A stretch of DNA of 64,000 nt, from assembly GCA_024710165.1 (NCBI GenBank), contig JANJVG010000004.1:1-64000 (forward strand). Reading direction: 5' to 3'. This DNA comes from Burkholderiaceae bacterium (GTDB lineage Bacteria > Pseudomonadota > Gammaproteobacteria > Burkholderiales > Burkholderiaceae_C). Made by a program: the position numbers and the translations under genes. The first letter of the stretch is position 1. Each line of letters starts with the position of its first letter. Below, piece after piece: positions 1 through 64,000 of this stretch. The notes below the pieces were generated by a model. That model saw nothing but the letters and a program-made list of their open reading frames with translations. It ran no database searches and was not told the origin of the DNA.

Positions 1-1
1 C

Positions 2-649
2 TGGGGCCACGATTCGGCCAAGTCGTTCGAGGCAGCCGTGACTGCGCAGGGCAAGAAGGTGTCCCTCAAACTCTTCGTGCCCATGGGGACCAAGGACTAC
101 GCACCCTACATCCAGCAGCTCAAGGCCGCCAACGTCGATGCCATCTGGGTGGCGGAAGTGGCGGGCGCCATTCCCTTCATCAAGCAGGCTGCAGACTTTG
201 GCCTGAAGACGCCGATGATCGGCCACGCCGTGGTGTCCGACTTCATCATCAACGCCACGGGCAAACTGATGGAGGGGATGCCGGGCAATGTGGGCTACAC
301 GCCCGACATCGATTCCGAGGCCTCCAAGGCCTTCGTGGCCGCATTCAAGGCCAAACACAACCGTCTGCCGTCCGACACCGAAGCCCAGGCCTACAACGGC
401 GCCATGGTGCTGTTCCAGGGCGTGACGCTGGCCAAGAGCGTCAAGCCCGAGGACGTGACCAAGGCCCTGCGCGGTGCCCAGGTGGACACGCTGTACGGCA
501 AGGCCACCGTGCGCGCGGCCGACAACCAGATGGTCATTCCCAATTACGTCGCGCGCGTCAAGATGGCCGACGGCGTGCTGCGCCCTGTGATCGAGCAGAC
601 CTACCCGGCCTCGATCGTTCCGGCGGCATCGCCTCTGTGCAAGATGTGA
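2..649 (+). CDS. Branched-chain amino-acid-type ABC transporter substrate-binding protein, C-terminal part (5' truncated by window edge)
   Basis: Open frame runs from base 2 without stop to 649; Leu/Ile/Val-binding-like sequence (WVAEVAGAIPFIKQAADFGLKTPMIG...). Confidence 0.8.
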   Translation, partial: WGHDSAKSFEAAVTAQGKKVSLKLFVPMGTKDYAPYIQQLKAANVDAIWVAEVAGAIPFIKQAADFGLKTPMIGHAVVSDFIINATGKLMEGMPGNVGYTPDIDSEASKAFVAAFKAKHNRLPSDTEAQAYNGAMVLFQGVTLAKSVKPEDVTKALRGAQVDTLYGKATVRAADNQMVIPNYVARVKMADGVLRPVIEQTYPASIVPAASPLCKM

Positions 650-662
650 CGGGACGGGCGTC

Positions 663-1700
663 GTGAAAGCCGCCTATATCACCGGCCATGGGGGCAACGA
701 GGTTGTCCAGGTCGGGCAGCGCGAGAAGCCGGCCGCCGCCCCCGGGCAGGTGGTGGTGCGCATGCATGCGGCCACGCTCAACCGCGTGGACCTCTACATG
801 CGCGACAGTGGCGCGGGCATCACGCACCGCCTGCCGCAGATTCTGGGGCTTGACGGTGCCGGCATGGTGGAGGCCGTCGATTCCGGCGAGCCCCTGCTGC
901 GCCCGGGCCAGGAGGTGGTGTTGCACCCCGGCATCGGCTGCGGCCGCTGCGAGTTCTGCCAACGCGGTGACACGGCGCTGTGCACATGCATCCAGTTCCT
1001 GGGCGAGCACCGCGACGGCACCTTTGCCCAGTGGGTGGGGCTGCCCGTGGCGCAGGTGTTTCCCAAGCCCGCCCATCTGGATTTTGCCGAGGCGGCGGCC
1101 CTCGGCGTCAACCATCTCACGGCCTGGCGCATGCTGTTTTCCAAGGCACGCCTCCAGCCGTGGGAGACGGTGCTGGTCTTCGGCATCGGCGGCGGCGTGT
1201 CGCTCGCTGCCCTGCAACTGGCCAAGGCCGTCGGCGCGCGCGTGATCGTGACCTCGCGCGACGATGCCAAGCTCGACCGCGCGCGCGCCCTGGGGGCCGA
1301 CCACGCGGTCAACGGCAAGACCCAGGACGTGGCCAGGGAGGTCATGGCCCTTACGGGCGGGCGCGGTGTGGACGTGGTGTTCGAGAACACGGGCGCGGCC
1401 ACCTGGCCGTCGGCCCTGAAGTCGCTGGTGCGCGGTGGCCGCCTGGTCACCTGCGGCGCCACCACGGGCGACCAGCCAGGTGCGGACCTGCGCCGCCTCT
1501 TCGTGCGCCAGTTGCAGGTTTTTGGCTCCAGCCTGGGCAGCCTCGGCGAGTTCCGTGATCTGCTCGGCTTTGTCGAGCGCACCGGCCTGCGGCCGGTGAT
1601 CGACAGTGAATACCCGCTCGACGATGTGCATGCCGCGCTCGACCGCCTGGAGTCGGGCGCGCAGTTCGGCAAGGTGGTGCTGCGTATCGATGGGCACTGA
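663..1700 (+). CDS. Zinc-binding alcohol dehydrogenase / quinone oxidoreductase family (MDR)
   Basis: 345 aa; GxGCGRCEFCQRG zinc-loop, Rossmann segment VLVFGIGGGVSLAALQLAKAVGARVI. Confidence 0.85.
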   Translation: MKAAYITGHGGNEVVQVGQREKPAAAPGQVVVRMHAATLNRVDLYMRDSGAGITHRLPQILGLDGAGMVEAVDSGEPLLRPGQEVVLHPGIGCGRCEFCQRGDTALCTCIQFLGEHRDGTFAQWVGLPVAQVFPKPAHLDFAEAAALGVNHLTAWRMLFSKARLQPWETVLVFGIGGGVSLAALQLAKAVGARVIVTSRDDAKLDRARALGADHAVNGKTQDVAREVMALTGGRGVDVVFENTGAATWPSALKSLVRGGRLVTCGATTGDQPGADLRRLFVRQLQVFGSSLGSLGEFRDLLGFVERTGLRPVIDSEYPLDDVHAALDRLESGAQFGKVVLRIDGH

Positions 1701-1875
1701 CGGCCCACCGCATTCCGTTGCGATGGCGGCGTCCATGTGCGGGCGCCGCACCAATCCACCACCAGTCTGGTCCACAAGAGTCGTATAAAGTGCTATAGAT
1801 TAAATAGCTAGTCGCCCTTGTTTCATAAAGGCTTAAAGCGAATTTGGTTCGGATTTTTGCAGACTGGCACAGGGA

Positions 1876-3753
1876 TCAGGCCAGCACGATGCGGTTGCGC
1901 CCCTCGGACTTGGCGCGGTAGAGCGCCTCGTCGGCGCGGCGTACCAGTACATCGGGGCCTTCGCCCTGTGTGGGCACCAGGGCTGCCACGCCGATGCTCA
2001 CGGTCACCAGCCCACTGGGCGTGTCGGGATGCACCAGCGCCAGCCGGTGCAGTGCCTCCTGGATTTTGTGGGCGATCTCTACCACCCCGGCGCTGTCCGT
2101 TGCGGGTGCCAGAAAGGCGAATTCCTCGCCGCCGTAGCGCGCCACCAGGTCGCCTTCTCGGCATACGCTGGCGGCGAGCACCCTGGCGATGCTTCGCAGG
2201 CATTCATCGCCGGCGAGGTGACCCAGATGGTCGTTGTAGGCCTTGAACCAGTCCACGTCGAGCAGGGCCAGGGTCAGTGGCTGGCGGCTGCGCTGCGCGC
2301 GCTGCCATTCGGTGGCCAGCACCTCGTCGAAGTGGCGGCGATTGGCGATGCCTGTCAGGCCGTCGGTCATGCTCAGGGCGGCCAGCTTGCGGTTCAGTGC
2401 CTGCAGTTCGCTGGTGCGCTCTTGCACCCGTTGCTCCAGTTTCTGCTCGGACTGCTTGAGGCTGCCGATCAGTGTGGTCTGCGCTTCGAGCAGCTTTTTC
2501 TGGATGCCGGCTTTCTCGCGCCGCATTTCGTTGAAGCGGTCCGCCAGGGCAAAGGCCAGCAGCACCATCTCCAGTGCCGAGCCCACTTGCATGGCATGGG
2601 TGGTGAGCAGGTTGGTGGGCACCAGCCCGATGGCGCGCAGTGCATTGGTGATGGCCCCCAGCGCCAGCAGCAGGAAGGCCCCCAGAAAGAAATAGGCGCT
2701 GCGCTGGCGCCGCAGCGCGCCCCGCAGACCAATGGCGACGGCGGTCATCACGGCGCCCAGGTAGACGATGGCAGCCGTCTGGATGAAGGTCTGCCCGGTG
2801 AACAGAAAAACGAACGGGCTCAGGATGAAGAAGAGCACCAGCCACCAAAGTCCGCCATCCCAGCGAGCGAGGGTACGGGGGGTATCGAGCATGTGGCGCA
2901 TGAACTGCAGTCCGGCAGCGATGGAGAAGGAGTAACCGAAGGTGGATGCCAGGTCTGACCACAGGGGTGATTGCAGCCGCAGGAATTCCTTGACCAGCCC
3001 GTTTTGCGCCGCTAACGCAAAAGCCATGCAGAACGCGAAGGCCACGTAATGGATGTAGACGCGGTCGCGCAGGCGCACGAACAGCAGAAGATTGAACAGC
3101 ACCATGGCTGTGGCCATGCCGAAATACCAGGCCTGGGCCAGATAGTCGTTGCGCTCGTGCGCGTGGAAGGCGGCGGGCTCCCACAGCCGTGCGGGAACGA
3201 TGAAAGCGGTGGTGGATTGCACACGCAGGAAATACGTCTGCTCGGAGTGTGCCGGGAGCTGAAGCGGAAACACGAAGAAGCGGTGCGCGTAGGGGCGCGA
3301 TTCAAACAGCGCAGTGGCGCCGGTCTGCACGCTCTCGGCGCCACCGCCGGGCAGGGGGCGGTGCAGGCTGACGTGGGACAGGCGCGCATAGCCAACCTCC
3401 AGCATGCGCTGTAGCGGCTCGTCACCCGTATTGCGCAGCACCACCTGGAACCAGTAGGCCGAGGGCGTGATGCCGAAGCTGATGCCCTCGGCGGGAGGAT
3501 GGCCTGCCTCAAAGCGCCCGGCGCTCGCGGCGTGCAGCACCTCGTCCAGCGTGAGGCGGGCTTGTGAGTCCTCCAGCACGCCCAGATAGGGTGTCAGCGA
3601 GAGCACACCGGCATTGAGTGATTGGGCGTCAACAACCCGCGCCGGCCCCGCCTGCGCCCACGCCCCGGTGGCTGCCAGACCCATCAGCAGGACGATGGCG
3701 GTTGCGGCATGGCGCAGTAAGGGAAGCAGTGCAAGAAGGCGTGGCAAAGGCAT
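1876..3753 (-). CDS. Diguanylate cyclase with 7TM-DISM sensor region
   Basis: GGEEF motif (ARYGGEEFAFLA), N-terminal extracellular plus 7TM region; start placed at internal Met with signal peptide. Confidence 0.88.
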   Translation of the reverse strand: MPLPRLLALLPLLRHAATAIVLLMGLAATGAWAQAGPARVVDAQSLNAGVLSLTPYLGVLEDSQARLTLDEVLHAASAGRFEAGHPPAEGISFGITPSAYWFQVVLRNTGDEPLQRMLEVGYARLSHVSLHRPLPGGGAESVQTGATALFESRPYAHRFFVFPLQLPAHSEQTYFLRVQSTTAFIVPARLWEPAAFHAHERNDYLAQAWYFGMATAMVLFNLLLFVRLRDRVYIHYVAFAFCMAFALAAQNGLVKEFLRLQSPLWSDLASTFGYSFSIAAGLQFMRHMLDTPRTLARWDGGLWWLVLFFILSPFVFLFTGQTFIQTAAIVYLGAVMTAVAIGLRGALRRQRSAYFFLGAFLLLALGAITNALRAIGLVPTNLLTTHAMQVGSALEMVLLAFALADRFNEMRREKAGIQKKLLEAQTTLIGSLKQSEQKLEQRVQERTSELQALNRKLAALSMTDGLTGIANRRHFDEVLATEWQRAQRSRQPLTLALLDVDWFKAYNDHLGHLAGDECLRSIARVLAASVCREGDLVARYGGEEFAFLAPATDSAGVVEIAHKIQEALHRLALVHPDTPSGLVTVSIGVAALVPTQGEGPDVLVRRADEALYRAKSEGRNRIVLA

Positions 3754-3850
3754 GGCGCTGGCGTGTGGGACCTGCCGGTATTCTCGTCCATGCCTGCAGC
3801 CGAGCGTGAAAGCCCGTATGCGAACCTGAAAATCGCTATTTAAAAAATAG

Positions 3851-3881
3851 CTGCCAACGCTTGTCTGGCAAGCGTTAGCAG
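3851..3881 (-). terminator. Rho-independent terminator of the sulfhydrylase gene, formed by a dispersed palindromic repeat
   Basis: 13-bp arms (12/13) ctgccaacgcttg/caagcgttagcag with 5-nt loop; T-run on minus strand (ctattttttaaatag). Confidence 0.65.
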
Positions 3882-3927
3882 CCAAAAAGACCTGAAACCT
3901 GGCCACACTTGGCGGCCCGGAGGTTCG

Positions 3928-5211
3928 TCAGACCTTGTCCAGTGCCTGATCCAGGTCGGCCTGCAGGTCTTGCAGGTGCTCGATGCCCACCGACAGGCGC
4001 ACCATGTTCTCGCTGACACCAGCCTTGGCCAGTTCCTCGGGGTTGAGCTGGCGGTGCGTGGTCGAGGCCGGGTGCGTGGCCAGCGACTTGGCGTCGCCGA
4101 TGTTGACCAGGCGCGTGAACAGTTGCAGTGCGTCGAGGAAGCGCGCCCCGGCGGCGCGCGGGTCGGCGTCGCTGCTCTTGAGGCCAAAGCTCAGGATGCC
4201 CGAGGCGCGGCCGCCCATCTGGCGCTGCACCACGGCGTGGTCGGCATGGTCGGGCAAGCCGGCGTAGCGCACCCACTCCACCTTGGGGTGGGTCTGCAGG
4301 AACTGGGCCAGGGCCAGGGAGTTGTCGCAGATGCGGTCCATGCGCAGCGGCAACGTCTCGATGCCCTGCAGCGTGAGCCAGGCGTTGAAGGGCGAGAGTG
4401 CCGCGCCCATGTTGCGCAGCGGCACGACGCGTGCGCGGCCGATGAACGCCGCAGCGCCCAGGGCCTCGGTATAGACCACGCCGTGGTAGCTCACGTCAGG
4501 CTCGTTCAGGCGCTTGAAGCGCTCCTTGTGCTGAGCCCAGGGGAATTTGCCGCTGTCCACGATGATGCCGCCGATGCTGTTGCCATGGCCGTTCATGTAC
4601 TTGGTGAGCGCGTGCACCACGATGTCGGCGCCGTGCTCGATGGGGCGGCACAGGTAGGGGCTGGGCACGGTGTTGTCCACGATCAGCGGCACGCCATGGT
4701 CGTGCGCCACCTTGGCCAGCGCGGCGATGTCGGTCACGTTGCCCAGCGGGTTGCCGATGGATTCGCAATACACCGCCTTGGTGCGCGCGTCGATCAGTTG
4801 GGCAAAGCTGGCGGGGTCGCGCGGGTCGGCAAAGCGCACCTCGATGCCCTGCTGCGGGAAGGTGTGGGCGAACAGGTTGTAGGTGCCGCCGTAGAGCGTG
4901 CTGGCCGAGATGATGTTGTCACCGGTCTCGGCAATGGTCTGGATGGCCGCCGTGATGGCCGCCATGCCCGAGGCCACGGCCAGTGCGGCGATGCCGCCTT
5001 CGAGCGCCGCGACGCGCTTTTCGAGCACGTCGTTGGTCGGGTTCATGATGCGCGTGTAGATGTTGCCTGGCACCTTCAGGTCGAACAGGTCGGCGCCGTG
5101 CTGGGCGTTGTCGAACGCGTAGGCCACGGTCTGGTACAGCGGCACGGCGGCAGACTTGGTGGTGGGGTCGGGCGTGTAGCCGCCATGGACGGCCAGGGTT
5201 TCGATGTGCAT
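3928..5211 (-). CDS. metY: O-acetylhomoserine aminocarboxypropyltransferase (PLP, Cys/Met metabolism)
   Basis: MHIETLAVHGGYTPDPTTKSAAVPLYQTVAYAFDN..., full-length family pattern. Confidence 0.88.
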   Translation of the reverse strand: MHIETLAVHGGYTPDPTTKSAAVPLYQTVAYAFDNAQHGADLFDLKVPGNIYTRIMNPTNDVLEKRVAALEGGIAALAVASGMAAITAAIQTIAETGDNIISASTLYGGTYNLFAHTFPQQGIEVRFADPRDPASFAQLIDARTKAVYCESIGNPLGNVTDIAALAKVAHDHGVPLIVDNTVPSPYLCRPIEHGADIVVHALTKYMNGHGNSIGGIIVDSGKFPWAQHKERFKRLNEPDVSYHGVVYTEALGAAAFIGRARVVPLRNMGAALSPFNAWLTLQGIETLPLRMDRICDNSLALAQFLQTHPKVEWVRYAGLPDHADHAVVQRQMGGRASGILSFGLKSSDADPRAAGARFLDALQLFTRLVNIGDAKSLATHPASTTHRQLNPEELAKAGVSENMVRLSVGIEHLQDLQADLDQALDKV

Positions 5212-5334
5212 GGGTGAGTGTCCCTCAGTAAGAAAATGCGCCAAGGCATCCGCAAGGCTGCGGGCCGACCGGCATTGTGCATGCCGTGGCGGCGGGCTGG
5301 TTCGAATCGTTTGTCATGTGCTTATGGCGACGCA

Positions 5335-8028
5335 TCAGCGCCGGAGGGCGGCGGGCGGTTCGTCCATGGCCAGGGCGGCAGGCTGGCGCTTGCGGCGCCA
5401 GGCTTTTTCGAGCTCGACCGCCAAAAAGACCACTAGCGCGGCGCCCAGACAGATGGCCAGCTCCGCCAGACTCAGTGGCTGAGTCTTGAAGATCGGGTTG
5501 AGCCAGGGCACATAGATGGTGGCCATTTGCAGAGCAAAGGTCAGCAGCACGGCATACAGCAGTGGCCTGTTGGTGCCCAGACCCAGGCGCCAGAGCGGCT
5601 CGCTTTCGGAGCGGATGGCCAGCACATGGGCCATCTGCGCCAGCGTGAGCACCGTGAACACCATGGTCTGCCAGTGTGCGTGGCCGGTGGAAATCGCCCA
5701 GGCCTGCACGCCCAGGCACAGCCCTCCAATCAGCAGGCCGATGAACAGGATGTGCTGCCACATGCCACCGGCAAACATGCTTTCGGTGGGTGCGCGCGGC
5801 GGGCGCCGCATGATGCCGCGCTCGGCCGGTTCGGCCGCGAGCGCCAGGCCGGGCAGCCCGTCGGTGACGAGGTTCACCCACAGGATGTGGATGGGCAGCA
5901 GCGGAATGGGCAGCAGCAGCAGGGGCGCGAGGAAGATCGTCCAGATCTCGCCCGAGTTGCTGGTCATGGTGTAGCGCACGAACTTGCGGATGTTGTCGTA
6001 GATGCGCCGCCCCTCTTTCACCGCTGCGACGATGGTGGCGAAGTTGTCGTCCAGCAGCACCAGGCTGCTGGCCTCACGCGCCACATCGGTGCCGCCCTTG
6101 CCCATGGCCACGCCGATGTCGGCACGCTTGAGCGCGGGGGCGTCGTTCACGCCGTCACCCGTCATGGCGACAAAGTGGCCGCGTGCCTGCAGAGCCTCGA
6201 CGATGCGGATTTTTTGTGCGGGATCGACGCGCGCGTAGATGCGTACCTGCTCCACGCGCTGGGCAAGCGTGGCGGTGTCGAGCTCGGTCAGGTCGGTGCC
6301 GGTGAGCACGGGGGCATCGATGCTGCTGACAATGCCCAGCCGGTGGGCAATGGCGCGCGCGGTGGCGGGGTGGTCGCCGGTGATCATCACCGGCACGATG
6401 CCCGCGCTGACGCAGTCGCGCACGGCCGCCATGGCTTCGGGGCGGGGTGGGTCGATGAGGGCGATCAGGCCTAGCAGTTCGAGCTGGCTTTCCACGGCGT
6501 CGATGGCGTTGGTGTCGGGCAGGCGTGCGTGCTGGCGTCGGGCCAGTGCCAGCACGCGCAGGCCTTGCGCTGCCAGCTGCTCGGCGCTGGCCAGCACGGC
6601 GGCCGTGTCCAGGGGCGTGCTGCCGTCGAGCGACCATTGCGCGGTGCAGCAGGGCAGCATCGATTCGGGGGCGCCCTTGGTGTAGGCCACAAAGCCGTCA
6701 CCGTCCTTGTGGAAGGTGGTCATGCGCTTGCGGTCGGAGTCAAAGGGCTGCTCCTGCACGCGCGGGCTGGCGGCGTCCAGCACCGTTTTGTCCAGCCCAC
6801 CAGCGTGGGCGGCAAGCACCAGGGCGGTTTCGGTGGGGTCACCCAGCCAGGTGCCTGGTGCACCGCCCTGCGGGCTTTGGTGGCTGGCGTCGTTGCACAG
6901 GGCGGCGGCGCGCAGGGTCTCGTGGTGCACAGCGCCGGGCAGCGCGTCGCCGGGTATCCAGCGCTGGTGGTGTGCCAGTACCAGCTCGGCGTGCATGCGG
7001 TTTTGCGTGAGGGTGCCGGTTTTGTCGGAGCAGATCGTGGTGACCGAGCCCAGCGTTTCCACCGAGGGCAGGCGCCGCACCAGTGCTTTGATGGCCACCA
7101 TGCGCCGTGCGCCCAGTGCCAGCAACACGGTGACCACGGCGGGCATGGCCTCGGGGATGGCGGCCACGGCCAGACTGATGGCCGTGAGGGCCATGAGCAG
7201 CGGCGCCTCGCCACGCAGCACGCCCACCACGAAGACGACGGCGCAAATGCCCAGCACCGCCAGTGCCAGCCGTTTGCCAAAAGCCGCCAGACGCCGCTGC
7301 AGCGGGGTGGTACGGTCTTCGGTATCGAGCAGGGTGGCCACCTTGCCCAGTTCGGTATGCATGCCGGTGGCCACCACCAGGCCGCGTGCGCGCCCGTGCG
7401 TCGCCGTGGTGCCTTTGAATGCCATGTTCAGGCGGTCGCCCAGTGCGCTGTGGGCGTCGCCTGTCAGGGTGTCTGACTGCTTGGCCACGGTGACCGATTC
7501 GCCCGTGAGGGCAGATTCATCCACCTGCAGCTGCGCAATTTCGAACAGGCGCAGGTCGGCCGGAATCTGGTTGCCCGCCTCCAGCAGCACGATGTCGCCA
7601 GGCACCAGCGCGCTGGCAGGCACTACCTGCACCTCGCCCCCGCGCAGCACGGTGGCGTGCGCTGCCGCCAGTTGGCGCAGCGCCGCCATGGCCTGATCGG
7701 CCCGCCAGGCCTGCACAAAACCGATGATGGCGTTGAGCACCACGATGACGAGGATGACGATGGTGTCGGTCAGCTCGCCCACCAGCCCCGCCACTACGGC
7801 CGCGCCCAACAGCACCAGCACCATGAAGTCCTTGAACTGGTCCAACAGCAAGTGGAGCCAGGTGCGGTTCTGGGTGCTGATCAGCTCGTTGGGCCCGTGC
7901 CGTGCAACGCGGCGTTCGGCTTCATCGGCACTCAAGCCGTTGCTCATATCCACAGCGTGAACCTGGGCCAGGACATCGGTGTCCTGCAGGTGCCAGTCAC
8001 TGTGGTGGGGTGGGGGAGAGGGCGACAT
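5335..8028 (-). CDS. P-type cation-transporting ATPase (Ca2+-type, IIA-like)
   Basis: DKTGTLTQN phosphorylation motif, TGES, GDGVNDAPALKRADIG hinge. Confidence 0.9.
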   Translation of the reverse strand: MSPSPPPHHSDWHLQDTDVLAQVHAVDMSNGLSADEAERRVARHGPNELISTQNRTWLHLLLDQFKDFMVLVLLGAAVVAGLVGELTDTIVILVIVVLNAIIGFVQAWRADQAMAALRQLAAAHATVLRGGEVQVVPASALVPGDIVLLEAGNQIPADLRLFEIAQLQVDESALTGESVTVAKQSDTLTGDAHSALGDRLNMAFKGTTATHGRARGLVVATGMHTELGKVATLLDTEDRTTPLQRRLAAFGKRLALAVLGICAVVFVVGVLRGEAPLLMALTAISLAVAAIPEAMPAVVTVLLALGARRMVAIKALVRRLPSVETLGSVTTICSDKTGTLTQNRMHAELVLAHHQRWIPGDALPGAVHHETLRAAALCNDASHQSPQGGAPGTWLGDPTETALVLAAHAGGLDKTVLDAASPRVQEQPFDSDRKRMTTFHKDGDGFVAYTKGAPESMLPCCTAQWSLDGSTPLDTAAVLASAEQLAAQGLRVLALARRQHARLPDTNAIDAVESQLELLGLIALIDPPRPEAMAAVRDCVSAGIVPVMITGDHPATARAIAHRLGIVSSIDAPVLTGTDLTELDTATLAQRVEQVRIYARVDPAQKIRIVEALQARGHFVAMTGDGVNDAPALKRADIGVAMGKGGTDVAREASSLVLLDDNFATIVAAVKEGRRIYDNIRKFVRYTMTSNSGEIWTIFLAPLLLLPIPLLPIHILWVNLVTDGLPGLALAAEPAERGIMRRPPRAPTESMFAGGMWQHILFIGLLIGGLCLGVQAWAISTGHAHWQTMVFTVLTLAQMAHVLAIRSESEPLWRLGLGTNRPLLYAVLLTFALQMATIYVPWLNPIFKTQPLSLAELAICLGAALVVFLAVELEKAWRRKRQPAALAMDEPPAALRR

Positions 8029-8048
8029 AAAATTTCGAATAAAAAATG

Positions 8049-8080
8049 GCTATAGCGCTTGATCAGAAAGCGCTTAAAGC
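8049..8080 (-). terminator. Palindromic repeat acting as probable terminator of the U32 gene
   Basis: agcgctt/aagcgct stem with T-rich tract on minus strand (gccattttttattcg). Confidence 0.5.
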
Positions 8081-8096
8081 TATCAATGTAATAGCA

Positions 8097-10106
8097 TCAG
8101 GGGCGCTGTGATGCACTGGGGCGGGTGCGGTAGAACTGCAGCGGCAGGGTCTGCTGGTCTTTCTGCTGCTGGTTGAGCACCGAGCGCTTGATTTTCCCCA
8201 CCACATGCATTTCGCAGGGCTTGCAGTCAAAGCGCAGGGTGAGCTTTTCCTTGCCGTTGATCAGTTGCAGGGGGTCGGCTTTGATGGTGCCCTTGACGCC
8301 AATCACGCCCTTGGCCTGTTTGGGGCACAGGCTCAGGCTGAAGCGCACGCAATGCTTGGTGATCATCAGGCTCACTTCGCCTTCCTCTTCCTGGCTTTCG
8401 TAGGCAGCCGCGATCACCCGCACACCGTGGCGGGCGTAAAAGTCTCGCGCCTTGTGGTTGAACACGTTGGCCAGGTAGCTCAGGGTGTCTTCGGGGTAGG
8501 GCACCGGCGGTTCAGCCGGCCGTGCGCGTGGCAGGCGCGGCAGGCCCGCAGCGCGCTCGGCTTCGAGGGCCGCCACGGCATCGCGGCGCAGCTGGTTGAG
8601 CACGGATGCGGGCACAAACCATGGCTGCGAGAGCTGCAGGGCGATGTCATGCACCGAGAAGATGGTGTTGCCAAAGCGTCCGAGCTGCTCGCGCAGCGTG
8701 GCCTGCGCCTGGGCGGTATCGCTGGCAAGCCGGTGCGGCTGCGTAATGCGGGCGCTGGCAGCAAAGCCGTCTTCATCGGTCAGGGTCAGTTCGAAGCCGT
8801 CCGGCGTCTGGGCCAGTTGCGCCCACAGGCCCACGCGCCGTTCGCTGGATTTTTTCTCCAGCATGCGCACCCAATCCATGTCGCGGTTGCGGTTGATTTC
8901 CAGTCCTTTGCGCAGGTCCTTCAGATCGGCCACCGGGTCTTTGGGGTACACGCGCCACAGGCTGGCGCCGCGCGAGGGCAGGGGCTCTGCGGTGTTGATG
9001 GCCATGCCCACCAGCTCTTTTTGCAGGTCGTAGTAGCAAAGTCCGTCACCGTTGTGCAGCACCGTGTCGGGGCTGGAGGTTTCAAGTTCCACACAGTCGG
9101 GCCCCACTTTGGTGACCCAGCCGATCGCCCGGCCGGGTGTTTTGGGGGTATCGAAGGCGCCGATGTCGTCTTTGCGGCCGTTGACGAAGTAGTCGGTGAA
9201 CTCGCGGTTGAAATTCTGCTGGGGGTCGGGCGTGAAAAAAAAGCGCGTGTGCCCGCTGGAGGCGCGTGCCACGGGTTGGGCGGTGTATTCGCGCTCCTCG
9301 ATGATGGCGTCCAGCAGCGTCCGGTAGTGCGCCGTGATGTTCTTCACGTAGCCCATGTCCTTGTACCGACCTTCGATCTTGAAGCTGCGCACACCGGCGT
9401 CGATCAGAGCGCGCAGGTTGCCGGACTGGTTGTTGTCCTTCATCGACAGCACATGTTTGTCATGGGCAATGAAGCGGCCCTGATCGTCCGTCACCTGGTA
9501 AGGCAGGCGGCAGGCCTGATTGCAGTCACCGCGGTTGGCGCTGCGCCCGGTGTGGGCGTGGGTGATGTAGCACTGGCCTGAATACGCCACGCATAGCGCA
9601 CCATGAATGAAAAACTCGATGTTGCAGCGTGCCGGGTCGGTGGCGGCGCGGATGGCGGCAATCTGCTCGATGGTCAGTTCGCGCGCGAGCACGATCTGCG
9701 ACAGGCCGGCGTCCTGCAGAAAGCGGGCTTTCTCCGGGGTGCGGATGTCGGTCTGGGTGCTGGCGTGCAACTGGATTGGCGGCAGGTCGATTTCGAGCAG
9801 CCCCATGTCCTGGATGATGAGCGCATCGGCCCCGGCCTCGTAGACCTGCCAGGCCATGCGGCGCGCGTCTTCGAGCTCGTCGTCCCGCAGAATGGTGTTG
9901 AGCGTGATGAAGATGCGGCTGTGAAAGCGGTGTGCGTGGGTGATCAGGCGCTCGAGTTCGCGGAGTTCGTTGCCCGCGCCGGCGCGCGCGCCGAAGGCCG
10001 GGCCGCCGATGTAGACGGCATCGGCACCGTGGTTGATGGCTTCGATACCAATGGCGGCATCGCGTGCGGGCGAAAGCAATTCAAGCGGGTGGGGCAACAG
10101 TGACAT
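8097..10106 (-). CDS. U32 family peptidase-like RNA hydroxylation protein (RlhA/YdcP-type)
   Basis: LELLSPARDAAIGIEAINHGADAVYIGGPAFGARAGA and IEFFIHGALCVAYSGQCY...NRGDCNQACRLPY (U32 signature); C-terminal DUF3656-like extension. Confidence 0.82.
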   Translation of the reverse strand: MSLLPHPLELLSPARDAAIGIEAINHGADAVYIGGPAFGARAGAGNELRELERLITHAHRFHSRIFITLNTILRDDELEDARRMAWQVYEAGADALIIQDMGLLEIDLPPIQLHASTQTDIRTPEKARFLQDAGLSQIVLARELTIEQIAAIRAATDPARCNIEFFIHGALCVAYSGQCYITHAHTGRSANRGDCNQACRLPYQVTDDQGRFIAHDKHVLSMKDNNQSGNLRALIDAGVRSFKIEGRYKDMGYVKNITAHYRTLLDAIIEEREYTAQPVARASSGHTRFFFTPDPQQNFNREFTDYFVNGRKDDIGAFDTPKTPGRAIGWVTKVGPDCVELETSSPDTVLHNGDGLCYYDLQKELVGMAINTAEPLPSRGASLWRVYPKDPVADLKDLRKGLEINRNRDMDWVRMLEKKSSERRVGLWAQLAQTPDGFELTLTDEDGFAASARITQPHRLASDTAQAQATLREQLGRFGNTIFSVHDIALQLSQPWFVPASVLNQLRRDAVAALEAERAAGLPRLPRARPAEPPVPYPEDTLSYLANVFNHKARDFYARHGVRVIAAAYESQEEEGEVSLMITKHCVRFSLSLCPKQAKGVIGVKGTIKADPLQLINGKEKLTLRFDCKPCEMHVVGKIKRSVLNQQQKDQQTLPLQFYRTRPSASQRP

Positions 10107-10239
10107 GACCGGGATTATCCGGTGAAGTCCCACGGGATGTGGGGTTGCTGCCTGCACGGTAAGCGCGTTTTGCTACGATTAAAAGAGCAAATCGTGTCAC
10201 GGAATTGGCCCGGCCAACGCATCACAGTCCCCAAACAGA

Positions 10240-10449
10240 GTGCAGACCATGGACAGCGCTGCCTTTTTTCGCATGCCACTTTTCAAGCCTGGTACCCTGG
10301 TGCGCCTCGGACACCGGCAGGAAACCGTCAGCCACGTTCTGATCCGGCGCGGAATGTTGATGGTGCACCTGGTAGGCCACGGTGCACCGGTCGATGCAGA
10401 TGCACTGACGCTGGAGCCATCGGTGTTTGTGCTGGCACGCCGGTCCTGA
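10240..10449 (+). CDS. Small conserved-type hypothetical protein
   Basis: 69 aa intact ORF. Confidence 0.45.
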   Translation: MQTMDSAAFFRMPLFKPGTLVRLGHRQETVSHVLIRRGMLMVHLVGHGAPVDADALTLEPSVFVLARRS

Positions 10450-10464
10450 ACCGGGGCGCGGATC

Positions 10465-11313
10465 TTACGGGGCCATGCTGGCCATGGCTTCGCCCAGGCG
10501 GATGGGGCGGGCCGGTGCCCAGGCGGGATTGAACTGCAGCGGCCCGCGGGGAAACAGCATCACCACCGTGGAGCCCAGCAGGAACCGTCCCATTTCCTCG
10601 CCCTGCCCGAGCGTGATGGAGCGGTCGTGGTAATCCCATTGGCGCACCGTGCCCGGGCGCGGCGGGTTCACCACCCCATGCCACACGGTCGCCATGCTGC
10701 CCACGATGGTGGCACCCACCAGCACCAGCACAAAAGGCCCGCGGGGCCCATCGAATACGCAGACCACGCGCTCGTTGCGCGCAAACAGCCCGGGCACGCC
10801 GCGTGCGGTGGCGGGATTGACCGAAAACAGATCTCCCGGCACATGCACCATGCGACGCAACTGTCCTTCGCAGGGCATGTGAATGCGGTGGTAATCGCGC
10901 GGGCTCAGGTACAAGGTGGCAAAGTGGCCGCCTTCAAACTCGGTTGCAAGCTGCGCATCTCCGCCGACCAGCGCCGTGGTGGTGTAGTGGTGCCCCTTGG
11001 CCTGGAAAATCTGGTCGCCCTGCACCGGTCCGAACTGGCTGATCGCGCCGTCAACCGGGCAGATCAGATCGGCAGCAGCCAGGGGGCGGGCACCTGACCG
11101 CAGCGGACGGGTGAAAAAATCATTGAAGCTGGCGTAGCTGGCCGGGTCGGGGTTGGCGGCCTCTGACAGGTCTACACCGTAGCGGGCCACAAAGCGGCGA
11201 ATCAGCGCGGTGGTCAGTGCACCGCCGCGTGCGCAGGCGATGCGTCCTGCCGCTACAGTGAGGGCCCTCTGGGGCATCAGGTACTGGGGCAGTACGGCAA
11301 GGCGGTCGGACAC
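10465..11313 (-). CDS. psd: Phosphatidylserine decarboxylase
   Basis: LGSTVVMLFPRG (LGST autocleavage motif), CPVDGAISQFGPVQGDQIFQAKG. Confidence 0.92.
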   Translation of the reverse strand: MSDRLAVLPQYLMPQRALTVAAGRIACARGGALTTALIRRFVARYGVDLSEAANPDPASYASFNDFFTRPLRSGARPLAAADLICPVDGAISQFGPVQGDQIFQAKGHHYTTTALVGGDAQLATEFEGGHFATLYLSPRDYHRIHMPCEGQLRRMVHVPGDLFSVNPATARGVPGLFARNERVVCVFDGPRGPFVLVLVGATIVGSMATVWHGVVNPPRPGTVRQWDYHDRSITLGQGEEMGRFLLGSTVVMLFPRGPLQFNPAWAPARPIRLGEAMASMAP

Positions 11314-11685
11314 GGCGGTGAGGGTGTGTAGTGGAGCAAGCGAACCATTCTATCGGCCTACCCGAACGGCCACGGGTGGCGCCAGAGCTACCGCTTACAT
11401 CGAAAGCGCTCTGCGGCTGCACGGCGCCAGGCCTTGCTCCCGGCCCAGGCCTCTGCGCAGGCAAGCCACATCGCGGTACAATTGCAAGGCTCATGCACAG
11501 CGCCTTGCCTGTCCATTGATGCCGTCTCTCCCGGCATTCTTTCTGAACTGCGCCCCGGGTGCAGCGAACCCCTCAGCACGCAAAGCACACCGCGCCTGCC
11601 CTTGCAGACAGGCGTTTGACCCTGTGGGGAGAACGCAATTTCGCAGGCGCCGTACACAGACTGAATCGTTTTTTAGAGATTGAAC

Positions 11686-11943
11686 ATGGCCAAAGAATAA
11701 CTCATTGAAATGCAGGGCAGCGTCACCGAAGTGCTGCCAGACTCCCGTTTTCGCGTCACGCTGGACAACGGTCACCAACTGATTGCCTACACCGGCGGCA
11801 AGATGCGCAAGCACCACATCCGCATCCTCGCGGGCGACAAGGTGTCCCTGGAGTTGTCTCCCTACGACCTGACCAAGGGTCGCATTACCTTCCGCCATCT
11901 GGCCGGTCGCGGCCCCGGGCCAGGCCAGTCGGCTTCCCGCTGA
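11686..11943 (+). pseudogene. infA: Translation initiation factor IF-1 paralog with in-frame TAA at codon 5 (MAKE*LIEMQG...); downstream ORF from ATG 11710 intact
   Basis: ATG 11686 gcc aaa gaa TAA(11698-11700) ctc att gaa ATG(11710) cag ggc; rest is canonical IF-1 ([49 protein letters not shown]). Confidence 0.85.
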
Positions 11944-12035
11944 GGTACCCCAGGTCCAGGGACTGGCCTGAAAAGCAAATATTCATGCCCGGCCTCCTGA
12001 AATTGGGGTATTTGTCGGGTTAGAATGCCAGCTGT

Positions 12036-12112
12036 CGGAGCGTAGCGCAGCCTGGTAGCGCATCTGCTTTGGGAGCAGAGGGTCGCGAGTTCGAATCCCG
12101 CCGCTCCGACCA
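12036..12112 (+). tRNA. tRNA-Pro (anticodon TGG)
   Basis: cggagcg...cgctccgacca; anticodon stem tctgc/gcaga, loop tttggga; encoded CCA; TYC arm ttcgaatc. Confidence 0.95.
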
Positions 12113-12116
12113 TTGT
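12064..12116 (+). repeat. attL core (53 bp, tRNA-Pro 3' part)
   Basis: ctgctttgggagcagagggtcgcgagttcgaatcccgccgctccgaccattgt identical to 55342-55394. Confidence 0.95.
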
Positions 12117-12122
12117 ACGTAA

Positions 12123-12154
12123 GGGCTCCTAGCTATCAAGTTAGGAGCCCTTTT
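12123..12154 (+). terminator. Phage-supplied Rho-independent terminator downstream of the restored tRNA-Pro
   Basis: gggctccta / taggagccc perfect 9-bp arms followed by TTTT. Confidence 0.75.
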
Positions 12155-12413
12155 CGCTTTCTGTTAGACAGGTGTCTAACGGCCTGTGCTTTCCGCATGT
12201 GCTGCGATAGCCAGTTGGCGTGGGCGTACCGCATGAAACAGTCTCCCAGCATCCCGGCTCGTCGCAAGCCAAGTACAGCGAGTCAATGCTCTTGCACTTC
12301 GGGCATCCCCATACTTTCTCGCCTGGGTCAAACGGGTGTGGCGCACACAGCACCTCGTCACTTGTCCCGCGCCAGTTGCAACGTCTGGCGTCACATACTT
12401 GTCGTGTCGTCAT
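12141..12413 (-). CDS. Cys-rich zinc-ribbon-like phage hypothetical protein
   Basis: 90 aa, multiple Cys pairs (WGCPKC, CDEPGCWETVSCGTP). Confidence 0.55.
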   Translation of the reverse strand: MTTRQVCDARRCNWRGTSDEVLCAPHPFDPGEKVWGCPKCKSIDSLYLACDEPGCWETVSCGTPTPTGYRSTCGKHRPLDTCLTESEKGS

Positions 12414-12430
12414 GTTTTCTCCAATGATTT

Positions 12431-13456
12431 TTAACGGGTCGCCGTGGACTTGATCGCCTTCTTGTTGCGAATGTAGTCCGCAGTCTGGGCTTGGGTGCTG
12501 TGCGCTCCCATCCTTTGCGCGGCGATGATGCCGCTCCTTTCGTCCACGTCTGTCAGGGCTTTGGCCCGCAAGTCCCTGAACTGGGTGTTCGGAATGCCCG
12601 CCCGCTGGGTGCCACGCTTCCAGGCCGTGGACGCCCCGCTGTAGGTGTACCGCTGGCCGTCCTGTTTGCAGAACACATGGCGCAGGTTGGCATTGGGAAA
12701 AGAGCGCAGGCGGGCCACCAGCTTTTCGAGCCTGGGCGTCCACCCAATCAGCACTTCGACCCCGGTGGAATGCAGCGTCTTGCCGGGTTGGAACAGGATT
12801 CCCTGCTTGCCAATCTCCGACCACTCCATCCTCAGCAAGTCACTCGCCCGTTGCCCTGTCAGATAGGCCATTTCCACAAGGCAGCAGATCATGGGGCCGC
12901 TGGGCGTGCGCTTGCCGTCCTTGCCGTAGCAGATGCCCACCTTGATGCGGCGCAGTTCGGAGTCGGTGATGTACCGGCGCCTGGCCTTTGTGGTCATGGT
13001 GCGCAAGCTGTCCACCGGATTCGATCCCGGCTCGCGCAAGCCACGTTCCTCCGCATACCGCATCAGCTCCCTGAGCATGGCCCGGTATGCGTTGTACGTC
13101 CGGGGCTTGTCGCGCAGCAGCTTCAGAAAGTCCACGATGTGCGGCGGGCGAATGTCGCAGGCGCGGAACTCGGCAAAGGCTTGGGCAATGGCCCGCGTCT
13201 GGTAGGCGTCGTTGGCCTGCGTCTTTTTGCTGTGCCGACTGCCCACGTCACGCAGCCAATCCGCGATCATTCTGGGCATGGTGTCGGCCTGTATCTCGGC
13301 TGTCTCAATGTCCGCCAGCGCCCGGTACATGGCCGGTATGCCGTCAGCAATTGAGCACAGCCGCGTCCATATGCGCTTGTCGCCTTGCGCCGCAACATGC
13401 CAGAACGCGCCATGTTTGCGGTACACACGCGGAGGCAGGTCACGACGCGCTTTCAT
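12431..13456 (-). CDS. int: Tyrosine recombinase/integrase
   Basis: Core-domain segments YLTGQRASDLLRMEWSEI, FRDLRAKALTDVDE; located next to attL. Confidence 0.9.
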   Translation of the reverse strand: MKARRDLPPRVYRKHGAFWHVAAQGDKRIWTRLCSIADGIPAMYRALADIETAEIQADTMPRMIADWLRDVGSRHSKKTQANDAYQTRAIAQAFAEFRACDIRPPHIVDFLKLLRDKPRTYNAYRAMLRELMRYAEERGLREPGSNPVDSLRTMTTKARRRYITDSELRRIKVGICYGKDGKRTPSGPMICCLVEMAYLTGQRASDLLRMEWSEIGKQGILFQPGKTLHSTGVEVLIGWTPRLEKLVARLRSFPNANLRHVFCKQDGQRYTYSGASTAWKRGTQRAGIPNTQFRDLRAKALTDVDERSGIIAAQRMGAHSTQAQTADYIRNKKAIKSTATR

Positions 13457-13671
13457 GCCAGCCTCAAAAACGGATTGCGCACGGCCGGCTCCTTCGCGGG
13501 CTTGTCGCCTGCACATACGGCGTCATAGTGTGCGCGCTCAAGAATCACATTGCCAGCGGCTGAGATTCTGGCGCGGTAGAAGCCCTGGCGGTGCAGCTCG
13601 TCAAGCTGGCGCTTGGGCGTGCGGTAGCCTGTCACGCCTGCCAGTTCGTCGCTTGAGAGAATGATGCTCAT
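13453..13671 (-). CDS. DUF4224-like small protein (possible excisionase)
   Basis: 72 aa, LSSDELAGVTGYRTPKRQLDELHRQGF; overlaps integrase start. Confidence 0.65.
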   Translation of the reverse strand: MSIILSSDELAGVTGYRTPKRQLDELHRQGFYRARISAAGNVILERAHYDAVCAGDKPAKEPAVRNPFLRLA

Positions 13672-13744
13672 GGCATTGCCTCCGGTGTGTCGTCAAAGTC
13701 GGGGATTGGCTGGCGCTTGTCGCGCTGGTTGCGGGCGCGGCGGC

Positions 13745-14017
13745 TCATGCGCCGAGTCCCGCCCACGGGTTGAACCGCACTGCTGGCTGGGGCATTTTCA
13801 GGGTACGTGGCCGCGATGGCCTGCGCTGCGGCATCCTCTCCCTGTACTCCCGAGACAGCGCAAGGTAGCGCTCGCTGCTGCCGGTGTACGTGGCTTTGTA
13901 GCTGTCGTCGTAGCTGACCTCCAGCCGATCATCCAGCGCGGCGCGGCGCAGCAGCTTTGATGCGTCGGCTTCTTTGATGCGGTAGCGCTCGGCGAACTCG
14001 AGGACTGTCAGGCGCAT
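13745..14017 (-). CDS. Phage hypothetical protein
   Basis: 90 aa ORF in a tightly packed leftward operon. Confidence 0.5.
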   Translation of the reverse strand: MRLTVLEFAERYRIKEADASKLLRRAALDDRLEVSYDDSYKATYTGSSERYLALSREYRERMPQRRPSRPRTLKMPQPAVRFNPWAGLGA

Positions 14018-14224
14018 TTATCGCTCCAGGCTATTTGTGGATAGTTGCGGATGGCAGCGACGTCGCTCCGTCATCCGCTCCAAAAGCAGAGCGCACGCTT
14101 TTCGCTCTGCTTCGGAGGCAAGGGCGGCGAAGGCGCGGAAGCGATTAAGTGCCTCGTCCGTTGCGCTGTCTGCAAGCTCAAAGCCCGCTTCGCGCGCCAT
14201 GCGGATGATGTCTTCGCGGCTCAT
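14018..14224 (-). CDS. Phage hypothetical protein
   Basis: 68 aa; 4-bp overlap with upstream ORF. Confidence 0.5.
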   Translation of the reverse strand: MSREDIIRMAREAGFELADSATDEALNRFRAFAALASEAERKACALLLERMTERRRCHPQLSTNSLER

Positions 14225-14856
14225 GGCTTGCCCTCCAGCCGCGCGCGGGCGGCGTCGATGATTTTCCGAGCGCTGCCCTGGGCCACCTTAGGTGCGAACA
14301 GCACCCACATGTTGTAGCCGCTACCATGCCCATGCTTGGCATCCCACTCGGGCATTTCGCGGTAGAAAATGTTTTTGTCGAGCCAGTCCAAACGGGCAGT
14401 ATCCAGCTCATTCTCCTGCGATGCGGGCGAGGGCTGGGTGGTGGGCGCGGCGGCGAAGTTCGGTTTCGCGTCCTGAACCAGCAATGTGACGCCATGCTTG
14501 TCTGCGATGTCGTCCATCACTTCGGTGACTGTACCGAAGTACCTATGCCCAGCATCGTGATCGCCTGTGCTCACATCAACAGACACCGTCATGCCTTCAA
14601 TAACGCTGCGCAGTTCATCGCTCAGTCTGCCACTCGGCCCCGCCACAGCGGCAGGCGCTTCCTGTGCGGCCCGCAGCGCCTCAATCTCCAGCCGAGCGGC
14701 TGCGTAGCCGATGCGCAGGGTTTCGTTTTCGGCGTGCATCCGCTGCATCTCGTCCGACACTTCGCGCGCTTCCTTCACGGTCAACGTGACCGGATCGCGC
14801 ACCATCGCAAGCTCAGTCGCCCAGCAGAACGCCTCGGGTTGTGTGTTGTCTGTCAT
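14221..14856 (-). CDS. Phage hypothetical protein
   Basis: 211 aa; ATGA overlaps on both sides. Confidence 0.6.
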   Translation of the reverse strand: MTDNTQPEAFCWATELAMVRDPVTLTVKEAREVSDEMQRMHAENETLRIGYAAARLEIEALRAAQEAPAAVAGPSGRLSDELRSVIEGMTVSVDVSTGDHDAGHRYFGTVTEVMDDIADKHGVTLLVQDAKPNFAAAPTTQPSPASQENELDTARLDWLDKNIFYREMPEWDAKHGHGSGYNMWVLFAPKVAQGSARKIIDAARARLEGKP

Positions 14857-15062
14857 GGCTCAATCCTCATAGGGCACGTTCCGTCCACGAATGCGGGCGG
14901 GTTCATGTGTGTCTGGTGGTCTGGGTGGCCTGGTTCGCGCCTGCGGCATTTGATGCATTCTCTGTGGCGCCGGTTGTCGGGGAAAAGCGCGGCGGCAATG
15001 TCTCCGACTGTGCGGTTGACCATGACGCCTTTGCAGCGCGCTACGTCGTAGGGCGTGGTCAT
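14853..15062 (-). CDS. Small Cys-containing phage hypothetical protein
   Basis: 69 aa; overlaps neighbours by 4 bp. Confidence 0.45.
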   Translation of the reverse strand: MTTPYDVARCKGVMVNRTVGDIAAALFPDNRRHRECIKCRRREPGHPDHQTHMNPPAFVDGTCPMRIEP

Positions 15063-15301
15063 CTGCGTATCTCCACAAGTGCTTTGCTCAGATCAAGGCT
15101 GGCGCGCTTGACTGCTGCGGTGTACTTCCCGTAGTAGAAGACGTCTTCCGGGTGCGGCTTGCTGGTTGCATGGTCGTAATTTCCGGCTGCATTTTGTGTG
15201 GAGCTGTACCGTGTCCATCCTGCGCATCGCTCCATGTCGTCAATGCGTTGTAGAAGGCGGGCGACTTCGGCCTTGATGGCGTCGATTTCTTTTCGCTTCA
15301 C
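15059..15301 (-). CDS. Phage hypothetical protein
   Basis: 80 aa; 4-bp overlaps. Confidence 0.55.
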   Translation of the reverse strand: MKRKEIDAIKAEVARLLQRIDDMERCAGWTRYSSTQNAAGNYDHATSKPHPEDVFYYGKYTAAVKRASLDLSKALVEIRR

Positions 15302-15558
15302 GACTCACCCCCCTTCACCCGATCTTCGGCAATCACATTCAGGGCATCCATGATCCGGCCTGCCAGCCCGTTCAGGCGGGCATCGCTATCGTCGTCGCCG
15401 GGCACTTGCATCAGCGCGTCAATCACCGGAAGGCACTCGCCCAGCAGCGAGCACAGCACGCGGCGCTGGCCCCGTAGCTTTGCCATTTCTGCGGCACCAT
15501 CGCGGAATCCTTCGGCGGCTGCTGTTGCCATGTCGGCTGGGGTAAATTGGTCTGTCAT
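15298..15558 (-). CDS. Phage hypothetical protein
   Basis: 86 aa; RBS aaggag upstream. Confidence 0.5.
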   Translation of the reverse strand: MTDQFTPADMATAAAEGFRDGAAEMAKLRGQRRVLCSLLGECLPVIDALMQVPGDDDSDARLNGLAGRIMDALNVIAEDRVKGGES

Positions 15559-15573
15559 TTCGTGTTCTCCTTC

Positions 15574-15941
15574 ATGCTAACTCCTGGTATTCATCCGGCA
15601 CTTCGACGGAGTGGCCTATCTCCCGCAGGACGATGTGCTCTGCACAGCGCTATTTGCAGCGTCTCACCAGTTGCCTCGCGGTCAACAAGTGTTGCAGTCC
15701 AAACTCCGTCCGCGCACACGAGAGACATGCGCTTTCCGGCAAACTGCCCCAGCTTCGGAATCCATTTCGGGTCGTCGTGGAACACAGGGACACTCCGGCT
15801 ATACCCGTGTGTGACGATGCTTGTGCGGGGCCAGAACCAGCCAGCTTGGCGGGGCGCCACCGCTGGCGAATACACGCCGTTGACTGCAACACCTACTGCG
15901 TAATCAAGGGCGCGGCCCGTGAGGGTATGGGTTTTGGTCAT
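15574..15941 (-). pseudogene. DUF2591-like phage protein, apparently frameshifted near its C-terminus
   Basis: Frame 1 gives MTKTHTLTGRALDYAVGVAV...LQIALC; a second frame then gives CAEHIVLREIGHSVEVPDEYQELA* ending just before the next gene's RBS. Confidence 0.55.
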
Positions 15942-15950
15942 GCGGGCACC

Positions 15951-16508
15951 TCAAATCGCCATCACATGCACCCCATCGGGCAGATGGTCGATGCGGCCAA
16001 AAATTTCGCGGATGCGCTTTTCTGTGGCGCGGTGGCAGCGCACCATGGTGCGGGCTGGCAGGCATTCCAGCGCGGTCTGGTAGTCCTCCAGCACGGCGCG
16101 CACGGCCTGCAGGCCGGGGCCGTCCAGGCGCATGGGCTTGCCATCAAACGCACGCTCGCCCGCCTTTGCCATGGCGGTGATGGCGTCGAGCAGCAGGCCG
16201 CTGGTGTCGGCAATCTCCACGGGCTGGCCGTCGCAGCCGCGCCAGTGGCTGGCGATGGTCTTGCCTGTGGTGGCGTCTTTCACCGGTGCTTCGCCGCAGA
16301 GCACTAGCGTTTCGAGCAGGTTGACTGCATCGCTGATGACGCGCCAGGCTTCATTGCCGGGCCGGGGGGCGTGCATCATTTCGTTCAGCGCGTCGGCCAT
16401 GCGCGTGAGCTGGTGGCGACGGGTGTGCGCGGGCATGGGGGCGCTGTCGCTGGCGAAGAGTTCGTGCACCAGGCTGTAGTGGGTTTTGGGTTGGCGTTTG
16501 CGGGTCAT
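15951..16508 (-). CDS. Phage hypothetical protein
   Basis: 185 aa, 4-bp overlap with upstream gene. Confidence 0.6.
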   Translation of the reverse strand: MTRKRQPKTHYSLVHELFASDSAPMPAHTRRHQLTRMADALNEMMHAPRPGNEAWRVISDAVNLLETLVLCGEAPVKDATTGKTIASHWRGCDGQPVEIADTSGLLLDAITAMAKAGERAFDGKPMRLDGPGLQAVRAVLEDYQTALECLPARTMVRCHRATEKRIREIFGRIDHLPDGVHVMAI

Positions 16509-16981
16509 GCCACCCCCTCCACCCGACCATCCCGATACACCCGCTGGTTAAACCAGCGGCTGGGCAGGGCAAAGGCATCCATTGCGCCGGGGCGGGCGCC
16601 GAAGGGGCGCAGCTCGGGGCAGGTGTACGGCGCGCCGCGCATCACGCTGTTGCAGATGATGGCCCGGGCCGTGGCGCCCATGGCCGGGATGGGTGCGGGG
16701 CCGTAGGGGGTGGCGGTGGCCATGATGTCTTGCAGGCCCGCGCCGGGCTTGGGGCGGGCGGTGCGGTGGATGTGGGCCGACTCGGGGTTGGCCTTGCGCG
16801 CGCGGTTGTCTTCTTTGCGCAGTCGGATGCGGTTGGCCCGGCCCGAGAGGCTGAGCACGGGGCGGCCAATGAGGTCAGCCAGGGCTTGGTCGGGCATCAG
16901 GCCGAAGTGCTGACGCAGCAGGGCGTCTTCTTCGGGGCGCCAGGCGTTGCGGTTGGGGTTGTTGTTGAAGGTCATGGTCAT
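16505..16981 (-). CDS. Phage protein with Myb/SANT-like N-terminal region
   Basis: NAWRPEEDALLRQHFGLMPDQALADLIGRPVLSLSGRANRIRL. Confidence 0.55.
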   Translation of the reverse strand: MTMTFNNNPNRNAWRPEEDALLRQHFGLMPDQALADLIGRPVLSLSGRANRIRLRKEDNRARKANPESAHIHRTARPKPGAGLQDIMATATPYGPAPIPAMGATARAIICNSVMRGAPYTCPELRPFGARPGAMDAFALPSRWFNQRVYRDGRVEGVA

Positions 16982-17622
16982 GCGGCAGTGGTTGCGGTGG
17001 GTGGGATGGCGGCTGCGGCCTGCAGGCGGGCGCGGTCGAGCTGCTCAAAGCGCTGGATGAAGTCGTCACGCCAGTGGTGCCACTGGCAGGCCGTGCGCTC
17101 GGGGGTGTTCAGCCGCAGCTTGGCGGTGGGTACTTCGGCGCCGGGGGCGTCGAGCACGGGCCAGGGCATGCAGGCTTCGTGCGCAAAGGGCAGTAGGTCG
17201 CGCCGCTCGGTGGCCAGGGCCACGAGGTCGGCTCGCTTGATAGCGGCGCGGTGGGCGGTGTGCGCGGCGCGGATCTGGAATGCCTCGCGCACCAGCAGGG
17301 CCTGGGTGTTCTCGAAGGCCATCCATGCCATGCCCAGCACCTGTTTGACGGGCGTGGCGGCGTCGCCGCAATAGGCCTCGTGTGCGTCGTGCAGCAGGGC
17401 GGCCATTTGGGCGTGGCAGTCCAGGCCGTCGGCCTGCACCAGGTCGCACACCAGCAGGCTGTGCTCTGCCACGCTGTAGGGGCGGGCGGCGTGGCCGGTG
17501 TAGCGGTTGATCTGCGCCAGGGCGTGGGCGATTTCTTCAATCTGCGGGGTGTTGCCGGGGCGCAGGGCAGAGCACGCGCCCAGGTGGTGCTCGCGGCCGG
17601 TGGCGGTGAGGAGCCAGGTCAT
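16978..17622 (-). CDS. HD-domain phosphohydrolase
   Basis: YSVAEHSLLVCDLV...AALLHDAHEAYCGDAATPVKQVLG. Confidence 0.8.
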   Translation of the reverse strand: MTWLLTATGREHHLGACSALRPGNTPQIEEIAHALAQINRYTGHAARPYSVAEHSLLVCDLVQADGLDCHAQMAALLHDAHEAYCGDAATPVKQVLGMAWMAFENTQALLVREAFQIRAAHTAHRAAIKRADLVALATERRDLLPFAHEACMPWPVLDAPGAEVPTAKLRLNTPERTACQWHHWRDDFIQRFEQLDRARLQAAAAIPPTATTAA

Positions 17623-18002
17623 GCCTTGCCCGCCCCGCCTGCTGCGGCCTCGGCGCCCAGGGCGGCATAGGCTGCGCCGTCGAGGTAGTCGTCTGGGTTG
17701 TACCGGCCATTGCGCGCGGTGTTGGCTGCGCGCACCAGCTTCAAGGTCTGCATAAAGGCCCAGCCCTGGCGCTCGCTCAGGGCCGTGCCCTCGATGGCGT
17801 TGAACGCGGCCACGGTGGCGGCCATGCTGCGCTCTTGCGCCTGGCCATCCTGGCTGGTGTCGCGCTCCTGCCCGCGCTGCAGGATGGTGGTGGCGGCGCT
17901 TTGGAGCATTCGCACCGGGTAGGGGTGGCTGATGCTGGCGGGCGGCTCGGCTGCGGGCGCCGGGCGGGCGATGGCGGGGCGGATGGGGCGGGGTTTGGTC
18001 AT
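17619..18002 (-). CDS. DUF6378-like phage protein
   Basis: FNAIEGTALSERQGWAFMQTLKLVRAANTARNGRYNPDDYLDGAAYAALGAEA. Confidence 0.65.
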   Translation of the reverse strand: MTKPRPIRPAIARPAPAAEPPASISHPYPVRMLQSAATTILQRGQERDTSQDGQAQERSMAATVAAFNAIEGTALSERQGWAFMQTLKLVRAANTARNGRYNPDDYLDGAAYAALGAEAAAGGAGKA

Positions 18003-18027
18003 GTCGGGCTGGTGGTGGGTGAATGGG

Positions 18028-18388
18028 TCATGCGGCCACGCTGGCCGGTTGCTCTTGGGTTGATAGCTGCTGGCGCACGGCTGGCGTGCCTTTGGGTTCG
18101 ATTTGTATGCAAACCACCCGGGCGCGAATTTCGGGCACGTTGGCCTGGCCCAGGTGCGAGCGGGCTGCGCTCCAGCTGCACGCGCAGCACGGCGCCGGGC
18201 TCCGGCAGGTGCTGGTGCTGCGCATGCCAGGCGCGGGCCGCGTCGCCCACCCAGCGCACGCGCCAGGCCTCGGTCTCGTGCGTGCCCTGGCGGTCGAGCA
18301 GCAGCAGGGTCAGGCGCCACGCGCCATCGGGCGCCGTGTCGACCACGGGCCGCGTGCGGCTGAGGTACAGGGTGCCGGTGTGGTGCAT
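18028..18388 (-). pseudogene. Phage hypothetical protein split by an apparent +1 frameshift
   Basis: N-terminal frame ...LPEPGAVLRVQLERS then second frame HLGQANVPEIRARVVCIQIEPKGTPAVRQQLSTQEQPASVAA*; one extra C in AGCCCGCTCG would explain it. Confidence 0.55.
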
Positions 18389-18411
18389 GGTGCTATTTGT
18401 TTTGTAGCTAC

Positions 18412-18434
18412 TAGCGCTTGCCCATCAAGCGCTA
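18412..18434. repeat. Copy of dispersed host-type palindromic repeat inside prophage
   Basis: tagcgcttg cccat caagcgcta, perfect 9-bp arms, preceded by tagctac. Confidence 0.6.
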
Positions 18435-18700
18435 AGGGCCGTTTTGACCAAACAAACTACCCCGGCCACGCACACCAGCAGCACCAGGGCGATGGCAGCC
18501 AGTTCGGCGCGGGTGGGTGGGGCGTCTGCCAGGTGGTGGCCCCGCGCGCCCAAGGGCTCGGGCACCTCGCAGGCGGTGGGGCAGGGGCAGGGCGCGCGGC
18601 CCTGCTGGCATTGGTCGGCGCTGCACATGCGGTGCGAGCGGCGCGGCGCTGGGGTGCAGCCGTTGCAGGGCTGGGCGCGGTGGGTGGTGGTGCTGGTCAT
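18425..18700 (-). CDS. Small Cys-rich membrane-anchored phage hypothetical protein
   Basis: 91 aa from ATG at 18700 with C-terminal TM (LAAIALVLLVCVAGVVCLV). Confidence 0.5.
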   Translation of the reverse strand: MTSTTTHRAQPCNGCTPAPRRSHRMCSADQCQQGRAPCPCPTACEVPEPLGARGHHLADAPPTRAELAAIALVLLVCVAGVVCLVKTALSA

Positions 18701-18843
18701 TTCAGCCACCCGGCCAGCACGGCCAGCGCCACGCCGTTGATCAAGCCCACGGCCATGCCGCTGTACCAGCCTGCGGCCCATTCGCGCTGGGCGGCTTGTT
18801 CCACCACGGGCAGGGTGGTGGGCTTCATGGGGCGGGTGGTCAT
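18697..18843 (-). CDS. Small TM phage protein (48 aa)
   Basis: MTTRPMKPTTLPVVEQAAQREWAAGWYSGMAVGLINGVALAVLAGWLK; ATGA overlaps on both sides. Confidence 0.5.
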   Translation of the reverse strand: MTTRPMKPTTLPVVEQAAQREWAAGWYSGMAVGLINGVALAVLAGWLK

Positions 18844-19001
18844 GCGGCGCCCCCTGTCAGCCGCAGGGGCTTGGCCGTGATGGTTTGCGCGCCGTGCAGG
18901 GCAATGGCGTCGGCAATGGCCTGGCAGGGGCCGGTGGCCAGGGCGATGTATTGCAGGCCGGCGCAGGTGATGCGGTAGGGGCGCAGGGTGGGGGGGGTCA
19001 T
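18840..19001 (-). CDS. Small phage hypothetical protein
   Basis: MTPPTLRPYRITCAGLQYIALATGPCQAIADAIALHGAQTITAKPLRLTGGAA; 4-bp overlaps. Confidence 0.5.
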   Translation of the reverse strand: MTPPTLRPYRITCAGLQYIALATGPCQAIADAIALHGAQTITAKPLRLTGGAA

Positions 19002-19333
19002 GCTGCCTCCTGGGCCAGCACGGCGGCGGGCAGGGTTTCGATGTCGTGCGCGGCGTCGAGCAGGCAGGCGGCCAGCTCGCGCAGCTCGGCGAGGTTGAGG
19101 CGGGCGGTGATTGATGCGTTGGTGTAGGTGCCGAGACTGATGGTTACTTCGGCGAGGTCGCATTCGCCATCGCGGTACACCACCAGCGAGGCGCCCATTG
19201 CGCAGGCTTCGCGGTCGGCAGGCCGCAGGTTGTAGTCACACGGGAACTTTCCCGGGCCGAACCGGCGTTGGGTGGTGTGGCCCTCCGTGGTCGGCACGAT
19301 GGCCGGGCGGGGGGTGTGGGTGAAGGTGCTCAT
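18998..19333 (-). CDS. Phage hypothetical protein
   Basis: MSTFTHTPRPAIVPTTEGHTTQRRFGPGKFPCDYNL...; 4-bp overlaps. Confidence 0.55.
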   Translation of the reverse strand: MSTFTHTPRPAIVPTTEGHTTQRRFGPGKFPCDYNLRPADREACAMGASLVVYRDGECDLAEVTISLGTYTNASITARLNLAELRELAACLLDAAHDIETLPAAVLAQEAA

Positions 19334-20052
19334 GCCGCCACCTGCATCAGCTTCGCCACGGACCATGCCGCGTGGTCGCACGAATCGGCACAGGCTTTGT
19401 TGCCGCGCTGGTTCTTCACCTCAATGCGGCGCTGGGCCACCAGCTCGCTCATGGCGGTCATGGTGAGCTGCTCCACGCTCATCACATCGCGCAGGTTGGT
19501 GCTCTTGCGCAGGCCGCGCTGGGCGCACACCTCGCTCTTTTTGCCGCCCAGGATGTTTTTGTAGATGGCGTTGGTGCAGTCGGCAAAGCCCTTGCCCGCC
19601 ACGCCATGGGCGGCCAGCGTGCTGGTGAGCTGGTTGCGCGCCACGGTGCTCTGCACCCGCTTTGCAAGCCACACGGCATCGGCGGGCTTGGCCTTGTCGG
19701 CAATCTCGGCGGCCAGGGTTACGTCGCCGGTCTTGAAGCGGGCATAAACCTCGTTGACCTGCATGTGCAGCTCGGGGCTGAGGTACTTGGCGTAGGCCAG
19801 GGCGATCTGCCAGTGGGCAAAGGTGCCGCCGCCTTTGCCCTTGGTGGCTTTGTAAATGCCCGTTTTGCGGGTATTCAACTGGTCAGCCACAAAGTCGATG
19901 AACTGAGCGCCTGCCTCGCGCGCCCAGTCACCGGGTTTGCGCTTTCCTTCTGCCCATCCTGCACTCAGTGCGGCCTGGTGCAGGTCCGTCAGGCTGACCA
20001 GGCCTTCATCGTTGGTCTTGAGCGGCTGGCCGCCCAGGGGGATTGCTTGCAT
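19330..20052 (-). CDS. KilA-N domain protein
   Basis: ALSAGWAEGKRKPGDW...GIYKATKGKGGGTFAHWQIALAYAKYLSPELHMQVNEVYARF. Confidence 0.88.
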   Translation of the reverse strand: MQAIPLGGQPLKTNDEGLVSLTDLHQAALSAGWAEGKRKPGDWAREAGAQFIDFVADQLNTRKTGIYKATKGKGGGTFAHWQIALAYAKYLSPELHMQVNEVYARFKTGDVTLAAEIADKAKPADAVWLAKRVQSTVARNQLTSTLAAHGVAGKGFADCTNAIYKNILGGKKSEVCAQRGLRKSTNLRDVMSVEQLTMTAMSELVAQRRIEVKNQRGNKACADSCDHAAWSVAKLMQVAA

Positions 20053-20088
20053 CTCGACTCCATGCGCCCGTTGGGGTGGGCGATGAGT

Positions 20089-20132
20089 CAATAGTAGTCG
20101 GACTATTTGAAATAGTCAACAGTCGGACTATT
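20089..20132 (-). promoter_or_regulatory. Sigma70-like promoter of the KilA-N gene with repressor operators
   Basis: Minus strand TTGACT (20114-20119), 17 bp, TACTAT (20091-20096); 17-bp palindrome gactatttGaaatagtc; agtcggactatt twice 25 bp apart. Confidence 0.7.
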
Positions 20133-20256
20133 TATTTAATTAGTCGTTGGAACTGATTGTTTTGGCTGTAACAGTGTGTGGCGGCTAGACTGTCGCCATT
20201 CCGTGACCAACCTCTTGTTTGCCATGCGCTACAGCCCTGTTTGCCGAAAGCCCGCC

Positions 20257-20820
20257 ATGCAACGCCAGCGTGGCGTGTCCGTCCTCGCCATCATTGCCGT
20301 GGTGGCGGTCATCGTGGTGGGGTTGGTGGTCTACAAAGAGCGCAGCCGCGCTGCGGCCAAGGCCGAGCAGCAGCGCATAGAGCTGGTGCAGCGGCAAGAG
20401 GCCGAGCGGGCCGCCGCCGCAGCGCAGCGCGAGCGCGAGGCGCTGCAAGAGCAGGCAAAAAAGGCTGAGCAGGAAAAGAGCGACCTGCTGGCTCAGGCCC
20501 TCAAGCAGTTTGACGATGTGGTGGTGCGCTTCAACGATGCGAGCCGCGTGGCGGGCGGCACGGGGCGCATAGCACTGGCGCAGCCTGTGGCCACTATGCA
20601 GGCGCTACACCGAGAGGCAGCGCAACTGGCGGCGCCGCCTTGCCTTGCCACTGGCCGCGATGACCTGGCAGACGCCATGAAGGAAACCGTGGAGGCCTAC
20701 CTGGTGTTCATGCAAAACCGCGACAAGTTGGGCGATATTCTGGCTTCTGCCCACTTTGACAGGGCCACCAAGAGCATGGAGCGCTACCGCTCTGCGCGCT
20801 CTGCGTGCCCGGCGCCGTAA
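20257..20820 (+). CDS. Single-TM coiled-coil phage protein (possible moron)
   Basis: MQRQRGVSVLAIIAVVAVIVVGLVVYKERSRAAAKAEQQRIELVQRQEAERAAAAAQREREALQEQ...; only rightward gene in this island. Confidence 0.6.
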   Translation: MQRQRGVSVLAIIAVVAVIVVGLVVYKERSRAAAKAEQQRIELVQRQEAERAAAAAQREREALQEQAKKAEQEKSDLLAQALKQFDDVVVRFNDASRVAGGTGRIALAQPVATMQALHREAAQLAAPPCLATGRDDLADAMKETVEAYLVFMQNRDKLGDILASAHFDRATKSMERYRSARSACPAP

Positions 20821-21243
20821 TCAAGGTGCGGTGGGGTTGCGGGGGCGCAGCACAGACAGGCCCAGCATCAAGGGCCCGTAGGGCTGGCGCCCGGTGATCC
20901 AGGCCACGGTTTCGCGGATGGCGCCAAACAGAACGCTGTGGGCTGTGATGGTGATGCCGCGCAGGGCTTCTTGCTTGTTCAGCGTGCTGTCTGCGTGCAG
21001 CAATGCCATGCACTCAATGTTGATCTGGTAGGGGTGGGCTTTGTCCCCATCGGGGTTGACCACGGTGGTCATCACCGCCTGGTAGCGCCCTTCGTCGCCT
21101 TTGATTTCTTCCACATGCAGTGCGTTTTCGGGCTCTGCGGTTTCGGCGTCTTCCTGGTACACATGGCCGGGTATGGCGGCAACGTGCACCTTGAGAAACA
21201 GCACCTGCTCAAGTGCAATAGGGTGGGGGGTGTCTTGCGTCAT
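20821..21243 (-). CDS. SecB-like chaperone, third gene of a toxin-antitoxin-chaperone module
   Basis: 140 aa; YQAVMTTVVNPDGDKAHPYQINIECMALLHADSTLNKQEALRGITITAHSVLFGAIRETVAWITGRQPYGPLMLGLSVL follows the SecB strand/helix pattern (LFPYARE..SDLVTRGGFPPLLL-like segment). Confidence 0.65.
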   Translation of the reverse strand: MTQDTPHPIALEQVLFLKVHVAAIPGHVYQEDAETAEPENALHVEEIKGDEGRYQAVMTTVVNPDGDKAHPYQINIECMALLHADSTLNKQEALRGITITAHSVLFGAIRETVAWITGRQPYGPLMLGLSVLRPRNPTAP

Positions 21244-21656
21244 GCCGCCAGCTTTTCGTGTGCTGCCCAGTGCCTGCCGTTGGCGGCAAATTCCACATTG
21301 ATCACTGTTTCACTGGCACCCGTAGGGCGTGGTTTGTGGCCGCGATGGAGGTCGCGGATGTCCCATGCGGCCGGCGGTGCGCTGGCATCGGCGATGTGCA
21401 GCTCAAGCCGCCCGCCGGTGGCGCGCGCCAGCTTGACCATGGTCTCGATGGTCAGGTTTGCATCGCCCCGGAACACCTTGGTTACGTAGGGCTGGCTGGT
21501 GCCAATCTTGGTGGCAACGTCCTTGTAGCTCAGGTTGTTGGAGCGCCGGAGGTTTTCGAGCGCAATCGAAAAATCGAGCTTGGCTTTTTCGACCCAGTAG
21601 CTGTCTGTCAGCTTGGCGCTTTCAAGCAGCTTCTTGATGGAATCAATCATCTTCAT
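21240..21656 (-). CDS. XRE-family antitoxin (HigA-like) with extended C-terminus
   Basis: HTH: LRRSNNLSYKDVATKIGTSQPYVTKVFRGDANLTIETMVKLARATGG; ATGA overlap with SecB-like gene. Confidence 0.78.
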   Translation of the reverse strand: MKMIDSIKKLLESAKLTDSYWVEKAKLDFSIALENLRRSNNLSYKDVATKIGTSQPYVTKVFRGDANLTIETMVKLARATGGRLELHIADASAPPAAWDIRDLHRGHKPRPTGASETVINVEFAANGRHWAAHEKLAA

Positions 21657-22056
21657 TTTTTTTGACCTTTAAGGTACCCGATTGCAGCGCTGCAAAGTAT
21701 GCGCTCTTGATGCTTGCCGACAGGCTGACCATGCCCTTGTCGGCCTTTTGCCCCTTCTTCATCACCCCGGCAGTGCACACCGCGATCTGGCGACCCTGGC
21801 CTTTGAAGAAGAAGAGGCGCAAGTCGCCTTTGACAAATTCATAAATCTGTTCGCTCTTGTTGGCCTCGTGCGTCCATTTGGCGGGCACGCCTTGAAACCC
21901 GAGCTCTGCCACCCTCATGAGCATTTCCAGCAAACCCTGCCGAGAGGCCGCCGTGGAGGCTTCACCGTCCAGCAAAAACTCCAGTGCAGGGCAGGTGTCG
22001 CCATCCATTGCAGCCACCACTTGAAACTTGTCGTCAAAAAGCTCTTGAAGGTCCAA
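21643..22056 (-). CDS. HigB/Gp49-like (RelE superfamily) toxin
   Basis: KSEQIYEFVKGDLRLFFFKGQGRQIAVCTAGVMKKGQKADKGMVSLSASIKSAYFAA; probable TTG start at 22056; overlaps antitoxin by 14 bp. Confidence 0.72.
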   Translation of the reverse strand: MDLQELFDDKFQVVAAMDGDTCPALEFLLDGEASTAASRQGLLEMLMRVAELGFQGVPAKWTHEANKSEQIYEFVKGDLRLFFFKGQGRQIAVCTAGVMKKGQKADKGMVSLSASIKSAYFAALQSGTLKVKKNEDD

Positions 22057-22060
22057 GACT

Positions 22061-22076
22061 TTAACCTATAGGTTAA
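22061..22076. promoter_or_regulatory. 16-bp perfect palindrome upstream of the toxin gene, probable autoregulatory operator
   Basis: TTAACCTATAGGTTAA, 4 bp upstream of the TTG start. Confidence 0.6.
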
Positions 22077-22120
22077 TTCCGTCAATCGTAGGGGTATACA
22101 GGTGCTGGCTAGGTGGCGGG

Positions 22121-22999
22121 CTACTGGCTATCTTGGTACCAATCCACCACTTGGTCTGCCAGGTTTTCTGCGGTGTGTGCTTCGGCCAGCAGCACCAAGT
22201 CTGATTTGCGCAGCTTGTACGAGTAGTTTGCCCACCAGTCTTGCCAGGTGCGCACTGTCTCGGCGGGGAGCAGGTCTGTGGATGGTGTAAGCACCGCCAG
22301 GCCGATTTGCTCGCGCTTGCGAATGCGCATGAATGTTTCAAGATCGGTGGTGGCCTCCATCACGTTCAGTCGCGCCGTGTCGAGGCCGGCGTAGCAGGCG
22401 GAGACGACGCACGATGCGGTCTTGTGGTCGTCGTAGGTGATGTCAAAGGTGTGCATCTGGCCTTTGTCGGAAATCTGCAGTCCGGCCTCTGGCTGCGAGA
22501 TGCTTTCATACCGCGTGTTCATGCGCAACTTCAGCATGCGTGCCATGGTTTCGCGCAGTTCGCCTTGTGCTATTCCTTGGGTGCGTGGCTTTCTGCCGTC
22601 GGTCACAACGGTCACCACGCGCTCGAAAGCACGCGACAGGGCCGCATCGGCGCTGCTTCCACTGGCGTAGTGGCCCTCGCCAATGCCGATTTGGGGGCTC
22701 GCGCTCAGGTAGCGCAGCACGGCAGTGCCCTTGGCTTGTGCGAGTTCGGTGGTCAGTTCGCTGTGCATCCAAGCCCACGTTTCTTTGCTGAACCGGTTGC
22801 CATAGAAGCACTTGAGGCGCCCGGCCTCGTTTGCCACCCTGAAATGCGTCAGTTTGCCTTTTTGTGCAATGGCCACGCCAATGACGAAGCGCTGAGGCAC
22901 GCTCAGGTCGGGCTGAAATTCGATGGGGTGCCACTTGCCCTCAAACTCGGGGCTGGCTGTGCTGGGCTGGGGTGCGAGATGGCTTAAATTCATCATCAA
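22121..22999 (-). CDS. DUF3037-like / uncharacterised partner of the HipA-like kinase
   Basis: 292 aa, WHPIEFQPDLSVPQRFVIGVAIAQKGKLTHFRV at N-terminus; ATGA overlap with kinase gene. Confidence 0.5.
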   Translation of the reverse strand: MMMNLSHLAPQPSTASPEFEGKWHPIEFQPDLSVPQRFVIGVAIAQKGKLTHFRVANEAGRLKCFYGNRFSKETWAWMHSELTTELAQAKGTAVLRYLSASPQIGIGEGHYASGSSADAALSRAFERVVTVVTDGRKPRTQGIAQGELRETMARMLKLRMNTRYESISQPEAGLQISDKGQMHTFDITYDDHKTASCVVSACYAGLDTARLNVMEATTDLETFMRIRKREQIGLAVLTPSTDLLPAETVRTWQDWWANYSYKLRKSDLVLLAEAHTAENLADQVVDWYQDSQ

Positions 23000-23838
23000 A
23001 TGACTCCCAGTCTGTCTTTAATCCATTGCTGAGCTGTGCGCTCGGCGATGAATGATAAGACTCGGGTGCTCATCTCGTCGGCCTGCTGCGGGTAAATCTG
23101 TTGTAACAGTTGGGTTATCTGCCCCCTGCATGCTCTCAGCGCCTGGGCGTGCGATTCTGCATGGTAGGCCATGCGATTCAAGGCTTGTTCAAAGGTGGCT
23201 CGCGCCATGGTGCCGCCTGCCTGGGCTTGCCTGAGCCTGCGCAGGGAGTCGCCGTCTGCGGGGTGGTGTGCAAGGTTGTTACGGGTCCAGTCTTGCATGC
23301 CAAAACACAGCTCGTGGTCTATCGGCACGAAGGAGTCTTTGCTGATGTAGAGAACGTTCCCGGGGTTGCGGTCGATGTTGAGAAAGACTTCGTCAAACGC
23401 TGCGATGGCCAGCCCTTCGGCGGTGCACAGTGCGGTCAGCCAGCGGTCGGCGCCCGCAGTGCCGGCAAATAAAGCTTTGATGCTGGAAAAGTCCAGCTTC
23501 TTGGACGCCCAGGCCAGCACAAAGCCTTGGTGCACCAGCTCGGGGTGAATGGTCTTTTTGCCCAGCGCCTTGATGGCCTTGGCTTCGCTCAAGGTCAGTA
23601 TTGCGGCGTGGCGCGGGGCGGGCACCCCGGCGGCCCGCAAAAACAGCCAGGCCATTGCTTCGTTGCATGCGCACAGCCCATTCGGATCCAGCAGTTTGAC
23701 CACGCTCACCACGGGTGCTGTCTGCACTGGGTAGCGTACCTCAGCCAGGTGGGTTGTGGGGTTTGCGCCCCTGTGGGCCAGTGCCCCCACGTAGGTGACG
23801 TAGGCCGCGTCGCCAAGCAGTGGGAAGGCGCCGTTCAT
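22996..23838 (-). CDS. HipA-like kinase-fold protein
   Basis: FDEVFLNIDRNPGNVLYISKDSFVPIDHELCFG (N-x-D-R-N-P-G-N catalytic-loop-like plus DHEL metal-loop-like). Confidence 0.65.
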   Translation of the reverse strand: MNGAFPLLGDAAYVTYVGALAHRGANPTTHLAEVRYPVQTAPVVSVVKLLDPNGLCACNEAMAWLFLRAAGVPAPRHAAILTLSEAKAIKALGKKTIHPELVHQGFVLAWASKKLDFSSIKALFAGTAGADRWLTALCTAEGLAIAAFDEVFLNIDRNPGNVLYISKDSFVPIDHELCFGMQDWTRNNLAHHPADGDSLRRLRQAQAGGTMARATFEQALNRMAYHAESHAQALRACRGQITQLLQQIYPQQADEMSTRVLSFIAERTAQQWIKDRLGVI

Positions 23839-24281
23839 GTGCCTGGCGTGTCGTCTGCGGCTATCGCGGTTTTCACCATGCGCACCATGGCGACGATGCT
23901 GGGGCTGAGCTGCTGCAGGGCTGCGTCGCCTTCTTCCAGTAGCGCAATCTCCACCAGCTTGCGCGTAGTTTCGTCCGCTGTCGCAAGGCGTGCGGCCAGT
24001 TGGGTTGGGATGGCGGGCTTAGAGGGTAGTTGGGCGGCCAGGGTGGGGGAAATGGTCGATGCATCTACACCCAAGACGCGGCTCATTTTCAAGAGCGCAT
24101 TAAGGTTCAGCGGGATTTTCCCGTGCAGGTACTGATTGAAGGATCCCTGGGTTTTCCAGCCACATTCGGCGGCGAACTTTTCCTGAGATGCCCCTGGATT
24201 GGCTGCTTTGTAAGACTCCCACGACGCCAGAAGCCTGGCGGCGTCTTGCTTCTGCTCTGGGGAGAGTGGTAGTGCTGGCAT
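23835..24281 (-). CDS. XRE/CI-like transcriptional repressor
   Basis: HTH: GASQEKFAAECGWKTQGSFNQYLHGKIPLNLNALLKMSRVLGVDASTISP; divergent from Cro-like gene; ATGA overlap with kinase gene. Confidence 0.8.
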   Translation of the reverse strand: MPALPLSPEQKQDAARLLASWESYKAANPGASQEKFAAECGWKTQGSFNQYLHGKIPLNLNALLKMSRVLGVDASTISPTLAAQLPSKPAIPTQLAARLATADETTRKLVEIALLEEGDAALQQLSPSIVAMVRMVKTAIAADDTPGT

Positions 24282-24313
24282 GGCGCGATTAAATAGCCTT
24301 GCTACTTTTTGTT

Positions 24314-24359
24314 CAAATAGTCTGACCATTTACAAAAGCAAATAGTCCGACTACTATTG
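24314..24359 (+). promoter_or_regulatory. cro-like promoter and repressor operators
   Basis: TTTACA (24329-24334), 17 bp, TACTAT (24352-24357); aaatagtcygac at 24315 and 24340 (25-bp spacing). Confidence 0.7.
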
Positions 24360-24363
24360 GGGT

Positions 24364-24633
24364 ATGGACCTCAAGACCTACTTCAAAACCCACAAGCAAA
24401 CCGATCTTGCTCGCACACTGGGTGTCACCCAGGGGGCTGTGAACCAGTGGGCCAGTGGCCTTACCCGCGTGGCTGTCGAGCGCTGCATCGAAATCGAGCG
24501 GGCCACCGCTCGCGCCGTGACCTGCGAGGACTTGCGGCCCGATGTGGATTGGGGATTCATTCGAGGAACGGCCCCCGCCCATCAAGCGCGGGTAGCTATC
24601 AATTCCGAAGTAATGGAGGCCGCCCATGGGTGA
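24364..24633 (+). CDS. Cro/YdaS-like HTH regulator
   Basis: MDLKTYFKTHKQTDLARTLGVTQGAVNQWASGLTRVAVERCIEIERATAR. Confidence 0.8.
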   Translation: MDLKTYFKTHKQTDLARTLGVTQGAVNQWASGLTRVAVERCIEIERATARAVTCEDLRPDVDWGFIRGTAPAHQARVAINSEVMEAAHG

Positions 24634-24817
24634 CACGAAATCCCTGGCGCACATCGCCATCGATCTGCTGCCCGATGGCAGGGCGCGGGTTATCAGCACA
24701 TGCGCTGGCAGGCCAGATGCGTCGTATGCGCCGCTGCCGGATGCCCGGCTGGGTGCTGAGGTGCAGGCGCTTGTGGCTGAGCTGCGCGAGCGTCTTGCGG
24801 GAGTCAGTCCGGTATGA
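24626..24817 (+). CDS. Phage hypothetical protein
   Basis: 63 aa; overlaps Cro-like gene end. Confidence 0.5.
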   Translation: MGDTKSLAHIAIDLLPDGRARVISTCAGRPDASYAPLPDARLGAEVQALVAELRERLAGVSPV

Positions 24818-25004
24818 CGTTGTACGGCTCGTTGAACGCTATTTGCACCATGCGCGGGCCTTCCAGCGGGCCGCGTTCTTTGATTCGGTACAGGCTCAGG
24901 TCTGCATTGCCAAAGTACACCAGGTCGGTGTCTTTGAGGTTGCGCACCAGCTCTGCAAATTCGGCTTTGAATTCTGCGCCGCTCATCATGTTTTCTTTGC
25001 TCAT
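24804..25004 (-). CDS. Phage hypothetical protein
   Basis: MSKENMMSGAEFKAEFAELVRNLKDTDLVYFGNADLSLYRIKERG... Confidence 0.5.
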   Translation of the reverse strand: MSKENMMSGAEFKAEFAELVRNLKDTDLVYFGNADLSLYRIKERGPLEGPRMVQIAFNEPYNVIPD

Positions 25005-25097
25005 GTCCGCCCTTCGTGGTTTGCGTGGTTGTGTTGGAGCTTCCATCGTAGGCCATGAATGGGCGGGCGCCCGTCAAGTGCAGGGGGTGGCCTGATG

Positions 25098-25502
25098 TCA
25101 GCCCCCCAGTTGCTTCGTCACCAGGTTGGCGGCGACCTGGCTGAACACGCCAAACACCCATCCGGCCCCGAAGCTGAGCAGGCCAAAGGCGGTTTGCCGC
25201 AGGCGGTAGCGCAGGGTGCTTTTGCGCAGCAGTTCGGCCAGTTCGTCTGCGTACAGGCGGCCCGCCATGGTGGAGCTGAAGCCCACCACGGTGATCACTT
25301 CGCCGTGGTTGGTGTGCGAGCGGCTCACTTGGTAATGCCCTTGTGCGTAGCCGCTGTCGATCAGCTCCGGGACGGCCCAGTAGTCGGGTTGTTTTGGTTC
25401 CTCGCCATTCAACAGCCGGAGGTAAGTGGCCTTGAAATTCTTTGACGTTGTGCTGGTGGTGTTGTTCATCGTGGGCTGCTTTGTCGGCGCGGTGATGGCC
25501 AA
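25098..25502 (-). CDS. Phage hypothetical protein with C-terminal hydrophobic segment
   Basis: 134 aa; LRQTAFGLLSFGAGWVFGVFSQVAANLV. Confidence 0.5.
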   Translation of the reverse strand: MAITAPTKQPTMNNTTSTTSKNFKATYLRLLNGEEPKQPDYWAVPELIDSGYAQGHYQVSRSHTNHGEVITVVGFSSTMAGRLYADELAELLRKSTLRYRLRQTAFGLLSFGAGWVFGVFSQVAANLVTKQLGG

Positions 25503-25604
25503 AACATACCTGATTCCCCGGTTTTTCCCAGGTGTTGTGCTGGAGGTGCCCGGTGTCTGACGTGTTCGCCCGCATCGCTGCGCTGGATGCGGTGGTTGGC
25601 CGCG

Positions 25605-25904
25605 TCACCCTGCGCCGGGTGTTCCCCGTAGGGCAGCCAGCTCCCGAACGTATCGCTGCCGATCTGATAGCAGGGTTGACCACTGCTGCCAAACATCCGG
25701 CCGTTGCATGTCTGGCGGCAGCCCTTCGGCAAGCCGCAGCAGCGCAGCGTCGTATTCCTCCGCAATCGCAGGCAGGGCCTGCGGATCCACTCGATCCAGT
25801 AGCGCCTCCAGCATCGCCTCGGTGGCCAGCTGGCGGTTCAGGTGCGTCAGCTGTGTGTTGTTGAGATCTGCAATGGCCTGCATCACCTGTTTTTCGAATG
25901 TCAT
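25605..25904 (-). CDS. Phage hypothetical protein
   Basis: 99 aa intact ORF. Confidence 0.5.
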   Translation of the reverse strand: MTFEKQVMQAIADLNNTQLTHLNRQLATEAMLEALLDRVDPQALPAIAEEYDAALLRLAEGLPPDMQRPDVWQQWSTLLSDRQRYVRELAALRGTPGAG

Positions 25905-25990
25905 GGGCGCCCCTTTCGGTGGGTGGTGTGGTGTGGAAATCGCATTTTCTGCCGTCCGTGGGCGCCCGCCCTTTCCCCTTGGAGGTTTTG

Positions 25991-26305
25991 ATGCCTGAAC
26001 ACTTGATGCTGGCCCTGCTCGACCGCGCAGAGGGCTGGGCCAATCGCGCCGGCAACACGCTGGCGCGCCGCCACCAATGGACGCCCGCCGCCTTTGCCGT
26101 GGGCCGCAAGCCTGAAGAACGGGCGTTGCTGTCGGCCGCTGCCGAGGTGTTCGACCTGATCGGCGCCACGCCCGAGGGCTGCGTGCTCATGGCCGAGCTG
26201 AACCTGAACCCCGAGGCTGGCGCGCTGCCGTCGCACGATGCCCTGGCCGCCCGGTATGCCGAGCACCGCGCCCTTGTGGCCGATGGGGCCGGGGGTGCTG
26301 CGTGA
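25991..26305 (+). CDS. Phage hypothetical protein
   Basis: MPEHLMLALLDRAEGWANRAGNTLARRHQWTPAAFAVGRKPEERALL...; first of a rightward ATGA-coupled series. Confidence 0.55.
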   Translation: MPEHLMLALLDRAEGWANRAGNTLARRHQWTPAAFAVGRKPEERALLSAAAEVFDLIGATPEGCVLMAELNLNPEAGALPSHDALAARYAEHRALVADGAGGAA

Positions 26306-26565
26306 TGTGCGCCGAGCTGGCCAGCCTGCATGTGGGCAAGCGCACCGAGGAGGCCAAGACGCTGGTAACCCCGGCCATGCATGACCTGTTGGCCGAGAAG
26401 GCTCGCGCGGCCCGCTGCACGCCGTCGGACCTGCTGCACGACGCGCTGTATCTGGTCATCACGGGCAAGACGTATGCGGAACATGTGGCCAATGATCGTC
26501 GCGCTGTGCTGGGCCTGGAAGGGCGACCGGTGGGCGATGCCATGGCGACAGGAGGCCACGAATGA
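26302..26565 (+). CDS. Phage hypothetical protein (possible small DNA-binding protein)
   Basis: 87 aa; 4-bp overlaps. Confidence 0.5.
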   Translation: MMCAELASLHVGKRTEEAKTLVTPAMHDLLAEKARAARCTPSDLLHDALYLVITGKTYAEHVANDRRAVLGLEGRPVGDAMATGGHE

Positions 26566-26924
26566 ACCAAACCGTAGATATCCAGCCGGTGGAGAAGGTG
26601 CGGCAGCGTGCCACCGACACCAGCGCCCAGGCGCTCGATGCCATGGGCCTGCGCCGCATGGCCGGGCAGCGACGTAAGATTTTCGACATTGTGGTGGCTG
26701 CGCAGCGGCGCGGGGTGCAGGACATGAGCTTGCGCGAGATTCAGGGGCGCTATGAGTCCCTGGAAGACCGCCGCATTGACGTTGGCACCGTGAGTGCCCG
26801 GGTGAACAACCTGGTGGCTGCTGGGTGGCTGCACAGGCGCAGCGATATCAGGCCGTGCAGGGTGACGGGCCACGGTGTGCACCCGGTGTATGTGCTGCCC
26901 CAGCAAGAGAGGCTGTGCCCATGA
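26562..26924 (+). CDS. Phage hypothetical protein, winged-helix-like
   Basis: 120 aa; MSLREIQGRYESLEDRRIDVGTVSARVNNLVAAGWL. Confidence 0.55.
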   Translation: MNQTVDIQPVEKVRQRATDTSAQALDAMGLRRMAGQRRKIFDIVVAAQRRGVQDMSLREIQGRYESLEDRRIDVGTVSARVNNLVAAGWLHRRSDIRPCRVTGHGVHPVYVLPQQERLCP

Positions 26925-27133
26925 CTGCCCGGCGATATCAAGATGAATGTATTGCCCGGCTGATTGACCAGCGGCGCGAGCTGGCTGCACAGCTTGCTGG
27001 GGTGGATTTGCAGCTTGCCATGGCCATTGGCGACCGCGATGCGGCCCAGCGCCACCTGCGCGAGATGAACGCACAGACCGAGGCCCGCCGTGCTGCGCGC
27101 TTCGCTATGTGCAGGGCTATGGGGGCGCACTGA
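26921..27133 (+). CDS. Phage hypothetical protein
   Basis: MTARRYQDECIARLIDQRRELAAQLAGVDLQLAMAIGDRDAAQRHLREMNAQ; ATGA overlap. Confidence 0.5.
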   Translation: MTARRYQDECIARLIDQRRELAAQLAGVDLQLAMAIGDRDAAQRHLREMNAQTEARRAARFAMCRAMGAH

Positions 27134-27225
27134 TGTTTTTTCACCCGGCTAGGTTCGCTACCGAAAAGCAGCCTCACCCACTGCCTGCCGACGTGATTTT
27201 TTGGGGTGTTTTGAGGGTGATACGC

Positions 27226-27771
27226 ATGAATGCCACAAAACGAAAATCAATTTCCAAGAAGGCTCGGTTTGAAGTTTTCAAGCGCGATGGCTTCACCTGC
27301 CAATACTGCGGAGCGCATCCGCCCGCGGTGATTCTTCATCTAGACCATATCAATCCAGTCGCCCAAGGTGGCGGCAATGAAGACGACAACCTGGTTACGT
27401 CTTGCGATTCCTGCAATCTGGGTAAGTCCGATCGTTTGCTTTCCGAGATTCCCCAGAGCCTGCAAGAGAAGGCTGCGCTCATCATCGAAAAAGAAGAGCA
27501 GATCAAGGGCTACAAGCGCGTGATGGCGGCCAAGCGCCAGCGCCTTGAAGATGAGTGTGACGAGGTGGTTGGTGTGTACGAGCGCTTTATGGATGGCTTT
27601 ACCCTAAATGACAAAGCAAGGGTGACGGTGCGCACTTTTATTGAAAAGCTGGGTGTTCATGAAGTCATAGGGGCCATGGAGCGCGCCTACACCAACACCA
27701 AGATTCGGAGCGGACAAGAGTTCAAGTACTTCTGCGGTATCTGCTGGAACAAGATACGGGAGGCCGAGTAA
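27226..27771 (+). CDS. HNH endonuclease
   Basis: VFKRDGFTCQYCGAHPPAVILHLDHINPVAQGGGNEDDNLVTSCDSCNLGKSDR. Confidence 0.9.
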   Translation: MNATKRKSISKKARFEVFKRDGFTCQYCGAHPPAVILHLDHINPVAQGGGNEDDNLVTSCDSCNLGKSDRLLSEIPQSLQEKAALIIEKEEQIKGYKRVMAAKRQRLEDECDEVVGVYERFMDGFTLNDKARVTVRTFIEKLGVHEVIGAMERAYTNTKIRSGQEFKYFCGICWNKIREAE

Positions 27772-28613
27772 TGGCCCGTGCCCGCAACATCAAACCCGGT
27801 TTTTTTCGTAACTCAGACCTTGTCGAGTTACCAATGGAGGCGCGGCTTTTGTTCATTGGCCTGTGGACGCTGGCAGACAGGGAGGGGAGGCTTGAAGACC
27901 GGCCAAAGCAAATCAAGATGGAAATCTTCCCGGCCGACAATGTGGATTGCGATGTTTTGCTTGGTTTGCTGGCGTCTACGGGCATGGTTGCACGGTATGA
28001 AGTGGGTGGAAAGCGCTTCTTGCAGGTGGTGAACTTCACCAGGCACCAGAACCCGCACCGCGACGAAAAGGCAAGCACCATGCCAGACCAGCACGGGAAC
28101 ATTGCCACAACAGCACCAGCACCACGCAAGCACAGTGCAAACACTGTGCAAGCACCGTGCAACGGAGATAGTAACCCTGTGGTAATCGGGCTGAATCCTG
28201 ATACCCTGATTCCTGATTCCCTGACTGAACCTAACGGTTCTGTCGGCAGGGCCGACCAAAAACCGGCAATGCCTCGCTGCGACGTGCAAGCCGTGGTTGA
28301 CCTGTTTCACGAAACCTTGCCCGAGCTGCCTGCCGTGCGGCTGATGAGCGATGAGCGACGAAAGCGGGTCGGGGCGCTGTGGCGGTTTGTGCTGACCTCG
28401 AAGCGGTCAGACGGCACGCCCCGGGCCACCACCGCCGCCGAGGCGTTGGACTGGATCGGCGGCTACTTCGCCCGGGCGCGGGACAACGATTTTTTGATGG
28501 GCCGGGGCGGCAGGGCGCCCGGGCACGAAAGCTGGCAGTGTGACTTTGACTTTTTGCTAAGCGAGAAGGGCAAAAAGCACGTCATCGAGAAAACCCAGGC
28601 GGTGGCGGCATGA
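27771..28613 (+). CDS. Phage replication initiation protein (O-like, winged helix)
   Basis: MARARNIKPGFFRNSDLVELPMEARLLFIGLWTLADREGRLEDRPKQIKMEIFP; next to DnaB helicase. Confidence 0.75.
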   Translation: MARARNIKPGFFRNSDLVELPMEARLLFIGLWTLADREGRLEDRPKQIKMEIFPADNVDCDVLLGLLASTGMVARYEVGGKRFLQVVNFTRHQNPHRDEKASTMPDQHGNIATTAPAPRKHSANTVQAPCNGDSNPVVIGLNPDTLIPDSLTEPNGSVGRADQKPAMPRCDVQAVVDLFHETLPELPAVRLMSDERRKRVGALWRFVLTSKRSDGTPRATTAAEALDWIGGYFARARDNDFLMGRGGRAPGHESWQCDFDFLLSEKGKKHVIEKTQAVAA

Positions 28614-30001
28614 GCGCGTTTGACCTGCCCGACGACCTGGCCTGCGGCCTGGATGCCGCCCCTGCCGAGCCGCGCCACTACTCGGCCAATGCCGAGGGGG
28701 CCGTCATTGGCGCGGTGCTGTCCTACGGCCCTGCGGCCTACGATGCTGCGGGCCTGCAGGCGGCTGATTTCTTCCTGCCGCTGCACCGCGTGCTGTGGCG
28801 CGCTGCCGAGGCCCTGGTGCTGGCGGGCAAGCATGTGGACGTGGTGGCCGTGCTCGAATCCGTGGACGCCGAGCACTGGCCCTACGTGCACGACCTGACC
28901 GGCTCTGGCCTGGCCGGCCTGCGCGCAGTGCCGGGCCATGCGCAAACCGTGGCCGCCCACGCCAAAGCCCGCGCCCTGTGCGCTGCTGCCCGCGATGTGG
29001 TGGGCATCGCCGACGATGATTCCGCGCCGGTTGAGCAGCGCGTTGCGCAGTCCGTGGCGCTGCTGGAGGCCGTGGTGGACGACCGCACACAGGCCGATGC
29101 GCTGCCGGTGGCAGACTTTGCCGCCGCCTTCATCGACCGCCTGCAGGCCCTGGCCGATGGCAGTGTGCAGCCCGGCCGGCCCACGCAAATCCCCACGCTT
29201 GACCGCCTGCTGTCGGGTGGCCTGCGCGATGGGCAATTGGTCATCGTGGCGGCCCGGCCGTCGGTGGGCAAGTCGTCATTCGCGCAGCAGCTGGCCCTGA
29301 CGCATGCGCGCGACGGCATCCCCGCCGCCTTCTTCGGAATGGAGATGACAAGCCAAGAGCTGACCGCCCGCGCCGTGGCCAACCTGGGCCGGGTGGGGCT
29401 GTCGGGCCTCAAGACCGGGCGCCTGTCGGATGACGACTGGAGCCGCGTGTCGGAAGGCGTGGAGTGCCTGCGCGGCCTGGGCCTGTACCTGTACGACCGC
29501 CCCGCCATGACCCTGCAGGACGTGGCCGCCAAAGCCCGTCGCCTGGTGCGCCGCTATGGCCTGAAGACCTTGGCGGTGGATTACCTGCAGCTTATGAAGG
29601 GCACGGGCAGCAAGGCCGACCGCCGCACCGAGCTGGAGGAAGTCACGCGCGGCCTCAAGCAACTGGCAAAGCAGCTGGGTATCACGGTGGTGCTGCTGTC
29701 GCAGCTGAACCGTGAAGTGGAGAAGCGCAGCAACCCGCGACCCGTCATGTCCGACCTGAAAGAGTGCGGCGCCATCGAAGAGGATGCCGACGTCATCATT
29801 GCCCTGTGGACGCACCGCAAAGGCGGCGAGGGCGAGTCCGACGTGAAGGGCTGCACCGTGCTGAAGAACCGCGATGGGCAAACGGGCGAGCTGGCTCTGC
29901 ACTTCCACGGGCCGCACCAGCACTGGACGGAATCTACCGAGTCGCTCACCAGCCCCGTGCGCGCTGTGCGCGGTGGCTATGGCTACGCAGAAGAACTGTG
30001 A
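28610..30001 (+). CDS. dnaB: Replicative DNA helicase (DnaB-like)
   Basis: Walker A ARPSVGKSSFAQQLA; MEMTSQELTAR; AVDYLQLM; LSQLNREVEKR. Confidence 0.92.
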   Translation: MSAFDLPDDLACGLDAAPAEPRHYSANAEGAVIGAVLSYGPAAYDAAGLQAADFFLPLHRVLWRAAEALVLAGKHVDVVAVLESVDAEHWPYVHDLTGSGLAGLRAVPGHAQTVAAHAKARALCAAARDVVGIADDDSAPVEQRVAQSVALLEAVVDDRTQADALPVADFAAAFIDRLQALADGSVQPGRPTQIPTLDRLLSGGLRDGQLVIVAARPSVGKSSFAQQLALTHARDGIPAAFFGMEMTSQELTARAVANLGRVGLSGLKTGRLSDDDWSRVSEGVECLRGLGLYLYDRPAMTLQDVAAKARRLVRRYGLKTLAVDYLQLMKGTGSKADRRTELEEVTRGLKQLAKQLGITVVLLSQLNREVEKRSNPRPVMSDLKECGAIEEDADVIIALWTHRKGGEGESDVKGCTVLKNRDGQTGELALHFHGPHQHWTESTESLTSPVRAVRGGYGYAEEL

Positions 30002-30228
30002 AGGCCGCCGCACCATGCCCGCACTGCACCCAGCACCAAGCGCGCGCCCAGGCCGGCCAGCCCTGTGGCGCCTACCACATGGCCTGCCTGCAATGCTGCG
30101 CCCGGCTGGTGGCCAGCGCACGGCCCTTGCGCCGTCAGCAGGAGGCGCTGCTGGCGGCCATCGCCCGGCACGAGGGCGCGCCATCGCGTGCGGATGTGTT
30201 GGCGGCGATGGTGGCCCACCCCCACTAG
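29998..30228 (+). CDS. Cys-rich small phage protein (GTG start)
   Basis: VKAAAPCPHCTQHQARAQAGQPCGAYHMACLQCCARL...; GTGA overlap with dnaB stop. Confidence 0.55.
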   Translation: MKAAAPCPHCTQHQARAQAGQPCGAYHMACLQCCARLVASARPLRRQQEALLAAIARHEGAPSRADVLAAMVAHPH

Positions 30229-30327
30229 GTTCTCCCGACGCCCCGAACCAGAAGGGTAATTCGGCCCCCCCGGGAAGGTTTGTGGAAGGAATTTCGGAGC
30301 AGGTTAAGCGGTGAAGCGGGTTAATAA

Positions 30328-30945
30328 ATGATCGATTCAGTTAATCAGGACATGCCTTCGCAGCTATTGAATCAGAAGCAGCTCGCCAAGCTTCTGGACG
30401 TGAGTGCGCCCTATCTTTCGCGCCTGACGAAGGAGGGGCGGATTGCGTTTGCGGACCCAGACCGCAAGCTGTACGACGTCGATCAGGTGCGTGCCCAGCT
30501 TGAGCGCTCGCGCGATGTGCGCCAGGTGGTGGCGACCGAGACGCGGCGTCAGGCGCGGGATGCGGGTGTTGCCGTGGCTGCGCCGCCGCCCGTGGTCGAT
30601 GGCGCGGCAGGGCTGGACGAAGACGAGCCCGAGTACGGCATCGACCACCACGAAAACTACAAGATCGCTGCCAGCTTCGAGAAGCGCGAGGCCGCCCGCA
30701 TTGCGCGCATCGAGCGCATGGAGCTGGAGAAGTCGGTGGGCCGCGTGGCCGACATGGAGCGCGAGGCCTACACCGAGGCCCGAATCATCCGCGACACCCT
30801 GCTCGGCGCATTGCCTACCAAGCTTGCGCCCACGCTGGCACCCATCGCCGACCCGTTTGCGCTGGAGCAAGCCCTGCGCGAAGGCCTGCGCGCCGCACTG
30901 CACGACATCGTGCGCAAGATCGAGGGTGCCGATGCCGCTGGCTGA
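30328..30945 (+). CDS. Terminase small subunit (Nu1-like)
   Basis: LLNQKQLAKLLDVSAPYLSRLTKEGRIAFADPDRKLYDVDQV; upstream of GpA-type large subunit. Confidence 0.75.
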   Translation: MIDSVNQDMPSQLLNQKQLAKLLDVSAPYLSRLTKEGRIAFADPDRKLYDVDQVRAQLERSRDVRQVVATETRRQARDAGVAVAAPPPVVDGAAGLDEDEPEYGIDHHENYKIAASFEKREAARIARIERMELEKSVGRVADMEREAYTEARIIRDTLLGALPTKLAPTLAPIADPFALEQALREGLRAALHDIVRKIEGADAAG

Positions 30946-32998
30946 TGCCGCCACCTGCTACCGGGGCAGCTTCACCGCTGGCCTGCGCCCCGACCCGCCC
31001 CTGTGGGTGGACGAGTGGGTGGATGAGCACGCCTACATCCCGTCCGAAGGCAACGCCGAGCCCGGCAAATACGACACTGCCCGCACACCCTTTGCGCGCC
31101 AGGTCATGCGCGTGCTCAGCCCCGGCCACCCGGCCAACCGCGTGGTGGTGATGGGCGCCAGCCAGCTGCTCAAGACGCAATCGGCCATGAACTGGATGAT
31201 GGCCAGCGTGGACGGCGCAGCGGCCAACATCCTGGCGCTGATGCCCACGCTGGACCTGGCACGGCGCCTTTCGGCCCGCATCAACAACACCATCAAGGCG
31301 ACACCCAAGGTGCGCGGGTTGTTCTCCGAGCCGCGCAGCCGCCACGGCAAGAACACCGACGACACCAAAACCTTCCGGGGCGGCACGGTGTACATCAGCA
31401 CGGCGGGCAGCGCGGCCAACTTGGCCGAAATCCCGGCCCGCTACGGCTACGGCGACGAAATCGACGACTGGGAGTTTGACCTGCAAGGGCAGGGCGACCC
31501 GATCGAGATCTTCGAGAACCGGGGCAGCACCTACGGCCGAAACCGCAAGTGGTACTACTCCAGCAGCCCCAAGCGGCCCAAGGAGATGAGCAAGATCGCC
31601 CAGCTGTTCGAGCGCGGCAACCAGCAGCACTACCACGTACCGTGCCCGCACTGCGACCACCTGCACGAGCTGGTGTGGGAGAACATGCGCACCGACGAAG
31701 CGCAGACCCGCGCCTGGATGGTCTGCCCCGGATGCGGCGCCGATATTGAAGAAAGCCACAAAGGCCAAATGCTGCGCGACGAGGCCATGGGCGGCCAGGC
31801 CCGCTGGGTAGCCTATGCCGACAGCGTGGACGGCACCGAGAGCTTCACCATCAGCCAGCTCTACGCCCCCACCGGCTGGACCAGCTGGCTCGACCTGGCC
31901 CGCCTGCACCGCCAGGCCGAAGACGCGCTGCGCGAAGGCGACCACACCAAAATGGCCGCGTTCTGGAACACGCGCCTGGCCCGCTGCTACGACATTGCCC
32001 AGTCCGTCACCTCGGCCGACAAGCTCAAGGCCCGCGCCGAGCCGTACCCGCCGCGCGTGGTGCCCGACCCTGCGCTGGTGCTGACCATGGCGGTGGACAC
32101 CCAGCCCGACCGGCTGGAGCTGCAGATCGAAGCCTGGGGCCCCGGCATGGAGCACTGGATTGTGGACCACCAGGTGCTGCCCGGCAGCCCGGCCATCCCG
32201 CCCATCGACCCCGCCAGCGTGTGGGCCGCGTTGGATCGCATCGTCACCACCCCCATCGCGCACGCCAGCGGCGCGCTCATCAAGATCAGCGCCTACGGCA
32301 TCGACTCGGGCGGCCACAATACGCAAGACGTGTACAACTACGCCACCCAGCGCCGCCACCTGCACTGCGTGATCTTGGCCGGCGCGCGCAAGCCGCACAG
32401 GCCCATCATGGCCAGCAAGCCCAGCAACCAGGACGTGGACTGGGGCGGAAAAGTGCGCCAGGGCATGGCAGAACTGTGGTTTGTCGGCACCGACGTGGCC
32501 AAAGACTACCTGTTCAACCGCATCGACGTAACCAGCGGCCCCGGTGCCATGCACTGGCACAACCAAATGCCCGCAGAGTGGTTTGACCAGATGTGCGCCG
32601 AGCGCCTCGTGCCCGTAATGCGCAACGGCCAGCTCGTGCGCGTGTGGCGCAAGCTCAACGACCACGCACGCAACGAAGCCATCGACATCAGCGTCTACAA
32701 CCTGGCCGTGGCCCACAAGCTGCGCCTGCACACCTGGAGCCATGCCGACTGGGAGCGCCTGCGCGAAAAGCTCATACCCCGGTCCATGACGCCCGACCTG
32801 TTCGCCGCGCCGCAGTTTCCGCGCCCCGCAGACTTTGCAGAAATTCAAGTGCCAAAAGCACCGCAAGCCCATTCCAATCAAGCGCAAGCAGCTATCAAAA
32901 CAGAAGCAACAGAGACGACCCCAACCCCCACAGCCGCCTACATCCCCCCTGCTCCTCCGGCCACCGGCCGCCGAATGTTCTCAAAAGGAATCGCATGA
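30932..32998 (+). CDS. Terminase large subunit (lambda GpA family)
   Basis: VVVMGASQLLKTQSAMNWMM, PARYGYGDEIDDWEFDLQGQGDPIEIFENRGSTYGRNRKWYYSSSPK, zinc-finger HCDHLHEL. Confidence 0.93.
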   Translation: MPLADAATCYRGSFTAGLRPDPPLWVDEWVDEHAYIPSEGNAEPGKYDTARTPFARQVMRVLSPGHPANRVVVMGASQLLKTQSAMNWMMASVDGAAANILALMPTLDLARRLSARINNTIKATPKVRGLFSEPRSRHGKNTDDTKTFRGGTVYISTAGSAANLAEIPARYGYGDEIDDWEFDLQGQGDPIEIFENRGSTYGRNRKWYYSSSPKRPKEMSKIAQLFERGNQQHYHVPCPHCDHLHELVWENMRTDEAQTRAWMVCPGCGADIEESHKGQMLRDEAMGGQARWVAYADSVDGTESFTISQLYAPTGWTSWLDLARLHRQAEDALREGDHTKMAAFWNTRLARCYDIAQSVTSADKLKARAEPYPPRVVPDPALVLTMAVDTQPDRLELQIEAWGPGMEHWIVDHQVLPGSPAIPPIDPASVWAALDRIVTTPIAHASGALIKISAYGIDSGGHNTQDVYNYATQRRHLHCVILAGARKPHRPIMASKPSNQDVDWGGKVRQGMAELWFVGTDVAKDYLFNRIDVTSGPGAMHWHNQMPAEWFDQMCAERLVPVMRNGQLVRVWRKLNDHARNEAIDISVYNLAVAHKLRLHTWSHADWERLREKLIPRSMTPDLFAAPQFPRPADFAEIQVPKAPQAHSNQAQAAIKTEATETTPTPTAAYIPPAPPATGRRMFSKGIA

Positions 32999-33516
32999 CC
33001 CCCGTACTTGCCGCCCCCGCCCGCCCCCTGCCGATGGAAGAAGACGCCCCCGCCCTGAGCGCCCAAGACCGCGACCTGCACCTCGTGTGCGAGCGCTGGG
33101 TGAACTGGTGCATCACCCGCCGCCTGTACGGCCCCAAGCCCATCACCGGCACCATCTTGGGGCGCCTGAGCGGCTGCAGCATGCGCCCCACGGAAGACGG
33201 CGGGCCCAACGCCATCAGCAGCGCAGAGCTGTCGGCCTTCCACATCGCCTACACCTGCCAGCCCGATGCACTCGACAAGCGCGTGTTCGACCTGTATTAC
33301 GTGCACCGCATCAAGCCCGTCAAGGCCGCCGCCGCCGCGCTGGGCATTGGCAGGGCGCACTTCTACACCGTGCTGGGCGAATTCCGCCGGCGTGTTGCGC
33401 ACGCTGCCGACGCCATCGCAGACGACAACGCCCAGGCGCTGCAGGCTATGGAAGCGCGCCGGGCTGCGCGGGTGCAGTCTGGCGTTCAATTAACAGAAAC
33501 CGTGCAAAAAATCTAG
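32995..33516 (+). CDS. DUF1133/antitermination Q-like phage protein
   Basis: VCERWVNWCITRRLYGP...LDKRVFDLYYVHRIKPVKAAAAALGIGRAHFYTVLGEFRRRV. Confidence 0.5.
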   Translation: MTPVLAAPARPLPMEEDAPALSAQDRDLHLVCERWVNWCITRRLYGPKPITGTILGRLSGCSMRPTEDGGPNAISSAELSAFHIAYTCQPDALDKRVFDLYYVHRIKPVKAAAAALGIGRAHFYTVLGEFRRRVAHAADAIADDNAQALQAMEARRAARVQSGVQLTETVQKI

Positions 33517-33677
33517 GTCAAAAATGAGCAAACCGTCGCCTAAATTGTCGCCCCCAGAGCAGACACTTTAGTTCTAGTCTCCACCAGACACTTTGCCCCA
33601 AAATTGACCCCAATTCAGGTAAGTATCAAAAGTCCGTCAGCCTGAAACGAACCCATCACAACCCCGTTGTGACCACC

Positions 33678-33714
33678 GCCCCCGGTAGCCGAAAGGCCCC
33701 GGGGGCTTTGTTTT
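33678..33714 (+). terminator. Strong hairpin with GAAA tetraloop upstream of morphogenesis genes (tR'-like candidate)
   Basis: gcccccgg tagccGAAAggcc ccgggggc then ctttgtttt. Confidence 0.7.
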
Positions 33715-33730
33715 GGAGCGCCCCAAAAGC

Positions 33731-34498
33731 ATGATCGAAGTTCGCCACAGCGGTGCCAGCATTGCCGATGTGATCGCGTCGGTGCGCGGCGTGCAGAGCT
33801 ACATGGTGCCCTACGCCACGGCCACCGCCCTCACGCGCACGGCCAAGCACGCGGCAGACAAGGCCCTGCCTGACGAAATGCGCTCTGTTTTTGGCAACCC
33901 TGTGGCCTACACCCTCAAGTCGCTGCGCGTCGAGCCCGCCACCAAGGACAGCCTCAGCGCCCGGGTGATGGTCAAAAACACCGCCGCTGGCGGCGTGGCG
34001 CCTGAAAACTTCCTGTTTCCCCAGGTCGAAGGCGGGAGCCGCAAACACAAGCGTGCTGAAGCCGCTATGCGCTACGCGGGCGTGCTGCGCGCCGGCCAGT
34101 TCGCCATGCCCGGCGCGGGCCTGAGCATGGACGCCAATGGCAATGTCAAGGGCGCCGAGGTGCGCACCATCCTGACAGCGCTCAAGAACATTCGCGCCGC
34201 CAGCTCCACGGGCATCAAGCTACGCAAAGGCGGCAGGCTCAAAAACGACCTGTTCGTGGGCAAGCCACGCGGCGGCAGCCGCCCGGACGGCATCTGGCGC
34301 CGGGAAGGCGGCAGCGGCCAGGGAAAGAAGGAAGGGTATGGGCGCATCCGTCCGCTCTTTATCTTCACCAGCCAGGCGCCGCAATATGGCCGCCGCCTGA
34401 ACTTCGACGGCGTGGTGCAGCGCGTGGCGCAAGACCGCTTCAAGGTCGAGTTTGACAAAGCGCTTCAGGCCATGGTTGCCAAAGGGGGGCGCGCATGA
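33731..34498 (+). CDS. Phage structural/minor protein (hypothetical)
   Basis: 256 aa between Q-like gene and gpW-like gene. Confidence 0.55.
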   Translation: MIEVRHSGASIADVIASVRGVQSYMVPYATATALTRTAKHAADKALPDEMRSVFGNPVAYTLKSLRVEPATKDSLSARVMVKNTAAGGVAPENFLFPQVEGGSRKHKRAEAAMRYAGVLRAGQFAMPGAGLSMDANGNVKGAEVRTILTALKNIRAASSTGIKLRKGGRLKNDLFVGKPRGGSRPDGIWRREGGSGQGKKEGYGRIRPLFIFTSQAPQYGRRLNFDGVVQRVAQDRFKVEFDKALQAMVAKGGRA

Positions 34499-34725
34499 GC
34501 ACGGGCACCAAGCTCGAACAGGCCCAGCAGCGCCTGCAGCAATACCTCGACGCCGAGGCGCGCATCCTGCAATCGCAGGAATACACCGTAGGGCAGGGCG
34601 GCACCGCCCGGCGCAACCGCCGGGCCGACCTGGAGCAGGTGCGCGCAGGCATCAAAGAATGCCGCGACGAAATCGCCCGCTTGCAGCCCGCGCCGCGCCG
34701 CGTCTCCTACCTTCGCCCCTACTAA
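34495..34725 (+). CDS. Head-tail joining protein, gpW-like
   Basis: 76 aa, just upstream of portal gene; 4-bp overlap. Confidence 0.6.
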   Translation: MSTGTKLEQAQQRLQQYLDAEARILQSQEYTVGQGGTARRNRRADLEQVRAGIKECRDEIARLQPAPRRVSYLRPY

Positions 34726-34728
34726 ACC

Positions 34729-36348
34729 ATGCAGTCCAACATTCTTGACCGCGCCATCGCAGCGGTGGCGCCAGCCTGGGCGTCGCAGCGGCAACTGGCC
34801 CGCGCCCGCATGGACGCCATGAGCGTGCTCGACCAGCTCATGCCGCAGGCGCAGGCATCGGCCAACAGCGATGGCGCCCCTGCCGCACCCAGCGGCGGCG
34901 CTGGCCGCTGGTGGCGCCCCATGGCCCGCGATGCCAAGGCCGACACCCTGCGAGCCCTCACCGGCCAGCGCGGCGCCTCGCGCGAGCTGGTGCGCACCAG
35001 CCCCATTGCGGCCGGCGCCATCAATGTGAACGTGGATCGCGTGGTCGGCACCGGCCTGGCGCTCAGCGCGCAGCCCAACCGCGCCGTGCTGGGCTGGTCG
35101 CTGGAACAAGCCCTGGAGTGGAAAGCCATCACCCAGCGCGAATTCAGCCTGTTTGCCGACAGCGCCGAGTGCGACATCGAAAACACCCTCAACTTCTACC
35201 AGCAGCAGGCCCTGGTGCTGCGCTCCGTGCTGGAAAGCGGCGACTGCTTCACCCTGCTGCCCGATGGCCCGCGCACCAGCACCCAGCCCTACGCGCTGCG
35301 CCTGCAGGTGCTGGAGGCTGACCGTGTTGGCAACCCGCGCGGCGCGGTAGACACGGCCCGCATTGCCGGTGGCATCCGCACCGACGACACCGGCGCGCCC
35401 CAGGCGGCCTTCATTTTCGACCAGCACCCCGGCGGCTGGCTGCCAGGCAGCAACGCCACGCTGTACGCCGGTGAATGGTGCGACTTTGTCGGCCACAGTG
35501 GCCGCCGCCGCCTGCTGCACCACTACCGCAAGCTGCGCCCCGGCATGCCGCGCGGCGTGCCCTACCTGGCGCCCATCATCGACGCCATCAAGCAAATATC
35601 GCGCTACACCGAGGCCGAGATCATGGCCGCCGTCATCACCAGCTACCTCACGGTGTTCATCGAAACTCCCGGCGGTGGCAGCGCGCCGGTGTTTGATGGC
35701 ACCGCTCCTGGCGCCGGAGTCCCCGGGCAAGAAATTGGCTTGGGCATGGGCGCCGTGGTGGGCCTGGCGCCCGGCGAAAAGCCCCACATGGTCAACCCAG
35801 GCCGGCCAAACCCCAACTTCGAGCCCTTCGTGCTGGGCATCATCACCCAGATCGGCATGGCCCTTGGCATCCCGCGCGAGCTGCTCATCAAGCAGTTCAA
35901 CAGCAGCTACTCGGCCAGCAAGGCCGCGCTGCTCGATGCATGGGTGTACTTCCGGGGCCTGCGCCAGTGGCTGGCGCTCAGCATCTGCCAGCCCATCTAC
36001 GAAACGTGGATGGCCGAGGCCGTGGCCATTGGCCGCATCCAGGCGCCGGGCTTCTTTTCTGACCCGCTCTTGCGCTGGGCCTACACCCGCGCCGCCTGGC
36101 CGGGCGACAGCATGGGCTCCATCAACCCCAAGGACGAAGTGGCAGCCTACGTGGCCGCCATCGACGCGCGCCTCATGACCCGCGAGCGCGCCGAATGGGA
36201 GCTGTGGGGCACCGACTTCAACGACACCTTCGACCAAAAGCAAGGCGAGCAAGACCGCCTGCGCGCGGCCGACCTGCTGCCCGTGCCCAAGGCCGGTGCA
36301 GCCGCACCGCAGGCCGCACCAGCGCCTGATGCAGAGGAAACACCATGA
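34729..36348 (+). CDS. Portal protein (lambda gpB family)
   Basis: ASRELVRTSPIAAGAINVNVDRVVGTGLAL...; family-typical position and length. Confidence 0.9.
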   Translation: MQSNILDRAIAAVAPAWASQRQLARARMDAMSVLDQLMPQAQASANSDGAPAAPSGGAGRWWRPMARDAKADTLRALTGQRGASRELVRTSPIAAGAINVNVDRVVGTGLALSAQPNRAVLGWSLEQALEWKAITQREFSLFADSAECDIENTLNFYQQQALVLRSVLESGDCFTLLPDGPRTSTQPYALRLQVLEADRVGNPRGAVDTARIAGGIRTDDTGAPQAAFIFDQHPGGWLPGSNATLYAGEWCDFVGHSGRRRLLHHYRKLRPGMPRGVPYLAPIIDAIKQISRYTEAEIMAAVITSYLTVFIETPGGGSAPVFDGTAPGAGVPGQEIGLGMGAVVGLAPGEKPHMVNPGRPNPNFEPFVLGIITQIGMALGIPRELLIKQFNSSYSASKAALLDAWVYFRGLRQWLALSICQPIYETWMAEAVAIGRIQAPGFFSDPLLRWAYTRAAWPGDSMGSINPKDEVAAYVAAIDARLMTRERAEWELWGTDFNDTFDQKQGEQDRLRAADLLPVPKAGAAAPQAAPAPDAEETP

Positions 36349-37709
36349 CCCTTGTTGAACTCCTGGCCTCCCCCTGGGCCATCGTGCCCGAATCGCTGCG
36401 CGAGATCCAGCAGATCTACAACGTGCACATGAAGGGCGAAAAAATCGACATCGCCGCCGTAGAAGCGCGCGTGGGCCACAAGCTGGCCAACGAGCCGCAG
36501 CAGTACGTCGTGCGCGACGGCGGCATTGCCGTGCTCAGCATCGATGGCCCCATTGCCCCCAAGGCCAACCTGTTCACGCAAATCAGCGGCGGCGCCAGTG
36601 CCCAGCTTCTCACGCGCCAGGTCGAAGCCGCCGTGGCCGACAGCCGCGTCAAGGGCCTGGTGCTGGCCATCGACTCGCCCGGCGGCAGCGTGTTTGGCAC
36701 GCCCGAGCTGGCCGCCGCCGTGCGCCGCGCCGGGCAAATCAAGCCCGTGGCCACCGTCAGCGAGGCAACAATAGCCAGCGCCGCCTACTGGGTTGGCTCT
36801 GCCGCCAATAGCCTGTACCTCAGCGGCCCCACGGTCGAGGCGGGCAGCATCGGCGTGTACGCCCGCATGCACCTGAGCGAAGCCCATCCCGGCACGGTCG
36901 AATTTGTGCGCGGAAAGTACAAGCGCGGCGGCATCAATGGCGAAGCCCCCAGCGCCGAATACATGGCCGACTTTGAAAACAAGCTCGACCACCTGTACGG
37001 CGTGTTTGTGGATGCCGTGGCGGAGCAGCGCGGCACCACGGTCGAAAACGTGTTAGAGACCATGGCCGACGGCCGCGTCTTCATCGGCCAGCGCGCCATC
37101 GATGCGGGCCTGGCCGATGGCTTTGCCACCGTGGACGAACTGGTCGAACGCATGGCCACCGCCCCCGACAAATTCAAGGCCCGGCGCAAAGCACGCTTTG
37201 CACCCGCCCACCACAACCCCAAGCCCGCCGGTGCGCGGGCCGAAGGCGACCCCACCGAGCCGGTGCTGCTCGAACTCCCACCCCCTGAAACCGAAAGGAC
37301 CTCTATGGACCGCGCCACCCTGGAGCAGCAGCATCCCGCGCTGTTTGCCCAACTTCAATCCGAGTTTTCCGCCAGCGGTGCCACCGCCGAGCGCGAACGC
37401 ATCCAGGCCGTGCTGGCTGTGGGCGAAGGCCTGCCTGGCCACGAAAAGCTGCTGGGCACCCTGGCCTACGACGGCAAAACCACCGCTGCAGATGCATCGC
37501 TGGCTGTGCTGGCCGCTGAAAAAGCCACCCGCGCCGCAGCCATCGCCGCCCACGCCGCCGACGCCCCGCCCGCTGCCAAGCCCAGTGCCGCCCCTGAAGA
37601 CAAGGGCGCCACCAGCAAGCAGCAGCAAGTGGTGGAGGCCCAGGCCTACGCCCAAGAGAACAACACCGATCTGGTGACCGCGCTCAAGAAGCTCGGCTAC
37701 GCCTCCTGA
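36345..37709 (+). CDS. S49 family head maturation protease with scaffold-like C-terminus (gpC-like)
   Basis: VLAIDSPGGSVFGTPELAAAVR...SAAYWVGSAANSLYLS (SppA-like). Confidence 0.9.
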   Translation: MTLVELLASPWAIVPESLREIQQIYNVHMKGEKIDIAAVEARVGHKLANEPQQYVVRDGGIAVLSIDGPIAPKANLFTQISGGASAQLLTRQVEAAVADSRVKGLVLAIDSPGGSVFGTPELAAAVRRAGQIKPVATVSEATIASAAYWVGSAANSLYLSGPTVEAGSIGVYARMHLSEAHPGTVEFVRGKYKRGGINGEAPSAEYMADFENKLDHLYGVFVDAVAEQRGTTVENVLETMADGRVFIGQRAIDAGLADGFATVDELVERMATAPDKFKARRKARFAPAHHNPKPAGARAEGDPTEPVLLELPPPETERTSMDRATLEQQHPALFAQLQSEFSASGATAERERIQAVLAVGEGLPGHEKLLGTLAYDGKTTAADASLAVLAAEKATRAAAIAAHAADAPPAAKPSAAPEDKGATSKQQQVVEAQAYAQENNTDLVTALKKLGYAS

Positions 37710-37740
37710 TCGGCCCCAACCCATCCACAGGAGATTTCCC

Positions 37741-38109
37741 ATGTCCGGAAGCATTTCTACCCTCACGCTGACCGTGGCCGCCGCTGGCGCCCTGGCCGCC
37801 AGCCGCTTTGTCACCCAGGCCGGCGCCTACCCCTCCGCAGGCGCTGCCGCCTTTGGCGTCACCCGCACCAGCGCCGCCGCTGCGGGCGACCTGGTGCCCG
37901 TGGACGTGTACGGCACCGCCATCGTCGAAGTTGGCACCGGCGGTGTCACCAAAGACGCAGCCCTGATGGTCGACGCCACTGGCTGCGTCGTCGCCCTCAG
38001 TGGCCTGAGCAAAAGCCCCGTCGGCCGCGCCATGGGCGCCGCCAGCGCTGGCGGCTTTGTCGAGGTGCTGCTTGTGCCCAGCGCAGGCCTGCTGACCCCC
38101 GCCGCCTGA
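37741..38109 (+). CDS. Head decoration protein (gpD-like)
   Basis: 122 aa between gpC-like and capsid genes. Confidence 0.75.
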   Translation: MSGSISTLTLTVAAAGALAASRFVTQAGAYPSAGAAAFGVTRTSAAAAGDLVPVDVYGTAIVEVGTGGVTKDAALMVDATGCVVALSGLSKSPVGRAMGAASAGGFVEVLLVPSAGLLTPAA

Positions 38110-38143
38110 CCCAACCACCACCCCATAAAACAGGAGCATCTAC

Positions 38144-39082
38144 ATGTCCCAGCAAACCACCGGTCAGGCCCGCGTCCTCGACCCCATCCTCTCCGCCGTT
38201 GCTCGCGGCTACCGCAGCCCCAAGGCCGCCGTGGCCAATGTGCTGTTCCCCATCGTCACGGTGGGCCAGCGTGCCGGCCGCATCCTGTCGTTCGGCCCGG
38301 ATGACTTCAAGCTCGTCAGCACGGCGCGCGCGCCCGGTGCCAACACCAAGCGCATCCAGTTCGGCTACGCCAGCGAGCCCTTCAGTTTGGTGGACTACCG
38401 CCTGGAAGGCGCCGTGCCCGTCGAGCTGATGGAAGAAGCCCAGGCCGTGCCCGGCATCGACCTGCAATCGAACGCCGTGCGCCGCGTGCAGAACGTCATG
38501 GCGCTGGAGCGCGAAAAGAAGGCCGCCGACCTGGCGCGCGACGCCTCCAAGTACGACAGTGCCAACAAGGCCACGCTCACCACCGACACCCAGTGGGACG
38601 ACGTTGACAGCGACCCCTTCACCGCCATCATCACCGCCAAGGAAGTCATCCGAGGCAAGACCGGCGAAACGCCCAACGTGCTCACGCTGGGCCCCAAGGT
38701 GCTCACCGCGCTGCGCACCCACCCCAAGGTGCTCGCGCGCCTGTCCACCGCCAGCGACCGCCCACCGGCCACCATCGCCCAGCTGCAAGCCCTGTTTGAG
38801 CTGCAGCAAATCGTGACCGGCGAAGCCGTGTACCACGACGGCACCGCCTTTGTGGACGTGTGGGGCAAAGACGCCATTCTTGCCTTCACCACCCCCGCCA
38901 GCCAGCAGGAAATGGGCTCGCCATCCTACGGCTACACCTACCAGCTGCAGGGCCGCCCCAGCGTTGAAGAAGGCTACTTCGACGACAACACCAACACCTG
39001 GTACTACCCCACCACCGACGCTTACCAGCCCGTGCTGGCTGGCGCATCGGCGGGCTTCTTGTTCAAGGCAGCGGTGGCCTGA
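38144..39082 (+). CDS. Major capsid protein (gpE-like)
   Basis: 312 aa; LSAVARGYRSPKAAVANVLFPIVTV...; position. Confidence 0.88.
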   Translation: MSQQTTGQARVLDPILSAVARGYRSPKAAVANVLFPIVTVGQRAGRILSFGPDDFKLVSTARAPGANTKRIQFGYASEPFSLVDYRLEGAVPVELMEEAQAVPGIDLQSNAVRRVQNVMALEREKKAADLARDASKYDSANKATLTTDTQWDDVDSDPFTAIITAKEVIRGKTGETPNVLTLGPKVLTALRTHPKVLARLSTASDRPPATIAQLQALFELQQIVTGEAVYHDGTAFVDVWGKDAILAFTTPASQQEMGSPSYGYTYQLQGRPSVEEGYFDDNTNTWYYPTTDAYQPVLAGASAGFLFKAAVA

Positions 39083-39084
39083 CC

Positions 39085-39261
39085 ATGGCCAAGTACACCA
39101 CCATTGAGCCCCTGCTGCTCAAAGCGGGGCGCGTGGAGCCCGGCGAGACTGTGGAGCTTGGCGAGCGCCAGGCAAAACAGTTGCTGGAGCTGGGGGCTAT
39201 CAAGCCCGCAGCGCAGCCCAAGCCCAAAGCGCCAGAGCCGCCAGCCACCAAGCCAGACTGA
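39085..39261 (+). CDS. Small head-completion-region protein
   Basis: MAKYTTIEPLLLKAGRVEPGETVELGERQAKQLLELGAIKPAAQPKPKAPEPPATKPD. Confidence 0.6.
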   Translation: MAKYTTIEPLLLKAGRVEPGETVELGERQAKQLLELGAIKPAAQPKPKAPEPPATKPD

Positions 39262-39269
39262 CCCCAGCC

Positions 39270-39605
39270 ATGCTTGACCTCGCAGAAGACCTGGCAGCCG
39301 TGTTCTTCGGCCCCGACTTCGCCACCACCTTCACGCGCCAGCGGCCCGCCGCTGCCGATGTGTCGGTGGCGGCAATCATCGGCGTTGCCGACGACGAAGC
39401 CCTGGACGGCCGCGCCCTGGCCACCACGCGCACCGCCCTCATGCCCGCCACGGCGGACGTGCGGGCAGACGACGTGCTGATGGCAGTGCAGGCCATCCCG
39501 GGCACGGGCATTGCAGCGGGCCAGCGCTTTGCCGTGCTGGACACCCCCCGCCGCACGGTGGATGGCGCCGAAATGGAGGCGCTGCTCGGCAGCGCAGCGC
39601 CATGA
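39270..39605 (+). CDS. Head-tail joining protein (FII-like)
   Basis: 111 aa in canonical position. Confidence 0.55.
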   Translation: MLDLAEDLAAVFFGPDFATTFTRQRPAAADVSVAAIIGVADDEALDGRALATTRTALMPATADVRADDVLMAVQAIPGTGIAAGQRFAVLDTPRRTVDGAEMEALLGSAAP

Positions 39606-40060
39606 GCCTTCCCGCCGACAAGTGCCCCCAGGGCGTGCCCTACGTCATGGGCGCGGCCATCGTGCAGGCCCTGCGCGATGCGCCCGCCCTGGCGGGGGCC
39701 ATGGTGCTGGACAACCCGCGCCGCGCCAGCGGCCTGTCCGAAGGCGCGCGCATTGTCTTCTTCGAGGATGCAGGCGACCGCCCGCGCAGCAACGAAGCCC
39801 AGGTGCAACACCGCACCTACAGCTTCACGCTGGGCGTCATCAGCCGCGCGGCGAATGCCAGGCAGGCCGCCCACGCCGACTACCGCGCCGCCAAGCGCGT
39901 GCTGCGGCTCGTGTGCATGACTGCCATGACACAGGTCGGCGTTGAAGTGACCGGCGGCGGCCTGCGCGAGGGCGAGGTCATCTACCGGCTTGAAAACATC
40001 GACGTGGGCGGCGAGCTGGTGCTCGGCACGTTCACCGTTGACTACCGCGACCCGAGCTGA
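39602..40060 (+). CDS. Minor tail/tail terminator-like protein
   Basis: 152 aa in gpU/Z position. Confidence 0.55.
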   Translation: MSLPADKCPQGVPYVMGAAIVQALRDAPALAGAMVLDNPRRASGLSEGARIVFFEDAGDRPRSNEAQVQHRTYSFTLGVISRAANARQAAHADYRAAKRVLRLVCMTAMTQVGVEVTGGGLREGEVIYRLENIDVGGELVLGTFTVDYRDPS

Positions 40061-40090
40061 CACCCAGCCCGTATCGAACCCCCAAACCAC

Positions 40091-40116
40091 GGCCCGCCAC
40101 TGAGCGGGCCTTTTTG
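40091..40116 (+). terminator. Rho-independent terminator inside the late operon
   Basis: ggcccgc cactga gcgggcc tttttg. Confidence 0.75.
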
Positions 40117-40136
40117 TTTCCGCAACGGAGATGGAC

Positions 40137-40898
40137 ATGACAACTACAGCACGCGCAATCCTGGCCGGTGGCCTGGTCGAGTTCTCGATCTGGGACACCC
40201 TGACCCAAAAGTTCTACGGCTTCGGCGAAGCGGTGGACGCCGACAAGTTCGAGATCAAACCCGATTTTGAGGAAAAGGTCAGCGAATCCCGCAGCCACCT
40301 GGACTACGGCCAGGCCCGCGCCACAGTCATCCTGCCCAAGCCTACCGAGGTCACGGTGGAACTCTCGGCCTCCAGTGTCAAGGCGCTGGCCATGCAGTTC
40401 CAGGGCAAAGTGGAAGAACTCACGCAAGCGTCCGGCAGCCAGACCGCCACCAGCCTGGAGGTGGCCGAAGTCGGTATCTGGCTGCCGCTTGGCAAGCGCA
40501 ACATCAGCGACACGGGCCTGGTCATCACCGACAGCACCGCCACCACCACCTACGTGCTGGGCACGCACTACAAGGTCAACTGGCTGCGCGGCGAAGTCAT
40601 GTTCCTGGCCGTTGCGGGCGCCCCTGCCAAGGCCGACACCGTCAAGGTGGCCGCGTCCTGGGTGGCGGTGGACGGCAAGAAGATTCTGGGCGGCCGCATC
40701 GCCCAGGTGCGCTGCAACCTGCGCCTGAACGGCCAGAACATGGTCAACGGCGAAGTGGTTGAGGTGGACGTGAACGACGTTGCCCTGGGCAGCAACAACG
40801 GCTTCGACTTCCTGGGCTCCGACTTCTCGGCCATCACCCTGAGCGGAAAGATTTCCGGGGGCTACGAAATCCGCTTCCCGCAGCGCAGCGGGGATTGA
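40137..40898 (+). CDS. Major tail (tube) protein
   Basis: MTTTARAILAGGLVEFSIWDTLTQKFYGFGEAVDADKFEIKPDFEEK...; position before tape measure. Confidence 0.65.
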   Translation: MTTTARAILAGGLVEFSIWDTLTQKFYGFGEAVDADKFEIKPDFEEKVSESRSHLDYGQARATVILPKPTEVTVELSASSVKALAMQFQGKVEELTQASGSQTATSLEVAEVGIWLPLGKRNISDTGLVITDSTATTTYVLGTHYKVNWLRGEVMFLAVAGAPAKADTVKVAASWVAVDGKKILGGRIAQVRCNLRLNGQNMVNGEVVEVDVNDVALGSNNGFDFLGSDFSAITLSGKISGGYEIRFPQRSGD

Positions 40899-40905
40899 TG
40901 CCGCC

Positions 40906-41087
40906 CTAGCGCCGTGCGGACGTCTGCACGGCGCCCATGAGCAGCAACACGGGCCATCCCACCACCACGGTGGCGATGGCTCCGCCGCCAAGCGCCATGA
41001 GGCGCTCGGACTCCACATGCAGGCCCAGCAGGGCCAGCACAGCACCAGCGCCCACCAGGGCGATGCACCACACCAAACCGATCATTT
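40906..41087 (-). pseudogene. Small antisense TM-protein gene, apparently frameshifted
   Basis: MIGLVWCIALVGAGAV in one frame then LALLGLHVESERLMALGGGAIATVVVGWPVLLLMGAVQTSARR* in another; junction GCTGTGTGCTGG. Confidence 0.45.
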
Positions 41088-41099
41088 CGAGAGCCCTCC

Positions 41100-44000
41100 A
41101 TGGCAGATCCCAAGATCAGATACGACATTGAAGCCGCCGTCAAGGGCGAAGCCGATGCCGAGCAGCTTGCGAAAGCCTTGCGCAATGTGGGGGATGCGCT
41201 CGAAGGCGATCTGCAACAGGGCGCGCAGGAGGCGGCCCAGGCGCTTGAGGCCCTTGCGGCCAAACAGCGGGCGCTGGAAAGCTTCACCGCACTGCGCCGC
41301 GAGACTGAGCAGCTATCTACTTCCCTCGCCACGGCTACCGGCGTGGTTGACCGCCTGGGCGCCGAACTGCCCCAGGTTGCAGCGCAAACCCAGGCCTTTG
41401 CAACGGCTGAAAGGGCTGCAGGCACAGCCCTGCAGCAAGCACAGGCAGACCTGGCGCGCAAGCGCGATGCACTCAAGGCACTGAGGGAAGAAAACACCGG
41501 CGCAGCCCGCAAGACCGACGAATACAAAGCCGCCGTGGAGGGGTTGAAGAACGGCATCAAGGCGGCCACCGTGGAAGTGAGGGCCCAGCAGGCCGCACAG
41601 CGCACTGCAGCCCAGGCAGCAGCCCAGGCGCAAGGCGCAGAGGCCGCGCTGCGCAAGGAATACGACATTGCCATTGGCAGCGCCGCCCGCCTGTCGGGGG
41701 AGCTTCGCAACAAGAACACCGTGCTGGTGCAGACGCGCGAAACCATGCAGACGCTGGGCGTCAGCACCACCAACTTGGCCCAGTCAGAGCGCAACCTGAA
41801 AGGCGCCGTGGAGCAGGTGCGCCAAAGCGTTGCATCTATGGCCCCGGCGTACCAACAGGCCGCAGCCGCATCCAGCCAGTCAACCCAGGTGCAGGCGCAA
41901 AACCAGCGCACCCTGCGGGAGGGCATGACGTCCATCAGCACACAGTTGCAGCGCATACAACAAATTGCCACCGTGGCACTGGGTGGCAGCTACGCGGGGG
42001 GGCTCATCAAGGATGTGGCTGACACCGCCGACGCCTTCAAGAACCTGGAGGCCCGCATCAAGCTGGCCACTGGCGAAGGCCCGCTGTTTCAGGAGGCGTT
42101 CCGGGGCGTGGCTGAGATCTCGCTGCGCACCAACAGTGCGCTGGACGAAACAGGCACCCTGTTCACCAAGCTGGCAAAGGCCGGGCAAGAGGCCGGCAAG
42201 AGCGCGCAGGATGCGCAGCGCGAGGCTCTGGCGCTTACCGAGACCATCAATCAGACCATCCAGCTGTCGGGGGGCTCTGCAGACTCTGCCAAGGCTGCCA
42301 TCGTGCAGCTCATCCAAGGCCTGCAGTCGGGGGTGCTGCGCGGCGAAGAATTCAACAGCGTGATGGAGCAGGCGCCTCGCCTTGCGCAGGCCATGGCAAA
42401 CGGCCTGGGGGTGACAACGGGCGAACTGCGCAAACTGGCAAACCAAGGCGCCCTTACAGCCGAGACCGTGATGGGCGCATTGCGCGGCCAGGCCGATGTG
42501 GTGGCGGGCGAGTTTGCCAAGCTGCCGCCAACCGTGGGCCGCGCCCTGCAAAACCTCAGCTCGCAATGGACGCTTTATGTCGGCTCTGCCGACAGCGGCC
42601 TGGTCTCCAGCGCGAACGCGGCAAAGGTCATCAACGCCCTGGCCGCGAACCTCGACACACTGGTCACTACCCTGCAGACGGCGGGCAAGCTGTGGGCCGC
42701 CATCAAGATTGCCGGGCTGGCCAGCGACTTCGGTGCCTGGGCGCTCAAAACCCTGAGCGCTACCACGGCGGTGGAAGCCAACACCATCGCCGTGGGCGCC
42801 AACACCGTGGCGCAGCGCGGCAACAGCGCGGCCATTGCAGCCAGCGCAGCGGCGCAGGCGGCCAACACCGCCGCAACCGTTGCCAGCACAGCAGCCAAGG
42901 CGGCAAACGCTGCATCCTGGGCATCCATTGCCACCTTTGCAGGCCAGGCCACCAGGGCCACCCAGGCGGCCACTGCGGCCACGACCGCGGGCGCAGCTGC
43001 GGTGGCAGCCAAGACGGCCGGCCTGGGCCTGCTGGGCGGGGCGCTGCGCGGCGTCACATCGCTGCTGGGCGGCCCGGTGGGCCTGCTCGCCACCGTGGTG
43101 CTGTTCAACGGGGAAATCAAGCGCGGCGCCACTGCGGTGTTTGAGTGGGGCATGTCGTTCACCGAGGCCGGTCAAAAGCTCAAGCAATACGAACAATCGC
43201 AGCGCGACGCCGAAACCCGCCAGCGCGCCGCCACCGAAGCCATCAAAGAGCAGCAGGCCGCACTGGAGCGCCAGGCTGCTGCGCAAGAGCAGGCGCGCAT
43301 CAAGACCTTCGAGCTATCTAAAGAGTCTGTGGGGCTGATCGCCCAGTTCGACAAGCTGCGCAAGGACGGTGACAGCGTCGCCGAGGCCATCGGCAAGATT
43401 GGCAAGGACTTCGACCTGTCCAACGTGCCGGGCATCAAAAACGCCTCCGCCGTGCTCGACATGCTGCTGGCAGACGGCAAGTTGACCGCCGAGCAGTTTC
43501 AGGCCGCGTGGTCCAACGCACTCAGCGGAAAAGACCTGGCGCAGTTTGAAGTGCAGGCCCGCACCGCATTCATTGGCGCAGCCCGCGAGGGCGAGCGAAT
43601 CGGGCAGATGCTTGATGCCACGGTGCGAGAAGCCGTCAAGCGCAGCGGCCTCGATTTTGAGCAACTGCAGGGCAAGATCGGCGCCGCATCGCGCAGCGCC
43701 TTGAACGACCTGGACTCCATTGTGGGTGGCCTGGATCGCCTCAAAGCGCAGGGCCTGGACACGGGCCGCGTGCTGGTGGCCAGCCTTTCCAAGGCCATCG
43801 ACACCGCTGACAGCCAGAAAGCCATTGATGAGGTGCGCGCGCGCATCGAGAGCCTGCGCAAAGAGCTGGGCAACAAGGTAACAGACGGGCTGCTGGATCA
43901 GGTCAAGGATAAGGCCGACGCCCTCAAGGACTCGCTTGACAAAGCGCTTCCTGGCGTAAGCAGTCTGCGCGAGGCCATGAAAGATTTAGGCGTTGTTTCT

Positions 44001-45086
44001 GATGAAACGCTGCGCAGGACCGCAGCCACATCAAAAGAAGCCTATGACTTCATGGCGGCGTCCGGCAAGTCCAGCGCCCGCGAGCTGGCCGACGGCTTTC
44101 GGCGTGCGGCAGAGGAAGCGATTGCGGCAAACAAGGGCATCGCCCCATCGTGGGTAACAGCCCAGGCTGCCACACGCGGCTACCGGGTTGAAGTGGATGA
44201 CGCCGGCAAGGCTACGCTGGTGCTTGCCGACAAAACAGAACAGGCAACCGGCCGCATGGCCCGGGGCTGGCACGCCTCGCGCGAAGCCATCGAGGCGCAG
44301 CAAGACGCCATGGACAAGCTCATGATGAAGTACACCATGAGCGCCAAATACACCGAGCGCCAAATCGCGCTACTCGAACGCGAAGCCGCCGCCGCCGAGA
44401 AAGCAGCCGAGGCCTACCGCAAAAAGTGGAACATGGACAAAGAGGGTTACTCCCTCAATACCGCTGGCGAGCGCGTGCTGGGCGGAGAGTCGCAGGACAA
44501 GGTAAACAAAGAGATTGCCGAGATGTATGGCGCCGAAAACGTGGACAACCCAGACGCCCAGCGCGCCCGTCAGTTGCGCGCGCTGGGCAGGCTGCGCAGC
44601 AAGGGCAACGGGCTGGTGACGCAGCGCGACTTCAGTGCGGACGAGCGCCGGGAGTTGCAAGAGCTGGAAGCCCGCCTGCTGAACGGCATCGGCGCGGCGC
44701 CCAAAGATGCCCAGACGCGCGAGCCCACTCGCACCCAGCCAGCCCCCCAGCGCGCCGTACCACCCCCGCCACCAGCACCAGCACGGCCAAAAAATCCGCC
44801 GGGAGGCTTGAATGACTCTGTCAGGTCACCAGCAGCAAATCAGCGGTTCATTACACAAGAAGAGCAACTCGCGGCGATGAAGCAAGGCGGAGTCGATGCT
44901 CTTGCTGCTTTGATCAGTGGCGCTAAATATTCGGCCGACAAAGGCCCCGCCGCCAAACCGACCCCCACCCAGGTCACCATCAACCTCGAAGGCCGCGCCC
45001 GCACCGTCAACACCGACACCGCAGGTGCCAACGTGCTGCAAGACCTGCTGCGCGAGCTGGGCAACGGCAAGGGCACCTACCAATGA
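41100..45086 (+). CDS. Tail tape measure protein
   Basis: 1328 aa, long coiled-coil, Ala-rich hydrophobic centre; tape-measure segment FKNLEARIKLATGEGPLFQEAFRGVAEISLRTNSALDETGTLFTKLAKAG. Confidence 0.93.
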   Translation: MADPKIRYDIEAAVKGEADAEQLAKALRNVGDALEGDLQQGAQEAAQALEALAAKQRALESFTALRRETEQLSTSLATATGVVDRLGAELPQVAAQTQAFATAERAAGTALQQAQADLARKRDALKALREENTGAARKTDEYKAAVEGLKNGIKAATVEVRAQQAAQRTAAQAAAQAQGAEAALRKEYDIAIGSAARLSGELRNKNTVLVQTRETMQTLGVSTTNLAQSERNLKGAVEQVRQSVASMAPAYQQAAAASSQSTQVQAQNQRTLREGMTSISTQLQRIQQIATVALGGSYAGGLIKDVADTADAFKNLEARIKLATGEGPLFQEAFRGVAEISLRTNSALDETGTLFTKLAKAGQEAGKSAQDAQREALALTETINQTIQLSGGSADSAKAAIVQLIQGLQSGVLRGEEFNSVMEQAPRLAQAMANGLGVTTGELRKLANQGALTAETVMGALRGQADVVAGEFAKLPPTVGRALQNLSSQWTLYVGSADSGLVSSANAAKVINALAANLDTLVTTLQTAGKLWAAIKIAGLASDFGAWALKTLSATTAVEANTIAVGANTVAQRGNSAAIAASAAAQAANTAATVASTAAKAANAASWASIATFAGQATRATQAATAATTAGAAAVAAKTAGLGLLGGALRGVTSLLGGPVGLLATVVLFNGEIKRGATAVFEWGMSFTEAGQKLKQYEQSQRDAETRQRAATEAIKEQQAALERQAAAQEQARIKTFELSKESVGLIAQFDKLRKDGDSVAEAIGKIGKDFDLSNVPGIKNASAVLDMLLADGKLTAEQFQAAWSNALSGKDLAQFEVQARTAFIGAAREGERIGQMLDATVREAVKRSGLDFEQLQGKIGAASRSALNDLDSIVGGLDRLKAQGLDTGRVLVASLSKAIDTADSQKAIDEVRARIESLRKELGNKVTDGLLDQVKDKADALKDSLDKALPGVSSLREAMKDLGVVSDETLRRTAATSKEAYDFMAASGKSSARELADGFRRAAEEAIAANKGIAPSWVTAQAATRGYRVEVDDAGKATLVLADKTEQATGRMARGWHASREAIEAQQDAMDKLMMKYTMSAKYTERQIALLEREAAAAEKAAEAYRKKWNMDKEGYSLNTAGERVLGGESQDKVNKEIAEMYGAENVDNPDAQRARQLRALGRLRSKGNGLVTQRDFSADERRELQELEARLLNGIGAAPKDAQTREPTRTQPAPQRAVPPPPPAPARPKNPPGGLNDSVRSPAANQRFITQEEQLAAMKQGGVDALAALISGAKYSADKGPAAKPTPTQVTINLEGRARTVNTDTAGANVLQDLLRELGNGKGTYQ

Positions 45087-45490
45087 GCATCACCCTTGCG
45101 CGCGGCCTGGAGGTCATCACCCTGCCGCCAGATTTGCTGTGGGAAGACGAGTTCGCATGGTCCCCCGTTTCGCAATCCACAGAGCGCAGTCTTACCGGCG
45201 CTCTGCTGGTGGATGTTGGCAGCCGGCATGACGGCATGCCCATCACCTTGACCGGCACAGAGAGGCACGCATGGCAGCAGCGCACCGAGGTGCAGGCCCT
45301 GCGCGCGTGGGTTGCGCTGCCAGGGCAGGTGTTCACGCTGTCAATCAACGGCGCAGCGTTCGATGTGCTGTTTGACCACGGCACGGATGAAACCTCGCGC
45401 GCATTCGTCGTAGCCCCGCTCGTCGATTACAGCGACCCGCAAGGCCATCACTACTACTGCAGCGTGACGCTGCGCTTCCTCACCGTCTGA
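45083..45490 (+). CDS. Minor tail protein (hypothetical)
   Basis: 135 aa; 4-bp overlap with tape measure gene. Confidence 0.6.
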   Translation: MSITLARGLEVITLPPDLLWEDEFAWSPVSQSTERSLTGALLVDVGSRHDGMPITLTGTERHAWQQRTEVQALRAWVALPGQVFTLSINGAAFDVLFDHGTDETSRAFVVAPLVDYSDPQGHHYYCSVTLRFLTV

Positions 45491-45497
45491 CCCCACC

Positions 45498-48400
45498 ATG
45501 ACCATCCTATCCAGCGACATTCGCCTGCTCGAATCCGAGCGCATGACCGACACCACCGACGGCGGTGGTCGGCGCACCAACCGCGTGATCCCCGACGGCG
45601 TGGCGGGCAACATTTTTCCCAAGGTCTCGCGGGTCGATTCGGTGTACGGCCGGGTCAACCTCCGCAAGATTTACCCGCACATCAACACCGCAAACCTGGA
45701 CGTGTACGCGGGCGCGCACATGATCGTCACCGACGCGCCAGACAACGACCGCATAAGCGTGCTAGCGTTTTCCACCGGGAGCGACTTCGACAACCGCACC
45801 GCTGCACGCGACCGAATCGAGAGCTACGTCATCGCCGGGCCACTGAGCCGAATGACGCTGTACGGTCGCCAGCTCAGCGGCGCGGGGGCCATCCTGGCGT
45901 ACCAACGCGAAGATGAGCCGCTGCCAGAGATTGGCGAGGTTTACTCCATCAGTTCGGAGACGCTCGGCAGCACGACCGCCCAGCAGTATGTCCGGCTGCA
46001 GGACGTTGCCCACGAAGTGCGGACATTCGAGGATGGCTCCGGGTCTTTTCGCATGCGCGTACTGACTCTCAAAATTGGCTCTCCGCTGCGATACGAGTTC
46101 CATGGCGTTGCAACTCCAAGCCGGTTCTCCGGAGCGCATGAGTCGATCACTGGCAAGATGCGGACGACCACAGTTGCCGATGCCGCTCGGTACTACGGCA
46201 TTCAGCCGCTGTCCGCTGCGGTTTCGTCTGGCGCGCTGGATTTGTCGGTGGCGTCTGTTTACGCGCCCATCGTGCCGACCACACAGCGCGAGACTGCACT
46301 GAGTTTGGCGAGTGTTGCGGGGGCGGCGTTTGGGCTCGATTGCGCTGCTGTCGCTGTGAACGAGCCCACCTACAACCGTGTGGTGGGCGCGACCAACTTT
46401 GTGTACCGCACGGCGCTGCCCATCAAGCCGGGCACGTTGGTGATTTCAGACGGCTATATCAGTAGCGACAACGGCGTGGGGGGCATCGCGCCACCGCCGT
46501 CGATAAACAACGGGTACGTGGGGACTATAGATTACGAATCCGGCACGCTGAACCTGACAGCGGTGAACATCCACAGCTACCCGCCAATGAACATCAGCTA
46601 CGTGCCGCAGGTATACGTCAACCAGGCCGCCCACACGCACGCTATCGAGATCACTCTAGGTACACGCGGCACGGTATACGCAGTGCCGCTGCTGCCATTG
46701 CCAGCGCCCGGCACGCTGATCGTGGACTACCGCGCGCTCGGAAAGTGGTACCGCCTGCGCGACGATGGCACGGGTGCGCTGTCCGGGGGCGATGCGCAAT
46801 ACGGCACCGGCACGGTGGATTACGTCACGGGCGGCGCCACCGTCACCCTGGGGGCTTTGCCAGACGTGGGCAGCAGCGTGCTGCTGTCATGGGGCAGCCC
46901 GGTGCACTACGAAGTGCTGACCGCAGCGCCCGTGGCCGGTTTTGAAACAACACTTTCACTGACGCCCGTCAAGCCCGGCACCGTGGTGCTGACGTGGGAC
47001 GAAGATGGCACCACGAAAACCGCAACAGACAACGGCACAGGCGGCTTCACCGGCGCAGCCACGGGCACCATTGCCTACCAGACCGGGCAGCTAAAAATCG
47101 TCATGCCAAAGCCCATCGTGGGCGATGTGGACATTGCGTATGAGCAGTACACCGCACCGCCCGTGCAGCCTGCATTGGGCCGTGTGCACGACTTTGGCGG
47201 CGCCATCAGGCCGCTCACCGTGGTGGTGGAAGGTGCCCGCTACACCCTGCCAGACGGCAGCGTCCACACCACCGTCCTTATCGACATCGGCGATGGCCGC
47301 CTGGTGCCCAGCTACTCCAGCTTGATGGGGAACAACTACGCGCTGACATCGCACGTCGTCGGCACGGTGGACTATGCCACCGGCGCGCTGGAGCTTTTTG
47401 AGCAAGTAGGCGTCGAGGGCCGGGGCGTGTGGGACGCCGAAAACAAATACTGGACATCACCGCCGCCAGGCGATGTGGCGAGCATCACATCCGTCGCCGC
47501 CTACAGTGCAGCGCTAGTGTCCGCTGGTGAAGGCGTCACAGAGCGCTCCACCGTCGTAGCCGTGGGCAACGAAGGCCTTGGCCTGCGGCTCAAGATGGGC
47601 AACTCACTCCCGCGCGCCATCGTCCCTGGTTCCGTCATGTTCACGTTGGGCGGCAAAACCCATGTGGACCGCAGCGGCGCCATCTACACCGACCTGAGCG
47701 CCACAACGGGAAGCGGGCGCGTCGTTGGCAGCATCAACTACGACACCGGCGATGTGTCCATGAGCGACTTCCCAGACGGAGTCTCGACCGGCATCACTAT
47801 CCAGTCGTGCCTGGCCGTAAAAGGCAGCTTCACAGCGCTGGAGACAGCCTTCCGCACCGCAGGCAGCCCCATCCGCCCGGCCAGCCTGTACATCCAGTGC
47901 ACCGCCCTCGATGGCGAGCTGCTCACGGCCACGACAGACCAAAACGGCGTCATCACCGGCGTACCCACCACAGTGGCCTACCTCGATGTCGTAGGGGCCA
48001 CGGGCATGACCGGAACCATCGAGCAAAGCATGGGCGTGGTGCGCCTGACCTTTGCCAAGCCCGTGCTGCCCGGCACCCTGCGTTACAGCGCGGTGGTGCT
48101 GTCCAACTTGCCGCTCAACGCCGACATTCTTGGCCTCGACCCCGTGCGCCTGCCCAGCGACGGCCGCGTGCCCATCTACCGCCCTGCCGATGTGACGGTG
48201 ATCCACCACACCGACATCCACAACGCAGGCACGCCCGAGGCGGCAGAAGTGATCGACGTGGGTCGCACCGATCTGTCTGCCCTGTGGCTGGAGGATGCCG
48301 ACAAAAAGAAGCTGGCAGCAGGCATGTATGCCGTGGACCTGGCCGCAGGCACCGCCACCATGGCCGCAGACCTGGACCTGACGGGCTACACGTCGCCCAT

Positions 48401-48974
48401 CGTGGCAAAACATCGCATCGAAGAAATGAACCTGCTGTCGGATGTGCAGATCAACGGCCAGGTCACGCTCACGGCGCCCCTGCTGCGCGACTACCCCGCA
48501 GGCAGCCTGTTGAGCAGCGCTCTTTTGTATGGAGACCTGCAGGCCCGCGCGACAAATCTTTTCGACCAGCAGACATGGACTGGCGTGTGGCAAAACACCC
48601 TGATCGGCAGCGGCGCCACAGCGCAGTACAACGATGTGGACTACCCAATCGAAATCCTCAACAACGGCGCCATCACCGAACGCTGGCGACTCAATTTCAC
48701 CAGCACCACCAGCTTCCAGATCATCGGCGAGAACATGGGCGTGATCGGCACCGGCACCACCGGCGTGGACTTGCAGCCCGTCAACCCGCTCACCAGTCAG
48801 CCCTATTTCACGCTGCGCGCCGCAGGCTGGGGCAGTGGCTGGGCAACTGGCAACCAGCTACGCTTTGACACCATCGCCGCCGCTCCGCCCACCTGGCTGG
48901 CGCGTTGCGTGCTGCCCGGCGCTGCCCTCACTGGCGACAGCTTCGACGCGCAACTGCGCGGCGATGTGGATTAA
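45498..48974 (+). CDS. Large tail protein with repeated beta-rich modules
   Basis: 1158 aa; repeated PGT(L/V)xV...G(T/S)(V/I)xYxTGxLxL modules. Confidence 0.7.
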   Translation: MTILSSDIRLLESERMTDTTDGGGRRTNRVIPDGVAGNIFPKVSRVDSVYGRVNLRKIYPHINTANLDVYAGAHMIVTDAPDNDRISVLAFSTGSDFDNRTAARDRIESYVIAGPLSRMTLYGRQLSGAGAILAYQREDEPLPEIGEVYSISSETLGSTTAQQYVRLQDVAHEVRTFEDGSGSFRMRVLTLKIGSPLRYEFHGVATPSRFSGAHESITGKMRTTTVADAARYYGIQPLSAAVSSGALDLSVASVYAPIVPTTQRETALSLASVAGAAFGLDCAAVAVNEPTYNRVVGATNFVYRTALPIKPGTLVISDGYISSDNGVGGIAPPPSINNGYVGTIDYESGTLNLTAVNIHSYPPMNISYVPQVYVNQAAHTHAIEITLGTRGTVYAVPLLPLPAPGTLIVDYRALGKWYRLRDDGTGALSGGDAQYGTGTVDYVTGGATVTLGALPDVGSSVLLSWGSPVHYEVLTAAPVAGFETTLSLTPVKPGTVVLTWDEDGTTKTATDNGTGGFTGAATGTIAYQTGQLKIVMPKPIVGDVDIAYEQYTAPPVQPALGRVHDFGGAIRPLTVVVEGARYTLPDGSVHTTVLIDIGDGRLVPSYSSLMGNNYALTSHVVGTVDYATGALELFEQVGVEGRGVWDAENKYWTSPPPGDVASITSVAAYSAALVSAGEGVTERSTVVAVGNEGLGLRLKMGNSLPRAIVPGSVMFTLGGKTHVDRSGAIYTDLSATTGSGRVVGSINYDTGDVSMSDFPDGVSTGITIQSCLAVKGSFTALETAFRTAGSPIRPASLYIQCTALDGELLTATTDQNGVITGVPTTVAYLDVVGATGMTGTIEQSMGVVRLTFAKPVLPGTLRYSAVVLSNLPLNADILGLDPVRLPSDGRVPIYRPADVTVIHHTDIHNAGTPEAAEVIDVGRTDLSALWLEDADKKKLAAGMYAVDLAAGTATMAADLDLTGYTSPIVAKHRIEEMNLLSDVQINGQVTLTAPLLRDYPAGSLLSSALLYGDLQARATNLFDQQTWTGVWQNTLIGSGATAQYNDVDYPIEILNNGAITERWRLNFTSTTSFQIIGENMGVIGTGTTGVDLQPVNPLTSQPYFTLRAAGWGSGWATGNQLRFDTIAAAPPTWLARCVLPGAALTGDSFDAQLRGDVD

Positions 48975-48995
48975 CTCAACAAGGACACCAGCACC

Positions 48996-49409
48996 ATGAT
49001 TTTGCGACTCATCCCCGCGCTGCGCAGCGCCATTGCCGACCTGTGGATTTCGTACTTTGACGCTGGCACCGGCCCGGCCACCATCGAGTTTTACACCGGC
49101 GCCATTCCGGCAACACTGGGCGACGCCCTGACCGACCAGGTTAAGCTGGGCACGCTCACCTGCAGCGACCCTGCTGCGACCCAGACTGCGGGCGTCATCA
49201 CCTTCGCCACCATCACCCAAGACAGCGCGGCAGACGCCAGCGGCACCGCCGCCTGGGCCTACATCAAAGACAGCACGGGCGCCATCGTCAACGCGGTGGA
49301 CGTGACAGACACCGCTGGCGACGGCCTCATCAAGGTCAACACCACCACGGTGGTGGCCGGTGGCCCCATTGCAATCACATCGCTCACGTTCACCGTGGGT
49401 GGAGCCTAG
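48996..49409 (+). CDS. Tail-region hypothetical protein
   Basis: 137 aa, RBS aggaca upstream. Confidence 0.6.
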   Translation: MILRLIPALRSAIADLWISYFDAGTGPATIEFYTGAIPATLGDALTDQVKLGTLTCSDPAATQTAGVITFATITQDSAADASGTAAWAYIKDSTGAIVNAVDVTDTAGDGLIKVNTTTVVAGGPIAITSLTFTVGGA

Positions 49410-49411
49410 AC

Positions 49412-50320
49412 ATGGCGAAAGACGCAGATTTCGACAAGGTCAGCCTGCTGCTGCATTGCGATGGGGCGAACGGGTCGACCAACATTGTGGACAGCAGCCC
49501 GGCGGGGCATGTGGTGACAGCGTATGGCAATGCGGCCATCAGTACGGCGCAGGGCGTTTTTGGCCTGCCGTCGCTCGCCTTTGACGGTGCGGACGACTAC
49601 TGCACGCTGCCCGATGTGGCGGCTCTGGAGTTTGGCGCGGCTGACTTCACAGTCGAGTTCTTCATCCGCACCACGCAAACGTTGACGTACGCCTGCCCTA
49701 TGGGGCGCGACACCGGCAGTTTTCCGGTAGGGGCCTGGGCGATTCTTATAAATGGCAACGGCAGCGGGTCAATCCAGTTATGGAACGCCAGCTACAGTCA
49801 AGGCTCGGTACACCTGAGTACCTCGGCATCACCGCCCCTGAATGACGGCGCTTGGCACCATGTGGCCCTGGTGCGCAATGGCTCTGCATGGGCCTTGTAT
49901 GTGGACGGCACATCCCGCGCCACGAACACCTGGGCGGGCACCATGGCCGACGTGGCGCTGCCTATCAACCTGGGGCGCGACCCCGGTTACGGGCGCGACT
50001 TTTCCGGGCACCTGGCGCAGGTCCGCATCACCAAGGGCCTGGCCCGCTACACCGCCAATTTCACCCCGCCCACGGAGCCATTTCCCATGGCCGGGAGTTT
50101 CTCCGGCACGGTGATGAGCGCCAGCGGCGCCCCGGCGGCGCGTCTTGTTCGGGCCATGCGTGAGGATACCGGGGCTTTTGGCGGCAGCGCCACAAGTGAT
50201 GCCGGCACCGGGGCCTACTCCATCCCTGCCACAAGCGAAGGCGCCCACACTCTGATCGCCTACCCCGGCACGGGCGAGGACTTGCCCGCCCTGCTGCTGC
50301 GCGGGGTAACCCCGGTATGA
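49412..50320 (+). CDS. LamG/concanavalin-like domain tail fibre-region protein
   Basis: LAFDGADDYCTLPD...FTVEFFIRTTQT...GAWHHVALVRNGSAWALYVDGTSRATNTW. Confidence 0.8.
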   Translation: MAKDADFDKVSLLLHCDGANGSTNIVDSSPAGHVVTAYGNAAISTAQGVFGLPSLAFDGADDYCTLPDVAALEFGAADFTVEFFIRTTQTLTYACPMGRDTGSFPVGAWAILINGNGSGSIQLWNASYSQGSVHLSTSASPPLNDGAWHHVALVRNGSAWALYVDGTSRATNTWAGTMADVALPINLGRDPGYGRDFSGHLAQVRITKGLARYTANFTPPTEPFPMAGSFSGTVMSASGAPAARLVRAMREDTGAFGGSATSDAGTGAYSIPATSEGAHTLIAYPGTGEDLPALLLRGVTPV

Positions 50321-50985
50321 GCTACACGCCGCCCGCTGGCGACGCCGCGAACTTTTCCTGGGTGGGGGTTGCGGCCTACACGCCGCCTGCTGGCGACGCT
50401 GCCAATTTCGCTTGGGCGCCCTCTGGCACAACTGGCACTGGCGCGGGCACGCTCACATTCACAGGCACCGCCACCGCCGCCCACGGCATTGCCGGTACCG
50501 GTGCGGGTGCTCTGGCCTTCACCGGCGCCGGTACCGCAGAGCACACCAGCACGGGCGTGGAGGGCGTGGGCGCTGGCACGCTGCCATTCACCGGCGCGGG
50601 CACCGCCGCCCACGGCATCGCGGGCACCGCAGCCGGTGCGCTCGCCTTTACCGGCTCGGCTACAGCGGTCCACGGCATTGCCGCCACGGGCGCGGGTGCC
50701 ATCGGCTTCACTGGCGCAGGCGTGGCCCTGCACCCCCGGTATGAGGTGCGCGGCGAGGTGCGCCTGGGCGGCATTTTGGTAAACCGGCGCGTGCGCTGCT
50801 ACAAGCGCAGCACGGGCGAGCTGGTGGGCCAGACCGACACCGTGGCCGGGCTGTACCGCGTGCCTGCAGGCTTTGACGCTGGCGAGGTGTACGTCACTGC
50901 CATCCATCTCGCTGACGCCGCCACCGACTGGATACCTCCCACCGCAAACCGCCTGGTGCCCGTGCTGGCCGAGGACACCGCATGA
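50317..50985 (+). CDS. Tail-fibre-region protein with tandem GAGxLxFTGxxTAxHGIAG repeats
   Basis: About five ~20-aa repeats followed by carboxypeptidase-regulatory-like C-terminus. Confidence 0.65.
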   Translation: MSYTPPAGDAANFSWVGVAAYTPPAGDAANFAWAPSGTTGTGAGTLTFTGTATAAHGIAGTGAGALAFTGAGTAEHTSTGVEGVGAGTLPFTGAGTAAHGIAGTAAGALAFTGSATAVHGIAATGAGAIGFTGAGVALHPRYEVRGEVRLGGILVNRRVRCYKRSTGELVGQTDTVAGLYRVPAGFDAGEVYVTAIHLADAATDWIPPTANRLVPVLAEDTA

Positions 50986-52652
50986 GCGCCCAGCCCGCCA
51001 CCGCCGTCATCCTGGCCTACGGCCCGCAGGGAGCGCAGCAGGCCGCCACGGCTGTGCTGCTGTCATACAGCCCGCCGCCCGGGGCTGCCCGCCGCGTGGC
51101 GGCCACGTTCGGTGCGCCGTGGGGCCAATCCACCCCCCGTGCCCTTGAGGCGCGCGGGGCCGCAAACCACCCCGACCCGCTCGACACCGAAGCCCGCGCG
51201 CCTTGGGGCGAGGGCGCACCGCAGCACAGCGATGCGCGCGCCGCCTGGGCGCCGCCCAGCACGCTCGACCGCGAGCGCAGTGCCCCCTGGCAGCAGTTCG
51301 CCCGCCGCCTGCAGCCGCAGGCCACCGGCCCGTGGGGCATCGCCAGCAAGCAAGACGCCACAGGCGCCTACCCATGGGGCGAGTTCGCAGGCCGTCCAGC
51401 GCTCACTGCGTCATCCGAGTGGCTGCGCGCGCTGGTCGAAGACCAGCAGGCCACCGGGCCATGGGGTGAGTTCGCCAGCCGCCCCGCGCTGCTGGTGCGC
51501 CCCGTGTGGGCCATTGCGCGCCACGCCGATGCCGAGCGCTGGATTCCGTGGACACGCTTCAGCCGCACCCTGCAGCCTGGTTGGGGCGTTGTCACCCCAC
51601 CCGGCGGCCCGCCAATTGACGAACACGGCACCGTGCTGGTGCCCGTGCGAAGGGTTTACATGACGACCAACAACCTAACTCTAATGCGCGCATCAGACGG
51701 TGCCAGCATCCCGGCCTACAGCATCGGCATGTCGCTAGATGCCGACTCGTGGACCTGGAGCTGGCAGGCCACGCTGCACGCCGCTGCGCTGCCGCTGATC
51801 CAGCCCGGCCCCGGCGGCGACCCGGTGGACGTGCTGGCCACCGTCAACGGCACGCCCTACCGCCTGTGCGTGGAGCAATACGCCCGCCAGCGCAGCTTTG
51901 AGAGCACCCGCATCAGCGTGCGCGGCCGGGGCCGGGCAGCCATCCTCGATGCACCCTACGCGCCCACCCTCAACCACGGCAACACCGAGCCGCGCACTGC
52001 AGAGCAGCTCATGGCCGACGTGCTCACGATCAACGGCGTTGGCATCGGGTGGGATGTGGACTTTGCCCTGACCGATTGGCTGATCCCCGGCAACGTGTGG
52101 ACCCACCAGGGCAGCTACATCAGCGCCATCCTTGAGATTGCCGCCGCCGCCGGCGGCTACGTGCAGCCGCACGACACCGCCGCCACCCTGCGCATCCTGC
52201 CCCGCTACCCGGCTGCGCCATGGGCGTGGGGCGACCTCACACCGCACTTCGAGCTGCCCAGCGCCGTCGTCAGCGTGGAAGGCATCGACTGGCGGCGCAA
52301 GGCCGCATACAACCGCGTGCACGTCAGCGGCACCAGCGCCGGAGTGCTGGGCGAAGTCACCCGGGGCGGAACCGCAGGCGACGTAGTGGCGCCCATGGTC
52401 ACAGACGCCCTCATCACCCATGCCGACGCCGCACGCCAGCGCGGCCTGGCCGTGCTGGGCGACACCGGCACGCAGGCCCACATCAGCCTTCGCCTGCCAG
52501 TATTGGACGAAACGGGCGTCATCCCGCCCGGCGCGCTGGTGCGCTATGTAGACGGCGCCACCACGCACCTGGGCCTGGTGCGCGCCACGTCGCTGGAGTG
52601 GGGCGCCCCCAAGCTGCGCCAGACCCTCACCGTGGAGACGCACCCAGCATGA
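50982..52652 (+). CDS. Tail/baseplate protein with N-terminal PWG repeats
   Basis: 556 aa; repeats APWGQ, APWGEGA, GPWGIASK, YPWGEFAGRP, GPWGEFASRP, IPWTRFSR. Confidence 0.6.
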   Translation: MSAQPATAVILAYGPQGAQQAATAVLLSYSPPPGAARRVAATFGAPWGQSTPRALEARGAANHPDPLDTEARAPWGEGAPQHSDARAAWAPPSTLDRERSAPWQQFARRLQPQATGPWGIASKQDATGAYPWGEFAGRPALTASSEWLRALVEDQQATGPWGEFASRPALLVRPVWAIARHADAERWIPWTRFSRTLQPGWGVVTPPGGPPIDEHGTVLVPVRRVYMTTNNLTLMRASDGASIPAYSIGMSLDADSWTWSWQATLHAAALPLIQPGPGGDPVDVLATVNGTPYRLCVEQYARQRSFESTRISVRGRGRAAILDAPYAPTLNHGNTEPRTAEQLMADVLTINGVGIGWDVDFALTDWLIPGNVWTHQGSYISAILEIAAAAGGYVQPHDTAATLRILPRYPAAPWAWGDLTPHFELPSAVVSVEGIDWRRKAAYNRVHVSGTSAGVLGEVTRGGTAGDVVAPMVTDALITHADAARQRGLAVLGDTGTQAHISLRLPVLDETGVIPPGALVRYVDGATTHLGLVRATSLEWGAPKLRQTLTVETHPA

Positions 52653-52870
52653 CCAACCTCTACCGCCAGTTTCTGGACCTGCTGCCAGCCCGCCCCCTGC
52701 AAGTGGGCACCGTCACCGCATCCGCCAGCGGTGTGAGCACGATCGAACTGCCCGGAGGCGGCCTGCTGCAAGTGCGCGGCACCGCCACGGTGGGCCAGCA
52801 GGTGTTTGTGCGCGACGGCGCCATCGAAGGCAACGCACCCGCGCTGGCCGTGGTGCAGATCGAAATTTGA
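52649..52870 (+). CDS. Small tail-region hypothetical protein
   Basis: MTNLYRQFLDLLPARPLQVGTVTASASGVSTIELPGGGLLQVRGTATVGQQVFVRDGAIEGNAPALAVVQIEI. Confidence 0.6.
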   Translation: MTNLYRQFLDLLPARPLQVGTVTASASGVSTIELPGGGLLQVRGTATVGQQVFVRDGAIEGNAPALAVVQIEI

Positions 52871-52885
52871 CGGGCTGCAGAAACC

Positions 52886-53329
52886 ATGACCTGCAAACTC
52901 ACCCACCGCGTGGCGGTTGCCATCTTTGACAGCGACTTGAGCGCAACCCGGTTGCTGCTGGCTTTCGCTGAATTTCTCTGGGCCGTCATGCTGTTCTGGC
53001 CGGGCGAAACCTTCGGGCGCCCTACGTACCACCTCCTGGCCGCGCTCGCTCCGGAGACCGTCTGGGCCTGCGCCTTTGGCATCACCTCGTACCTGCAACT
53101 GCACATCGTGCTGGCCGAAAAGCAGCAGACGCTGTGGGCGCACTACTTCGCTCTGTGGAACTCGCTGCTGTGGGCCTACGTAGTGGGCTCCATGCTGCTG
53201 TCGGTGTACCCGCCACCCGCTGCCATCGCGGGCGAGATTTCCCTGATGGTCGCTGCTGCCTGGGTGTGGGTGCGGCCAATGATTCTCCTGCACTACGCGA
53301 GGCTCGCATATGGACACGCCCAACACTGA
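52886..53329 (+). CDS. Phage membrane protein (hypothetical)
   Basis: 147 aa with 3-4 hydrophobic segments; before lysis genes. Confidence 0.55.
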   Translation: MTCKLTHRVAVAIFDSDLSATRLLLAFAEFLWAVMLFWPGETFGRPTYHLLAALAPETVWACAFGITSYLQLHIVLAEKQQTLWAHYFALWNSLLWAYVVGSMLLSVYPPPAAIAGEISLMVAAAWVWVRPMILLHYARLAYGHAQH

Positions 53330-53651
53330 CGAGCCCGTGTGGCCGATCATCGACCGACGCAAACCTGGCGAGGCGTGCGAAGAGATGCACAACGCGCTGT
53401 CAAAAACCAATGAGCGTGTGGCCGCGCTCGAACGAGAGTGCGAAGCCATGCGGTCCGCATTCATCCGCGACGACCTTGGCGGGCCTGACTTTGCCGGGCA
53501 CCGCGCCGCGCACTTGGAGCAAAAGGCAGCAGCCGCCCGCATGGGCGAACTCAAGCAGTCAGGGGCAAAAAAAATGATCGACCTGATCCTGGCATTCCTG
53601 TTCGGCGTATTCACGCTGGGGGCCGTGGCATGGTTCAAAAACCCAAAGTAG
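53310..53651 (+). CDS. Coiled-coil/TM phage protein (hypothetical)
   Basis: 113 aa, C-terminal TM (LILAFLFGVFTLGAVAWF). Confidence 0.5.
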   Translation: MDTPNTDEPVWPIIDRRKPGEACEEMHNALSKTNERVAALERECEAMRSAFIRDDLGGPDFAGHRAAHLEQKAAAARMGELKQSGAKKMIDLILAFLFGVFTLGAVAWFKNPK

Positions 53652-53869
53652 GCACGACCTGGCGCGAGGTGCTGCGCAAAGCCTGGAGCGTGCGCCTGTC
53701 TGCGCTGGCAGCCGTTTTCATGGCCGCAGAAATCGGTATGCCCATGCTGGCATCCAGTATGCCGCCATACCTGTTTGTGTGCCTTGCCCTTGTGGCGTCC
53801 ATCGGCTCCATCTGGGCGCGCGTCCTTGTGCAAAAAACCATGCAGGAGGCCGTCAATGACGCAGAGTAA
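53630..53869 (+). CDS. Holin-like two-TM protein
   Basis: 79 aa, two TM segments, directly upstream of lysozyme. Confidence 0.6.
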   Translation: MVQKPKVGTTWREVLRKAWSVRLSALAAVFMAAEIGMPMLASSMPPYLFVCLALVASIGSIWARVLVQKTMQEAVNDAE

Positions 53870-54488
53870 GGTTCCAACCCAGCTCAAAGCAGGCATCGCC
53901 GCGCTGATGATCGCCCTGGGTGGTGGGTATGCCGCGTACACCCATATCGACGGCGAGACCGCGGCCCTGCTGCGCAATCAGTACGTGCAGGCCGTGGCCG
54001 CGGACAAGGGTACCAGCGAGGCCGTGAAGGTGGCGATGGTGATGGGCGCCTACTACGAAAGCAGCTACAAGCACATCGGCACGCCTTACGTTGATCGCTT
54101 AGGTAAGGGGCAGCCCCTGACGGTGTGCAACGGCATCACAGGTGCGCAGGTAGTGCCAGGCCGGTACTACACGCCAGGAGACTGCTACCGGCTGGAGCGT
54201 GTCAAGTACGTGAGCAACGAAGCGCACCTCAATGGCACGCTGCCCAAGTGGGCCAGCTACACGGTCTTGCAGCAAGCCACCTTTATTGACTTCCTGCACA
54301 ACAAGGGCGCGGGCGCTTTCGACGGCTCCACTATGCGCCGCAAGCTGCTGGCCGGGGACGTGGCCGGGGCGTGCCGTGAGAACGTGCGCTGGAACAAGGG
54401 CACCGTGAACGGTGCTTCGACCGTGCTGCCTGGGCTCAAGGTGCGGGCGGATGCCAACGCTGAACTGTGCGAAGGGGGACTGCAATGA
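53856..54488 (+). CDS. Lysozyme-type endolysin with N-terminal SAR/TM segment
   Basis: LKAGIAALMIALGGGYAAY; QATFIDFLHNKGAGAFDGSTMRRKLLAGD (GH24-like). Confidence 0.82.
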   Translation: MTQSKVPTQLKAGIAALMIALGGGYAAYTHIDGETAALLRNQYVQAVAADKGTSEAVKVAMVMGAYYESSYKHIGTPYVDRLGKGQPLTVCNGITGAQVVPGRYYTPGDCYRLERVKYVSNEAHLNGTLPKWASYTVLQQATFIDFLHNKGAGAFDGSTMRRKLLAGDVAGACRENVRWNKGTVNGASTVLPGLKVRADANAELCEGGLQ

Positions 54489-54534
54489 ACCCGATCATCC
54501 TGGCCATGCTGTGGTGCTGGTGGAGGTGGTGGGA

Positions 54535-55071
54535 GTGATCCCGTTCGGCACACACATCGCAGCCGCAGCCGTCGCTGGTGTGCTGGCCTTTGGCGCCGCA
54601 TGGCAGGTGCAAGCCTGGCGCTGGGGCGCGGCCGATGCCGACCGCCTGCGCGCCGAGCAGACGGCGGCCGCCGCCCGCGAATCTGACGCCCGCCAGCAGC
54701 GCCGCTTTGCCGACCAGGCCGCCGCCCGCCACGCTGCCACGCTGGCCCAACTGCACGCCCAACTAGGAGACGCCCGTGCCCACATCGCCCGCCTATCTGA
54801 TCGCCCTTGCCTCAGTGCTGGCACTGTCGGCATGCTCAACAACATCGGCACCACCGCCAGCGGACTCGGCGTGCGAACCCATCCCGGCCAGCTTGCGGGT
54901 GCGCCCCCAGCCCCTGCCGCCCCTGCGCCTGACAATGCCCCCGGCTACGCCACCGAGCGCGACACTGCAGAGCACATCGCCACCTGCCGCGCCAGCTACG
55001 CGGCCGTGAGCGACCAGCTCAATCAGATCCTCGACATCGAGGACAAGCGCCACCCGCCAGGCGCACAGTGA
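54535..55071 (+). CDS. i-spanin (Rz-like)
   Basis: GTG start; single TM, periplasmic coiled coil; contains nested Rz1. Confidence 0.7.
   Translation: MIPFGTHIAAAAVAGVLAFGAAWQVQAWRWGAADADRLRAEQTAAAARESDARQQRRFADQAAARHAATLAQLHAQLGDARAHIARLSDRPCLSAGTVGMLNNIGTTASGLGVRTHPGQLAGAPPAPAAPAPDNAPGYATERDTAEHIATCRASYAAVSDQLNQILDIEDKRHPPGAQ
54776..55009 (+). CDS. o-spanin (Rz1-like lipoprotein), nested in Rz in another frame
   Basis: GTG start; signal peptide with lipobox LALSAC, Pro-rich. Confidence 0.72.
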   Translation: MPTSPAYLIALASVLALSACSTTSAPPPADSACEPIPASLRVRPQPLPPLRLTMPPATPPSATLQSTSPPAAPATRP

Positions 55072-55229
55072 TGCGCGAGCCAGGCCCTCCGCGTCGTCGC
55101 CCCAGCGAAAAGCAGCGCGCCGACCGCCAGCGCAGAGACCGGCGCGAACTGGCGCGCGAACTCCGGGAGAGGGCAGAGCAGCAGGCAGAGCCAAGGCGCG
55201 ATGACGGGCCGCTGCCGAGGGTTGATTGA
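55071..55229 (+). CDS. Highly charged small phage protein
   Basis: MREPGPPRRRPSEKQRADRQRRDRRELARELRERAEQQAEPRRDDGPLPRVD; TGATG overlap with Rz stop. Confidence 0.45.
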   Translation: MREPGPPRRRPSEKQRADRQRRDRRELARELRERAEQQAEPRRDDGPLPRVD

Positions 55230-55341
55230 GCCTAAAATCTGTCTAACCGAGTTGCTGCGTAGCTATAGAAAACAGCCACCAATCAACCCGCCGCCGTTAG
55301 ACAAAAGTGAGCTAAGTTGTTGATTTATAAGGCTGGAACTG

Positions 55342-55394
55342 CTGCTTTGGGAGCAGAGGGTCGCGAGTTCGAATCCCGCCGCTCCGACCATTGT
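55342..55394 (+). repeat. attR core (53 bp)
   Basis: Identical to 12064-12116. Confidence 0.95.
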
Positions 55395-55397
55395 TTG

Positions 55398-55431
55398 AAG
55401 GACTTGCAGTCTGGTACTGCAAGTCCTTTTT
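55398..55431 (+). terminator. Original host tRNA-Pro terminator, displaced to attR
   Basis: aaggacttgcag tctggta ctgcaagtcctt ttt; 12-bp perfect arms. Confidence 0.8.
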
Positions 55432-55512
55432 GCTTTCCGAGCCTCTGGTGTCAGTCTGCAACTCGCACCCGCGATGGCATCATGGCGTTTTGTCTTCTGA
55501 CGTCTGATCCGA

Positions 55513-56295
55513 GTGAAAAACGCCCTAGCTCCCCGATTTTTGACCATGGCGCCGGCGCGTTTTGACGCCGTGGACGCCCTGCGCGGCAGCGCCATGGTCT
55601 GGATGACGATCTTCCATTTCTGCTTCGATCTGAGCCATTTTGGCTATTGGGTGCAGGACTTTCGCAACGATCCTGTCTGGATCGGGCAGCGGACTGTGGT
55701 CGTCAGCCTGTTCCTGTTTTGTGCCGGTCTGGGTCAGGCGATTGCGGTCCATCAGGGGCAGGGCTGGGACAGATTTGGCCGACGCTGGTTGCAGATTGCT
55801 GCATGTGCCCTGCTGGTGAGTGCGGGGTCTTTCGCCATGTTTCCGCGCAGCTTCATCTATTTCGGGGTGCTTCACGCCATGGCGGTCATGTTGCCACTGG
55901 CCCGGGTCACCTATGGCTGGGGGCGATGGTTGTGGCTGGCCGGGGGGCTGGCCCTGGCCATGCCCTGGCTGGCGCAGTGGGCCTTGTCGGGACCGCTGGG
56001 TGACTGGGCCCCGTATTTCAATGGGCGTGCCCTCAACTGGCTGGGTCTGGTGTCGCGCAAGCCCTACACCGAGGACTACGTGCCGCTGTTGCCCTGGCTG
56101 GGTGTGATGTGGTGGGGCCTTGCAAGCGGCCGTTGGTTGCTGGCGCGTTTTCCGCGTGGCCTGGAGGTGAGCTTGCCCTCTGCACTGAAGGGTCTGGCGG
56201 TGCTGGGACGCTGGAGCCTGAGCTATTACATGCTGCACCAGCCCGCACTGATCGGGGTGTTGCTGGTGTGGGGCTGGTGGGGCGCTGCCTCATAA
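55513..56295 (+). CDS. DUF1624 (heparan-alpha-glucosaminide N-acetyltransferase-like) membrane protein
   Basis: RFDAVDALRGSAMVWMTIFHFCFDLSHFGYW..., multi-TM. Confidence 0.82.
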   Translation: MKNALAPRFLTMAPARFDAVDALRGSAMVWMTIFHFCFDLSHFGYWVQDFRNDPVWIGQRTVVVSLFLFCAGLGQAIAVHQGQGWDRFGRRWLQIAACALLVSAGSFAMFPRSFIYFGVLHAMAVMLPLARVTYGWGRWLWLAGGLALAMPWLAQWALSGPLGDWAPYFNGRALNWLGLVSRKPYTEDYVPLLPWLGVMWWGLASGRWLLARFPRGLEVSLPSALKGLAVLGRWSLSYYMLHQPALIGVLLVWGWWGAAS

Positions 56296-56437
56296 CCCCC
56301 GATTCCCCGGTCGGCTTTTCATTCGGGCCCGAACTGCCGCCGCAACGGCGACGACTGCCAGTCCGACCTTCGGGAATTTGAAACAAGAAAAACGCGGCCT
56401 GGGCCGCGTTGTTGCAGGGCGAGGGCTGGGGCGCTCC

Positions 56438-57223
56438 TTACTCGACCTTGGCCTTGGCGCGCAGTTCTTCCTGGAATTTGGTTGCCTTCATCTGTTGCAG
56501 TTGCTGGGCAATCTGGGCCTTGACTTCGTCCAGTTTGGGCAACTGGGCTTCACGCACGTCGTCCAGGCGAATGATGTGCCAGCCAAACTGGCTCTTCACC
56601 GGTGTCTGGGTCATCTGGCCTTTTTCGAGCTTGATCATGGCCTCGGTGAATTCGGGGACATAGCTGCTGGGGGCCGCCCAGTCCAGATCGCCGCCTTTTG
56701 CTCCCGATCCGGGGTCTTTGGACTGCTTTTTGGCGATCTCTTCAAACTTGCCGCCCTTTTTCAGCGAGGCGATGATAGCCTTGGCTTCTTCTTCCTTCTC
56801 GACCAGGATGTGGCGGGCCTTGAATTCCTTGCCGCTGTTGGCGGCAACGAACTTGTCGTACTCGGCCTTGATTTCAGCGTCGGTGACCGGGTCCTTGTTC
56901 TGCTGGTTCAGAAAGAGTTCGCGGATCAGAATGGTCTGGCGGGCCAGCTCCATCTGGGACTTGAAGTCAGGCGATGCTTCCAGGCCCCGCTTTTGCGCTT
57001 CCTGCATGAAGATTTCACGGGCGATGACTTCTTCCTTGATCTGTCCTTCCATTTCGGGAGTGACGGGACGCCCTGAGCGCTCCACCTGCTGCTTGAGCGC
57101 CTCTGCGCGCTCCTTGGGGATTGCTTTGCCGTTGACGATGGCAAGATTCTGGGCAGACACGGGCAGGGCAACGGTGCCCAGCAAGGCAGCGGCCACGAGG
57201 CCGGACAAGAGCTGTTTCTTCAT
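56438..57223 (-). CDS. Parvulin-type peptidylprolyl isomerase (PpiC/SurA-like)
   Basis: KARHILVEKEEEAKAIIASLKKGGKFEEIAKKQSKDPGSGAKGGDLDW; signal peptide. Confidence 0.92.
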   Translation of the reverse strand: MKKQLLSGLVAAALLGTVALPVSAQNLAIVNGKAIPKERAEALKQQVERSGRPVTPEMEGQIKEEVIAREIFMQEAQKRGLEASPDFKSQMELARQTILIRELFLNQQNKDPVTDAEIKAEYDKFVAANSGKEFKARHILVEKEEEAKAIIASLKKGGKFEEIAKKQSKDPGSGAKGGDLDWAAPSSYVPEFTEAMIKLEKGQMTQTPVKSQFGWHIIRLDDVREAQLPKLDEVKAQIAQQLQQMKATKFQEELRAKAKVE

Positions 57224-57294
57224 TCGAAATCCAAAAAAAGAGGATGGTTTTGACCGGAGGCTGCTGGCCCTGTGGGGCTGGTGCCGGGGCTTGG

Positions 57295-57564
57295 TCAGAG
57301 CGTTTCAATGGCGAGGGCATGCGCGCCCCGGTCAATGAATTCCTGCAGCGCATCATACACAAGGCGATGCTGGTGAACGCGGGGCAAACCGGTAAACAAG
57401 GGGGACGCGATACGCACCCGGAAGTGGGTTCCAAACCCGGTTCCATTGGCTCCTGCGTGGCCTTCGTGCTTCCAGCTCTCGTCCAGCACTTCCAGCAGGC
57501 TGGGCTGGAGCTTTTCGCGCAGTCGTTGCTGCATGTCGTGGGCGGTGATGGCGGAGGTGTTCAT
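57295..57564 (-). CDS. BolA family protein
   Basis: DESWKHEGHAGANGTGFGTHFRVRI...HRLVYDAL. Confidence 0.9.
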   Translation of the reverse strand: MNTSAITAHDMQQRLREKLQPSLLEVLDESWKHEGHAGANGTGFGTHFRVRIASPLFTGLPRVHQHRLVYDALQEFIDRGAHALAIETL

Positions 57565-58115
57565 GCCTGGGGGTCCTTCGCTTCGTCGGTTTCCTTGATG
57601 TAGCGGCTCATGTACAGGGCCTGGATCACCACAAACACGAGCATCAGCCCCAGGCCGCCAAACAGCTTGAAGTTGACCCAGGTGTCGGTGTCGAAGTGGT
57701 AGGCCACCCAGAGGTTGAGCACGCCCATGACCATAAAGAACCCTGTCCAGCTCCAGTTCATGGCGCGCCAGGCTGGGTCAGGCAGTTCCAACTGGGAGCC
57801 CATGAGGGTTTTGATGAAATTTTTGCGGAAGAACAACTGCCCGATCAGCAGCGAGCCGCCCATCAGCCAGTAGAGCACGGTGGGTTTCCACTTGATGAAG
57901 GTGTCGTTCTGTGCCAGCAGGGTGGCGCCGCCAAACAGCACGATCACCCCCAGGCTGAGCCACTGCATGGGTTCGACCTTGCCATGCTTGGCACGCAGGT
58001 AGGCGATTTGCGCGATGGTGGCCACGATGGCCACGCCCGTGGCCACGTAAATACCCCAGACCTTAAAGGCCACAAAGAACAGGATGATGGGGAAAAAGTC
58101 GATCAGCAGTTTCAT
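57561..58115 (-). CDS. yciB: Septation protein A / YciB family
   Basis: [40 protein letters not shown]. Confidence 0.92.
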
Positions 58116-58549
58116 GGCGTAGCGGGGGGATCCTGTTCGGGCGCCTCGGGGGCAAAGTCCAGGGAGGCGGAGTTCATGCAATAGCGCAGGCCCGTGGGGG
58201 CCGGGCCGTCTTCAAAGACATGGCCCAGGTGCGCCCCGCATTGTGCACAAACCGTTTCGGTGCGTCGCATGCCATGGCTGTGGTCCGTGATTTCCGTGAT
58301 GGTTCCGGGCAGAGCCTGCGAAAAACTGGGCCAGCCGCAACCGGCATCGAACTTGGTGCTGGCATCGAAGAGCTTGTTGCCGCAGCAGATGCAGTGGTAG
58401 CTGCCGTCTGCCCAGTGGGCCTCGTACTTGCCAGTGAAGGGGCGTTCCGTAGCTGCGTGGCGCGTGACCTGGAAGGCGCCAGGTTCGGCACCTTTTTCGC
58501 GCAGCAGGGCCTGCCACTGCGCGTCGGTTTTCTGGAGGGGGTAGTTCAT
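58112..58549 (-). CDS. msrB: Peptide-methionine (R)-S-oxide reductase
   Basis: [39 protein letters not shown]. Confidence 0.95.
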
Positions 58550-60036
58550 GAAGAGCAGCTGATGGAGATGTGCCGGGCCCAGTCCGGCGGAAAGCCCGCA
58601 TGGGCCTCGAAGCCGGGGTGCTCGTCGAATGGGCGCTCCAGCAAGAGTTGGAGTGCATGCACTTCGGAATAATTCCCTTCCTGGGCTGCACGGATGGCCT
58701 GCTCACCCAGGTGGTTGCGCAGCACGTAGCGCGGATTGTTTTTTAGCATCAAATTGGCATCTAGCGCTCTTCCAGTAAGCGCTGGTAGCTCTTTAAATGA
58801 GAGCAACCACCGGTCCCAACCGGCCCGATCGGCAAACAGGTCGCGCACCGGCTCGAAATCGCCGGAAGCCACCGCGTGCGTCAGGCGCCGCCAGAAGATG
58901 GGATAGTCCACCGCGTTGTCGGCCATCAGGTGCAGGAGGCTGTCGATCAGGGTGTCATCGCCATCGTGCGCCGTGGTCAGCCCCAGTTTTGCGCGCATGC
59001 GGGCCATGAATTCGGCGGGGAAGAGCGCCTTGAACGATTCCAGGGCGACCATGGCGATGGCCGGGTCGCCAATCAGTGGCTGCAGTGCCTGGCCCAGACG
59101 GTACAGGTTCCAGTACACCACCGGGGGCTGCTGCTTGAAGGCGTAGCGGCCCTGGTGGTCGCTGTGGTTGCAGATGTGGTCGGGGTCGAAGGCGTCGAGG
59201 AACTGGAATGGCCCGTAGTCGATGGTCAGCCCCAGGATGCTCATGTTGTCGGTGTTGAGCACGCCATGGCAAAACCCCACGGCCTGCCATTGCGCCACCA
59301 GGGCGGCGGTGCGCTCGCTCACGGCCTGCAGCAGCGCCGCGTAGCGGTTGCCGTCGAAGCCCGCGCCTTCGAGGCATTCGGGATAGTGGCGTTCGATCAC
59401 GTAGTCGGCCAGCTGGCGCAGTTCGTCCAGTTGCCCGCGCGCGGCGAAATGCTCGAAATGCCCGAAGCGGATGAAGCTCGGCGCCACGCGCGTGACCACG
59501 GCGGCGGTTTCGATGGACTCGCGGCGCACCGGCTCTGGCGAGCCCGTGATGCACAAGGCCCGCGTGGTGGGGATGCCCAGGGCGTGCATGGCTTCGCTGC
59601 ACAGAAACTCGCGGATGCTCGAACGCAACACGGCGCGGCCGTCGCCCATGCGTGAATACGGCGTCAGTCCGCTGCCCTTGAGCTGCAACTCCATCGGGCC
59701 TTGCGGCGTCTGCAGTTCCCCCAGCAGGAGGGCACGGCCATCGCCCAATTGCCCTGCCCACACACCAAACTGGTGCCCGCTGTAGACACTGGCCAGCGGC
59801 TCACTGCCGGGCAGCACGGTGTTGCCGCTGAAGGCATGCAGTGCGGCTTCCGAACCCAGCCAGTCAGCATTCAGGTCCAGTTCCCGGGCCAGGGCCTGGT
59901 TGGTAGCCACCCAGTAAGGGGCCGGAAGGGGTTGGGGTAGCTGGCGTGTGAAGAAGGCAGGGCCCAGGCTTGCAAAGCGGTTGTTCCAGCGCAAGCCGCA
60001 ATCGCCGGACTCTCCATCGTTGCATGACAGATTCAT
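58546..60036 (-). CDS. selO: SelO/YdiU protein adenylyltransferase
   Basis: [63 protein letters not shown]. Confidence 0.93.
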
Positions 60037-60108
60037 GCAGACATTGTCCCGCAGACCGCAAGGCATGCGCTTGGCAGGGCTTTCCGAAGGTGTGGTGCCC
60101 GCACTGGC

Positions 60109-60795
60109 TCAGGCGCTGGCCGTTGCCTTCAGGTGGTTTGACAGAGCCTCGTCGTCGACGATGGCTACACGACCGAAGTCGAGCGAGACGATGCCTGATT
60201 CTTCCAGCGAGCGCAGTACACGGTTGACCGTCTGGCGTGAAAGGCCCGCGAGCTGGCCGATTTCGTCCTGCGTGAGGTTGAGCCTGCGCGTGCTGCGCCA
60301 GAAGATGCGGCTCAGGTACAGCGCCACCCGGTGCTCTGGTGAGCGCATGCGGCCCGCCTCGATAATGGTCATGGCCTGACCCAGCCGCAGGTTCAGGTGC
60401 TGCACGAGAAACTGGTTGAACTCCAGGCTGCCATCGCGCAGCGCGGCAAACCAGGGCAGCGGCAGGCACAGGAGCTGCGTGGGCCGCAGCGCGACCACAT
60501 CGTATTTGCGGGGTTCGGGCTTCATGGCCGAACCTTCGCCAAACCATTCGCCATCAGGAATGCCGATGAAAGCCGAGGTGCGGGTGCGGGATGCCGGGCT
60601 GCGCAGCATCACCATGCCCGACAGCACGGCATGCCAGCCCTCTACCGAAGTGCCGGCAGGCAGCATCACCTCACCCTTGGCACCCTCTGTGACGACCACG
60701 CTATCGCGAATCTGGGCCTGCAGTGCGACTGGCAGGCCGGCAAACCAGGGCTGGGCAGCAATGAATCGCTCTGCAGTGGGGCTGGTGTCAAACAT
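60109..60795 (-). CDS. Crp/Fnr family transcriptional regulator
   Basis: cNMP-binding domain and HTH (LTQDEIGQLAGLSRQTVNRVLRSLEESGIV). Confidence 0.9.
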   Translation of the reverse strand: MFDTSPTAERFIAAQPWFAGLPVALQAQIRDSVVVTEGAKGEVMLPAGTSVEGWHAVLSGMVMLRSPASRTRTSAFIGIPDGEWFGEGSAMKPEPRKYDVVALRPTQLLCLPLPWFAALRDGSLEFNQFLVQHLNLRLGQAMTIIEAGRMRSPEHRVALYLSRIFWRSTRRLNLTQDEIGQLAGLSRQTVNRVLRSLEESGIVSLDFGRVAIVDDEALSNHLKATASA

Positions 60796-61035
60796 CCTTG
60801 GATTGTCGTCGTCTGACGGCGTGCCTCAGGGAAAACCCGTGCTAAATGTCAGCCAAACGACATGTCTTGGCTTTTGGGTCGGCGCCCTGCACACTGTGCC
60901 GAGTTTTGCGTGGCGTCACGTGGGGCGCTGGCCGGTGCCGGGCGCCTGTACAAAAGTCAGGCTCTGTCCGCGCTTTGGAAATTCAGCGGCTAGGATGGTG
61001 GGGTTTTCGTTTCAGACATTGTTCAAGGAGTACAC

Positions 61036-62673
61036 ATGCTGGGTTTGATGCAGAGTCAGCCGTTGCTGATTTCGTCATTGATTGAATTTGCCGAGCGTCA
61101 CCATGGCGACGGCGAAATCATCTCGCGCCGCGTGGAAGGCGACTTCCACCGCTACACCTACAAAGACCTGGCGGCGCGTTCGCGCCAGTTGGCCAACGCG
61201 CTCGAGCGCGAGGGCCTGCAGTTCAGCGATCGCGTGGCCTCGCTGGCCTGGAACGGCTACCGCCATATGGAAATGTATTTCGGGGTGAGCGGTTCGGGCC
61301 GCATCCTGCACACCATCAACCCGCGCTTGCACCCCGACCAGATCGCCTGGATCGTCAACCACGCCGAAGACCAGATCCTGTGCTTTGACCTGAGCTTCCT
61401 GCCCCTGGTGCAGGCCGTGCATGCCAAGTGCCCCACCGTGAAGAAATGGGTGGCCCTGTGCGATGCCGACAGGTTGCCCGCCGACAGTGGTGTTCCCGGC
61501 CTGACAAGCTACGAAACCTGGATTGGCGCGCAGTCGTCTGACTACTCCTGGCCGGTGTTCGACGAAAACACTGCCTCGAGCATGTGCTACACCAGCGGCA
61601 CCACGGGCAACCCCAAGGCCGCGCTGTACAGCCACCGCTCAACCACGCTACACGCCTATGCAGCGGCGCTGCCCGATGTGATGTGCCTCTCGGCACGCGA
61701 CGCCGTGCTGCCCGTGGTGCCCATGTTCCACGTCAACGCCTGGGGCATTCCCTACTCGGCGGCGCTCACGGGCTGCAAGCTGGTCTACCCCGGCCCGGCC
61801 ATGGACGGCAAGTCGATCTATGAACTGATCGAGACCGAGAAGGTGACCTACGCCGCGGGCGTGCCCACGGTGTGGCAAATGATGCTGAGCCACATGAAGC
61901 CGGCCGGCCTGAAGTTCAGCTCGCTCAAGCGCACGGTGATTGGCGGCTCTGCCTGCCCGCCGGCCATGATCACCGCCTTCCAGGAAGAGTACGGCGTGGA
62001 AGTCCTGCACGCCTGGGGCATGACCGAGATGAGCCCGCTGGGCACGCTGTGCACGCTCAAGAACAAGCAACTCGGGCTGTCTGCCGACGAGCAGATGAAG
62101 GTGCGCCAGAAGCAGGGACGTGCCATCTACGGCGTGGACATGAAGATCGTGGACGGAGAAGGCAAGGAATTGCCCTGGGACGGCAAGACCTATGGCGACC
62201 TGCTGGTGCGCGGCCCCTGGATTCTGGATGCCTACTACAAGGGTGAGAGCCCCCTCGTCAAGGACGCCCAGGGTCGCGGCTGGTTCCCCACGGGCGACGT
62301 GGCGACCATCGACGCCGACGGCTTCATGCAGATCACCGACCGCAGCAAGGACGTGATCAAGTCGGGCGGCGAGTGGATCAGCTCCATCGACATCGAAAAC
62401 ATCGCCATGGGCCACCCAGGCATCGCCATGGCCGCCTGCATCGGCATGCCGCACCCCAAGTGGGACGAGCGCCCGATCGTTGCCGTGACCCGCAAGCCCG
62501 GTGCCGAAGTCACCCGTGAGGAACTGCTGCAGTTCTATGAAGGCAAGACGGCGAAGTGGCAAATCCCGGATGACGTGGTGTTTGTGGACGCCATTCCGCT
62601 GGGTGCCACCGGCAAGATGCTCAAGACGCGGCTGCGCGAGCAGCTCAAGGATTACAAGCTTCCCGGCCTGTAA
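61036..62673 (+). CDS. Acyl-CoA synthetase (long-chain fatty acid-CoA ligase family)
   Basis: [22 protein letters not shown]-binding; [33 protein letters not shown]. Confidence 0.93.
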
Positions 62674-62801
62674 TGAACGCAGCTGCGGCGCAGGGGGTGC
62701 CGCAGCAGTCGCGTGGGTGATAGGGGATAGGGGCAATCCCTGAGCGATGACGCACCGCAACACTGTACGCTGCGCATGTTGATTTAACTGGAGACTGAAA
62801 A

Positions 62802-64000
62802 ATGAAATTTGCTATCAAGGCTGTAGCTGCTTCCGTAATCCTGGCGAGCGCTGGCGGCGCTTTTGCTCAAAAAGGCGAGACCGTCAAGATTGCCTGGCTC
62901 GACCCGCTTTCCGGCCTGATGGCGGCCGTGGGAACGAACCAGCTCAAGAGCTTCCAGTTCATTGCCGAGGAGTTCAACAAGAAGAACGCTGCCGGCGTGA
63001 AGTTCGAGATCATCGGCATCGACAACAAGCTCAGCCCCCAGGAAACCTCCAGCGCGCTGCGTTCGGCCATGGACCAGGGTGCACGCTATGTGGTGCAGGG
63101 CAACGGCTCCGGCCCTGCGCTGGCCATCATGGATGCGCTGGAAAAGCACAACGCCCGCAACCCCGGCAAGGAAGTGGTGTTCCTGAACTATGCCGCCGTC
63201 GACCCGGACCTGACCAACAGCAAGTGCAGCTACTGGCATTTCCGCCTGGATGCAGACACCTCCATGAAGATGGAGGCGCTGACGACCTACATGAAGGATC
63301 TGCCTGAGGTCAAAAAGGTCTACCTGATCAACCAGAACTACTCGCACGGCCACCAGGTTTCCAAGTTCGCCAAGGACATCATGAAGCGCAAGCGCCCCGA
63401 CGTGCAGTTTGTCGGCGACGACCTGCACCCCCTGGCGCAGGTGCGCGATTTCTCGCCCTACATTGCCAAGATCAAGGCTTCGGGCGCCGACAGCGTGATC
63501 ACGGGCAACTGGGGTTCCGACCTGGCGCTGCTCATCAAGGCCGCCAACGATGCGGGCCTGAACAACGTCAACTTCTACACCTACTACGGCTCGGTCACGG
63601 GCAGCCCCACCGCCATGGGTGCCGCTGCAGCCGGCCGTGTGTACATGGTGGCCTATGCCCACATGAACCTGCCCGGCCCCCTGAACCAGATCGTGGTGGA
63701 CTACAAGAAGAAGTTCAACGACGACATGTACACCGGCGCTGTCTATCACGCCTTCTCCATGCTGACGGAAGCCTTCGTCAAGACCAAGTCCACCGACCCC
63801 GTCAAGGTGGCGGCGGCCATGGAAGGCATGAAGTTCAAGAGCTTCAACGGCGAGGTCGAAATGCGCAAGACCGACCACCAGCTCCAGCAAGGCCTGTTCA
63901 TTTCCAAGTGGGAAAAGGCTGGTGGCAAGTACCCGCTGGACTCGGAGAACACGGGCCACACCTTTGTCCCGGTCAAGTACTACGAGCCCTACGTGGCTAG
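62802..64000 (+). CDS. Branched-chain amino-acid-type ABC transporter substrate-binding protein (3' truncated by window edge)
   Basis: ATG 62802 with signal peptide MKFAIKAVAASVILASAGGAFAQKGETVKIAWLDPLSGLMAAVG; open to window end. Confidence 0.9.
   Translation, partial: MKFAIKAVAASVILASAGGAFAQKGETVKIAWLDPLSGLMAAVGTNQLKSFQFIAEEFNKKNAAGVKFEIIGIDNKLSPQETSSALRSAMDQGARYVVQGNGSGPALAIMDALEKHNARNPGKEVVFLNYAAVDPDLTNSKCSYWHFRLDADTSMKMEALTTYMKDLPEVKKVYLINQNYSHGHQVSKFAKDIMKRKRPDVQFVGDDLHPLAQVRDFSPYIAKIKASGADSVITGNWGSDLALLIKAANDAGLNNVNFYTYYGSVTGSPTAMGAAAAGRVYMVAYAHMNLPGPLNQIVVDYKKKFNDDMYTGAVYHAFSMLTEAFVKTKSTDPVKVAAAMEGMKFKSFNGEVEMRKTDHQLQQGLFISKWEKAGGKYPLDSENTGHTFVPVKYYEPYVA

Follow-up and report, generated by a model that had tools for sequence, protein, structure and literature searches.

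Two-gene pairs in which a HipA_2-type kinase directly adjoins a DUF3037 partner have been described under several names. In the Retron-Sda1 operon, deletion of the HipA-like kinase abolishes defence and deletion of the DUF3037 gene is toxic, and the combination of a HipA-like protein with DUF3037 is known as PDC-M66 (PMC12548924). DS-6, renamed HipAD, defends and needs a kinase residue (PMC13092281); HipAD was also found independently in an E. coli prophage study (Brenes and Laub 2025, as cited by PMC13092281). The settings reported for HipAD, DS-6 and PDC-M66 are E. coli prophages and, in the Retron-Sda1 operon, a stand-alone defence pair. Another prophage-borne arrangement is that of lambda RexAB, two genes with a proposed exclusion role that lie behind cI, between OL and OR and in the repressor's direction, and a RexAB-type defence pair is placed in the same way behind the repressor of the P. 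putida prophage P1 (PMC12894663). In HipBA type II toxin-antitoxin systems, an XRE protein stands beside a HipA-type kinase and the genes overlap.

The 64-kb stretch of DNA analysed here, hereafter the window, carries a seemingly intact prophage of ~43 kb that is bounded by 49-bp direct repeats and in which integrase, replicative helicase, terminase, portal, tape measure, tail and lysis genes were recognised by eye. Its immunity region contains repressor, kinase and partner genes, three real frames that all lie on the minus strand, and these were found at the coordinates at which a sequence-only reading of this DNA had placed an XRE gene, a HipA-like kinase and a 292-aa partner.

12064-12112, plus strand: attachment repeat in tRNA-Pro (tRNA call), a 49-bp direct repeat with 55342-55390
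55342-55390, plus strand: attachment repeat at the other prophage end, a 49-bp direct repeat with 12064-12112
22121-22999, minus strand: DUF3037-like partner, 292 aa, with a TTG start at 22999 or an ATG start at 22996 (phrog_14695; profile comparison with DUF3037)
22996-23838, minus strand: HipA_2-type (PI3K-like) kinase, 280 aa (PDC-M66A, phrog_11186, profile comparison with HipA_2, AlphaFold2 fold)
23356-23379, minus strand: kinase catalytic loop N-I-D-R-N-P-G-N, residues 154-161 (invariance among 38 relatives)
23835-24281, minus strand: CI-like XRE repressor, 148 aa, HTH only (HTH_3, phrog_8; adjoins an operator cluster)
24364-24633, plus strand: Cro/YdaS-type regulator, divergent from the repressor (YdaS_toxin 2.9e-21, P22_Cro 1.1e-7, phrog_35 1.3e-21)

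Of two ATGA overlaps claimed earlier, the one at the repressor-kinase junction (23838-23835) is present, but the kinase-partner junction reads TTGATGATG, which gives a 4-bp overlap if the partner starts with TTG at 22999 and a 1-bp overlap if it starts with ATG at 22996. The XRE reading frame is open up to 24329; the start at 24281 is preferred because the extension to 24329 would cross the operator-like repeats at 24291-24356.

These repeats form one of two clusters of a single operator-like motif, AAATAGTCNGACTA, both located by motif scan.

24291-24356, no strand: OR-like cluster of three operators of the AAATAGTCNGACTA type, lying between repressor and cro
20092-20133, no strand: OL-like cluster, two copies of the AAATAGTCNGACTA-type operator, upstream of a leftward KilA-N-like gene

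When as many as 3 mismatches are allowed, the motif has 13 matches in the window against 1.8 expected and a maximum of 6 in 100 shuffles. Palindromic sites are scored on both strands in this count, and nine of the 13 matches correspond to five sites, three in one cluster and two in the other. The motif was first read off the immunity region, and the independent evidence is the second cluster (20092-20133). The KilA-N-like gene itself runs leftward from 20091 to 19330, and the cluster in front of it suggests an OL-like promoter. Kinase and partner, the two genes behind the repressor, lie between the OL-like and OR-like clusters, and because two clusters of one operator motif bracket repressor, kinase and partner, the pair occupies the place of lambda rexAB. 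Judged from the motif pattern, the plan of putative operators here is that of lambda OL and OR, with predicted repressor binding and with the kinase pair holding the rexAB place. The likeness is one of position and direction: RexAB comprises a DNA-binding sensor and a membrane protein, whereas the kinase and DUF3037-like partner are unrelated to these, and the window proteins gave no matches indicating RexA or RexB homology in Pfam, PHROGs, NCBIfam or PADLOC.

The kinase matched PADLOC PDC-M66A (E 1.7e-5) and phrog_11186 (2e-13), and no Pfam model, PF20613 included, exceeded its cut-off with this protein (PI3_PI4_kinase 1e-4). Among 38 kinase relatives, PF20613 (HipA_2) is matched by 24 and PDC-M66A by 14. 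A profile of ten relatives matched HipA_2 kinases at 97.9% (P 3.5e-13), the kinases for this comparison having been drawn from loci with an adjacent DUF3037 gene; wrong-pair controls gave 0.1-0.4%. Residues K48, E60, D149, D156, R157, N161 and D174 are invariant in the 38 relatives and all intact in the window kinase, and N154 and G160 of the loop are nearly invariant; the catalytic residues hold down to ~20% identity, in intact frames. The AlphaFold2 model is confident (pLDDT 94, pTM 0.92). Its PDB matches are to PI3K-type and protein kinases (probability 1.00, E ~5e-5); PI3K-type kinases rank best, and the 50 matches listed include no HipA structure. The HipA-like assignment of the sequence-only reading, whose kinase-like motif was correctly quoted, is supported. 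The window kinase is, from its sequence, a member of the HipA_2 group with all catalytic residues and a putative kinase activity.

The partner matched phrog_14695 (4e-12); the window protein itself has no match to PF11236 (DUF3037) and passes no Pfam cut-off, while PF11236 is matched directly by 12 of 39 partner relatives and PDC-M66B by 15 of the 39. Profile-profile comparison with a DUF3037 set gave 92.4% (P 5e-7; controls 0.1-0.4%), so that a resemblance to DUF3037 that had been called weak stands as remote homology. Local confidence in the partner model is high (pLDDT 91) and its domain packing uncertain (pTM 0.59); the PDB gave nothing at E 0.001 and only sub-threshold matches to the XPF/ERCC1/FAAP24 nuclease fold, to which we give no weight. 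The DUF1829 domain, which is reported in DS-6B, had no match in the window partner or in any other of the 39 partners, and the pair is therefore filed with the wider PDC-M66 and not as DS-6 itself. We regard the partner as a remote DUF3037 relative on profile evidence and, by analogy with the published pairs, as a likely neutraliser or sensor. As far as sequence can tell, the window pair belongs, as a divergent form, with the HipA_2-DUF3037 pairs (PDC-M66, DS-6/HipAD); it differs from those described in that its proteins have diverged below Pfam cut-offs and in that it lies in a phage repressor operon.

Behind the partner, three consecutive minus-strand genes (22056-20821) resemble a HigB-HigA-SecB toxin-antitoxin-chaperone cassette, which is not part of the core locus.

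22061-22076, no strand: perfect palindrome of 16 bp, TTAACCTATAGGTTAA, where the HigBA-like cassette begins (0.01 expected)
21643-22056, minus strand: small toxin-like gene, first of the HigBA-SecB-like cassette, not core (weak Gp49/DUF891, PF05973 E 0.002, below cut-off)
21240-21656, minus strand: HigA-like HTH antitoxin-like gene, not core (HTH_3 2.9e-12)
20821-21243, minus strand: SecB-like chaperone gene, not core (PF02556 E 0.0025, below cut-off)

The palindrome TTAACCTATAGGTTAA is likely the cassette's own putative operator. The SecB-like protein had no match among 50,697 phage records. A gene for a single-span coiled-coil membrane-like protein lies at 20176-20820 on the plus strand, flanked by the OL-like cluster and the SecB-like gene and convergent to the operon.

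The order cro, divergent from repressor-kinase-partner, recurs in Pseudomonas phage vB_PaeS-D14P at ~25% protein identity and in many viral contigs, and the arrangement is therefore not due to chance. Scans of viral contigs with the window kinase or the window partner as single proteins found nothing, but a scan with the kinase profile found 58 loci, which form 38 clusters at 80% identity. This survey of gene neighbourhoods supports the proposed pairing: the partner lies directly next to the kinase in 57 of the 58 loci, and inspection of the upstream genes placed a repressor just upstream, directly or with one small gene between, in ~25 of the 38 clusters. Placement behind the repressor is common in temperate phages. 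The other 13 clusters are not in an immunity operon, and some of them are in tail-gene or other positions. Kinase-partner pairs without a repressor also occur in bacterial islands in relatives of the host (L022, L023, L024 and L026), and among 61 genomes of close relatives the pair is present in two, its own genome included. Outside immunity operons, one pair (L048, 3717-5098) adjoins a dGTPase-type gene and another (L024, 6763-8343) a JAB/ThiF-type gene, both recognised by eye and both defence-like settings.

We consider it fairly probable that the locus is a HipAD-like toxin-neutraliser defence pair that sits in the rexAB slot of the prophage and is expressed from the repressor promoter in the lysogen. 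A lysogenic-conversion or defence cassette, apparently co-transcribed with the repressor, had been one of two proposals made from the sequence, and it is the best reading of a HipA-type kinase with a DUF3037-like partner. Membership in the HipA_2 and DUF3037 families, near-strict pairing, the co-variation of kinase and partner, the published results on related pairs, the existence of self-contained pairs without a repressor and the operator-bracketed placement all argue for it. Counting against it are the remote identity to the characterised pairs, a partner fold without a confident PDB match, the 13 of 38 viral clusters outside immunity operons, and a conserved repressor domain that accompanies the kinase and that a free-standing cassette does not predict. 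In such a pair the kinase would be the toxic effector and the DUF3037-like partner would keep it inactive. Infection by another phage would presumably release the kinase, which may then phosphorylate a putative essential target, so that growth would stop and the rival phage would be excluded. The dormant prophage would probably produce its repressor and this growth-arresting defence pair from one shared transcript.

The repressor of the window matches HTH_3 at E 9e-4, below cut-off, and the phrog_8 transcriptional regulator at 5e-5, and searches of Pfam and PHROGs found in it no S24 peptidase domain, the feature of SOS-cleavable CI. By Pfam search and sequence inspection, S24 is present in seven and absent from 22 of the repressors of 29 such trios. 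Unexpectedly, 17 of these 22 (17/29 of all) end in a short shared C-terminal domain that reads roughly [ST]PR[ST]..L..I..AA..GRLTE.DL.LL..IA.R, and in many trio repressors it takes the place of the RecA-cleavable S24 domain. Searched against the 50,697 phage records, the consensus of this domain has D14P as its sole match, while the HTH of the same repressor has ~100 matches, several of them annotated as S24 or CI repressors; two HTH relatives without the kinase, PAN70 and phi1, were checked and both carry S24. A scan of 85,462 genomes for the C-terminal domain only, made with a strict pattern and thus no census, found nine loci. One of these was spurious, the match lying within a long frame of another kind, and in each of the eight true ones kinase and partner follow. 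Four more loci with the kinase (L102-L105) came from another profile search, and in 12 of 12 cases the independently found canonical domain is followed by the kinase pair. The domain is not exclusive to kinase operons at any distance, as a chromosomal XRE regulator of one genus carries a diverged copy without a kinase in about a dozen genomes (L100, L101, L106-L113 and L115-L118). The window repressor could not be identified as a carrier by HMM or profile-profile comparison (47 of 200 shuffles score as high). Because its C-terminus is not detectably the shared domain, the coupling argument covers the class, and the window only by analogy.

These patterns are what might be seen if the kinase module were part of the genetic switch, with a kinase that is checked by its partner and phosphorylates or binds the S24-less repressor, so that induction would proceed by kinase signalling and not by SOS cleavage. 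We regard this as unlikely. The loss of S24 from most trio repressors and its retention in PAN70 and phi1, the 12 of 12 neighbourhoods, and the overlap of repressor and kinase frames in most trios speak for it; so does a domain-by-domain comparison of 24 S24-less trios, in which similarity of the repressor's C-terminal part correlates weakly with that of the kinase (0.28, p 0.03) and similarity of the HTH does not (0.04, p 0.33). Yet an intact S24 repressor is found in seven of the 29 trios, and L030 and L025, whose kinase pairs are nearly the same, have unrelated repressors, of which only one carries an S24 domain. The pairs that exist without any repressor, the unmatched C-terminus of the window repressor and the diverged domain in the kinase-less regulator also weigh against it. 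In three trios (L038, 4924-5160; L081, 7180-7368; L058, 5270-5572) a small uncharacterised ORF of 62-100 aa separates an S24 repressor from the kinase, and these ORFs had no significant Pfam match.

The other proposal made from the sequence followed the logic of HipBA, in which the XRE repressor would double as antitoxin to the kinase, and losing it would both induce the phage and release the toxin. The XRE gene does adjoin and overlap a HipA-type kinase gene, and the C-terminal domain conserved in many trio repressors could be the contact. The similarity correlations, which are raw and uncorrected for phylogeny, point elsewhere: in the 29 trios, kinase and partner correlate at 0.81 and kinase and whole repressor at 0.39, and in the 24 S24-less trios kinase and partner correlate at 0.79. 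A dedicated antitoxin role for the repressor is unlikely because the HTH does not co-vary with the kinase while the partner does. Repressors are in fact interchangeable: L030 and L025 are alike in kinase (0.83) and partner (0.87) and differ in repressor (0.03), and L074 and L038 have similar repressors (0.75) and dissimilar kinases (0.07). Unlike in HipBA, the window XRE protein is the repressor of a phage, is encoded next to a switch region with three operators and is of a kind swapped freely among relatives, a third, DUF3037-like protein pairs with the kinase, and the best structural matches of the kinase are PI3K-type kinases. HipBST likewise comprises three genes that include an XRE gene and a HipA-type kinase gene, and its HipS is a HipA N-domain-like inhibitor encoded ahead of the kinase, whereas the partner here is DUF3037-like and encoded after it; no HipS gene lies between the XRE and kinase genes, which overlap by 4 bp. 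With repressor-less pairs known as well, and with DUF3037 already the neutraliser in published relatives (PMC12548924), the repressor is rejected as the kinase's dedicated antitoxin as a general rule, and for this locus we judge the idea distinctly improbable. A narrower coupling of repressor and kinase survives in the C-terminal domain that accompanies the kinase in many trio repressors, of which the window repressor has no detectable copy.

That the two genes are ordinary morons without present function, inert or decaying, might be suggested by their rarity in close relatives (2/61), but intact frames, catalytic residues that are invariant over 38 relatives to ~20% identity and recurrent placement in many phages make this very unlikely.

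On the reading we prefer, a defence pair of the HipAD type, a recently validated system is widened to take in a deep and largely unannotated family whose recurrent home is the repressor operon. It also raises the question of why S24-less repressors so often accompany the kinase, and what the role of their shared C-terminal domain is. A role in the switch through the repressor is the most interesting possibility, although we doubt that it applies. It is conceivable, but again not what we expect, that in a widespread class of temperate phages a short domain linked to the kinase module has replaced the repressor's S24 half, that lysogeny is governed, or at any rate reported on, by the kinase instead of by SOS cleavage, and that one operon runs both exclusion and induction. 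If the kinase does touch the repressor, this would be a route of prophage induction other than RecA cleavage.
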